Shown: positions 1 through 39,714 of the stretch, one piece after another
Numbering within the stretch: the first letter of the stretch is position 1
How the letters are laid out: every line of letters starts with the position of its first letter
NCBI GenBank assembly: GCA_002256005.1
Contig: NKIQ01000025.1
Location: forward strand, 1-39,714
Source: Alphaproteobacteria bacterium PA4
Lineage (GTDB): Bacteria; Pseudomonadota; Alphaproteobacteria; Sphingomonadales; Sphingomonadaceae
DNA length: 39,714 bases
Reading direction: 5' to 3'
Program-made: the position numbers and the translations under genes
Notes under the pieces: model-generated
Database searches by the model: none
Told to the model about the DNA's origin: nothing
Seen by the model: only the letters and a program-made list of their open reading frames with translations

Positions 1-905
1 CCGGGCTCGGTCAGGAACGCTTCCCCCGAGATCTTCACCTCGACATCAGCGCTCGGCGCATGGGCTGCGACGGTGTCGCGCAGCCATTGCGCCAGATCGG
101 CGCCGCGATGCTGATCGTTGAAGCGGATGTTCAGCCGGGCATGGGCGGCAGCGGGAATGACATTGGTTGCCGTGTTGCCGACACTAAGGTCGGTGACTTC
201 CAGATTGGAGGCGTCGAACCAGGCGCTGCCGGTGTCGAGCACCCGTGCCTTCAGATCGGCCAGGATGGCCACCAGCCGGGTGATCGGATTGTCGGCGCGC
301 TGCGGATAGGCGACATGGCCCTGCGCGCCCTTTACATGAATCCAGGCGTTGAGCGAGCCGCGCCGGCCGACCTTGATGGTATCGCCGAGCCGCTGCGCCG
401 AGGTCGGTTCGCCGACCAAGCACAGGTCGGGCACCAGGGCCTGCGCCTCCAGCCAGTCGAGCATTGGCGCCGTGCCCCAGGTCGCCGGGCCTTCCTCATC
501 GCCGGTGATAATCAGTGAGAGTCGCCCCGGCAGCCCGCGCGCGATGTGGCGCCCGGCGGCGACCACGAACGCCGCGATCGCCCCTTTCATGTCGGCGGCG
601 CCGCGCCCGACCAGCAGCCCGTCGCTGACCTCCGCCGCAAAGGGATCGACGCTCCAACCCGAAAGCGTGCCGACCGGCACGACATCGGTATGGCCGGCAA
701 AGGCAAAGTGCGGCGCGCCGCTGCCGATGGTGGCGAACAGATTGTCGATGGGACCATCGGGCGCGCTGCCGAAGCGCAGATGGTGGATGGTGAAGCCAAA
801 CCATTCCAGTGCTGCCGCCAGCACCGCCTGGGCGCCGGCGTCATCAGGAGTGACGCTGGCGCAGCGGATCAGCGCCTGCGCCAGCGGCAAGGCCTGTGCG
901 GTCAC
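1..905 (-). CDS. dapE: succinyl-diaminopimelate desuccinylase DapE (3' end cut by window edge)
   Basis: Zn-dependent M20 peptidase that removes succinate from N-succinyl-LL-diaminopimelate in cytoplasmic lysine/DAP synthesis. The visible 301 codons carry the M20 metal sites: H72 and D74 in AGHTDVVP, D105 in GRGAADMKG, and E137/E138 in TGDEEG. Substrate-type residues follow in GEPTSAQRLGDTIKVGRRGS. The family is about 375 aa, so roughly 70 C-terminal residues lie outside the window. The start is GTG at 905, whose bases overlap the TGA of the upstream DUF1499 gene (GTGA), so the two are translationally coupled. It is the last visible gene of the M28-DUF1499-dapE operon. The DapE assignment, rather than another M20 enzyme, rests on the close motif match and is fairly secure. 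Confidence 0.93.
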   Translation of the reverse strand, partial: MTAQALPLAQALIRCASVTPDDAGAQAVLAAALEWFGFTIHHLRFGSAPDGPIDNLFATIGSGAPHFAFAGHTDVVPVGTLSGWSVDPFAAEVSDGLLVGRGAADMKGAIAAFVVAAGRHIARGLPGRLSLIITGDEEGPATWGTAPMLDWLEAQALVPDLCLVGEPTSAQRLGDTIKVGRRGSLNAWIHVKGAQGHVAYPQRADNPITRLVAILADLKARVLDTGSAWFDASNLEVTDLSVGNTATNVIPAAAHARLNIRFNDQHRGADLAQWLRDTVAAHAPSADVEVKISGEAFLTEP

Positions 906-1630
906 GGATTCTCGATCTTCGCCAGATAGTTCTTGATGCGCTGGGCGTTGACCCCCAGATCGCCCTCGCCGACCCGCGATTTAGAGCGGACATCGATGCG
1001 CGTGCCGCTGCCTTCCGGCGTCAGCCGCACCACCACATCGTCCTTGAAGCCCCACCAGGGCACGACATCGGTGGCTTCGATCCGGCCGGCAGCGGCATCG
1101 GCGGCAACGATCGTCCATTTGCGCGCCTTGGCGGCGGCCAGCGCGCGGTCGAAGGCGGCGGCCGGCGCATCGGGCAGGATCAACGGCTTCAGCTGCGGAA
1201 ACGCCGCGGTCTGCAACGGCGCGATCTTTGGATCATAGCTGACGGGATTGGTGTTCGGCCCGCGCAGTTCCGGCGTGATGGCGACAAAGGCCGGCGGATT
1301 GACCGTGTCGGTGGTGATGTCGTGAATGCGCGGCTTGTCCCGCGCCTCGACGACGATGCCGACCGGCACCGCCAGCGCGGCGAGGCCGGCCGCAGCCCCC
1401 AGCACCACCAGCAGCCCGCCGCGCTTGCGCAGCACGGCGACCAGGCTGATCAGGCCACCGACGCCGGCGAGCAGGGCCGAGATGGCGAACATCGCCAGCC
1501 CGGCCTGCCAGCCGAGCACGCCGAACTTGATCAGGGGCCCGGCCAGCAGGACCAGCACGGCCGCTGCAATCGCGGCCCGGGCAATGCGCCCGCTCCATGT
1601 TCCACCGCTGTTGGACCCGGCCATTGTCAT
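902..1630 (-). CDS. DUF1499 domain membrane protein
   Basis: Protein of 242 aa with three predicted membrane segments at about residues 16-36, 41-65 and 71-91. A soluble C-terminal DUF1499 domain spans about 95-242 (NPVSYDPKIAP near its start, IEATDVVPWWGFKDDVVVR and RIDVRSKSRVGEGDLG near its end). The biochemical function of DUF1499 is not known. The ATG at 1630 overlaps the stop of the M28 peptidase gene (ATGA), and its own stop overlaps the dapE start, so it is the middle gene of a coupled three-gene operon. A role tied to the cell envelope is possible from its membrane location and dapE linkage, but that is inference. Confidence 0.85.
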   Translation of the reverse strand: MTMAGSNSGGTWSGRIARAAIAAAVLVLLAGPLIKFGVLGWQAGLAMFAISALLAGVGGLISLVAVLRKRGGLLVVLGAAAGLAALAVPVGIVVEARDKPRIHDITTDTVNPPAFVAITPELRGPNTNPVSYDPKIAPLQTAAFPQLKPLILPDAPAAAFDRALAAAKARKWTIVAADAAAGRIEATDVVPWWGFKDDVVVRLTPEGSGTRIDVRSKSRVGEGDLGVNAQRIKNYLAKIENP

Positions 1631-3255
1631 TGTCCCTTCTGGCGGGCGGCCTTGGGGGCGCCCGGAGCGAATGTGTCACCGAAATAATCGCCACTGTACC
1701 AGAGCGGCCGCGCCGGCGCGTCGGCGATTTCGCGGGTGATGAGGTAATTCACCTCGGCATAGCGGGCGCCGGCGTTCCAGTGGATCGGCTGCTTCATGTC
1801 GTCGCTCGGCTGGTGATAGTCGGTCGACAGGAAATGCTCCCAACCTTCCTTGCCGCCGTTGGCGAAGCCGGTGGCGAGCAACAGCGCCGGAACGCCGCGC
1901 TTGACGAAGGTATAGTGATCGGAACGGACAAAGATGGTTTCCGCCGGCATCGGATCGGGCGACAGCGCCACACCGGCCTTGGCCACGGCAGCGCGGATCG
2001 ATTCGCCCATCGTCGAATGGTCGCCGCCAAAGGCGATGACATCTGTGAAATCATAGAGCAGCAACGGCTGGTCGAGATCGACGACGCTGACGATCTGGCC
2101 GATCGGCACCGCCGGATCATTGGCAAAGGATTCGGCGCCGAGCAGGCCCTTTTCCTCGGCCGTGTTGACGACGAACAACAAGGACCGTTTCGGTGCCACC
2201 GCATCGCCGGCAAAGGCGCGCGCCACCTCCATCAGGATGGCGACACCGGCGGCATTGTCGAGCGCGCCATTATAGATGTTGTCGCCGGGCCGCTCCGGGC
2301 GGATGCCGAGATGGTCGAGATGCCCCATCAGCACGACATATTCGTCCTTCAGCTTGGGATCGCTGCCGGGGATCATGCCGATGATCTCGCTGCTTTCGAC
2401 CTTGCGGGTCGCCGATGCGGCTTCGATGCGGGCGCTGGCCTTCAGGGCAAAGCCCTTGGGCGCGCCACCGGGCTTGTCGGCTTCGGCGAGGATTTTCGCC
2501 AGGGGCGTGCGGGCGCCGGTAAACAGCGCCTCGGCCGCCGCCGGGCTGAGCGCGGCCGCGCCCTTGATCGTCGGCGCCCCGACATAGGGCGTGCCATCGG
2601 CCGCCACCCAGGTCATGCGCGGCACGCTGGCGGTCTGCTGGGACCGCGCCCAGGGCCGCAGCTTCTGGCCTTCCAGGCTGGAAATGGTGATGAGACCGAT
2701 GGCGCCGCGCGCCGCCGCCATCTGGCCCTTCTGCGTGCCGAGATGCGCCAGCACTTCATCGGGCGCCCGCTTCGGAATGCCCCCCAGCACGACGACGATC
2801 TTGCCGCGCACATCGAGCCCGGCATAATCGTTGAAGCCCTGTTTCGGCGCATCGAGACCGAAGCCGGCAAAGACCAGCTCGCCCTCTGCCACGCTGCTCG
2901 TTGCCAGCTGGCTGGGGCTGACGATGGCATCGCTGCCATGGGCATAGGTAACCGGGCCGGCCTTTGTGGTGATCGTCACCTGGTTGGCACCCTTGGCGAG
3001 GCTGGCTTCCGACAGTGTCACCGGCTGGAACCAGCTGCCGTTCTTGCCCGCTGGCTTCAGGCCGTTGGCGGCGAATTGTGACGCGACATAGCGCGCGGCG
3101 ATGTCATAGCCGCGGGTGCCGGTGCCGCGGCCTTCCAGCAGATCATCCGACAGGAAGGCGACATGCGCCTTGACGCGATCGGCGGAAAATTCGGGCTTTG
3201 CCGCAACGGGTGTTGCCACAAGCGCCAGCACAAGGGCGCCAAAAACGGGTTTCAT
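1627..3255 (-). CDS. secreted M28 family metallopeptidase with PA domain
   Basis: Exported di-zinc aminopeptidase-type protein of 542 aa. An N-terminal signal peptide (MKPVFGALVLALVATPVAA) precedes the mature sequence. A protease-associated insert covers about residues 120-260. The M28 metal ligands are visible: H312/D314 in MGHLDHLG, D333 in ALDNAAG, E367/E368 in TAEEKGLLG, D393 and H447 in SDHYTF. The start chosen is ATG 3255, with GGAG eight bases upstream; an in-frame start 18 codons further up would bury the signal peptide and lacks such a site. First gene of the operon with DUF1499 and dapE. Substrate is not deducible; proteins of this group degrade peptides in the periplasm. Confidence 0.9.
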   Translation of the reverse strand: MKPVFGALVLALVATPVAAKPEFSADRVKAHVAFLSDDLLEGRGTGTRGYDIAARYVASQFAANGLKPAGKNGSWFQPVTLSEASLAKGANQVTITTKAGPVTYAHGSDAIVSPSQLATSSVAEGELVFAGFGLDAPKQGFNDYAGLDVRGKIVVVLGGIPKRAPDEVLAHLGTQKGQMAAARGAIGLITISSLEGQKLRPWARSQQTASVPRMTWVAADGTPYVGAPTIKGAAALSPAAAEALFTGARTPLAKILAEADKPGGAPKGFALKASARIEAASATRKVESSEIIGMIPGSDPKLKDEYVVLMGHLDHLGIRPERPGDNIYNGALDNAAGVAILMEVARAFAGDAVAPKRSLLFVVNTAEEKGLLGAESFANDPAVPIGQIVSVVDLDQPLLLYDFTDVIAFGGDHSTMGESIRAAVAKAGVALSPDPMPAETIFVRSDHYTFVKRGVPALLLATGFANGGKEGWEHFLSTDYHQPSDDMKQPIHWNAGARYAEVNYLITREIADAPARPLWYSGDYFGDTFAPGAPKAARQKGQ

Positions 3256-3280
3256 GCAGGCTCCGGATAATGATGTGTGA

Positions 3281-3309
3281 ACGCTAGGGCCTTGTCGCGC
3301 GCCGTTCAA
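3281..3309 (-). promoter_or_regulatory. candidate sigma-70 promoter for the M28-DUF1499-dapE operon
   Basis: Read on the minus strand, TTGAAC (3309-3304) is separated by exactly 17 bases from TAGCGT (3286-3281), placing a start point about 20 bases ahead of the M28 ATG. The -10 matches consensus at only three positions, and the -35 overlaps the GST stop region, so this is suggestive. Confidence 0.35.
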
Positions 3310-3977
3310 GCCGCGACGCCGCCCGGCAGTGCATAGGCGTCATAGCGCAGCACCTCCCGGCGTGCCTCGGCCTGCCATTCGCGCAGCCAGGGGTGGGCCA
3401 GCATGGCGTCGACATAGGCGCGCGCCGTCGCGCTGACCGGCAGATGATAATGGTCGATGCGATAGACGACCGGCGCGAACATCACATCGGCGGCGCTGAA
3501 CGGGCCGAACAGATAGGGCAGGTCGGTGTCGCTGCCGAAGCGGTCACGCGCTTCCGACCAGAGCGCATCGATGCGGCGCACATCGGCAAGGATCGCCTCG
3601 CTGGCGACGAAATCCGGATAGCGCTTCTGCAGCTGCATCGGGCAGCCGCTGCGCAGCGGTGCAAAGCCCGAATGCATCTCCGCCGCCATTGCATAGGCCA
3701 GCCCGCGCGCCGGCAGCTCGCGTGGCCAGAAACGGTCATGGCCACCCTTGTCAGCCAGCCACAGGATCATCGCCATGCTGTCCCACACCGGCACGCCGCC
3801 ATCGACGAGATAGGGCACCTTGCCCGACGGCAGTTCGCGCTTGGCGCTGCCGTCCTGCCATGCGGGCGAATCCATTTCGATGCATTCGGTGTGGAACGGC
3901 AGGCCCGACAGTTTCGCCGCCAGCCAGCCGCGCAGCGACCAGCTCGATAGGGTCCGGGTTCCGATGACGATCTTCAT
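3306..3977 (-). CDS. glutathione S-transferase family protein
   Basis: Cytosolic GST-fold protein of 223 aa. The N-terminal thioredoxin-like domain begins MKIVIGTRTLSSWSLRGWLA, with the SSWS stretch at the usual catalytic Ser/Cys position and a conserved GKVPYLVDGG cis-proline turn. The alpha-helical domain follows from about residue 85, with FSAADVMFAPVV matching the typical N-capping box region. ATG 3977 has a full AGGAGG site upstream, so the longer in-frame start at 4031 is rejected. It lies just upstream of the M28 operon on the same strand and is divergent from the quinone oxidoreductase gene. Substrate unknown; it resembles the small GST-like proteins common in sphingomonads. Confidence 0.88.
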   Translation of the reverse strand: MKIVIGTRTLSSWSLRGWLAAKLSGLPFHTECIEMDSPAWQDGSAKRELPSGKVPYLVDGGVPVWDSMAMILWLADKGGHDRFWPRELPARGLAYAMAAEMHSGFAPLRSGCPMQLQKRYPDFVASEAILADVRRIDALWSEARDRFGSDTDLPYLFGPFSAADVMFAPVVYRIDHYHLPVSATARAYVDAMLAHPWLREWQAEARREVLRYDAYALPGGVAA

Positions 3978-4114
3978 GGGCGTGCCTCCTGCCGCGCCGT
4001 CATAGGAGCCATGGCCGGTGCCAGCAAGCAAGCGCGACCGTCTGGACTTTGCATGGCGTCCGGCTAAGCACGCCGCTGTCGCGTCGGGGCGATGCCGACA
4101 CAGCGGAGTCCAGC

Positions 4115-5089
4115 ATGCAGATCGTCGAAGCCAGCAGCCATGCCTCGCTCGATGGCTATGTCATGCGCGACGCACCCATGCCGCACGCCGGGCCGGGCCA
4201 GATCCTGGTCAAGGTAGCGGTGTGCGGCGTCAGCTATGTCGACGCGCTGGTGGCGCTGGGCCGCTATCAGGTGAAACCACCGCTGCCGCACATTCCGGGG
4301 AGCGAGATCGCCGGCACGGTCGCCGAGGTCGGCGCCGGTGTCACCGGTTTTGCCATTGGCGACCGGGTGCTGGCCCAGACGACAAAGGGCTTTGCCGAAT
4401 ATGCGCTGTGCCCCGCCGCCGCGGCCCGGCCCTTGCCCGCCGCGATCGGCGATGCCACCGCCGTGGCGCTGCCGCTCAACTACCTCACCGCCCTACACGG
4501 GCTGCGCGACCGTGCGCGCCTCGTCGCCGGCGAACGCCTGCTGGTCTTTGGTGCCGCCGGCGGTGTCGGCGCGGCCGCCGTCCAGATCGGCCGCCTGCTG
4601 GGGGCCGAGGTCATCGGCGTGGCGTCAACGCCGGAAAAACAGGCGGCGGCGCTGCACTTCGGCGCCCACGCCGTCATCGACCGCGAGCCCGAAGGTTGGC
4701 GGGACCGGCTGAAGGCGCTGGCGCCCGGCGGCATCGATGTCGTCTATGATCCGGCGACCGGCGGCCTGTTCGAAACGGCGTTCCGGTCCTTGCGCTGGGG
4801 CGGCCGCCACCTGGTGATCGGCTTTGCCTCCGGCAACATCCCGGCCTTGCCGGCCAATCTGCCGCTGTTGAAGGGGGCGGGCCTGCTCGGCGTCGATGTC
4901 CGGCAGTTCCTGCAGACCTATGGTACGGCGCAAGGGTCGGCCTATCTCGACGAGATCATCGGCTGGGCGGCAGCGGGCGCCTTCGTGCCGCCGGTGGGCC
5001 GGATCTTGGCTTTCGCGGACTTCGGCGCGGCGCTGACCCTGGCGCTGAGCGGCGACAGCATCGGCAAGACGGTGCTGCGGATCGCCTGA
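4115..5089 (+). CDS. NADPH:quinone oxidoreductase-type medium-chain reductase
   Basis: Zinc-free medium-chain dehydrogenase/reductase of 324 aa. The GroES-like N-terminal domain holds GRYQVKPPLPHIPGSEIAG and VGAGVTGFAIGDRVLA. The Rossmann nucleotide site is GAAGGVGAAAVQIGRLLGA, typical of NADPH-dependent QOR members. No structural zinc cysteine cluster is seen. The start is ATG 4115 with GGAG upstream; the longer frame from 4049 has no supporting site. Expected reaction is reduction of a quinone or enone with NADPH in the cytoplasm; the real substrate cannot be read from sequence. Single gene, divergent from the GST with about 137 bases between them that hold no clear promoter. Confidence 0.88.
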   Translation: MQIVEASSHASLDGYVMRDAPMPHAGPGQILVKVAVCGVSYVDALVALGRYQVKPPLPHIPGSEIAGTVAEVGAGVTGFAIGDRVLAQTTKGFAEYALCPAAAARPLPAAIGDATAVALPLNYLTALHGLRDRARLVAGERLLVFGAAGGVGAAAVQIGRLLGAEVIGVASTPEKQAAALHFGAHAVIDREPEGWRDRLKALAPGGIDVVYDPATGGLFETAFRSLRWGGRHLVIGFASGNIPALPANLPLLKGAGLLGVDVRQFLQTYGTAQGSAYLDEIIGWAAAGAFVPPVGRILAFADFGAALTLALSGDSIGKTVLRIA

Positions 5090-5228
5090 GCCGCCGCCAT
5101 GTCGACCATGCAGCGGGTATGCTTCCAGAGCATCCGCAGCGCCGGTTGTCAGATGTTTCCGGCCTGCGCTGTCGCCGCAGTGCGGGTGACAGGATGACAT
5201 TGCGGCGGCGACCCCTTAAGTCACACGC

Positions 5229-6575
5229 ATGCTGACTGTACCCCAGGCCCTCGACCGTCTCGATTCCGCCCTTGCTGCGGCCAAGGCCGCCGGCGCCGAT
5301 GCCGCCGATGCACTTTATGTCGGCGATGGCTCGACCTCGGTCAGTGTCCGGCTCGGCAAGCTGGAAGACATTGGCCGCAGCGAGGGCGAGGAAATCGGCA
5401 TCCGCGTCTTCATCGGCCAGCGCTCGGCGAGCGTTTCTTCCTCCGATCTCGGCCCCGCCGCCCTCGCCATCGCCGCCGAACGCGCCGTTGCCATGGCGCG
5501 GCTGGCGCCGGACGATCCCTGGGCCGGCCTTGCCCCTGCCGACCGCCTGCTCAGCGGCGCCATCCCCGATGTCGATGCCGATGACGGGCAGAGCCCCGAT
5601 GCCGAACGGCTGCGCGACATGGCGTTGGCGGCCGAAGATGCCGCCCGCGCCGTTCCCGGCGTCACCAACAGCGAAGGCGGCGGCGCGTCGGCCGGCGGCG
5701 CCGTGACGGCGCTCGCCACCTCGACCGGCTTTCGCGGCGGCAAGGCCTCGACCAGCTATGGCCTGTCGGCGAGCGTTCTTGCCGGCGAAGGCGGCGACAT
5801 GCAGCGCGACTATGCCTGGCATTCGGCGCGGCATTTCAGCGATCTGGAGGCGGCCGCCGTTATCGGCGCCCGCGCCGGCCAGCGCGCCGTGTCGCGGCTG
5901 AATCCGATCAAGCTCGATACCGCCAGCCTGCCGATCGTTTTCGATCCGCGCATCGGTTCGACGCTGATCGGCCATCTCATCGGCGCCATCACCGGCAGCG
6001 CCATCGCCCGCGGCACCAGTTTCCTGAAGGATGCACTCGGCACCGCCGTGTTCGATTCCGGCATCACCATCATCGATGATCCGCTGCGCCGGCGTGGTCT
6101 GCGTTCGCGCGGCTTCGATGGCGAGGGCCTGCCGGTGCAGCGCACGGCGCTGATCGACAAGGGCGTGCTGACCGGCTGGCTGCTCGACGCCGCCAGCGCC
6201 CGGCAGCTGGGCCTGCAACCGACCGGCCATGCCGCACGCGGCACCTCCGGGCCACCGGGGGCCGGGGCCACCAACCTGCATCTGGAGCCGGGGCCGGACA
6301 GTCCCCAGGCGCTGATGGCCGGCATCAAGCGCGGTTTCTATGTCACCGAGCTGATCGGCATGGGCGTCAACGGCCTGACCGGCGATTACAGCCGCGGCGC
6401 CAGCGGTTTCCTGATCGAGGATGGTGAGATCACCGTGCCGGTCGCCGAAGTGACCATCGCCGGCAATCTGACGACGATGTTCAAGGCATTGGTGCCGGCC
6501 AATGACCTCAGCTTCCGCCACGCCGCCAATGTGCCGACCATCCGCATCGACGGCATGACCATCGCCGGTGCCTGA
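5229..6575 (+). CDS. pmbA: PmbA/TldE family metallopeptidase subunit
   Basis: Non-catalytic partner of the TldD-TldE (PmbA) peptidase, known for processing microcin B17 and degrading CcdA in E. coli. The 448-aa length is normal. Hallmarks are the GDGSTSVSVRLGKLEDIGRSEG N-terminal strand (residues about 31-52), GIRVFIGQRSASVSS, the SFLKDALGTAVFD segment and the C-terminal GFYVTELIGMGVNGLTGDYS block followed by GFLIEDGEI. The HExxxH site of TldD is absent, as expected for PmbA. It overlaps the following phosphatase gene by 8 bases. tldD is not in the window, as is common, because the pair is often unlinked. The 139 bases upstream (5090-5228) contain only a 32-codon unlikely ORF. Confidence 0.93.
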   Translation: MLTVPQALDRLDSALAAAKAAGADAADALYVGDGSTSVSVRLGKLEDIGRSEGEEIGIRVFIGQRSASVSSSDLGPAALAIAAERAVAMARLAPDDPWAGLAPADRLLSGAIPDVDADDGQSPDAERLRDMALAAEDAARAVPGVTNSEGGGASAGGAVTALATSTGFRGGKASTSYGLSASVLAGEGGDMQRDYAWHSARHFSDLEAAAVIGARAGQRAVSRLNPIKLDTASLPIVFDPRIGSTLIGHLIGAITGSAIARGTSFLKDALGTAVFDSGITIIDDPLRRRGLRSRGFDGEGLPVQRTALIDKGVLTGWLLDAASARQLGLQPTGHAARGTSGPPGAGATNLHLEPGPDSPQALMAGIKRGFYVTELIGMGVNGLTGDYSRGASGFLIEDGEITVPVAEVTIAGNLTTMFKALVPANDLSFRHAANVPTIRIDGMTIAGA

Positions 6576-7395
6576 GGCAGAGACGGATCTGGCGCTGGCG
6601 GTGCGCATCGCCGCGGCCGCCGGCGACATGGCGCTGGCGCATTTCCACAGTACGCCCGACTGGTGGGACAAGAGCCCGGGCAACCCGGTCAGCGCCGCCG
6701 ACCTCGCCGTCGATGCCTGGCTGAAGGCGGAACTGGCGGCCACGCGGCCCGATGATGGCTGGCTGTCGGAAGAAACCGCCGACACGGCGGACCGGCTGGA
6801 CAAGTCGCGGGTCTGGGTCGTCGACCCTATCGACGGCACCCGCGATTTCGTGCGCGGCCGCACCGGCTGGGCGGTGTCGGTGGCGCTGGTCGAACGGGGC
6901 GATGTGACCGTCGCCGCGCTGGCGGCGCCGGCACGACGGCAATTGTTCGTGGCAGCGCGCGGGCAGGGCGCCACCTGCAATGGCGTGCCGCTGCACGTGT
7001 CGGGACGCGAAGACCTGGCCGGCGTGCGCCTGCCCATCGATGCCAGCAACATGACGGCGCGCTTCTGGCCGGAACCCTGGCCGGGGGAAGCGGTGGAAAA
7101 GCCCAATAGCCTCGCCCTGCGCATGGCCAAGCTGGCGCTGGACGAGGCCGATATCTGGCTGGAAGGCCGGCATATCTCGGAATGGGATGTCGCCGCTTCG
7201 GCGCTGATCCTGACCGAGGCCGGCGGCCTTGTCAGCGATCGCCACGGCGCGCCACTCGCCTTCAACAAGCCGCTGCCGCAGTTCGCCGGCATTGCCGCTG
7301 CCACGCCGGCGCTGCATGGCGTGGCGCGCGACCGGCTCGATCACGCACTCAGCTTCTTTGCGGCGGCCCGACAGGGGCGATCCCCAGCCGCCTGA
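6568..7395 (+). CDS. inositol monophosphatase / CysQ family phosphatase
   Basis: Mg-dependent, lithium-sensitive phosphatase fold of 275 aa. Metal-binding motifs are SEETAD (about residues 68-73), DPIDGTRDF (about 89-97) and the C-terminal EWDVAASALI block. The N-terminal GNPVSAADLAVDAWL matches the family pattern. The family dephosphorylates inositol monophosphate or 3'-phosphoadenosine 5'-phosphate; the sequence does not settle which, although CysQ-like annotation is usual for the neighbour of pmbA in sphingomonads. GTG 6568 starts inside the end of pmbA (8-base overlap), implying cotranscription. Its last 47 bases overlap the 3' end of the convergent CoA-binding gene. Confidence 0.88.
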   Translation: MPEAETDLALAVRIAAAAGDMALAHFHSTPDWWDKSPGNPVSAADLAVDAWLKAELAATRPDDGWLSEETADTADRLDKSRVWVVDPIDGTRDFVRGRTGWAVSVALVERGDVTVAALAAPARRQLFVAARGQGATCNGVPLHVSGREDLAGVRLPIDASNMTARFWPEPWPGEAVEKPNSLALRMAKLALDEADIWLEGRHISEWDVAASALILTEAGGLVSDRHGAPLAFNKPLPQFAGIAAATPALHGVARDRLDHALSFFAAARQGRSPAA

Positions 7396-7792
7396 TCTCG
7401 ATCTTGGGGCAATGGTCCATGACGACGGTGAGGCCCGCCGCTTCGGCGCGGGCGGCGGCGTCGGCATTGACGATGCCAAGCTGCATCCAGACCGCCTTTG
7501 CGCCGACCGCGATGGCGTCGTCGACCACCGGGCCCACCGCGTCGGAACGGCGGAAGACATCGACGATGTCGATCGGCACGCCGATCTGGTCGAGCCGTTC
7601 CCAGACATATTCGCCCAGCACATGCTGGCCGGTTATGGCCGGATTGACCGGGATGACGCGATAGCCCCGGCTCTGCAGGAATTCCATCACGCCGTACGAG
7701 GGCCGCTCCGGCCTGTCGGAAATGCCGACAAGGGCAATGGTGCGGGCGCCCGACAGCAGGGCGGTGATCTCGGTGTCGGATGTGATCGGCAT
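7349..7792 (-). CDS. CoA-binding domain protein (YccU-like)
   Basis: Small cytosolic protein of 147 aa made of a single Rossmann-type CoA-binding domain. Visible elements are TIALVGISDRPERPSYGVMEF at residues about 18-38, GYRVIPVNPA, VDIVDVFRRSD and the AVWMQLGI segment, with MDHCPKIE near the C-terminus. The fold resembles the N-terminal part of succinyl-CoA synthetase alpha. Members such as E. coli YccU are uncharacterised. The ATG at 7792 has AAGGAG upstream. The 3' end overlaps the phosphatase gene head-on by 47 bases, so the two transcripts could form an antisense pair. Confidence 0.9.
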   Translation of the reverse strand: MPITSDTEITALLSGARTIALVGISDRPERPSYGVMEFLQSRGYRVIPVNPAITGQHVLGEYVWERLDQIGVPIDIVDVFRRSDAVGPVVDDAIAVGAKAVWMQLGIVNADAAARAEAAGLTVVMDHCPKIEIRRLGIAPVGPPQRS

Positions 7793-7844
7793 GGCGAGTC
7801 TCCTTCGCTGGCCATGCTAACGCATCGCCGGCCTGATGGCTGCA

Positions 7845-8459
7845 TCAGCGATAGCGTCGGCCCCACCACCACAGCACCAGCGAGAACAGCAGCGGGCTGA
7901 CCGACAGCACGATGAGGCCGACGAACGGGCTGGCCTGTGACGCGATCAGCGCCGCCGCCGCGATGACCAGCGGCAGCCAGGAATAGCGGGTCTCGTGATT
8001 CTCGGCCGGCGTCAGCGGCGCGATCAGCAGCGCCGGATTGGTGAGGGCATGCCGCGCCAGCGCCATGTTGGCGAGGCCGGCGGCGGCGAGGCAGCCGATG
8101 TAGAAATAGATGGCGGTGCGGGCCCCGCCATATTCGCCGATCACCGCGGTCGGGAACGGCAGGAAGGCGATGCAGGCAAGGAACAGCAAATTGAGCTGGA
8201 TCAGCCGATTGTCGAAGGTTTTCAGGAACCCGAAGATGCGGTGATGGCCGATCCAGAAGCGGCCGATGACAAAGAAGCTGATGAGAAAGCCGACATAATT
8301 GGGCAGGAGGTGCAGCAGCGCGGCGCTCAGCCCGGCCTCGGTTGCCGGCTCGACATGCGGCACCTTGATCTCGATGACCAGCAGCGTGATGGCGATGGCG
8401 AACACCGCGTCCGAAAAGAATTGCAGCCGTTCATGCTGCAACGCGCGCGCCTCGTGCAT
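7845..8459 (-). CDS. TMEM175 family (DUF1211) potassium-channel-like protein
   Basis: Six-helix inner-membrane protein of 204 aa. The hallmark RxxxFSDAVFAIAITLLVIE motif of the TMEM175 pore-lining first helix lies at residues about 10-30. Further helices lie near 50-70, 80-105, 112-132, 160-180 and 182-200. Bacterial members form tetrameric K+-permeable leak channels, in contrast to the two-repeat eukaryotic form. It stands alone on the minus strand between recX and the CoA-binding gene. A 17-base inverted repeat sits directly upstream and could be an operator. Confidence 0.88.
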   Translation of the reverse strand: MHEARALQHERLQFFSDAVFAIAITLLVIEIKVPHVEPATEAGLSAALLHLLPNYVGFLISFFVIGRFWIGHHRIFGFLKTFDNRLIQLNLLFLACIAFLPFPTAVIGEYGGARTAIYFYIGCLAAAGLANMALARHALTNPALLIAPLTPAENHETRYSWLPLVIAAAALIASQASPFVGLIVLSVSPLLFSLVLWWWGRRYR

Positions 8460-8475
8460 CGATCGACCCCCGTCA

Positions 8476-8492
8476 CTGTTACGCCATAACAG
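8476..8492. promoter_or_regulatory. short perfect inverted repeat upstream of the TMEM175 gene
   Basis: CTGTTA and TAACAG flank a 5-base spacer (CGCCA), ending 17 bases before the start codon at 8459. No T-tract follows, so an operator is more likely than a terminator. No regulator can be assigned. Confidence 0.4.
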
Positions 8493-8522
8493 CCCGTGTT
8501 GGCAGGACTTGGCAAGCGGCGT

Positions 8523-9101
8523 TCAGTCGTCGCCGAGCAGGGCCTCGGCTGCCGCCGCATCGCGCGCCGTCAGCACGCGCCGCGCCACGTCGAAATCATG
8601 GCCGGCGCGGGCCATGGCGGCAAGGTCGCGGCGCTGGCGGGCGGGGTCGTCACTGGTTTCGCGGGCGAACGGCCCCAGCCGGCGGCGGCGGGCAAAGGCG
8701 ATGGCGCTGGCATAGGGATTGGCCGGCAGGGCGTCCTCGGGCGCCAGCGCCGCCGCCACATCGTCGCGGCTGACACCGGCGGCGGCCAGCGCCCCCGCCA
8801 CCCGCCGCGTGCCCAGGCCGCGCGCGCCCATATCGCGCGCCTTCAGCGCCGCAAAGGCGCGATCATCGACATAGCCCAGCCCGGTGATGCGGGCGATCAG
8901 GCCGTCGATGTCGGGCGCCTCCGCCGGGGTCCACACCCGCTCGCCCAGCTTGCGCAGCAGGTAGCGGCGCAGCTTGGCCGCCGTCGTCGCGTAGCGGGCG
9001 GCATAGCCCAGCGCCAGTTCCTGCAATTGCGCGGCATCGATCGGGCGCGGCGCGCGCGCCCGCTCCCGCCGTTCCTCCCGCGCGTCCCTATCTTTCGGCA
9101 T
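8523..9101 (-). CDS. recX: RecX family recombination regulator
   Basis: Cytosolic protein of 192 aa that in characterised species binds RecA filaments and limits recombinase activity. The RecX fold is visible as successive three-helix repeats. The first contains LALGYAARYATTAAKLRRYLLRKL (about 30-53); the next has ITGLGYVDDRAFAALKARDMGARGLGTRRV (about 72-102), the strongest family signature; a last repeat ends near DFDVARRVL. The basic N-terminus (DREERRERAR-type) is usual in alphaproteobacteria. recA is not in the window. It is divergent from the sphingolipid cluster, with 122 bases between the starts. Confidence 0.9.
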   Translation of the reverse strand: MPKDRDAREERRERARAPRPIDAAQLQELALGYAARYATTAAKLRRYLLRKLGERVWTPAEAPDIDGLIARITGLGYVDDRAFAALKARDMGARGLGTRRVAGALAAAGVSRDDVAAALAPEDALPANPYASAIAFARRRRLGPFARETSDDPARQRRDLAAMARAGHDFDVARRVLTARDAAAAEALLGDD

Positions 9102-9223
9102 GCCTTGTTCCTGCCATGATCGGGCCGGATTTTAAACGCGTCGACCGTGCAAAAGCGACAGCCTGATCATGGATTCGCGCGCGCCGGGACCAAACCACCG
9201 GCGCGGGACAAGGGAGACAGGGC

Positions 9224-10969
9224 TTGGACAAGAGCCTGACGCAGCTGCCGACGCCGACCTTTGACGACCTGGCCTATCGCCGGGCGTCGTTCGGCACGCT
9301 GGGCGAGGCGCTCGATTACGCCGCGCTCGGCAAGAAGGGCATGAATTTCCACGATGCCCGTGCCGATCTGGTCCGCGCCTATCCCTATGCCGAGCTGGCC
9401 GCCGATGCGCGCGCCCAGGCGCTGCGCCTGATCGCCGATGGCGTGCAGCCGGGGGATCGCATTGCGCTGATCGCCGAAACCGGGGCCGGCTTTGCCGCCG
9501 CCTTCTTCGCCGCCATCTATGCCGGCGCGCTGCCAGTGCCGCTGCCGCTGCCGACCAGCTTTGGCGGGCGCGAGGCCTATGTCGACCAGATCGCCACCCA
9601 GCTGCGCAGCTGCGACCCCAAGCTGGTGTTGTCGCCGGAAGGCCTGTTTGCCATGGTGCAGCAATCGGCCGAGGGCCTGTGCGCCGCGCACGATTGGTCG
9701 GTGTATTTCGCGGACCGCGCGCCTGCCGCACAGCTGCCGCAGGCCCAGCCGACCGATATCGCCTATCTGCAATATTCGAGCGGCTCGACCCGCTTCCCCC
9801 ACGGTGTCGCTGTCACGCATGAGGCGCTGCTCGCCAATCTCGCCGGCCATGCCCATTGCATGGAGGCCGGCGATGGCGACCGTGTCGTCTCCTGGCTGCC
9901 CTGGTATCATGACATGGGTCTCGTCGGCTGCATGCTGGCACCGCTCGCCAACCAGATTTCGGTCGATTATCTCGCCACCGAAGATTTCGCCCGCCGCCCC
10001 TTGAGCTGGCTGACGCTGATCAGCCGCAACCCGGATGCGACGCTCAGCTATTCGCCGACCTTCGGTTATGACATCTGCGCCCGCCGCATCTCGGCCTCGA
10101 TCAACGTCGCGGAGCGTTTCGACCTGTCGCGCTGGCGCGTCGCCGGCAATGGCGCCGACATGATCCGCCCGGAAGTCATGCAGGCGTTCGTCGATGTGTT
10201 TGCCGCCGCCGGCTTCAAGGCCTCGGCCTTCCTGCCCAGCTATGGCCTCGCCGAAGCGACGCTCGCCGTCACCATCATGCCGCTGGGCGAAGGCATCGTC
10301 TCCGACCTCATCGACGAGCGCACGCTGTCGGGCGGCAGCAGCGCCCGGCCGGATCCGCGTCGCCCCACCCGCTATCGCGCCATCGTCAATTGCGGCAAGG
10401 CCGTTCCCGGTCTCACCATCGAAATCCGCGACGAAGCCGGCGCCGTGCTGCCCGACCGCACCATCGGCCGGGTCTATGTCCGCGGCCTTGGCGTCATGGC
10501 CGGCTATTTCCGTGATCCGGAGGCCACCGAAGCCGCGCTCAGCCCCGATGGCTGGCTCGACACCGGCGACATGGGCTATCTGTCCAAGGGCTCGATCTTC
10601 ATCGTGGGCCGCGCCAAGGACATGATCATCATCAACGGCAAGAATCACTGGCCGCAGGATATCGAATGGGCGATCGAGCAGTTGCCCGGTTTCAAGGCCG
10701 GCGACATCGCCGCCTTCGCCATCACCACGCCCTCGGGTGAGGAATCGCCGGCCGTGCTGGTGCAGTGCCGCACCTCCGACGTCGACGAACGCAACGCCCT
10801 GCGCGAGGCCATCCGCAACAAGGTGCGCGCCATCACCGGCATGACTTGTGTCGTCGAACTGGTGCCGCCGCGCACGCTGCCCAAGACGTCGAGCGGCAAG
10901 CTGAGCCGGTCGAAGGCGCGCAGCCAGTATCTGAGCGGCGAGATCCAGCCATTCGATGTGGCGGCGTGA
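9224..10969 (+). CDS. fatty acyl-AMP ligase of the sphingolipid cluster
   Basis: Adenylate-forming enzyme of 581 aa that activates a fatty acid as acyl-AMP, presumably for loading on the ACP encoded downstream. Core motifs are YLQYSSGSTRFPHGV (about residues 182-196), PWYHDMGLVGCML, SYGLAEATLAVT and GWLDTGDMGYL, with a C-terminal KTSSGKLSR lysine region. The FAAL/AasR type is inferred from the DMGL motif and context. The start is TTG 9224, seven bases after AGGGAG; the first in-frame ATG lies about 40 codons later, beyond conserved sequence. In Caulobacter an equivalent acyl synthetase lies beside serine palmitoyltransferase and is needed for ceramide synthesis. Confidence 0.9.
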   Translation: MDKSLTQLPTPTFDDLAYRRASFGTLGEALDYAALGKKGMNFHDARADLVRAYPYAELAADARAQALRLIADGVQPGDRIALIAETGAGFAAAFFAAIYAGALPVPLPLPTSFGGREAYVDQIATQLRSCDPKLVLSPEGLFAMVQQSAEGLCAAHDWSVYFADRAPAAQLPQAQPTDIAYLQYSSGSTRFPHGVAVTHEALLANLAGHAHCMEAGDGDRVVSWLPWYHDMGLVGCMLAPLANQISVDYLATEDFARRPLSWLTLISRNPDATLSYSPTFGYDICARRISASINVAERFDLSRWRVAGNGADMIRPEVMQAFVDVFAAAGFKASAFLPSYGLAEATLAVTIMPLGEGIVSDLIDERTLSGGSSARPDPRRPTRYRAIVNCGKAVPGLTIEIRDEAGAVLPDRTIGRVYVRGLGVMAGYFRDPEATEAALSPDGWLDTGDMGYLSKGSIFIVGRAKDMIIINGKNHWPQDIEWAIEQLPGFKAGDIAAFAITTPSGEESPAVLVQCRTSDVDERNALREAIRNKVRAITGMTCVVELVPPRTLPKTSSGKLSRSKARSQYLSGEIQPFDVAA

Positions 10970-10974
10970 TCGCT

Positions 10975-11126
10975 TCTCCCCTCCTTTTCAACGGAGGGGT
11001 CGGGGGTGGGTGCCTCTGTTGAAACAGTCACCAATGCTGGGCGCAAAGCGAAGTCCTCCCGACCGACCCACCCCCAGCCCCTCCGTTGACGCGAAAGCGT
11101 CGCCTCCGGCTGAAAGGGAGGGGAGC
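10975..11126. repeat. family-A palindromic repeat pair (BIME-like)
   Basis: Two inverted copies of a family-A element. 10975-11010 reads TCTCCCCTCC...GGAGGGG...GGGGGTGGG. 11067-11126 begins CCCACCCCCAGCCCCTCC and ends AGGGAGGGGAG. They share the outer frame of the 36-bp repeats at 33497 and 33911 but have different stem-loop interiors. The distal end supplies the GGGGAG ribosome-binding site of the next gene, six bases before its ATG. Confidence 0.75.
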
Positions 11127-11131
11127 AGGTT

Positions 11132-12007
11132 ATGACTCTCGCCATCACCGGCGCCACCGGCTTCGTCGGCCAGCGCGTGCTGGCGCTTGCCGGCGCTCCC
11201 ATCCGCGCTCTCGCCCGCCGCGACCAGCCCGAAATCCCCGGCGTCACCTGGATACGCGGTGATCTTGCCGACACGACCGCGCTGGCGCGCCTGTGCGATG
11301 GCGCCAGCGCCGTCATTCACATCGCCGGCATCGTCAGCGCGCCCGATCGCGCCGCCTTCGACGCCGGCAATGTCGCCGGCGCCGCCGCTGTGCTCGATGC
11401 CGCCCGCAGCGCCGGCGTCCGCCGCTTCGTCCATGTCTCCAGCCTGTCGGCGCGCGAGCCGCAGCTGTCGATGTACGGCGCCTCCAAGGCGGCGGCCGAA
11501 GCCCTGGTCAGCGCCAGTGACTGTGATTGGGTGATCGTGCGGCCGCCCGGCGTCTATGGCCCCGCGGATGCCGAAATGCTCGACATCTACAAGCTGGCGA
11601 CGCGGCGGCTGTACATCGCGCCGCCGGGGCGCATTTCGCTGATCCATGTCGATGATCTCGCCCGGGCGCTGCTGGCGCTGGCTGGGGGCGGGCCGTCGCT
11701 GACCTCCCTCGAAATCGACGATGGCGCGCCCGCCGGCCATTCCCACCCTGATTTCGCCCGCGCCATCGGCACCGGGCTCGGCAGGCGCGTGCAGGTCATC
11801 CCGCTGCCGCTGCCGATGCTGCACCTCGCCGCCCGGATCGGCCTGTCGGCCAAGCTCACCCCCGATCGCGCCGCCTATATCGCCCATCCCGATTGGGTGG
11901 CGCGCGGCGGCAATGCGGCGCTGGCCGGGCTGTGGGCGCCCGAGATCGACCTGGCCCGCGGCGTGGCCGACACCATCGCCGGCTATCGGGCGCGCGGCTG
12001 GCTGTAA
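11132..12007 (+). CDS. NAD(P)-dependent epimerase/dehydratase-type SDR (CerR-like) of the sphingolipid cluster
   Basis: Extended short-chain dehydrogenase of 291 aa. The nucleotide-binding site is GATGFVGQRV at residues about 6-15, the catalytic Tyr-Lys pair is in YGASKA (about 114-119), and VIHIAGIV plus VHVSSLS are conserved strands. In Caulobacter an NAD-dependent epimerase/dehydratase (CerR) next to serine palmitoyltransferase acts as the reductase of bacterial ceramide synthesis; position and fold suggest the same job here, reducing a 3-keto intermediate. The start ATG at 11132 follows GGGGAG provided by the upstream repeat. It lies between the acyl-AMP ligase and the ACP gene on one strand. 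Confidence 0.85.
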   Translation: MTLAITGATGFVGQRVLALAGAPIRALARRDQPEIPGVTWIRGDLADTTALARLCDGASAVIHIAGIVSAPDRAAFDAGNVAGAAAVLDAARSAGVRRFVHVSSLSAREPQLSMYGASKAAAEALVSASDCDWVIVRPPGVYGPADAEMLDIYKLATRRLYIAPPGRISLIHVDDLARALLALAGGGPSLTSLEIDDGAPAGHSHPDFARAIGTGLGRRVQVIPLPLPMLHLAARIGLSAKLTPDRAAYIAHPDWVARGGNAALAGLWAPEIDLARGVADTIAGYRARGWL

Positions 12008-12008
12008 C

Positions 12009-12044
12009 CCCACCCCCGGCCCCGCCCGCAAGCGGGAGGGGAGA
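12009..12044. repeat. family-A palindromic repeat, single copy
   Basis: 36-base element with one T-to-G change relative to the two identical copies at 33497-33532 and 33911-33946. The core is CCCGCAAGCGGGAGGGGAGA. It follows the SDR stop codon directly and lies 62 bases before the ACP start, so it is transcribed within the sphingolipid cluster. Confidence 0.85.
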
Positions 12045-12106
12045 AGGTTCGGCCCAGCTTTGGCCATTTTGTGCTGGCAAAGGCATTGCTTGGATAAGGA
12101 GTCACC

Positions 12107-12352
12107 ATGACCGACCGCGCGCAGGTTTACGCCCGCATCATCGAACTGATCGAACCGCTGAACCCCAAGAAGGTGGCGCTGGGCGAGAACACCAGCTTTG
12201 CCGGCGACCTGGAAATGGATTCGCTGACGGTGATGGATCTGGTCGCATCGATGGAAGACGAATGGGATATCGTCATGCCGCTCAACATGTTGCCCGATCT
12301 GGAAACCATCGGCCAGGTCGCCGATGCCGTGACGAAGCTGGTCAAGAAATGA
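12107..12352 (+). CDS. acyl carrier protein dedicated to sphingolipid synthesis
   Basis: Acyl carrier protein of 81 aa. The phosphopantetheine attachment serine is S39 in EMDSLTVMDLV. The sequence is acidic around helix 2, as in other ACPs. It overlaps serine palmitoyltransferase by ATGA and is therefore coupled to it, which argues that it delivers acyl groups to that enzyme or to ceramide synthase rather than serving general fatty acid synthesis; the Caulobacter cluster has an equivalent ACP (AcpR). A good AAGGAG lies ahead of the ATG. Confidence 0.93.
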   Translation: MTDRAQVYARIIELIEPLNPKKVALGENTSFAGDLEMDSLTVMDLVASMEDEWDIVMPLNMLPDLETIGQVADAVTKLVKK

Positions 12353-13557
12353 GCGATCTGTTTTCCAAATTTGACGCGCTGATCAACGAGCGCGCCGGCC
12401 TGCTCGACCTGGGCGTGCGCGACCCGTTCAGCATCGTCATGCAGCAGGTGAAATCGCCGACCGAAGCGGTGATCGATGGCCGCGACACCATCCTGCTCGG
12501 CACCTACAATTACATGGGGATGACCTTCGACCCCGATGTCATCGCCGCCGGCAAGTCCGCGCTCGACGAATTCGGCGCCGGCACCACCGGCAGCCGCGTG
12601 CTGAACGGCACCTATCAGGGCCACAAGGAATGCGAGGACGCGCTGAAGGACTTCTATGGCATGGACCATGCCATGGTGTTCTCCACCGGCTATCAGGCCA
12701 ATCTCGGCATGGTGTCGACGCTGGCCGGCAAGGGCGATTTCATCATCCTCGATGCCGACAGCCATGCGTCCATCTATGACGGCTGCTACCTCGGCAATGC
12801 CGACATCGTCCGCTTCAAGCACAACAGCGCCGAAGACCTGGAAAAGCGCCTGCGCCGCCTGCCGCCGGAAGCCGGCAAGCTGGTGATTCTGGAGGGCGTC
12901 TATTCGATGCTCGGCGATATCGCGCCACTGAAGGAACTCGTCGCCATCGCCAAGGCACATGGCGCGATGGTGCTGGTCGATGAAGCGCATGGCATGGGTT
13001 TCTTCGGCGAACATGGCCGCGGCGTCTATGAAGCCGCCGGGGTCGCCGACGATGTCGATTTCGTTGTCGGCACCTTCTCGAAATCGGTCGGCACGGTCGG
13101 TGGCTTCTGCGTCTCCAACCACCCCAAGTTCGAGATCCTGCGCCTCGTCTGCCGCCCCTATACCTTCACCGCCTCACTGCCGCCGGCCGTCGTCGCCTGC
13201 GCCGCAACCTCCATCCGCAAGCTGATGCACGCCGCCCCCAAGCGCGAACGGCTGTGGGACATGACGCGGAAGCTGCACGGCGGCCTGAAGGCGCGCGGCT
13301 TCCGCCTCGCCACCGAAACCCCCGAAAGCGCCATCGTCTCGGTGCTGATGCCCGACCAGGAAACCACGGTGCGCATGTGGCAGGCGATGCTCGAACTCGG
13401 CGTCTATGTGAACATGTCGCGCCCGCCCGCGACCCCGGCCGGCGTGTTCCTGCTGCGCTGCTCGCTCTGCGCCGAACATTCGGCCGCGCAGCTCGACACG
13501 GTGCTCGAACGCTTCGAGATGGCCGCGGCGGCGGTGGGGCTGTTCGCGCCGGCGTGA
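12349..13557 (+). CDS. spt: serine palmitoyltransferase
   Basis: PLP-dependent alpha-oxoamine synthase of 402 aa that condenses serine with an acyl thioester to 3-ketosphinganine, the committed step of sphingolipid synthesis. PLP contacts visible are H139 in DADSHASIYDG, D211 and H214 in VDEAHGMG, and the Schiff-base lysine K245 in GTFSKSVGTVGG. The short soluble bacterial form lacks a membrane anchor. ATG 12349 overlaps the ACP stop. The same frame is open far upstream, but that extension is antisense-like read-through of the SDR and ACP genes and is not coding. A bacterial ceramide synthase gene is not in the window. A family-B repeat pair follows the stop codon. Confidence 0.93.
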   Translation: MSDLFSKFDALINERAGLLDLGVRDPFSIVMQQVKSPTEAVIDGRDTILLGTYNYMGMTFDPDVIAAGKSALDEFGAGTTGSRVLNGTYQGHKECEDALKDFYGMDHAMVFSTGYQANLGMVSTLAGKGDFIILDADSHASIYDGCYLGNADIVRFKHNSAEDLEKRLRRLPPEAGKLVILEGVYSMLGDIAPLKELVAIAKAHGAMVLVDEAHGMGFFGEHGRGVYEAAGVADDVDFVVGTFSKSVGTVGGFCVSNHPKFEILRLVCRPYTFTASLPPAVVACAATSIRKLMHAAPKRERLWDMTRKLHGGLKARGFRLATETPESAIVSVLMPDQETTVRMWQAMLELGVYVNMSRPPATPAGVFLLRCSLCAEHSAAQLDTVLERFEMAAAAVGLFAPA

Positions 13558-13592
13558 TCGGCGCTGTGCCGACAACGGTCTTCCAGGAAATA

Positions 13593-13715
13593 GCCTCCGG
13601 CGGCTGGGGCCGTAGGCCCCAGACCCCACCATCCTTTTCGCAGGATCGCCCTCTGAGGCGACAGGACCGCACCAACAATTGGGGTCTGGGGCCTAAGGCC
13701 CCAGCCGCCGGAGGC
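13593..13715. repeat. family-B inverted repeat pair between convergent genes
   Basis: Two 35-base copies in opposite orientation (13593-13627 and 13681-13715) agree at 34 of 35 positions and are separated by 53 bases. Each starts GCCTCCGGCGGCTGGGGCC and is itself a palindrome around GGGGCC..GGCCCC. The pair fills the gap between spt and the convergent phosphotransferase gene and could end both transcripts. A related pair lies at 29540-29663. Confidence 0.85.
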
Positions 13716-13720
13716 CCCCT

Positions 13721-14809
13721 TTACGACAGCCAGTAATCGAAGCTCCGATGCTCCGCCGCCTGTTCGCAGGCGCCGCGCGTCATGCGCAGGAACAGCGCGT
13801 CGGCGCGGGGCGTGCGTTCGACGGACAGGGCGGAGAAGACGCCCATCAGGATGCCGTGCAGGGTGAAGCGGCGATAGTCGCGCCAGCAGGCATCCCAGTC
13901 GTAATCGCGGACGCCGCGGGCCAGCAGGTCGGCGTGATAGAGGCGGACGAGATCACTTTCATGGGCGCGGCGCTCGGCCGGGCTGATGCCGGCGGAGAGG
14001 AAATAGGCGACATCGGTGAGGCCGGGCCCGGCGGTGACCGTTTGCCAGTCGAGCGTCGCCATCGGCCGGGCGCCGCCGTTTACGTCGAACATCATGTTGT
14101 CGAGCCGGAAATCGGCGTGCTGCACGGTGATCGGTGCGTCGACAGGGCCGCGCATGGCGATGAGGGCGGCGGGCAGGCGCTCGATCATTGCCAGCCATTC
14201 GGGCTCGATCACGCCGGCAAAGCGTTCGCGGTATAGCGCGATGATCGCTGGCAGCATGGCATCGACCATGCCGGACAGTGCCGCCGGGCGCAGCGCCAGC
14301 CAGTCGAGCTGCGGCAGCGCCGGGTCGCCCCAGCGCGGCGCATGGAGCGCGGCGGCTTCGCGCAGCGTGGTGGCGGCATCTTCGAGGCTGCAGCCGGCGA
14401 GCTGGTCGCCCTGCCGCGCCGGCGCCAGATCGGCGAGGATCAGTGTGAAATCGTCATTGGCCGGATCGTGCAGGCTGGCGTGGCAGACGGGGGTGTGGAT
14501 GCCGACGGTCGCCGCCAGGGTGCGATAGAATTGGGTTTCGCGCAGATAGAGCAGATGGTCACTGCCGGATTTGCGGCTGACCGGATCGGCGGCCGGGAAT
14601 TTGCCGATGACACTGGCGGGAGCGCCGGGTTCGGGTGCCGTATAGGTGAGGGCGAAGCGCCAGCTGTCGGCGACCAGGCCGTTGCCGACCGGGCTGGCGG
14701 TGACGCCCGTCACCCGGCCTTCATGGAGCGCGCCAGACTGGCGCAGCATCGCGGTCAGCCAGTCGGCGTCGACATGCGCGGCCTCGGTCACGATCGGCAG
14801 TTCGGTCAT
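13721..14809 (-). CDS. APH-fold phosphotransferase
   Basis: Protein-kinase-like phosphotransferase of 362 aa. The catalytic loop is QHADFRLDNMM (HxDxxxxN type), followed by the metal-binding LDWQTV. The N-lobe lysine is in SVIGKFPAADP. Such proteins are often called aminoglycoside phosphotransferases, but most phosphorylate metabolites; members near lipid genes include 4-hydroxyacyl-CoA kinases. No acyl-CoA dehydrogenase is adjacent here, so the substrate is open. The ATG at 14809 has GGGGAGA upstream. The in-frame extension to 14857 lacks support. The 3' end abuts the family-B repeat. Confidence 0.85.
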   Translation of the reverse strand: MTELPIVTEAAHVDADWLTAMLRQSGALHEGRVTGVTASPVGNGLVADSWRFALTYTAPEPGAPASVIGKFPAADPVSRKSGSDHLLYLRETQFYRTLAATVGIHTPVCHASLHDPANDDFTLILADLAPARQGDQLAGCSLEDAATTLREAAALHAPRWGDPALPQLDWLALRPAALSGMVDAMLPAIIALYRERFAGVIEPEWLAMIERLPAALIAMRGPVDAPITVQHADFRLDNMMFDVNGGARPMATLDWQTVTAGPGLTDVAYFLSAGISPAERRAHESDLVRLYHADLLARGVRDYDWDACWRDYRRFTLHGILMGVFSALSVERTPRADALFLRMTRGACEQAAEHRSFDYWLS

Positions 14810-14869
14810 TCCTGTCTCCCCGCCGGCGAGTCTGCGCGCGCGGCGTCCGCGTCGCAACTGGCGGGAGCG

Positions 14870-16093
14870 TCAGCTGACCATGCCCTGCGGGGCAAAGCGG
14901 TCATCCTGCCATTCGCCACTGGCCAGCACGTCAGCCAATGCCTGCACCGCATCCCACACATCAACAAAACGGGTGTAGAGCGCCGGAAAGCCGAAGCGCA
15001 TGCGATCGGGTGGGCGGAAATCGCCGATCACCCCGCGGGCGATCAGCGCCGCCATGACCCGCCGGCCGGCGGGGTGGTGGACGATGATCTGCGCGCCATG
15101 GCGACCGACCGGTGTTTCGACGCGCACGCCGGGGCAATGCGCCGCGACCAGCGCCGCAAAGGCTCGGGCCAGCGCTGCCGACTTGGCTTCGCCCAGGCGC
15201 ATGTCGATGCCGTCGAATGTTGCCACGCCCGTCGCCAGCGCCGCCATCGCGAGGATCGGCGGCGTGCCGGTGAGCAGGCGGCGCACGCCCGGCGCCGGTG
15301 CATGGTGCTGCGCGAAGTCGAAGGGCGCGGCATGACCCATCCAGCCGGGCAGCACCACCGGCAGCGCGGCGTGGTGGCGGGCCGCCGTATAGGCAAAGGC
15401 CGGAGCGCCCGGCCCGCCATTTAGATATTTATAGCCGCAGCCCACCGCGAAATCGGCGCCGTCCGTATCCAGCGCCAGCGCCAGGGCGCCGGCGCTGTGC
15501 GACAGATCCCAGAGCGTCAGTGCGCCGGCGGCATGGGCGGCGGCATTCAGCGCCGCCATGTCGTGCACGGCGCCGGTGGCATAATGCGCGTGCGTCAGCG
15601 CCAGCAGTGCCACATCCGATCCCAGCGCCGCTGGCAGCTCTGCGCGCGCCGCCAGCCGCAGCTCGGCACCGGCGAGATCGGCAAGGCCTTGCAGCATATA
15701 GGCATCGGTCGGGAAATCCGCCGCTTCGGCCACAATGACCCGCCGGCCGGGCCGCAGTTGCAGCGCCGCGCCGGCGAGCTTGAAAAGGTTGATCGACACC
15801 GAATCACAGGCCACCACGCTGTCGGGCGCCGCGCCCAGCAGCGGCGCGATGGCGGCGCCGATGCGCAGCGGCAGGTCGATCCAGCCGGCATCGTTCCAGC
15901 TGCGGATCAGGCCTTGGCCCCATTGCTGTGTCACGACTTCGGCGATGTGCGCCGGCGTCGCCACCGGCAGCGGCCCCAGCGAATTGCCATCGAGATAGAT
16001 GAGGCCATCGGGCAGCGCGAAACGCGACCGTGCAAAGGCCAGTGCATCGGCGGCGTCCAGCGCCGCGCAGTCGGCGCGGGTCGGCGGGCTCAC
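14870..16093 (-). CDS. kynU: kynureninase
   Basis: PLP enzyme of 407 aa that cleaves kynurenine to anthranilate and alanine in tryptophan catabolism. Family motifs are YLDGNSLGPLP (residues 33-43), the PLP aspartate and histidine D196/H199 in WDLSHSAG, and the Schiff-base lysine K222 in GCGYKYLNGGPGAP. FRPPDRMRFGFPALYTRF near the C-terminus is also typical. GTG 16093 overlaps the TGA of the PsiE-like gene (GTGA). Tryptophan dioxygenase and formamidase genes are not in the window, so the pathway is either split or used for anthranilate supply. Confidence 0.92.
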   Translation of the reverse strand: MSPPTRADCAALDAADALAFARSRFALPDGLIYLDGNSLGPLPVATPAHIAEVVTQQWGQGLIRSWNDAGWIDLPLRIGAAIAPLLGAAPDSVVACDSVSINLFKLAGAALQLRPGRRVIVAEAADFPTDAYMLQGLADLAGAELRLAARAELPAALGSDVALLALTHAHYATGAVHDMAALNAAAHAAGALTLWDLSHSAGALALALDTDGADFAVGCGYKYLNGGPGAPAFAYTAARHHAALPVVLPGWMGHAAPFDFAQHHAPAPGVRRLLTGTPPILAMAALATGVATFDGIDMRLGEAKSAALARAFAALVAAHCPGVRVETPVGRHGAQIIVHHPAGRRVMAALIARGVIGDFRPPDRMRFGFPALYTRFVDVWDAVQALADVLASGEWQDDRFAPQGMVS

Positions 16094-16503
16094 GACCGGC
16101 TGGTGCGGGCGATGATGACGGCGGCGATCGCCAGCAGCAGGATGGCGCTGGCCTCGAACACGATATTCTCCGGCGCCATGGCCTTGCCCTGCAACACGAT
16201 CAGCCGGGCCAGCGCAGTGATGGCGATGAAGATCGGATAGACGAACGGCGATTCCTTGCCGCCATAGAACACCGCAATCATGCCGATGACCTCGGCATAG
16301 AGGAACATCAGCAGGATATCGGACAGGTTGGCGGCACCGGCCAGGATGACGCGATTGACCTCGATGGCCGCGGCCCCCAGCGTCATCACCGCGATGGTGA
16401 TGAGCAGGATGCGCTCGACGAGGCGGAAGCCGGTCAGCGCGATGGCGCGCTCCTGCGGGCCGACGCCATGGTCGCTATGATCGTCGGGGGGCGGCATGCT
16501 CAT
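16090..16503 (-). CDS. PsiE-like (phosphate-starvation-inducible) membrane protein
   Basis: Small inner-membrane protein of 137 aa from ATG 16503, with four predicted helices at about residues 25-50, 58-80, 82-102 and 110-132. The ALTGFRLVERILLITIAV and ANLSDILLMFLYAEVIGMIAVFY stretches match the PsiE family. Function is unknown; E. coli PsiE is induced on phosphate starvation. A second ATG two codons later (16497) is equally possible, since neither has a clear ribosome-binding site. The gene is coupled to kynU by a GTGA overlap. It is divergent from trcR. Confidence 0.8.
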   Translation of the reverse strand: MSMPPPDDHSDHGVGPQERAIALTGFRLVERILLITIAVMTLGAAAIEVNRVILAGAANLSDILLMFLYAEVIGMIAVFYGGKESPFVYPIFIAITALARLIVLQGKAMAPENIVFEASAILLLAIAAVIIARTSRS

Positions 16504-16558
16504 GACGCCAGCATAGCAGCGTCGGCGGGGCTGGCGACAGGGGGGATTGCCACGGCGC

Positions 16559-16587
16559 TTGAAGTTGTGTCGCGGGCGCTCTACACT
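16559..16587 (+). promoter_or_regulatory. sigma-70 promoter of trcR
   Basis: TTGAAG (16559-16564), 17-base spacer, TACACT (16582-16587). Both boxes are close to consensus and spacing is ideal. It places the start point near 16594, immediately before the hairpin at 16597. Confidence 0.6.
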
Positions 16588-16596
16588 TGGCTCAGC

Positions 16597-16623
16597 ACAG
16601 CCGCTCCGAAAAGGGGCGGCTGT
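16597..16623 (+). promoter_or_regulatory. leader hairpin in the trcR 5' untranslated region
   Basis: An 11-pair stem (ACAGCCGCTCC with GGGGCGGCTGT, one G-U pair) closes a GAAAA loop and is followed by TTTCCATTTTC. It begins at about the first transcribed base and ends 44 bases before the trcR ATG. It may be a 5' stabilising stem or an attenuator; the T-run is weak for a terminator. Confidence 0.6.
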
Positions 16624-16667
16624 TTCCATTTTCGCCCGTCGCTCGGGCCTGATGCAAAGGTTTTGTC

Positions 16668-17360
16668 ATGGCCGCTCCCACCCATCCGCTGATGCAGCAC
16701 GCCACCGCCGCCTGGCTGGTCGACAATTCGGCGCTGACCTTCGAACAGATCGCCACCTTCTGCGGCCTGCACATTCTGGAAGTGCAGGCGATCGCCGATG
16801 ATACCGCCGCCACCAAGCTGGCTGGCCGCGATCCGATCCGCAACGGCGAACTGACCCAGGACGAGCTCGACCGCGGCCAGGCCGACCCCGATTACCAGCT
16901 GAAGCTGTCGCGCCAGCCCGAACAGTCGCGCCGCACCACCGGCCCGCGCTACACCCCGGTGTCGAAGCGGCAGGACAAGCCGGACGGCATTCTGTGGATC
17001 ATCAAGAACCATCCGGAAATCAGCGACAACCAGATTTCGAAGCTGATCGGCACGACAAAGACCACCATCGCCGCCATCCGCGACAAGAGCCATTGGAACT
17101 ATGCCAATCTCCAGCCGCGCGATCCGGTGACCCTGGGTCTGACCAGCCAGCGCGAAATGGATGCGCTGGTCGCTGCCGCCGCCAAGAAGGCCGGCATCGA
17201 TACCAGCGTCGACATGGAAAAGCTGGGCGAGGAACGTGCCGCGCTGATCGAGCAGCTGCAGGCCGAGCGTACCGCCGCCGCCTATGTGGCCGAACATGGC
17301 GAGCCGGTCGCGCATGGCGGCACCGCGCTGGAGCAGGGCGAGGCGCTGTTCCGGCGTTGA
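16668..17360 (+). CDS. trcR: cell cycle transcriptional regulator TrcR (DUF1013)
   Basis: Alphaproteobacterial DNA-binding regulator of 230 aa. The N-terminal part ([31 protein letters not shown], about 14-44) and the central helix-turn-helix ([24 protein letters not shown], about 117-140) match the DUF1013 family along the whole length. The C-terminus is rich in charged, coiled-coil-like helix (about 190-215). TrcR has been described as a co-regulator of cell-cycle genes in alphaproteobacteria. A good promoter and a strong leader hairpin lie upstream. trhO follows 7 bases downstream and may be cotranscribed. Confidence 0.9.
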
Positions 17361-17367
17361 GTTGCTG

Positions 17368-18300
17368 ATGCCGCCGGTCCGCATCGCCGCGCTGTATCGC
17401 TTTGCCCGTTTCGATGATTGCGCCGGGATTCGCGCGCGGCTGCACGCCGCCTGCGTTGCGGCGGGCGTACGCGGCACGTTGCTGATCGCCCGCGAAGGGA
17501 TCAACGGCACCATCGCCGGGCCGGACGCCGGCATCGCGGATGTACTTGCCACCATCCGCACGTTGTCCGGCTGCGAAACGCTGGCGGTGAAGGACAGCTG
17601 GACGGAGACGATGCCCTTCCACCGCCTCAAGGTGCGGGTCAAGCGCGAGATCGTCACCATGGGCGAGCCGGCGATCGATCCGCTCGCCGGCACCGGCCAT
17701 TATGTGGCGCCGGCTGACTGGAACGCGCTGATCAGCGCGCCGGGCACCATCACCATCGACACCCGCAACGCCTATGAAGTGCGCGTCGGCAGCTTTGCCG
17801 GGGCCATCGATCCGGGCACGACCAGCTTCAGCGAATTTCCGGCCTGGTTCCGGGCGCAGCGCGATGCGCTGTTGCCGGGCGATGCGCCGCCGAAGGTCGC
17901 GATGTTCTGCACCGGTGGCATCCGCTGCGAAAAGGCCACCGCCTTTCTGAAGGCGGAAGGCGTGGACGAGGTCTATCACCTCGACGGCGGCATCCTCAAA
18001 TATCTCGAAACCGTGCCGCCGGAAGACAGCCTGTGGCAGGGCGAATGCTTCGTCTTCGATCAGCGCGTCGCCGTCGGCCATGGCCTCGCCCCCGGCAGCC
18101 ACAGTCTGTGCCACGCCTGCCGCATGCCGGTCAGCCCTGCCGACCGCGCCTCACCGCTCTATGTCGAAGGCGTCAGCTGCCCGGCCTGCCATGCGACCCG
18201 CGATGACACGCAGCGCGCCGGCTATGCCGAACGCCAGCGGCAACAGACGCTGGCCGACGCTCGCGGGGTCGCGCATGTCGGTGCGCGGCATGGGCCGTAG
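17368..18300 (+). CDS. trhO: tRNA uridine-34 hydroxylase TrhO (rhodanese-like)
   Basis: Cytosolic enzyme of 310 aa that forms 5-hydroxyuridine at tRNA wobble position 34 (YceA/TrhO family). The N-terminal acylphosphatase-like domain contains [16 protein letters not shown] (about 36-51). The rhodanese domain covers about 115-215, with the active-site loop [10 protein letters not shown] and C181 as catalytic cysteine. A C-terminal zinc-ribbon-like segment has paired cysteines (CHACRMP and CPACH). ATG 17368 was chosen because the family begins here; no strong ribosome-binding site is seen, and reading through from trcR is likely. The last bases overlap the following GST gene. Confidence 0.92.
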
Positions 18301-18919
18301 CGCCAGCCCCCTGCTCTTCAGCTTCCGCCGCTGCCCTTACGCCATTCGCGCCCGGCTGGCGCTCGCCGTCAGCGGCATCGATGTGGCGGTGCACGAGGTC
18401 AGGCTGTCGGCCAAGCCGGCGGCGCTGCTGGCGGCCAGCCCCAAGGCGACGGTGCCGGTGCTGGTGCTGGCCGACGGCCGGGTCATCGACGAAAGCCTCG
18501 ACATCATGCGCTGGGCGCTGGCGCTGCATGATCCCGAGCACTGGCTGGCGCATGCCGACGCTGCAGTGATCGCCACCAATGATACAGCCTTCAAACAGCA
18601 TCTCGACGCCTGGAAATATCGCGGCAGCGGGGAAGACCGGGACGCGGGGCTGGCGATCCTCGCGGCGCTCGATGTCCGGCTCGCCGCCCAGCCACAACTC
18701 GGCGGCGCGCGGCCCGGCCTCACCGATATGGCGATTCTGCCGTTCGTCCGCCAGTTCGCCGCCGTCGATTCCGCCTGGTTCGCCGGTCAGCCGTTGCCGC
18801 GTCTGCAACACTGGCTGGCGGCGCATCTGGCCACGCCGTTGTTTCAGCGCGTGATGGCCAAATCTCAAGCTGGCGGCGACACTTCCACCAGCAGCTTGCC
18901 GAAATTGCCGCCGCTGTAG
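18275..18919 (+). CDS. glutathione S-transferase-like protein
   Basis: GST-fold protein of about 214 aa. The N-terminal thioredoxin fold has [16 protein letters not shown], with a single CPYA cysteine motif as in omega/Grx-like GSTs, then [11 protein letters not shown] with the cis-proline, and [11 protein letters not shown]. The helical domain has [17 protein letters not shown]. Two ATG candidates (18275 and 18290) lie inside the end of trhO; the first is given. The last 55 bases overlap the convergent reductase gene, so the final 15 or so residues (rich in Ser and Pro) are probably an unselected extension. Confidence 0.82.
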
Positions 18920-19878
18920 AGGTCCTTGACCACTGTGGCGGCGTGTTCGAGGCCGGGGCGGATATCCTGCCGCGTCTTCAGCTGGCCGGCCATGATCCAG
19001 CCGAGCATCGCCTGTGCGGCTTCCGGGAAGCGCGGCAGGAAATCAGTGACGATGAAGCCGCGCACGGTCAGCCGGCGCATCAGCATCATCGTCCAGAACC
19101 CCGGCGGCTCGCTGCCGTCGACATCATTGTATTGCGAGATCATCCCGCACAGCGGCACCCGGCCGAACAGCTTCATGCGTTCCAGCACGGCGACCATGAT
19201 CGGGCCGCCGACCTGTTCGAAATTGATATCGACACCGTCGGGCGCCAGCCGGTCGAGTTCGGCGCCGACGTCCTGGGATTTGTAGTCGATGCAGGCATCG
19301 AACCCCAGTTCGTTGACGACATAATCGCATTTGGCCTGGCCGCCGGCGATGCCGATGACGCGGCAGCCCTTGATCTTGCCGATCTGGCCGACGACCTGGC
19401 CGACCCCGCCGGCAGCGGCCGACACCACCAATGTTTCGCCGGGCTTGGGCTGGCCGATGTCGAGCAGGCCGAAATAGGCGGTGGGACCGACAAGGCCCAA
19501 TGTGCCGAACAGCGTCGCCAGCGGGATGCCGGGGATGCTGGGCAGCGACGACAGGCCCAGCCCGGTGGTGACGATATGATCAGCCCATTCGCCCAGCCCG
19601 GCATAGAGATCGCCGACCGCGACCCCGGCCTTGCGGCTTTCGATCACCCGGCCGCAGACGCCGCCGCGCATCGGGGCGCCGACCTCGACCGGCGGCATAT
19701 ACTGCTCCTGATCGCTCATCCAGATGCGGTTGGTGGGGTCGAGCGACAGATAGATCACCTGCAGCAGAAACTGGCCATCGGCCAGCGGCGGCAGCGCCTC
19801 GGCGCCATAGACCAGATCACCATCGGCGATATCGCCCACCGGGCGCTGTGCCAGCCGCCAGACATGCCGTGTCGTCAT
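18865..19878 (-). CDS. NADP-dependent medium-chain reductase (prostaglandin reductase / CurA type)
   Basis: Zinc-free MDR of 337 aa in the leukotriene B4 dehydrogenase/CurA group. Distinctive motifs are YLSLDPTNRIWMSD (about 44-57), the PTAYFGLLDIGQPKPGETLVVS block and the AAAGGVGQVVGQIGKIKG nucleotide site. FEQVGGPIMVAVLE and GMISQYN are typical. It is expected to reduce an alpha,beta-unsaturated ketone or aldehyde with NADPH. The start is ATG 19878 with AGGAG upstream. It lies 11 bases after the alpha/beta hydrolase stop, so the two form a small operon. The 3' end overlaps the GST gene head-on. Confidence 0.9.
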   Translation of the reverse strand: MTTRHVWRLAQRPVGDIADGDLVYGAEALPPLADGQFLLQVIYLSLDPTNRIWMSDQEQYMPPVEVGAPMRGGVCGRVIESRKAGVAVGDLYAGLGEWADHIVTTGLGLSSLPSIPGIPLATLFGTLGLVGPTAYFGLLDIGQPKPGETLVVSAAAGGVGQVVGQIGKIKGCRVIGIAGGQAKCDYVVNELGFDACIDYKSQDVGAELDRLAPDGVDINFEQVGGPIMVAVLERMKLFGRVPLCGMISQYNDVDGSEPPGFWTMMLMRRLTVRGFIVTDFLPRFPEAAQAMLGWIMAGQLKTRQDIRPGLEHAATVVKDLYSGGNFGKLLVEVSPPA

Positions 19879-19889
19879 TCGCTTGCTCC

Positions 19890-20762
19890 TCAGTCTATCC
19901 GGTCCAGAAAGGTCGTGATGGCGGTGAGCGCCACCGGTTCGTCGAGCGTCGGAGCATGGCCGACGCCGGGCACCGCCACCATCGTCAGATGTGGCAGGCG
20001 CGCCGCCATCCGCGCCTGGCCTTCGGCGCCCAGCACGTCCGACAGGGCGCCGCGCAGCGACAGCACCGGTGTTTCGGCCAGCATCGCCAGCGCCGCCCAC
20101 AAATCGCTGCCGGCATCGTCATTGGGCAGGCGGAACGGCTCGGCGATGCGCGGATCATAGTCGAAGATGATGCGCCCGGCCGCGGTCAGCCGGCACAGTC
20201 GCTTGGCAAAGGCCAGCCATTCGACCAGCGTCCAATCCGGGTGGATAGCGGCGTTGCGGCTGGCCAGGTCGCGCGCGGCATGGATCCAGGTCGGCCAATT
20301 GCCGCTGCGCCCGACATTGGCGCGCAATCGGGCCAGCCCCGCCGGCTCGATATCCGGACCGAAGTCGTTGAGGATGACACCGGCCATCTGGGCGCGGTGC
20401 GCCACCGTCAGTCGCAGCGCCAGCGCACCGCCCAGCGACGAGCCGAGCGCCACGAAGCGGCCGATGGTTGCCGATTCGATCAGCAGCCTCAGGTCGGCAA
20501 GATAGGTCAGCGGCACATAGGACAGCGAATCGCGCGGCCAGGCCGATTCGCCGCGGCCGCGCAGATCGACGGCCACGACGCGGCAACGGCCAGCGAGTCG
20601 CGCCGCCAGATCGACGAAATCGGCGCTGTTGCGGGTCAGGCCGGGCAGGCAGAGCAGGGTGGGGCGGTCGGCAGGGCCATCCCAGTGCCGATAGTGCAGG
20701 CGCAGGCCGTCGCTCGACCAGTACCAGCCATCCTGGCCTTGCCGATCCGGCGTCGATGTCAC
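19890..20762 (-). CDS. alpha/beta hydrolase
   Basis: Cytosolic hydrolase of 290 aa. The oxyanion region is LCLPGLTRNSADF (about 38-50), the nucleophile elbow is GSSLGG (near residue 107), an acid is likely in the DVLGAEGQ region and the histidine is in PGVGHAPTLDEP. VVAVDLRGRGESAW is the usual beta-4/alpha-B signature. The reaction cannot be specified beyond ester, lactone or C-C hydrolysis. The start is GTG 20762; no in-frame ATG exists nearby. It is divergent from the TetR gene and upstream of the reductase, which suggests a TetR-controlled small catabolic or detoxification unit. Confidence 0.87.
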   Translation of the reverse strand: MTSTPDRQGQDGWYWSSDGLRLHYRHWDGPADRPTLLCLPGLTRNSADFVDLAARLAGRCRVVAVDLRGRGESAWPRDSLSYVPLTYLADLRLLIESATIGRFVALGSSLGGALALRLTVAHRAQMAGVILNDFGPDIEPAGLARLRANVGRSGNWPTWIHAARDLASRNAAIHPDWTLVEWLAFAKRLCRLTAAGRIIFDYDPRIAEPFRLPNDDAGSDLWAALAMLAETPVLSLRGALSDVLGAEGQARMAARLPHLTMVAVPGVGHAPTLDEPVALTAITTFLDRID

Positions 20763-20826
20763 TGCGCTGGACCTGCCATTCGCCTGTTCCCTGCTGCCCC
20801 GTTCACGGGCAAATACCGGATTATTT

Positions 20827-20850
20827 TGACTCAGACTCAGTTGTCAGTTA
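20827..20850. promoter_or_regulatory. direct-repeat element in the hydrolase/TetR intergenic region
   Basis: TGACTCAGACTCAG carries a tandem ACTCAG, followed by TTGTCAGTTA. A TTGACT -35-like box (20826-20831) overlaps it. The AT-rich patch stands out in a GC-rich region between divergent genes and could hold the TetR operator and promoter, but no clean palindrome is visible. Confidence 0.35.
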
Positions 20851-20890
20851 ATGCAATCGCTCCCGGGGGGGATAAGGAAGAAACAGGCCA

Positions 20891-21589
20891 GTGGCAACGC
20901 GCGCAATCGATTCCCGTACCGTTGAGACCAAGGGCTTCAAGCCTGATCCGCGCCATGAACCGCGCACCGACACCCGCGCGCGCCGCTATGACCCGGCCGA
21001 AACCAAGCAGCGCGTGCTCGCTGCCGCCCATATGCTGTTTTCGACCAAGGGCTTCGCCGGCACCGGCACCGCCGACATCGCGCGCGAGGCCGATGTTTCG
21101 GAAGGTTCGATCTTCTATCATTTCGGATCGAAAAAGGCCCTGCTCGCTGAACTCGGCAAGCGCCATGGCCAGATGATGATCGAGGCGATGGAAGGCAATG
21201 ACAGACTGGAAGACCTCGAGCCCGGCATCATCATCCCGCGTGTCTTCCAGTTCTGCCGCGACAACATGATGTGGGAAGGCATGACCGGCCAGCCCTGCAG
21301 CGATGGTCCCGGCCCCAAGGCAGCGATGGCACAGAACCCCGACGCCGAACCCTTTTATCACGCCGCCAAGGCGACGACGACCGAGTGGATCCATCGCCAG
21401 ATGACCATCGCCATGGCCAAGCGCGGCATCACCGATGTCGATATCGAAATCGCCGCCTCCTTCACCCATCATGTCGTCGGCGATGCCATCGACCGGGTGA
21501 TGCTCGCCGTCACACCTGCCGAGGCCGAACGGGTGGAACGCGAGACCGTGCGCTTCGTCCGCGCCGCCTGCGGTTATCCGACGCACTGA
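20891..21589 (+). CDS. TetR family transcriptional regulator
   Basis: DNA-binding repressor-type protein of 232 aa. A 32-residue polar, basic N-terminal tail precedes the helix-turn-helix: RVLAAAHMLFSTKGFAGTGTADIAREADVSEGSIFYHFGSKKALL at about residues 41-85. The ligand-binding domain is all-helical and not assignable. GTG 20891 has GGAAG upstream. The divergent hydrolase-reductase pair is the likely target, and selO starts 19 bases downstream and may be cotranscribed. Both are inferences from arrangement. Confidence 0.9.
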   Translation: MATRAIDSRTVETKGFKPDPRHEPRTDTRARRYDPAETKQRVLAAAHMLFSTKGFAGTGTADIAREADVSEGSIFYHFGSKKALLAELGKRHGQMMIEAMEGNDRLEDLEPGIIIPRVFQFCRDNMMWEGMTGQPCSDGPGPKAAMAQNPDAEPFYHAAKATTTEWIHRQMTIAMAKRGITDVDIEIAASFTHHVVGDAIDRVMLAVTPAEAERVERETVRFVRAACGYPTH

Positions 21590-21608
21590 GCTGACACTGC
21601 ACGATTTT

Positions 21609-22991
21609 GTGCCCGTATTTACGCCGGAACGGGCGATCCTTGCCCTCGGCGACGGCTTTTTCGATCCCGTCACCCCGGCGCACTTCCCGCAGCTCATCCT
21701 GCGTTTCCGCAACGACCGCGCCGCTGCCGAAATCGGCCTTGCCGGGCTGAGTGACGCCGATTGGGTCACGCATTTCGGCCGGTTCCGAGCCTTGCCGGGC
21801 AGCCTCGATCAGCCGTTGGCGCTGCGCTACCACGGCCATCAGTTCCGCACCTACAATCCCGATATCGGCGATGGCCGCGGCTTCCTGTTCGCCCAGTGCC
21901 GGGATGCGTCCGGCCGGCTGATGGACCTTGGCACCAAGGGCTCGGGCCAGACGCCGTACAGCCGCTTCGGCGATGGCCGGCTGACGCTGAAGGGCGCGGT
22001 GCGCGAAATCCTCGCCACAGAAATGCTGCAAGCGCTCGGCCTTGACACGTCGCGGACCTTTTCGGTGATCGAGACCGGCGAGGCATTGCAGCGCAGCGAC
22101 GAACCCTCGCCAACCCGCGGCGCGGTGCTGGTACGCCTCAACCACAGCCATGTCCGCTACGGCAGTTTCCAGCGCCAGGCCTATCTGCAGGATGCCGATG
22201 CCATGCAGCGGCTGGTCGATTACGCGCTGCGCCATTTCGCGCCCCATGCCGACGCTGCCGATCCGGCGGCGGCGCTGCTCGATCACGCCGTCAGCACGGG
22301 CGCGCGGCTGGCGGCGCAGTTCATGGCCGCGGGCTTCGTCCATGGCGTGCTCAACACCGACAATATCAATATCACCGGCGAATCGTTCGATTATGGCCCC
22401 TGGCGCTTCACCCCGGCCTGGGACCCGGATTTCACCGCGGCCTATTTCGACCATCACGGCCTCTACAGCTTCGGGCGCCAGGCGGAAGCGCTGCAATGGA
22501 ACGCCTATCAGTTGGCGGGGGCGCTGCGCCTGCTCGCACCTGTCGAGGCGCTGAAGCCGGCGCTGGAGGCCTTTCCAGCGCGCTATCGCGCCGCGCTGAC
22601 AACGGCGCTGCTCGCCCGGCTCGGCGTTGCGCCACTGGGCGATGATCGCGACACGGCGCTGGTCAAGGCCATCGAGACCGCGCTGACCCAGAGCCGCATC
22701 AACCCCGACCGCTTCTGGTTCGATTGGCGCGGCGGCCGCCGCCGTGCCGCCAGCCCGGCCGATGCGACCTATGACAGCGAGGCCTTTGCCGCCTTCCACG
22801 CCGCCGTTGCTCCCTATGCCGGCCCGGCGCCGTCGCACCCCTATTGGGCCGACGCCGCACCCTGCACCATGCTGATCGACGAGGTCGAAGCCATCTGGGC
22901 GCCCATCGCCGCCGCTGACGACTGGTCGGCATTGACCGCGAAGATCGCAGCGATCCGCCGGATGGGCGAAGCGATGGCGGGGCGTCCGTAA
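21609..22991 (+). CDS. selO: protein adenylyltransferase SelO (YdiU family)
   Basis: Pseudokinase-fold enzyme of 460 aa that transfers AMP from ATP to Ser/Thr/Tyr of proteins. Conserved blocks are LALRYHGHQFRTYNPDIGDGRG (about 75-96), the nucleotide lysine region in DLGTKGSGQTPYSRFGDGRL and the catalytic loop HGVLNTDNINITGESFDYGP (about 250-269). It is slightly shorter than the E. coli protein, and the C-terminus lacks a Cys/Sec end, as is common in bacteria. GTG 21609 fits the family start. SelO is linked to oxidative-stress responses. A strong terminator follows the stop codon. Confidence 0.92.
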   Translation: MPVFTPERAILALGDGFFDPVTPAHFPQLILRFRNDRAAAEIGLAGLSDADWVTHFGRFRALPGSLDQPLALRYHGHQFRTYNPDIGDGRGFLFAQCRDASGRLMDLGTKGSGQTPYSRFGDGRLTLKGAVREILATEMLQALGLDTSRTFSVIETGEALQRSDEPSPTRGAVLVRLNHSHVRYGSFQRQAYLQDADAMQRLVDYALRHFAPHADAADPAAALLDHAVSTGARLAAQFMAAGFVHGVLNTDNINITGESFDYGPWRFTPAWDPDFTAAYFDHHGLYSFGRQAEALQWNAYQLAGALRLLAPVEALKPALEAFPARYRAALTTALLARLGVAPLGDDRDTALVKAIETALTQSRINPDRFWFDWRGGRRRAASPADATYDSEAFAAFHAAVAPYAGPAPSHPYWADAAPCTMLIDEVEAIWAPIAAADDWSALTAKIAAIRRMGEAMAGRP

Positions 22992-22998
22992 GACGGCG

Positions 22999-23023
22999 GG
23001 CCTCCGCCGCCGGAGGCCTTTTT
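22999..23023 (+). terminator. intrinsic terminator of selO
   Basis: GGCCTCCG pairs with CGGAGGCC across a 4-base loop (22999-23018), followed by TTTTT at 23019-23023. It begins 8 bases after the selO stop and ends at the modC stop codon. The stem shares CCGCCGGAGGCC with family-B repeats. Confidence 0.85.
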
Positions 23024-23626
23024 CTAACCCGCCAGCGACACCACGGTCGCCCCCAGCCGCTCCGCCTCCGCCAGTTCATGGGTGACATAGACGATCGGCA
23101 CCTCCGCGATATCGGCAATCAGATCGAGCAGATCGGCAGCGCGCGGCGGGTCGAGATGGGCGAGCGGTTCGTCGAGCAGCAGCGCGGCGGGACGGGCGAG
23201 CAGGGCGCGGCCGAGCGCGACGCGGCGGGCTTCGCCGCCCGACAGATGGCGGGGCCAACGATCGAGCAGGGCGGCGATGCCGAGGCGGCCGGCCATGGCG
23301 ATGACGGCATCGTGGTCGCCGGGCCGGGCATAGCCGAGGTTGGCGGCGACATTGAGGTGCGGGAACAGCCGCGTGTCCTGGAACAGGATGCCGAGGCGGC
23401 GGCGTGCCGGCGGCACGGTGATGCCGGCGGCGCTGTCGAACAGGGTGGCATTGCCGATGCGGATATGGCCGCGCTCCGGCTGGGCGAGGCCGGCGATGGC
23501 GAGCAGCAGGCTGGTCTTGCCGCAGCCGGAGGGGCCGACCAGCGCCGTCACCCGCGCGTCGGACTCCACGTGGAAATCACGGTGGAAGTCGCCGCGCGTC
23601 AGCGTGATGGCAACGTTGACGCTCAT
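23024..23626 (-). CDS. modC: molybdate ABC transporter ATP-binding protein ModC (short form)
   Basis: ABC ATPase that powers molybdate import. Walker A is GPSGCGKTS (about 31-39), the Q-loop is LFQDTRLFPH, the signature is LSGGEARRVALGRALL (about 128-143), Walker B is LLLDEPLAHLD and the switch His is in VTHE. At 200 aa it stops directly after the nucleotide-binding domain, whereas E. coli-type ModC proteins are about 350 aa and carry a C-terminal TOBE/Mop molybdate-binding domain. The start overlaps the modB stop (ATGA). Last gene of the mod operon. Confidence 0.9.
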   Translation of the reverse strand: MSVNVAITLTRGDFHRDFHVESDARVTALVGPSGCGKTSLLLAIAGLAQPERGHIRIGNATLFDSAAGITVPPARRRLGILFQDTRLFPHLNVAANLGYARPGDHDAVIAMAGRLGIAALLDRWPRHLSGGEARRVALGRALLARPAALLLDEPLAHLDPPRAADLLDLIADIAEVPIVYVTHELAEAERLGATVVSLAG

Positions 23627-24309
23627 CGGCGGTGCGCCGTGGCGCGGCGCTGCCAGGCCTGAGCCGCGATGAGCGCCGCAAAGGCGATGGCGATGCTGAG
23701 CAGGGCAAGCCGCAGCGCCGAGTCCTCGCGGCCCGGCACCTGCAAAAAGGCGTTGATGGCGAGCGGCAGGGTTTCGGTTTCGCCGGGGATGCTGGAAACG
23801 AAGATGGCGGTGGCGCCAAACTCGCCAAGCGCCTTGGCAAAGCCGAGCACCAGCCCGGCGATGATGCCGGGCCGCGCCAGCGGCAGGGTGACGGTGCGGA
23901 ACACCCGCGCCGGGCTGGCGCCCAATGTCGCGGCGGCGGCCTCCAGCCGGTCATCGACACCGTCGAGCGCCAGCCGCATCGGGCCGATCATCAGCGGCAG
24001 TGCCATCACGCCGGCGGCAATGGCGGCGCCGGTCCAGCGGAACAGCACCGAGATGCCGAGCGCACCGAGCGCCTGGCCGAACGGGCCATCGCGGCCAAAG
24101 GCGAGCAGCAGCAGATAGCCGGTGACGACCGGCGGCATGACCAGCGGCAGATTGACCAGCGCCTCGACGACCGGCTTGCCGGGGAAGGCGCGCCGCGTCA
24201 GCAGCCAGGCCAGCGCAAAGGCGATCGGCAGCGCGCAAAGCGTCGCGACACCGGCGACCCTCAGGCTGACAGCGATGGCGGAGAGTTCGGCCGGGGTGAG
24301 GGGCGGCAT
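23623..24309 (-). CDS. modB: molybdate ABC transporter permease ModB
   Basis: Inner-membrane permease of 228 aa with about five to six helices. The PLVMPPVVTGYLLLLAFGRDGPFG block and the EAA-type loop AAATLGASPARVFRTVTLPLARPG (about 140-163), which docks on ModC, are typical of ModB. GEFGATAIFVSSIPGETETLPLAIN is a strong family marker. The start is ATG 24309, four bases after the preceding stop; a longer in-frame reading would run back through the upstream gene and is rejected. Confidence 0.93.
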   Translation of the reverse strand: MPPLTPAELSAIAVSLRVAGVATLCALPIAFALAWLLTRRAFPGKPVVEALVNLPLVMPPVVTGYLLLLAFGRDGPFGQALGALGISVLFRWTGAAIAAGVMALPLMIGPMRLALDGVDDRLEAAAATLGASPARVFRTVTLPLARPGIIAGLVLGFAKALGEFGATAIFVSSIPGETETLPLAINAFLQVPGREDSALRLALLSIAIAFAALIAAQAWQRRATAHRR

Positions 24310-24313
24310 CCGC

Positions 24314-24730
24314 TCAGGGTACCGGCGCCAGCCGCAACGCCTGCAATTGCCTGACCGAGCGGGCACCGCGGGCATCGCCGGGCACCACCAGCCGCAGCGG
24401 GCCGTCGGCGTCGCCGATCGGCTGGCCGTTGCAGCGATCGGCGACGAGAATCGGTGCGTTGCCGAGTTTCGCGTCGATCTCGCCGAGGCTGAAGACGACG
24501 CGATAGCCGTCGCGGGCTTCGGCAACAACGACGCTGGCGAGCGCCGGGCCGCGCACCGCCTCCCCCGAAGGCGCGCCGGCGCGGGCGGCTAGATCGCGCA
24601 GCCAGACACCGGTGCAGGTCTGTTTCGTGCCATGCGCGGTCAGCGTCGCACTGGCGGCGGGCAGGCCGGCGCGGGCCGCGGCATCGAGCGGGATCGGCAG
24701 CACCTGCAGGGCGGCGAGAAGCAGCATCAT
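24314..24730 (-). CDS. small periplasmic molybdopterin-oxidoreductase-fold protein in mod operon
   Basis: Protein of 138 aa with a short hydrophobic N-terminus (MMLLLAALQVLP), consistent with export. The rest resembles the C-terminal half of the sulfite-oxidase molybdopterin domain (Pfam Oxidored_molyb): CTGVWLRDLAARAG, then DGYRVVFSLGEID, PILVADRCNGQPI and GPLRLVVPGD followed by VRQL. It is far shorter than true sulfite-oxidase-type enzymes. C39 is a possible metal or cofactor ligand. It overlaps modA by ATGA and sits between modA and modB, so a role in molybdate or cofactor handling is likely from context only. Confidence 0.75.
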   Translation of the reverse strand: MMLLLAALQVLPIPLDAAARAGLPAASATLTAHGTKQTCTGVWLRDLAARAGAPSGEAVRGPALASVVVAEARDGYRVVFSLGEIDAKLGNAPILVADRCNGQPIGDADGPLRLVVPGDARGARSVRQLQALRLAPVP

Positions 24731-25479
24731 GGCGTGGTAAACCCCTGGGCCTGGAGGATGGCGCGGCCTTGGCGGCCGGCGAGAAAGCCGAGAAAGCCGC
24801 GCGCTTCGGCATCGGCCCCGGCCTTCACCAGCGCTGCCGGATAGGTGATGGCGGGATGGCTGTTGGCCGGGAACTGGCCGGCGACAGCGACGCGGGTGGA
24901 GGCGCGGGCGTCGGTCGCATAGACGATCCCCGCCGCCGCATCGCCGCGTTCGACATAGGCCAGCGCGGCGCGGACATTTTCAGCGCGCGCCAGTTTCGGC
25001 AGCGCCGCGCTCCAGGCGCCCAGCGTCATCAGCGCCGCCTGGGCATAGCGGCCGACCGGCACCGAATCGGGGTCGCCGGTCGTCCAGCGCCCGGTGCCGA
25101 CGAAACCGGCGAGATCGAAGCCTTTGGCCAGCCGAACGCGGCGCGTGTCGGCCGCCGGCACCACCAGCACCAGCCGGTTGCCGGCGATAATGCGGCGGCT
25201 GCCCGGCACGATGGCGCCAGCCTGTTCGGCTGTATCCATCCATTCGCCGTCCGCCGAAATGAAGATTCCCGCCGGTGCGCCGGCCAGCACCTGCCGGGCC
25301 AGCGCCGGCGACCCGGCAAAGACCAGCTGCGGGCGCGGATGGCCGCTGGCCGCCCAGGCGTCGGCGGCGGCCGTCACCGCCTCGGTCAGGCTGCTCGCCG
25401 CCAGCACGCGCAACGGCGCCGCCAGCGCCGGCAGCGGCAGCAGGAGAAGGCCGATGATGAGGACAAGGCGCAGGCGCAA
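24727..25479 (-). CDS. modA: periplasmic molybdate-binding protein ModA
   Basis: Substrate-binding protein of 250 aa. The signal peptide ends near LPALAA (residues 1-21). The mature protein starts PLRVLAASSLTEAV, whose serines are the usual oxyanion ligands, and continues with VFAGSPALARQVLAGAPAGIFISAD, the ModA form of the second binding loop. VERGDAAAGIVYATDA and ITYPAALVKAG are also conserved. It starts at ATG 25479, directly downstream of a ModE-type palindrome, and leads the operon modA, Mo-fold protein, modB, modC. Confidence 0.93.
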   Translation of the reverse strand: MRLRLVLIIGLLLLPLPALAAPLRVLAASSLTEAVTAAADAWAASGHPRPQLVFAGSPALARQVLAGAPAGIFISADGEWMDTAEQAGAIVPGSRRIIAGNRLVLVVPAADTRRVRLAKGFDLAGFVGTGRWTTGDPDSVPVGRYAQAALMTLGAWSAALPKLARAENVRAALAYVERGDAAAGIVYATDARASTRVAVAGQFPANSHPAITYPAALVKAGADAEARGFLGFLAGRQGRAILQAQGFTTP

Positions 25480-25494
25480 GCGATGGTCCGATGG

Positions 25495-25518
25495 CGTTAT
25501 GTTCGATGAAACATATCG
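25495..25518 (-). promoter_or_regulatory. ModE-type operator (Mo-box) upstream of modA
   Basis: CGTTATGTT and AACATATCG form an inverted repeat (8 of 9 pairs) around the 6-base spacer CGATGA. Arm length, the CG-TAT ends and the 6-base spacer fit the known ModE box (CGNTATATA-N6-TATATAACG). It lies 16 bases before the modA start, where a bound repressor would block transcription. No modE gene is in the window. Confidence 0.7.
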
Positions 25519-25579
25519 CAGGGCTGACGCAGGCTTGCAACAGCGAGGGCAAGCTTTGTCGCGGCGGGGACTGCGGGCA

Positions 25580-25607
25580 TTGACGCTGCCCGCCCATGGC
25601 TTAGGGG
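25580..25607 (+). promoter_or_regulatory. possible promoter of the flavin reductase-flippase-DUF885 run
   Basis: TTGACG (25580-25585) is followed after 16 bases by TAGGGG (25602-25607), a weak -10. Position just ahead of the 25617 start and a good -35 are the only support. Confidence 0.25.
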
Positions 25608-25616
25608 TGCGCGGTC

Positions 25617-26135
25617 ATGACCGTTTCCCCGCCAATTCTCGAATCCGCCGCACCGCCCTTCGATGCGCGCACCTTGCGCGATGCCTTTGGCTGTTTCGCC
25701 ACCGGGGTCACGGTGGTCACCGGGCGGGACGCCGATGGCAATCGCATCGGGCTCACCGCCAACAGCTTTACCAGCGTCTCGCTCGATCCGCCGCTGCTGC
25801 TGTTCTGCCCGGCCAATTCGGCCTCGGCGCTGCCGACGCTGCGCCACACCGGCCGCTTTGCCATCAATGTGCTCGATCTCGATGGCCAGCACATCGCCGA
25901 CCGCTTCACCAAAAAGGGCATCGACCGCTTTGCCGAGGCAGAGTGGCTGGATTGGGACGGGCTGCCGGTGCTGGCCGAGGCCAAGGCGGCGTTCGCCTGC
26001 GAACTGCACGCCGATCATGATGGCGGTGATCATCGCATTCTCGTTGGCCGGGTGATCCGGCTTGGCCTGGCGCCGACGCGCGAATCGCTGCTGTACCTGC
26101 ATGGCCGCTACCGGCGGGTGCATGTCGCCGGCTGA
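25617..26135 (+). CDS. flavin reductase family protein
   Basis: FMN-binding split-barrel protein of 172 aa. Family blocks are LRDAFGCFATGVTVVTGRD (about 21-39), GLTANSFTSVSLDPPLLLFC (about 46-65), FAINVLDLDGQHIADRF and the C-terminal VIRLGLAPTRESLLYLHGRYRRV. Members reduce flavin with NAD(P)H, usually for a two-component monooxygenase; no such oxygenase gene is adjacent. It overlaps the flippase gene by 14 bases, which suggests cotranscription although the functions look unrelated. Confidence 0.9.
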   Translation: MTVSPPILESAAPPFDARTLRDAFGCFATGVTVVTGRDADGNRIGLTANSFTSVSLDPPLLLFCPANSASALPTLRHTGRFAINVLDLDGQHIADRFTKKGIDRFAEAEWLDWDGLPVLAEAKAAFACELHADHDGGDHRILVGRVIRLGLAPTRESLLYLHGRYRRVHVAG

Positions 26136-27663
26136 TACCCGCGCGGAGGCCGCCGAAACCGCCGAACTGGCGCGTGGCGGCCGCACCAGCTTCATCGGCT
26201 ATGTGCTGCGGCTGGCGGCGCGCTTCCCCTTCCTGTTCATCGCCGGCCGCATGTACGGCGCCGATGCGCTCGGCCGTTTCGCTTATGCCACCATGGTTGT
26301 CGAGCTGGTGGCGATGCTGGCGACATTGGGGCTGAAGCGCGGCCTGGCCGAGGACATGGCGCAGCGCGGTGCGCTGCACCCCGGGGCACGGGCCGCACAG
26401 GAAACCCATGCCTTTTACGATGCGCTGCTGGTCTCATTGCTGGCGTCGCTGCTCGGCGCGGCGGTGCTGATGGTGCTGCCGCAGATCGTCTTTCCCAACC
26501 CGCCGATCGGGGGTGTCGACCGGCTGTTTCCACTGATCATTTTCGCCATCGTCCTTTCGGATATCAGCCTCGCCGCGCTGGCCTTTCGCCATGATATCGC
26601 CGCGACGGTGCGGGCGCGCTCGCTCGTCGAACCCTGGGTGCTGTCGCTGTCGGCGCTGGCGCTGGCCTTCACGCTGCTGAAGCCGCAGGGCCTGATCATC
26701 GCCTATCTGCTGTCGATGGTGGCGGCGGCGATCGCTTCGCTGTGGCCGGCGCTGCGGGCGTTCGGTTGGGCGCCGCACTGGCGGCCCGATGCCGGCCATT
26801 TGTGGCGGTTGGCGCGGGCCAATCTGCCGCTGGCCGGCGCCGATATCGCCGAATGGGGGGCGCGGCGCCTCGATGTCTTCATCCTCGGCCGTTTTGCCGG
26901 GCCGGAGGTCGTCGGTATCTATTACATCGCCCAGCAGATCGCCTCGCTGCCGCAGCGGCTGAAGTCCAGCTTCGATCCGATATTGGCGCCGGTGCTGACC
27001 ACCAATCTCGCCGCCGGCCGCATCCCCAAGGTGGCGGCGCACGTCCGCCAGATCAGCTTCTGGGTCGGCAGCGCGCAACTGGGCGTGGTGCTGGCGCTGG
27101 GCATTTTCGGTCAGGCCAGCATGGGCCTGTTCGGGCCGGTGTTCGCCGGCGGCGCCATGGTGCTGGCGGTGCTGCTGGTCGTCGAGCTGCTGGCGGCGCA
27201 GGCGGCGGTGGCGGAAGGCGCGCTGATCTATGTGGCGCGCAACGCCAATCTCGCCTGGTCGTTGGTCGGCATCCTGGTGCAGGCCGGCGCCAGCCTCATG
27301 CTGGTGCCACGCTTTGGCGGCATCGGCGCCGCCGCCGGCCTCGCCATTTCGGCGCTGTTGCTGTCGGTGGCGAAATCGCGGCTGCTGGCCAGCCGGCTTG
27401 GCCATCCGGTTGCCGGCTGGCGGCTGGTCATGCTGGTGGCGGCGTTGCCGGCGTTCGGTGTCGGGCTGCTGCTGCTCGGCACGCCGGAATGGTTCCAGCT
27501 CGCCATCGGCCAGTTCGTCGTGCTCGGCATCTTCGGCGGCATCGTCTGGCGCTTTGGCTTCAAGGGCGCCGACCGTTTGTTGTTCGCCCGCGGCCTCAGC
27601 GGCAAGACAGCGCCGCCGGAGCCCGCTATCGTCCCCGCCTCGCCGCCCTTTCGGAGTGTCTGA
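26122..27663 (+). CDS. polysaccharide flippase-type membrane protein (MATE/MOP superfamily)
   Basis: Integral membrane protein of 513 aa with about 12-14 helices. The first segments read RTSFIGYVLRLAARFPFLFIAGRMYG, and the N-terminal topology matches Wzx/MurJ-like lipid-linked saccharide exporters. ARRLDVFILGRFAGPEVVGIYYIAQQIASLP (about 250-280) is the usual mid-protein block of polysaccharide biosynthesis proteins. ATG 26122 lies inside the flavin reductase end. No glycosyltransferase is nearby, so the exported glycan is unknown. DUF885 starts 2 bases after its stop. Confidence 0.85.
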   Translation: MSPADTRAEAAETAELARGGRTSFIGYVLRLAARFPFLFIAGRMYGADALGRFAYATMVVELVAMLATLGLKRGLAEDMAQRGALHPGARAAQETHAFYDALLVSLLASLLGAAVLMVLPQIVFPNPPIGGVDRLFPLIIFAIVLSDISLAALAFRHDIAATVRARSLVEPWVLSLSALALAFTLLKPQGLIIAYLLSMVAAAIASLWPALRAFGWAPHWRPDAGHLWRLARANLPLAGADIAEWGARRLDVFILGRFAGPEVVGIYYIAQQIASLPQRLKSSFDPILAPVLTTNLAAGRIPKVAAHVRQISFWVGSAQLGVVLALGIFGQASMGLFGPVFAGGAMVLAVLLVVELLAAQAAVAEGALIYVARNANLAWSLVGILVQAGASLMLVPRFGGIGAAAGLAISALLLSVAKSRLLASRLGHPVAGWRLVMLVAALPAFGVGLLLLGTPEWFQLAIGQFVVLGIFGGIVWRFGFKGADRLLFARGLSGKTAPPEPAIVPASPPFRSV

Positions 27664-27665
27664 CC

Positions 27666-29498
27666 ATGTTCGATCTTGAAACCTCGCGTCGGCAATTGCT
27701 GGGTGGCGTCGCTGCCGTCGGTGCGCTCGCGGCCCTGCCCGGTGCTGCCCGCGCCGCGACCGGCAGCGATCCCAAGCTCGGCGCCGCCCTGACCACCATC
27801 GCCACCGCGCTGCTGCAGCGCAGCCCGGAACAGGCGACCCTGCTCGGCATGGATACCGGCGCCAATGCGGCGCTCGCGTCGCGGCTGAGCGACCTGACGC
27901 CCGCCGGCGAAACCGAGGATCGCCGCACCTGGGCGACGGCCAAGGCGCTGCTCGAAACCGTGCCGCGCAACGGCCTGCAGGGCGCCGACATCAACAATTA
28001 CGACAGCGCGCACTGGGCGCTGTCGATCGGAGCCGAAGGCGCGCGTTTCCCCTATGGCTTCACCAGCACCAGCGGCGGCATCCCCTATGTCGTCTCGCAG
28101 CAGAACGGCACCTACAGCCAGGCCGCCGAGTTCCTCGACACCTATCACCGGGTCGAGGATGCCGCCGGCGCCGATGCCTATATGGCCCGGCTCGGCCAGG
28201 TTGCCGGGCTGCTGAACGAGGAAAGCCGCCGCATCGCCGCCGATGCCGGCAAGGGCGTGGTGCCGCCGGACTTCATCGTGTCCAACACGCTCGGCCAGCA
28301 GGCCGAACTGCGCCGCGTGCCCGCCGCCCAGTCGAAGTTCGTCACCAGCATCGCCGCGCGGGCGAAGCGGCTTGGCCTGGCCGATCCGACCGCCGCCGCC
28401 ACCAGGATCGTCGAAACCGCCATCTACCCGGCGCTCGATGCGCAGATGGCGGCGCTGAAGGCGCTGAAGACCAACAGCGATGCCGGCGTCTGGAAGCTGC
28501 CCGATGGCGAGGCCTATTATCAGTTCCTGCTGAAGAGCCAGACGACGACCAGCCTCAGCGCCGCCGAAATCCACGCCACCGGCTGGGAACAGAATCGCGC
28601 CATCGAAGCCGAGATGGACACGATCCTCAAGAGCCAGGGCCTGACCCGCGGCAGCGTCGGCGAGCGTGCCGCGGCGCTGACCAGTGACAAGCGCTTCCTG
28701 CAGCCCGACAGCGATGCCGGCCGTGCCGCCGTCATCGCCAAATGCCAGTCGGTGCTCGACGCCATGCGACCCCGCCTCGCCCGTATGTCGAAACTGGGGC
28801 TGAAGGCCGATGTCCAGGTCAAGCGCGTGCCGGTCGACATCCAGGACGGCGCCGGCCTCGGCTACATGAACTTCGCCAGCACCGATGGGAAACGCCCGGC
28901 GATCTATTACATCAATTTGAAGCGCATGGATTATTGGCCGGAATGGACGCTGGCCTCGCTGACCGCGCATGAAGGCCTGCCCGGCCATGCCTGGCAGGGC
29001 GCCTATCTCGCCGAACATCCCGATGTGGTGTCGCCGGTGGCGCAGCTGATCGGCTTCAACGCCTTTGTCGAAGGCTGGGCGCTTTATGCCGAGCAACTGG
29101 TCGATGAAGACGGCTTCTACGCCGATGATCCGTTCGGGCGGCTGGGCTATCTCAACGCCCAGCGCTTCCGCGCCGTGCGCCTGATCGTCGATACCGGCAT
29201 GCACGCGATGAAGTGGAGCCGCGACAAGGCCATTGCCACCATGGTCGCCGAAACCGGCCGCTCGGTGGGCAGCGTCACCAGCGAGATCGACCGCTATTGC
29301 GCCAGTCCCGGTCAGGCTTGCGGCTACAAGATCGGCCACAACGAGATCCTGAAGCAGCGTGCCCGCGCCAGGGCGATGCTGGGGCCGAAGTACGACGTGC
29401 GCGATTTCAACGACGCGCTGGTGATGACCGGCGGGGTGCCACTGGCGGCGCTGTCGGGGGTTGTGGACCGCATGATGGCGCGGGTGCAGGCAGGCTGA
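27666..29498 (+). CDS. Tat-exported DUF885 family protein (putative metallopeptidase)
   Basis: Protein of 610 aa. A twin-arginine signal (SRRQLLGGVAAVGALAALPGAARA, residues 7-30) points to folded export to the periplasm. The DUF885 domain fills the rest, with HEGLPGH at 435-441 and E469 in FVEGWALYAEQL: a zinc-peptidase-like HExxxGH...E arrangement. The C-terminal PGQACGYKIGHNEI is also conserved. Substrate is unknown, though a peptidase role is likely. The reading frame is open into the flippase gene, but ATG 27666 with the signal peptide is clearly the start. Followed by a family-B repeat pair. Confidence 0.9.
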   Translation: MFDLETSRRQLLGGVAAVGALAALPGAARAATGSDPKLGAALTTIATALLQRSPEQATLLGMDTGANAALASRLSDLTPAGETEDRRTWATAKALLETVPRNGLQGADINNYDSAHWALSIGAEGARFPYGFTSTSGGIPYVVSQQNGTYSQAAEFLDTYHRVEDAAGADAYMARLGQVAGLLNEESRRIAADAGKGVVPPDFIVSNTLGQQAELRRVPAAQSKFVTSIAARAKRLGLADPTAAATRIVETAIYPALDAQMAALKALKTNSDAGVWKLPDGEAYYQFLLKSQTTTSLSAAEIHATGWEQNRAIEAEMDTILKSQGLTRGSVGERAAALTSDKRFLQPDSDAGRAAVIAKCQSVLDAMRPRLARMSKLGLKADVQVKRVPVDIQDGAGLGYMNFASTDGKRPAIYYINLKRMDYWPEWTLASLTAHEGLPGHAWQGAYLAEHPDVVSPVAQLIGFNAFVEGWALYAEQLVDEDGFYADDPFGRLGYLNAQRFRAVRLIVDTGMHAMKWSRDKAIATMVAETGRSVGSVTSEIDRYCASPGQACGYKIGHNEILKQRARARAMLGPKYDVRDFNDALVMTGGVPLAALSGVVDRMMARVQAG

Positions 29499-29539
29499 AT
29501 CCCGGGATTCGCGATGGCTTGCGGGTGACGGTGTGTTCT

Positions 29540-29663
29540 GCCTCCGGCGGCCGGGGCCTCAGGCCCCGGACCCCGATTCGATTTTATCGTCTTGAACGGC
29601 ACGTCGGTCATGTGCGGTACAGGGTGAATGGGGTCTGGGGCCAAGGCCCCAGCCGCCGGAGGC
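29540..29663. repeat. family-B inverted repeat pair
   Basis: Copies at 29540-29574 (35 bases) and 29630-29663 (34 bases, opposite orientation) share GCCTCCGGCGGC, the GGGGCC/GGCCCC stem and a terminal ACCCC with the pair at 13593-13715. The spacer is 55 bases against 53 there, but its sequence differs. The pair fills the gap between DUF885 and the TonB-like gene. Confidence 0.85.
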
Positions 29664-29685
29664 ACGTCTTGCTCTTTCATCCGAC

Positions 29686-30405
29686 ATGACACCGAGCCTG
29701 CCTCTGCCCTGGCGGCTGGACCGGCGGCAGTTGACGATCTTCCTGATCGTCATCTTGCTGCACATCGCGCTGGTGGCGCTGTTCGTCTGGCTGTCACCGC
29801 CCAATTCGGCGGTGAAGCAGGCGGCGCGCGATCTGATTTCGTTCAATGTGCTGCCGGATGCGCCGGTGGTGAAGGAGCCCGATGTCAGGCCCAAGGCCAA
29901 GGCGGGCGCGAAGCCCAAACCGTCGACGCAGCCGCCGGTGAAGCCGGCCGAGGCGCCGCCGAAGCCCTTTGACCTCGGCCTGATGCCGGCGGTCGATATC
30001 CGCACGCTGCCCAATTATCGCAACGAACTGGCCCAGGGGCAGGCCGAGGCGGGGCCGGGGCCGGACAGCACGACCAGCGTCGGCCCCGGTGCCGGGCCGA
30101 ATGGTGAGCCGCTGTACAATGCCGAATGGCAGCGCGAGCCGACCAATGCCGAGCTGGCCTATTACATCCCGCGCGGTGCGCCGCCGAACAGCGTGGCGCT
30201 GATCGCCTGCCGCACGGCGCCGCGCAACCTCGTCGAGGATTGTGTCGAGCTGGGTGAAACGCCGCGCGGCTCGGGGGTCGCGCGCGCCATGGTCAACGCC
30301 GCCTGGCAGTTCCGCGTCAAGCCGCCGCGCAAGGGCGGTGAGGCGATGGTCGGCGCCTGGGTGCGCATCCGCATCAGCTTTTCGGAACGCAGTGCAGGGG
30401 AATAG
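29686..30405 (+). CDS. TonB-like inner-membrane-anchored protein
   Basis: Protein of 239 aa with one N-terminal membrane helix (about 16-38, LTIFLIVILLHIALVALFVW), a Pro/Lys-rich periplasmic linker (about 62-95) and a C-terminal globular part ending in NAAWQFRVKPPRKGG and AWVRIRISF, which resembles the TonB C-terminal strand-helix-strand. There is a Cys pair, CRTAPRNLVEDC. ExbB and ExbD genes are absent. It may be an orphan TonB-like energiser or an envelope scaffold; the match is by architecture, not by a strong motif. Confidence 0.7.
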   Translation: MTPSLPLPWRLDRRQLTIFLIVILLHIALVALFVWLSPPNSAVKQAARDLISFNVLPDAPVVKEPDVRPKAKAGAKPKPSTQPPVKPAEAPPKPFDLGLMPAVDIRTLPNYRNELAQGQAEAGPGPDSTTSVGPGAGPNGEPLYNAEWQREPTNAELAYYIPRGAPPNSVALIACRTAPRNLVEDCVELGETPRGSGVARAMVNAAWQFRVKPPRKGGEAMVGAWVRIRISFSERSAGE

Positions 30406-30407
30406 CC

Positions 30408-30890
30408 ATGACGTTCACGGTTGCTATCGATGACCTGACCCGGCCCGAAACCCGGGCGCTGCTGGCGCTGCACCTCGCCGACATGCACGCCAACAGCCCG
30501 CCCGGCCATGCCTTTGTGCTGGACCTGTCGGGCCTGATGACGCCGGACATCACGGTGTGGACGGCCTGGGCGGGAGATCGCATCGCGGCCATCGGCGCGC
30601 TGAAATTGCTGTCGGCGACACATGGCGAGATCAAGTCGATGCGCACCCACCCGGATTTCCTGCGCCAGGGGGCTGGGGCTGCCATTCTCGACACGATCAT
30701 CGCCGCGGCGCGGGCGCGAGGCGTGAAGCGCCTCAGCCTCGAAACCGGCACCAGCGCCGGGTTTGCGCCGGCCTTGGCGCTCTATCGGCGGCGCGGTTTT
30801 GTCAACGGCCCGGCCTTTGCCGATTATCCGGACAGTGCGCACAACCAGTATCTGCATCGCGATCTCGATGCCTCGCCAGCGCCGGCATGA
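30408..30890 (+). CDS. GNAT family N-acetyltransferase
   Basis: Acetyl-CoA-dependent acyltransferase fold of 160 aa. The acetyl-CoA pyrophosphate loop is RTHPDFLRQGAGAAIL (about 78-93, R/Q-x-x-G-x-G/A form), and the C-terminal motif is LYRRRGFVNGPAFADY followed by NQYLHRDL, typical of the YjcF/PhnO-like small GNATs. The ATG at 30408 begins 2 bases after the TonB-like stop, so the two are probably cotranscribed. Substrate unknown. Confidence 0.9.
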   Translation: MTFTVAIDDLTRPETRALLALHLADMHANSPPGHAFVLDLSGLMTPDITVWTAWAGDRIAAIGALKLLSATHGEIKSMRTHPDFLRQGAGAAILDTIIAAARARGVKRLSLETGTSAGFAPALALYRRRGFVNGPAFADYPDSAHNQYLHRDLDASPAPA

Positions 30891-31090
30891 TGCGCCGGTC
30901 TGTCCTACAGGGGGGCGAATCGGCTATGGTGTCAGGGTTCATTCTCATCGCCGTATCGGCAATCGATCTGTGAAACGCCTTTCGAACAGGCCGTTGCGCG
31001 TGTTCCCTTTGCCTCGCGTCATATGGAAGGTGGGCGAACGCGATCGCCCGTGGACAGCGGAAATCGCCGCCGTCCGACAAGGGTCCAGAC

Positions 31091-31125
31091 TGTCAACTTT
31101 GTCAATTTGTAAAGAAAAGGTAAAC
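31091..31125. promoter_or_regulatory. AT-rich tandem-repeat patch with CtrA-like half sites
   Basis: In the 248-base gap between convergent genes (30891-31138), which otherwise shows no gene or RNA that I recognise, TGTCAACTT/TGTCAATTT repeat in tandem (31091-31108). They are followed by GTAAA-N7-GTAAAC (31109-31125). Read on the minus strand the latter is TTTA-N7-TTTAC, close to the CtrA site TTAA-N7-TTAAC. Confidence 0.35.
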
Positions 31126-31138
31126 GAAATCCCGGGGG

Positions 31139-32041
31139 TCAGCCCGCCAGCGGTGCGTGCAGGCGCAGGCGCTTCACCATGCGCGGGTCGCCGTCGATCA
31201 CCTCGAGGCGCCAGCCATTGGGGTGGGTGACGGTCTCGCCCATCGCCGGCACGCGGCCGGCGAGCATGAAGACCATGCCGCCCAGCGTATCGACCTCGTC
31301 GCCGATCTCGGCATCGGCGAAATCGACGTCGAGTTCTTCCTCAAGCTCTTCCAGTGGCAGCCGGGCATCGGCCTCCCAAAGCTGGTCGTTGATGGCGAGG
31401 ATGAGCGCGTCCTCGTCCTCGTCATGCTCGTCCTCGATCTCGCCGACGATTTCCTCGACCAGATCCTCGATGGTCACCAGGCCATCGGTGCCGCCATATT
31501 CATCGACGATGATCGCCATATGGGTGCGGCCCGCCCGCATGCGGGCGAGCAGATCGACGATGCGCATCGCCGCCGGGACGAACAGCACCGGCCGCAGCAG
31601 CGTGGTGACGTCGAGGTCCTCATAACCCTTTGACGACACCGCATCGTCAAAGGTTTCGGCGATATGGCTGTAAACATCCTTGATGTGGATCATGCCGATG
31701 ATGTGGTCGCGGTCGCCGCGGAACACCGGCATGCGGCTGTGCCCGGCCTCGCGGAACAGCGCGACCAGCGCCGGAAAACCATCGGCAATGTCGAACACCA
31801 CCATGTCGGCGCGCGGCACGCCGATGTCGCCGGCCTCGCGCTCGCCGAAGTGCAGCATGTTCTTCAGCATGGCACGTTCGACGGCGGACAGGTCGTCGCG
31901 GCTGCCGCCATCCTCATGCTCGTCGATCGCTTCCTCCAGGCTTTCGCGCAGGGAGGGTTCATGATCCTGGCCGGTGACCAGCTGGCGCAGGCCGCGCCAC
32001 AATCGGGAGGCGAAATCGTTGCTACTGTCGGGGTCGGGCAT
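31139..32041 (-). CDS. corC: CorC/HlyC-type CBS domain protein
   Basis: Cytosolic protein of 300 aa. An acidic N-terminal region precedes MLHFGEREAGDIGVPRADMV, the usual entry to a CBS pair (about 75-200; HIIGMIHIKDVYSHI and MAIIVDEYGGTDGLVTIEDLVEEIVGEIEDEHD). A CorC_HlyC transporter-associated domain (about 215-295) ends with GWRLEVIDGDPRMVKRLRL. The family is linked to Mg/Co efflux; the ybeZ-ybeY genes that usually precede it are not present here. A long inverted repeat lies upstream, between it and hmgA. Confidence 0.9.
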   Translation of the reverse strand: MPDPDSSNDFASRLWRGLRQLVTGQDHEPSLRESLEEAIDEHEDGGSRDDLSAVERAMLKNMLHFGEREAGDIGVPRADMVVFDIADGFPALVALFREAGHSRMPVFRGDRDHIIGMIHIKDVYSHIAETFDDAVSSKGYEDLDVTTLLRPVLFVPAAMRIVDLLARMRAGRTHMAIIVDEYGGTDGLVTIEDLVEEIVGEIEDEHDEDEDALILAINDQLWEADARLPLEELEEELDVDFADAEIGDEVDTLGGMVFMLAGRVPAMGETVTHPNGWRLEVIDGDPRMVKRLRLHAPLAG

Positions 32042-32079
32042 GGCCTAGAATCTAGAGTCTGTTTGATTGAAAGGAAGTC

Positions 32080-32159
32080 GGCACCAGCCCGCTCCCCCGC
32101 CCGGCCACCCACAGCGTACACTGGAAATGGGTGGCCGGGCGGGGGCGCGGGCCGGTGCC
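32080..32159. repeat. family-C long inverted repeat
   Basis: Arms of 32 bases (32080-32111 and 32128-32159) match at 30 positions around a 16-base loop. Arms begin GGCACC and include CCCCCGCCCGGCCACCCA. The transcript would fold into a very stable hairpin between the hmgA stop and the corC start, and may terminate hmgA mRNA or be a nonautonomous repeat element. Confidence 0.85.
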
Positions 32160-32221
32160 GCCCTGACGCAAACGACCCTAGCGCCATTGTTGCGCCGCGT
32201 CATGCCCTCGTGTCGGCGATT

Positions 32222-33490
32222 TCAGCCACCACCGCCGCGCACATCCGCCCTGGGAAACCCCTGCCAGACTGCATCATAATCCGGCTGCGCCCGTGCCATC
32301 GCCCAATCGGTGACACGATAGGGCCAGCAGCTTTCGATCATGAAGGCCATGGTGCCATCGATCTTGTGGGGCTTCAATTCCGCCGCGCTCGCCGCCTGCC
32401 AGCTGGCCAAATCGGGGCCATGGGCGTTCATCATATTGTGCAGCGACAGGCCGCCGGGGGCAAAGCCGCCGACCTTGGCATCATAGGCGCCGGTGATCAG
32501 GCCCATCGCCTCCGACATCAAATTGCGGTGGAACCAGGGCGGCCGGAACGTGTCCTCCGCCACCATCCAGCGCGGCGGGAAGATGACGAAATCGGCATTG
32601 GCGCGGCCGGGCGTGTCGCTGGGGCTGGTCAGCACGGTGAAGATCGACGGATCGGGATGGTCGTAGCTGACCGTGCCGAGCGTGTTGAAGCGGCTGAGGT
32701 CGTATTTCACCGGCGCCAGATTGCCGTGCCAGGCAACGACATCGAAGGGCGAATGCGGCAGCGTCGTCGTCCACAATCTGCCGCCGAACTTCTGGACCAG
32801 CTCGAACGGTTCGTCGCGATCCTCGAACCAGGCCGGCGGCGTCTCGAAATCGCGCGGATTGGCGAGGCCGTTGCTGCCGATGGGGCCCAGATCGGGCAAC
32901 CGGAACGGCGCGCCGTGATTCTCGCAGATATAGCCCCGCACCGGGCCATCGGGCAGTTCGACGCGATAGCGCACCCCGCGCGGGATGATGGCGATTTCCA
33001 GCGGCGCAAGATCGATGATGCCCATTTCGGTGACCAGCCGCAGCCGGCCCTGTTCCGGAATGATCAGCATCTCGCCATCGGCGGAAAAGAACGCCTGATT
33101 GCCCATGCTGATGCTGGCGGCATAGCTCGACAGCGTGACGCCGCTCAGGGCCTCGGGATCGCCGTTCCACAGCAGCGGCATCACCGAATCATGGAACTGC
33201 ACCGGCGCATCGGGCAGCGGCCGCGGGTCCCAGCGCAGCCGGTTGGGGCTGGCCGGCAGGCGGCGATTGCCGGCGGGATCGAGCGCCAGCGTGAAGGCGC
33301 CATGCGGCACCGACGGCCGCAGCCGATACAGCCAGGACCGGCGGTTTTCAGCGCGCGCCATGGTGAAGGCCGTGCCGGACAGCTGCTCGGCATAGAGGCC
33401 GAAGGCCGGCCGCTGCGGGCTGTTGCGGCCAACAGGCAGCGCGCCGGGGATCGCCTCTGTGGCGAAATGATTGCCGAAACCGGTCAGCAT
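32222..33490 (-). CDS. hmgA: homogentisate 1,2-dioxygenase
   Basis: Non-haem Fe(II) dioxygenase of 422 aa that opens the homogentisate ring to maleylacetoacetate in tyrosine/phenylalanine breakdown. Iron-ligand blocks are visible: H321 in [12 protein letters not shown]327 and H357 in [11 protein letters not shown]. The N-terminal [15 protein letters not shown] and [18 protein letters not shown] are family hallmarks. ATG 33490 follows the DUF559 stop as TGATG. Its ribosome-binding site (GGGGAG, 7 bases upstream) lies in the family-A repeat at 33497. Fumarylacetoacetase and maleylacetoacetate isomerase genes are outside the window. Confidence 0.95.
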
Positions 33491-33903
33491 CACGCGTCTC
33501 CCCTCCCGCTTGCGGGAGGGGCCGGGGGTGGGGCGTGCCCGAGAGCACCCAGCTCTGCCAAAATCATCTGCAATACCGAATCCACATCCTGCAAAACCTG
33601 CTGATTCCAGAACCGCATCACGACATACCCCTTGGCTTCCAGATGGTCTGTCCGTGCACGGTCAGTCTCTTCACTGTGCTGGCTGCCATCCAGTTCGATC
33701 ACCAGCCTGGCCTGGCGACAGACGAAATCACAGATGTACGGCCCCACCGAAATCTGCCGGCTGAACTTGTAACCCATCAGGCTGCTGGCGCGCAGCCGGG
33801 ACCAGAGTTGGCGTTCGGCGGGGGTCGAAGCGTTGCGCATGGTTCGTGCGCGTTCGCGTTGCAAGGCCGGGATGGTTCTTGGTGTGACGCGACTGGTGCT
33901 CAT
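33490..33903 (-). CDS. DUF559 endonuclease-domain protein inside the hpd-hmgA operon
   Basis: Protein of 137 aa with a full DUF559 domain (PD-(D/E)xK / Vsr-like nuclease fold): E30 in [33 protein letters not shown] (D59), E70 in [11 protein letters not shown] and GYVVMRFWN. The last 15 residues ([15 protein letters not shown]) are encoded by the family-A repeat at 33497-33532. An identical inverted copy lies 7 bases upstream of the ATG (33911-33946). The ATG at 33903 is preferred over an in-frame start inside the upstream repeat. The domain's cellular role is unknown. Its position between hpd and hmgA looks like an insertion. Confidence 0.9.
33497..33532. repeat. family-A repeat, copy at the 3' end of the DUF559 gene
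   Basis: 36 bases, the exact reverse complement of 33911-33946. The internal palindrome is CCCCTCCCGCTTGCGGGAGGGG. It encodes the DUF559 C-terminus and ends 7 bases before the hmgA start on the minus strand. Confidence 0.92.
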
Positions 33904-33910
33904 GGCGATG

Positions 33911-33946
33911 CCCACCCCCGGCCCCTCCCGCAAGCGGGAGGGGAGA
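33911..33946. repeat. family-A repeat, copy upstream of the DUF559 gene
   Basis: 36 bases identical to 33497-33532 in inverted orientation. It ends 4 bases from the hpd stop codon (33950) and begins 8 bases from the DUF559 start. The two copies make a 450-base unit with the nuclease gene between them. Confidence 0.92.
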
Positions 33947-33949
33947 ATT

Positions 33950-35023
33950 CTACGCCTCGACCTTGCCCGGGATCACGCCGCGGCGCATCTGGTCCAGCTC
34001 CAGGCTTTCGAACAGCGCCTTGAAATTGCCCTCGCCGAAGCCGTCATTGCCCTTCCGCTGGATGATCTCGAAAAAGATCGGGCCGACCATGTTTTCGGTG
34101 AAGATCTGAAGGAGCAACCCGCCGCCGGTTTCCGGCGCGCCGTCGATCAGGATGCGGCGCTTGCGCATTTCCTCGACATCATGGCCATGGCCGGGCAGGC
34201 GCTGGTCGATCAGGTCGAAATAGGCGTCGATCGTGTCCTGGAACCTGACGCCGCGGGCGCGCAGCCGATCGACGGTGTCGAAGATATTGTCCGTCGCCAG
34301 CGCGATGTGCTGGATGCCTTCGCCCTTGTAGGCGCGCAGGAATTCCTCGATCTGGCTGTGCTCGTCCTGGCTTTCGTTGAGCGGGATGCGGATCTTGTTG
34401 TCCGGCGCGGTCATCGCCTTGGAAAACAGCCCGGTCGACTGGCCCTCGATGTCGAAATAGCGGATCTCGCGGAAATTGAAGATGCGCTCGTAGAAATCCG
34501 CCCAATGCGCCATGCGGCCGCGATTCACATTGTGGGTGAGATGGTCGATGGTGTGCAGGCCGACGCTGTTGTCGAGCGGCGTGGCGCCCTCGATGGCGCG
34601 GAAATCGACGTCATAGATTTCGCGCTCGCCGGCATTGTCGACCAGGTAGAGGTTGGAGCCGCCGATGCCCTCGATCGCCGGAATGTTGAGCTCCATCGGC
34701 CCGACGCGGCCCTGCACCGGCGTCGCGCCGCGCTTGACCGCTTCGGCAAAGGCGGCGGCGGCATCCTCGACATGAAAGGCCATGGCATTGGCGGAGGGGC
34801 CATGCTGGTCGCGGAAATCCGCCACCTGGCCGGCGCTGTCCATGTTGAGGATGAAGTTGATGCCGCCCTGGGCATAGCGGCGGACATTCTTCGACCGGTG
34901 GGTGCCGACATGGGTGAAGCCCAGGGCGACGAACAGGCCGGCCAGCGCGTCGGGATCGGGGCTGGTGAATTCGACGAATTCGAAGCCATCAAGGCCCAGG
35001 GCGTTCGGCATTTCGGCGGTCAT
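33950..35023 (-). CDS. hppD: 4-hydroxyphenylpyruvate dioxygenase
   Basis: Fe(II) dioxygenase of 357 aa converting 4-hydroxyphenylpyruvate to homogentisate, the step before HmgA. The two vicinal-oxygen-chelate domains carry the iron ligands H161 (IDHLTHNV), H239 (GIQHIALAT) and E319 (GPIFFEIIQRKG). The start is ATG 35023, preceded by GAGGGAG. A palindrome lies 28-43 bases upstream, overlapping the end of marR. DUF559 and hmgA follow on the same strand, so the catabolic pair is interrupted by the nuclease gene. Confidence 0.95.
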   Translation of the reverse strand: MTAEMPNALGLDGFEFVEFTSPDPDALAGLFVALGFTHVGTHRSKNVRRYAQGGINFILNMDSAGQVADFRDQHGPSANAMAFHVEDAAAAFAEAVKRGATPVQGRVGPMELNIPAIEGIGGSNLYLVDNAGEREIYDVDFRAIEGATPLDNSVGLHTIDHLTHNVNRGRMAHWADFYERIFNFREIRYFDIEGQSTGLFSKAMTAPDNKIRIPLNESQDEHSQIEEFLRAYKGEGIQHIALATDNIFDTVDRLRARGVRFQDTIDAYFDLIDQRLPGHGHDVEEMRKRRILIDGAPETGGGLLLQIFTENMVGPIFFEIIQRKGNDGFGEGNFKALFESLELDQMRRGVIPGKVEA

Positions 35024-35050
35024 GGCATTGTCTCCCTCAATCGGGATATT

Positions 35051-35066
35051 CGTAACAGATGTTACG
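35051..35066. promoter_or_regulatory. candidate MarR operator ahead of hpd
   Basis: Perfect inverted repeat CGTAAC-AGAT-GTTACG spanning the marR stop codon and ending 28 bases before the hpd start. An AT-rich patch (GGATATTCG) lies between it and the gene. The neighbouring MarR protein is the natural candidate to bind it. Confidence 0.6.
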
Positions 35067-35502
35067 TTTCTGCGCAAGCCCGCAACCGGGCCAGTGCAGC
35101 GCGCAGCACGTCTGCTTCGTCGGGCGCCAGCGCCGCCAGCAGCCGCGCCTCCACCTCCAGCGCCTGCGGCGCGACGATGTCATGGATGCGGCGGCCTTCG
35201 GCGGTCGGGCTCAGCCGCAATGTGCGGCGGTCGCCGCTGTCGCGCACCCGGTCGAGCAGGTGGCGCTGCGCCAGTGCCGCCACCGCCCGGCTGATCGTCA
35301 TCTTGTCCATGCCGGTGGCGGCACCCAGCTCGACCTGGGTCGGCGTGCCGGCCGCGGTCACTGCCGCCAGCACCCGCCATTCGGCGGCGCTGAGGCCGAA
35401 GCGGCTTTCATAGGCGGTGCCGGTGGCGACGGCGCGCGACACGGCGTTGGAGGTGACCGACAGCTGATAGGGCAGGAAATCGGCGAGGCGAAAGCCGCTC
35501 AT
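35062..35502 (-). CDS. MarR family transcriptional regulator
   Basis: Winged-helix regulator of 146 aa. The MarR core is LSAAEWRVLAAVTAAGTPTQVELGAATGMDKMTISRAVAAL (about 38-78), with the wing in RVRDSGDRRTLRLSPTAEG. N- and C-terminal helices would form the dimer. ATG 35502 overlaps the NUDIX gene stop (ATGA). A perfect palindrome at its own 3' end, just ahead of hpd, is a likely target. The ligand could be an aromatic such as homogentisate, but that is inference. Confidence 0.9.
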   Translation of the reverse strand: MSGFRLADFLPYQLSVTSNAVSRAVATGTAYESRFGLSAAEWRVLAAVTAAGTPTQVELGAATGMDKMTISRAVAALAQRHLLDRVRDSGDRRTLRLSPTAEGRRIHDIVAPQALEVEARLLAALAPDEADVLRAALARLRACAET

Positions 35503-35996
35503 ACCAGCCCCAGCGCCAGCACCAGCCGGCAATCGATGATGCGCCCGGCGGCGCGCTGCGCAGCGAGGAACGCGGGCATGTCGGCGAGCGGCACGACATG
35601 GACATTGATGTCCTCGCCATCGACCCCGCCGCCGGGGCCGGTGCGGGTCAGGCCGGTGGCGCGAAACAGGGTGAACACCTCCGACGACATGCCGGGCGAG
35701 GTGGCGAACAGGCCGAAATCCTCCCAGTGCCGCGCCGCGAAGCCGGTTTCCTCGGCCAGTTCGCGCGCCGCCGCCGCGGTGGCGGTGTCGTCGGCGCTGG
35801 TGTCGCCGATCAGCCCGGCCGGCAGCTCGATGCTGAAGGCGTCATGGGCGCGGCGAAACTGTTCGACGAGCACGATCTCGCGATCATCGGTCAGCGCCAG
35901 GATGACGGCGGCGCCGATCCTGCCGACCCGCGCCGCATATTCCCAGGTGCCGGTCTTGTGGACTTCCAGATAGTTGCCGCGCCATTCCAGCGTCAT
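35499..35996 (-). CDS. NUDIX hydrolase (ADP-ribose pyrophosphatase type)
   Basis: Cytosolic pyrophosphohydrolase of 165 aa. The Nudix box is G-x5-D-x7-REL-x-EE-x-GF (GDTSADDTATAAAARELAEETGF from about 65); the first conserved Glu is Asp here. VEQFRRAHDAFSIELPAGLI before it is typical of the ADP-ribose/GDP-mannose subgroup. ATG 35996 follows the acyl-CoA dehydrogenase stop by 10 bases. Substrate not proven. Confidence 0.88.
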   Translation of the reverse strand: MTLEWRGNYLEVHKTGTWEYAARVGRIGAAVILALTDDREIVLVEQFRRAHDAFSIELPAGLIGDTSADDTATAAAARELAEETGFAARHWEDFGLFATSPGMSSEVFTLFRATGLTRTGPGGGVDGEDINVHVVPLADMPAFLAAQRAAGRIIDCRLVLALGLV

Positions 35997-36006
35997 CGCC
36001 GCGCCC

Positions 36007-37203
36007 TCACACCGGGTCGGCAAAGGCGGTGCCGCTGCGCAGCAGCTGCGTCGCGATGGCGTATTTATGGACTTCGGTGGGGCCGTCGTAGAGGCGGAAG
36101 CCGCGCATGTCGCGGAAGATCATCTCGACCACCGTCTCGCCGGTGACGCCGATGCCGCCGAGGATCTGCACGCAGCGATCGGCGACCTTGAACAGTTCCT
36201 CCGAGACGAACGCCTTGACGATGCTCGATTCGTGGCGGGCGCGGGTGTCGTTGTCGAGCATCCAGGCGACCTGGCGGATGGCCAGCCGGCACTGGTGCAT
36301 GGCGATTTCATTGTCGGCGAGCATGAAGTTGACGCCCTGATGCTCGACCAGCGCCTTGCCGAAGGCGGTTCGCACCCGGGCGTGTTCCAGCGCGATATGC
36401 TGGGCGCGGGCGGCAGCGCCCAGCCAGCGCATGCAATGCGTCAACCGCGCCGGCGCCAGCCGCATCTGGGCATAGCGCAGCGCGCTGCCGACCTCGCCGA
36501 GCACCTGGGTCGGCCCCAGCCGCAGCCCTTCGAAGCGGACGACGGCATGGCCTTCCACATAGTTGCGGTCCATCGAATCCATGACGCGCTCGATATGGAT
36601 GCCGGGCGTCGAGCCGTCGCACAGGAACAAAGTCGGCCCCGATGGGCCGTGCGGGTTCTCGGGCACCCGCGCCATGATGATCCAGGTTTTCGCGCCATTG
36701 GCGCCGGTGATCAGCCATTTCAGCCCGGAAATCTCGTAATCATTGCCATTGAACACGGCGGTCGTCTTCAGTTGCGCCGGGTCGCTGCCGGCACCGCCGG
36801 GCTCGGTCATCGCGAACACGCTGCGGCGATGGCCGGCAACCATCGGCTTCAGGAATTCCTCGATCTGGTCCGGCCGGGCGATGCGGCCGAGCAGATACAT
36901 GTTGCCCTCGTCGGGCGCCGCGCAGTTCATCGCCACCGGGCCCAATGTCGACCAGCCCGCCGCCTCGAACACCGCCGCCTGGGTGGCATGGTCGAAGCCC
37001 ATGCCGCCGAGTGCGACCGGGGCCTGCGGGGTCAACAGGCCTTCGGCGCGGGCCAGCGCCACCAGCTCGTCGCGCAGCGCATCGGTCGGGCCGTGCTGGG
37101 TCAGCCGCGGGTCGCGCTCATAGGGAATGACCTTGTCGATGACGAACTGGCGAACACGGCGGGCCAGCGCCTGGGTGGCCTCCGGAATGGTGAAATCGGT
37201 CAT
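36007..37203 (-). CDS. acyl-CoA dehydrogenase (ACAD10/11-like), paired with APH kinase
   Basis: FAD flavoprotein of 398 aa. FAD/substrate blocks are FAMTEPGGAGSDPAQLKTTAV (about 136-156) and EISGLKWLITGANGAK. RVMDSMDRNYVEGHAVVRFEGLRLG, CVQILGGIGVTGET and FRDMRGFRLYDGPTEVHKYAIA are family signatures. ATG 37203 overlaps the kinase stop (ATGA). In mammalian ACAD10/11 and in Pseudomonas LvaA/LvaC, a kinase of this type phosphorylates a 4-hydroxyacyl-CoA and the ACAD domain removes the phosphate; the same is inferred here. Confidence 0.92.
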   Translation of the reverse strand: MTDFTIPEATQALARRVRQFVIDKVIPYERDPRLTQHGPTDALRDELVALARAEGLLTPQAPVALGGMGFDHATQAAVFEAAGWSTLGPVAMNCAAPDEGNMYLLGRIARPDQIEEFLKPMVAGHRRSVFAMTEPGGAGSDPAQLKTTAVFNGNDYEISGLKWLITGANGAKTWIIMARVPENPHGPSGPTLFLCDGSTPGIHIERVMDSMDRNYVEGHAVVRFEGLRLGPTQVLGEVGSALRYAQMRLAPARLTHCMRWLGAAARAQHIALEHARVRTAFGKALVEHQGVNFMLADNEIAMHQCRLAIRQVAWMLDNDTRARHESSIVKAFVSEELFKVADRCVQILGGIGVTGETVVEMIFRDMRGFRLYDGPTEVHKYAIATQLLRSGTAFADPV

Positions 37204-38210
37204 GTCTGTCCCTTGCTGAACGCTGCCAGCGCCTGGTCGAGGATCGCCAGCGCCAATGTCTCGAAGCCGGCATAGCGGTCGCCCGCCATCTCGCCGCGCT
37301 GCCATTTTCGATAAAGCTGCACCCAGGCCACCGCCAGCCGCAGGCGCGCCAGCGCCACCGGCCACACCAGCGCGCCGGGGTCGGCGCCGCCGAGCGCCTT
37401 ATAGCGGGCGGCGACATCGGCCCGCGTCGCGGCACCCGGCGCCAGCGATGGCACCGCCTGCAAGGCCTGCACGGCCAGCGGATCACCGGGCTCGATCCAG
37501 TAGGACAGCAGGATGGCAAGATCGAAGCCGCGCGGGCCGCGCGTCGCCATGTCCCAATCGATCATCGCCCGCGCCTGCATCGTGGCGGGATCGACGAGCA
37601 GATTGTCGGGCTTCAGGTCCATGTGCAGCAGCGCCGGCGCCGGGTCGTCCGCCGGCACGTCGCGTTCCAGCGCAGCAATCAGGGCAGCGGCGACGGGCGG
37701 CAGCCTATCGGGCCAGACGGCGGTTGCGCGCTGGGTCCAGCCACGCAGCTGGCGGGCGTGGAAGCCCTCGGGCTTGCCGAGCGCGCCGAGGCCGATGGCG
37801 GCGGGATCGAGGGCGTGCAGCGCCACCATCTGCGCCAGCGTCGTATCGAGCAGCGCCCCGCCATCGGCGCCGGCCGGCAGCGTGCCACCGATGGCGACGC
37901 CGGCGCGATACGCCAGAATCAGGAACGGCGTGCCGAGCACCACCGCATCGTCGCAAAAGGCCAGGCCGCGCGGCACGATCGGGAAATGCGGTGCCAGCGC
38001 CGAAATCACCCGCCATTCCCGCGCCATGTCGCTGGCCCCGGCGGCGAGCACCCCCGGCGGCGGCCGGCGCAGCACGGCCGGGCCAGTGGCGAGTTCGATG
38101 CGTTCGTTGCGGTTGGCGATGCCGCCGGACAAGGGCTGCAACGCACCGGGCAACAGGGTCAGGCCCTGCCGGTGCAGCCATTCGGCCAACGCGGTCCATT
38201 CATCGGTCAC
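37200..38210 (-). CDS. APH-fold kinase, probable hydroxyacyl-CoA kinase
   Basis: Phosphotransferase of 336 aa with the catalytic loop LLHMDLKPDNLLV (H-x-D-x-x-x-x-N) and the metal-binding AMIDWDMAT. N-lobe features are LSGGIANRNERIEL and VLRRPPPGVLAAGASDMAREWRV, with RRPP typical of ACAD10/11-like kinases (in place of true aminoglycoside kinases). The start is GTG 38210. The stop overlaps the acyl-CoA dehydrogenase ATG. An antibiotic-resistance role is unlikely, given the tight pairing with the ACAD gene. Confidence 0.88.
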   Translation of the reverse strand: MTDEWTALAEWLHRQGLTLLPGALQPLSGGIANRNERIELATGPAVLRRPPPGVLAAGASDMAREWRVISALAPHFPIVPRGLAFCDDAVVLGTPFLILAYRAGVAIGGTLPAGADGGALLDTTLAQMVALHALDPAAIGLGALGKPEGFHARQLRGWTQRATAVWPDRLPPVAAALIAALERDVPADDPAPALLHMDLKPDNLLVDPATMQARAMIDWDMATRGPRGFDLAILLSYWIEPGDPLAVQALQAVPSLAPGAATRADVAARYKALGGADPGALVWPVALARLRLAVAWVQLYRKWQRGEMAGDRYAGFETLALAILDQALAAFSKGQT

Positions 38211-38258
38211 CGCGTGGCGCTAGCATGGCGCGCGCCAGCCTTCTATGCTTTTGCGGCG

Positions 38259-38780
38259 ATGACCGACCTGACCATCACCACACAGCGCCTGACCATGACA
38301 CCGCATAGCCGGGATGACTTTGCCGAGCTGGCGGCGATGTGGGCGGATCCGCGTGTTGTCCGCCTGCTCGGCGGCGCCGCCAACAATGCGGAGGAGAGCT
38401 GGGCGCGCTTGCTGCGCTATGCCGGCTGCTGGGCGCTGATGGGCCATGGCATGTGGGCGGTGCGCCGCGCCGACAGCGGCGCCTATCTGGGCGACATCGG
38501 CTTTCTGGAGGCGCGGCGGACCGGCGTTGCCGGCTTCGATGGCGACCCCGAGATCGGCTGGAGCCTGAATGTGGCCGCCCAGGGCCAGGGCTTTGCCACC
38601 GAAGCCGTGCAGGCGGCGCTGGCCTGGGGGGCAACGCGCTTCCGGCGCACCGTCGCCATGATCAACCCGGACAACAGCGCCTCCGTTGCCGTCGCGCAGC
38701 GCTGCGGTTTCCGGCATTTCGCCGACGGCCGCTACAAGGACGCGCCGACAGGCTTGTGGGAATTCCATTTCCCGCGTTAG
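38259..38780 (+). CDS. GNAT N-acetyltransferase (RimJ/RimL type)
   Basis: Acetyltransferase of 173 aa of the Acetyltransf_3 group: TTQRLTMTPHSRDDFAELAAMWADPRVVRLLGG (about 7-39), GDIGFLEAR, EIGWSLNVAAQGQGFATEAVQAAL with the CoA loop Q-x-x-G-x-A (about 105-128), and NSASVAVAQRCGFRHF. The divergent kinase gene starts 48 bases away. The next gene begins 31 bases downstream and is probably cotranscribed. The acceptor may be a ribosomal protein, an N-terminus or a small molecule. Confidence 0.9.
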   Translation: MTDLTITTQRLTMTPHSRDDFAELAAMWADPRVVRLLGGAANNAEESWARLLRYAGCWALMGHGMWAVRRADSGAYLGDIGFLEARRTGVAGFDGDPEIGWSLNVAAQGQGFATEAVQAALAWGATRFRRTVAMINPDNSASVAVAQRCGFRHFADGRYKDAPTGLWEFHFPR

Positions 38781-38811
38781 TTGTCCGGACAAATTGCCCG
38801 GAGACACGCCC

Positions 38812-39669
38812 ATGCAGCAGGAACGCATCGATTGGCCGAACGGCGCCGTCATGGCGCTGTCGATCGTCGTCAATGTCGAGGAAGGCAGCGAGATGACCGT
38901 GGCGCGCGGCGATCGCGGCATGGAGCCGGTGGATGAACTGGGCATCCACATCAAATCGCCGATCCGCAATTACGGCAATGAATCCAATTACCTCTATGGC
39001 ATCAAGGCCGGCGCGCCGCGCATCGTCGCGCTGCTCGACCAATATGGCTTTCCAGCGAGCTGGACCGTCGCGGCGCTCAGCCTTGAAAACCATCCCGACA
39101 TCGCCGCCGCCATCCGCGCCCGCGGTGACGAGCCGGTCAGTCATGGCTGGCGCTGGGTGCACCAGTTCAAGATGGACGAAGCCGCCGAGCGTGACTTCAT
39201 CGCGAAAGCCACCGCCAGCATCGCCAACAGCACCGGCACCCGCCCCTATGGCTGGCTGAGCCGCTATTTCCACACCGACAACACCCGCCGCCTGCTGATC
39301 GAGGCGGGCTACACCTATCACATGGATGATTATTCGGGCGATGTGCCCTTCCTCGACAGCACCACCGTGCCCGGCCGCCCCATCGCCATCGTGCCCTATC
39401 AGCTCGATACCAACGACATGAAGATGTGGACCGACCCGGCCTATACACCGCGCGCCTGGCTCGATTATGCCCGCGACAGCTTCGACCAGATCTATGCCGA
39501 AGGCCTGGCCGGCAACCCGCGCCTGATGTCGCTGGGCCTCCACCTGCGCATCATCGGCCGCCCCGGCCGCATCGGCGCGCTGGCGGCCTTCCTGGCGCAT
39601 GTCGCCCAGCATGATCGCGTCTGGGTGACGACGCGGCGCGAGATCGCCAACGTGGTTTTGCCGGCTTAG
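38812..39669 (+). CDS. polysaccharide deacetylase family protein (PuuE-like)
   Basis: NodB-homology deacetylase/amidohydrolase fold of 285 aa. ALSIVVNVEEGSE near the N-terminus (about 15-27) and YGIKAGAPRIVALLDQYGFPASWTVAALSLENHP match the PuuE/allantoinase-like subgroup rather than cell-wall deacetylases, which have an HxxxH zinc site. SHGWRWVHQFKMDEAAERDFI holds the conserved His. No signal peptide is seen, so it acts in the cytoplasm. No urate or allantoin genes are nearby. ATG 38812 has CCGGAGA upstream. A family-B repeat follows. Confidence 0.87.
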   Translation: MQQERIDWPNGAVMALSIVVNVEEGSEMTVARGDRGMEPVDELGIHIKSPIRNYGNESNYLYGIKAGAPRIVALLDQYGFPASWTVAALSLENHPDIAAAIRARGDEPVSHGWRWVHQFKMDEAAERDFIAKATASIANSTGTRPYGWLSRYFHTDNTRRLLIEAGYTYHMDDYSGDVPFLDSTTVPGRPIAIVPYQLDTNDMKMWTDPAYTPRAWLDYARDSFDQIYAEGLAGNPRLMSLGLHLRIIGRPGRIGALAAFLAHVAQHDRVWVTTRREIANVVLPA

Positions 39670-39696
39670 AGTGTGCCGACATTGAAGTTTTGAGAG

Positions 39697-39714
39697 GCCT
39701 CCGGCGGCTGGGGC
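39697..39714. repeat. family-B repeat, cut by the window edge
   Basis: GCCTCCGGCGGCTGGGGC is identical to the first 18 bases of the copies at 13593 and 13681 (reverse). It lies 28 bases after the deacetylase stop codon. The rest of the element, and a probable inverted partner, lie outside the window. Confidence 0.8.

Follow-up and report, generated by a model that had tools for sequence, protein, structure and literature searches.

REP and REPIN sequences are intergenic palindromic repeats with an unpaired tail that form inverted doublets, and the gene of a DNA-cutting enzyme, RAYT, is flanked by repeats of its own type (PMC3733652). CGTC repeats, which are mostly alphaproteobacterial, are described as having no dedicated transposase (Di Nocera et al., PMC3733652). 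An intrastrand triplex motif has been reported from E. coli and more than 260 genomes; in TM_ECO (Holder et al. 2015, PMC4666352) it consists of a hairpin and a G-rich third strand, lies in intergenic inverted pairs, and is described as forming a triplex in vitro. Triplex-type repeats are linked to genome instability. The authors of the TM_ECO paper report no association of the motif with transposons, phages or plasmids.

The window, meaning the whole stretch of 39,714 nt that was analysed, is contig 50 of a 3.0-Mb genome. It contains a nuclease gene enclosed by two inverted copies of a repeat, here called family A, at the junction of two host genes. Its features are as follows.

33490..33903, minus strand: DUF559 (PD-(D/E)XK, Vsr-like) nuclease gene, 137 aa; from the ORF call, PF04480, conserved residues and predicted fold
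33911..33946, minus strand: upstream arm, family A; from repeat comparison, with the hairpin predicted by DNA folding
33497..33532, plus strand: downstream arm, an inverted copy of the upstream 36-mer that doubles as the last nuclease codons
33497..33946, minus strand: complete unit of about 450 bp, the gene with its two arms, between hpd and hmgA; missing at this junction in 7/7 relatives
33950..35023, minus strand: hpd, 4-hydroxyphenylpyruvate dioxygenase, host gene upstream
32222..33490, minus strand: hmgA, homogentisate 1,2-dioxygenase, host gene downstream
10973..11121, no strand assigned: gene-less doublet of diverged family-A arms, read by eye
12009..12041, plus strand: single family-A copy with 1 mismatch

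A first, sequence-only reading had described two copies identical over 36 nt in opposite orientation, and sequence comparison agrees; 378 nt separate them. It had also placed a nuclease gene between the copies, which the PF04480 match of the likely ORF bears out, set that gene between hpd and hmgA, both of which lie on the same minus strand as the nuclease gene, and taken the left copy for the last codons of the protein, of which the downstream arm, when translated, is indeed the C-terminal tail. Between the upstream arm and the nuclease ATG that follows it are 7 nt, and the stop codon of the nuclease, TGA, shares bases with the start codon of hmgA (TGATG). On the minus strand the upstream arm reads TCTCCCCTCCCGC-TT-GCGGGAGGGG-CC-GGGGGTGGG, with the hairpin facing outward and the G-rich third strand facing the gene, and each 36-mer consists of a hairpin, CCCCTCCCGC-TT-GCGGGAGGGG, followed gene-ward by the G-rich tail GGGGGTGGG. 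The earlier term palindromic therefore fits the 22-nt hairpin and not the whole 36-mer, the remainder being an asymmetric G-rich tail. DNA folding predicts the hairpin on both strands (z -1.66 and -2.20). Elsewhere in the window, a 33-nt inverted repeat with a 16-nt loop, possibly a terminator, lies between hmgA and the next gene (32079-32160), and a second inverted-doublet family (GCCTCCGGCGGCTGGGGCC...) occurs at 13593-13715 and 29539-29664, in both cases with no DUF559 between the arms.

REP/RAYT is the nearest working analogue of this unit, with the same kind of repeat, doublet, intergenic setting and flanked enzyme gene and a similar logic, but the unit is not a member of that system. RAYT is an HUH tyrosine transposase whereas the window enzyme is PD-(D/E)XK/Vsr-like, and the arms lack the GTAG tag and fit the triplex-type motif. 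The RAYT domain (Y1_Tnp, PF01797) was found in 1/24 genomes of the genus and in none of the contigs of the window's own genome, which rules out RAYT as mobiliser there. The arms carry no CGTC tag, unlike the alphaproteobacterial repeats of that name. They share with TM_ECO the hairpin with a G-rich third strand, the inverted pairs and the intergenic position, but TM_ECO has, according to its authors, no linked mobile element (PMC4666352). Terminal inverted repeats and the existence of gene-bearing and gene-less forms recall MITEs and insertion sequences; however, a profile search found no transposase domain in the window's DUF559 gene, and re-inspection of 33490-33950, like the sequence-only reading, saw no target duplication.

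The nuclease matches PF04480 (DUF559) with E 2.4e-38 and 130.8 bits against a curated cut-off of 20.6, and the profile REase_MTES_1575 more weakly (E 4e-10). It has the conserved E, D, E-x-D-G, H and R, and E30, D59, E70, D72 and H76 are invariant in 41 sequences. Its AF2 model (pLDDT 86) has a predicted PD-(D/E)XK/Vsr-like fold and is closest to 3hrl, itself a DUF559 structure (E 1.6e-7), and then to I-Bth0305I (PDB 3r3p; E 3.3e-5, TM-score on target 0.79), with Vsr further off. I-Bth0305I, the nearest characterised fold after 3hrl, is also matched in sequence (E 5.9e-4), but it was deposited as a mobile intron protein, whereas the window gene is free-standing between repeats. The E. coli Vsr repair endonuclease belongs to the PD-(D/E)XK branch too but is matched only weakly (TIGR00632, NCBIfam vsr, 22 against a cut-off of 97.85 bits). 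A score of 86.6 against the 218-bit cut-off of the YcjD equivalog NF007294 marks the window protein as a different protein of the same family. YcjD was earlier assigned to PD-(D/E)XK (PMC1189080), and in Caulobacter cells that lack a methylase the DNA-damage response is reported to depend on VsrA, which belongs to DUF559 (PMC12907096). In a PADLOC search for a defence role, no E value fell below 0.0035.

Inverted arms across the gene, at a score of at least 25, were present at 121 of 198 distinct DUF559 loci, the other 77 scoring below 25, and at none of the control loci (GNAT 0/30, best score 18; HNH 0/30, best score 17). The 198 loci are the genus, class and named sets minus two duplicates, and one of them, L220, had only 9 nt on one side. 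In the genus, where 20 of 24 genomes were positive with DUF559 at 53 places (two at contig ends unscored), arms were found at 31/37 loci of the main set and at 6/14 of a second set that includes several weak or partial domain matches. The class set gave 39/69 loci from 44 genomes, the 69 being the stronger matches, to the exclusion of two comparably strong ones and of every weaker one. In named genomes the result was 47/80 for loci picked by protein pattern alone, 2 of which duplicate genus loci; their taxa, as labelled, include Alpha-, Beta- and Gammaproteobacteria, Dehalococcoidia, Nitrospira, Gastranaerophilales and Rokubacteria. The arm-gene-arm architecture thus recurs across phyla. Swapped flanks reached the same score in 2.9% of 4692 class and 4.3% of 6320 named combinations, and in 210/1332 in the genus, whose loci have arm families in common. 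The GNAT and HNH controls together with the swapped flanks rule out chance and a general richness in repeats. The enrichment of repeats beside DUF559 genes that the sequence-only reading had proposed as a check is therefore present; its expectation of one repeat family is not borne out, as the arms are many versions of a triplex-type motif.

Nine DUF559 genes occur in the window's own genome, six of which reach the threshold, each with a different arm sequence and together forming four clusters. The low scorers are L007 (16, the locus being cut by a contig end), L002 (21) and L006 (11). The DUF559 gene of L002 is preceded by a series of several motif copies; the 450 nt read downstream contain no arm to match them. 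At L048, L049 and L060 an apparently complete motif doublet, not a single arm, lies on either side of DUF559.

Many of these versions follow a common grammar: a pyrimidine tract and a purine tract separated by a loop, then a second, short loop or a small hairpin, and finally a G-rich tract. This last tract matches the purine tract in antiparallel orientation, T or A standing opposite A, and family A fits a hairpin plus antiparallel G-rich third strand letter by letter. Scoring was restricted to perfect stems and a second loop of at most 6, so that arms whose second loop is a small hairpin were missed. At least 8 triplets on both sides were found at 6/37 genus, 13/69 class and 32/80 named loci (51/186, duplicates included), at 0/30 GNAT loci and in no dinucleotide shuffle. 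A parallel third strand, used as control, gave 6/37, 7/69 and 22/80 (35/186). The antiparallel rule is favoured because it finds more both-side loci than the parallel one, but its lead is modest, with no advantage in the genus at this threshold (6/37 for both), many stems are mirror-symmetric, and the rule is not proven.

The family-A core occurs in 23 copies at up to 3 mismatches in the window's own genome, against 0 for the reversed control pattern, which excludes a chance origin of the repeat. Counting diverged partners, 16 of the 23 are paired with an inverted copy, and they make up the DUF559 unit and eight gene-less doublets. The eight spacers are all different (27-61 nt), and comparison with each other and with the gene revealed no convincing relation. 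Derivation of the gene-less doublets from the gene unit by internal deletion was considered and is unsupported (2/8 spacers at p 0.03-0.05, uncorrected). Among the 150 of 377 genus matches listed, which come from 10/24 genomes, 31 doublets have the third strand inward and 4 have it outward. Spacers of the 31 inward doublets listed measure 22-85 nt in 28 and 372-379 nt in 3, and all 3 long-spacer doublets listed are DUF559 units (in G000, G002 and G010). As dispersed, inverted palindromic pairs with short and diverse spacers, the gene-less doublets are REPIN-like.

DUF559 is linked with one motif across genomes. In 192 alphaproteobacterial genomes from 168 genera, the pattern CCCTCTCCC..GGGAGAGGG..GGG was present in 29/46 genomes that have a complete DUF559 (best E <1e-20) and in 10/146 that lack one (Fisher 1.9e-14, without modelling of G+C), and the association also holds within two size classes. 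Presence is a safer measure than counts for this pattern because its variable gap doubles some sites. G147, G193 and G194 lack a complete DUF559 and still show at least three matches each. Within the genus a comparison of copy numbers gives weak evidence of the link: five genomes that have a family-A DUF559, among them G022, so counted from arms at contig ends, hold 22, 13, 6, 96 and 50 family-A copies, and 17 without hold 0-67 (p 0.0135, or 0.0188 when two variant genomes with 6 and 3 copies are taken as positives). That copy number depends strictly on a cognate DUF559 in the same genome is unsupported in the genus, and copies are kept or gained where no such enzyme resides: 51 family-A copies occur in G021, which has no DUF559, 67 in G009, neither of whose two DUF559 genes is family-A, and 14 in G006, which has no family-A DUF559. 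The pairing of repeat and nuclease put forward by the sequence-only reading is qualified by such genomes, in which family A is abundant without a matching DUF559. For G021, G147, G193 and G194, where repeats occur without a complete DUF559, enzyme loss or another mobiliser may be considered.

Arm type also matches protein lineage statistically. Across sites and genomes, with host relatedness partly controlled, arm similarity tracks protein similarity (rho 0.185, 3/1000 permutations), and the nearest-neighbour percentile is 0.652 against 0.502 (0/300 permutations). A genus-only nearest-neighbour test was weak (8/31), and the larger permutation test was used instead.

At hpd-hmgA the unit is absent from all seven relatives in which the two genes share a contig, as the proposal of a mobile cassette had predicted. 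Four of them have gaps of 9, 31, 34 and 34 nt, the 31-nt gap retaining half a motif; L099, in G009, has a family-A doublet without a gene; and L092 and L097 have doublets of another family, which resemble the GCCTCCGGCGGCTGGGGCC... doublets of the window. No hmgA was found beside hpd in 12 more distant relatives, and among the relatives, which are too diverged, there is no clean empty site from which a target could be read. Three pairs of same-genome paralogues, 79-80% identical, were compared. Similarity ends at both arms in the G104 pair, and likewise in the G178 pair apart from a weak match of 55 nt that lies 30-41 nt beyond one arm. The G101 pair was dropped as an arm-bounded unit and gives no such support, because its similarity extends about 270 nt past the upstream arm. 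Nuclease and repeat thus appear to travel together in two of the three pairs. Between odhB and lpd a DUF559 unit is common to eight genus genomes (in G005 with a partial domain match).

odhB-lpd units, one orientation, arms changing in concert: L004, L035, L037, L039, L040, L041, L051, L054

The third-strand allele matches between the two arms in 8/8 of these units, with four units per allele, and the small hairpins vary in sequence while all 16 stay self-complementary. Movement can therefore be slow, since eight genomes hold the unit at this site. Conservation of the gene at one site, named beforehand as an argument against mobility, is not seen at hpd-hmgA and is in part seen here.

Arm, gene and arm very probably form one genetic unit. 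We lean towards the view that this unit is a minimal mobile element made up of foldable inverted ends and one Vsr-like DUF559 nuclease, with the gene-less doublets as its partner form. The arms would fold when single-stranded, as on the lagging strand, or when extruded, and the nuclease, which is rather likely to act on its own arms, would recognise an arm of its own type in the folded or branched state and nick or cut there. Host repair and replication might then copy the unit, or the arms alone, to another intergenic site, though any particular copying mechanism is less likely than not. Gene-less doublets with spacers of about 40 nt would be the non-autonomous form served in trans, by analogy with REPs, which have been hypothesised to be served by RAYTs.

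It is unlikely that a free-standing, homing-type DUF559 gene instead invades doublets that already exist and that spread by another route. Such a nuclease would cut a doublet in its spacer or in one arm, and the gene would be copied in when the break is repaired with a gene-bearing doublet as template. Gene-bearing and gene-less doublets do have their orientation and arm type in common, the fold is near that of the homing endonuclease I-Bth0305I, and repeat-rich genomes without DUF559 exist. The family-A doublet without a gene at hpd-hmgA in G009 (L099) also favours homing; the DNA between its arms, which by eye resembles the native hmgA leader, speaks against it. Homing also fits poorly with the prediction of one motif by DUF559 presence across the class and with paralogous units that have arms, besides the gene, in common.

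Slightly less likely again is that the arms are RNA or DNA hairpins, acting as terminators or mRNA stabilisers, which were selected around a repair or defence nuclease in operons while the repeats were moved by other means. Gene neighbours read the same way in 52/110 units against 6/28 GNAT loci (strands being rough calls from the longest open frame), which is consistent with such insulation, as are the stop/start overlap with hmgA and the VsrA dependence of the Caulobacter DNA-damage response (PMC12907096). It leaves unexplained the link with motif presence and the tracking of protein by arm type, and HNH and GNAT genes lack such arms. RAYT domains, moreover, are nearly absent from the genus. 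The minimal mobile element is our preferred reading.

In E. coli, ycjD is a DUF559 gene between sapF and fabI with triplex-type motifs behind it; no motif arm was found upstream of the gene. The sapF-ycjD-fabI junction query is at least 80% covered in 3362/5426 genomes, and in CFT073 and Xuzhou21 the place after sapF is taken by efflux genes. In K-12 the ycjD stop codon lies inside a decayed motif, and TM_ECO no. 9 of Table 1 in PMC4666352 is found at 1351204-1351239, 168 nt behind ycjD. In KE47 the motif directly behind ycjD is intact (4784571-4784605). An outer tail common to the ycjD arm and other TM_ECO copies was considered and set aside, as only 2/6 comparisons stand out. The main text of PMC4666352 contains neither 'ycjD' nor 'fabI' nor words beginning 'nuclease', and the pairing of this enzyme with these repeats was not found in open-access literature. 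Together with the recurrence described above, this partial version points to a possible tiny mobile element of a new type.

At hrpB-mrcB, three E. coli strains compared with K-12 show a deletion between the doublet arms in two and absence of the doublet in one. The two arm-to-arm deletions (L319, L320) leave a single hairpin of the triplex-motif doublet, and the UTI89 allele without the doublet has a junction that is not clean and so gives no empty site. Such repeats thus do recombine or slip, as the two inter-arm deletions demonstrate, but a passive cassette, in which general recombination lets inverted repeats pick up and carry any ORF and DUF559 is simply frequent cargo, is very improbable given that 3/3 long-spacer family-A doublets listed hold DUF559.

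DUF559 is a widespread family that is still named as of unknown function, and the minimal-element reading joins two unsolved matters, the function of this family and the triplex-type repeats. In its widest form, for and against which the case is about evenly balanced, DUF559/YcjD proteins would be the missing enzymes of bacterial intrastrand-triplex repeats, the units would be minimal selfish elements with triplex-forming ends whose gene-less doublets are mobilised in trans, and E. coli K-12 ycjD with TM_ECO would be a partly decayed case. To our knowledge, the Vsr-like nuclease type is not used by known insertion sequences. If the nuclease does spread the repeats, these units would constitute a class of bacterial mobile elements with that type of enzyme, and the presence of ycjD in E. 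coli K-12 makes the connection of nuclease and repeat testable at once.
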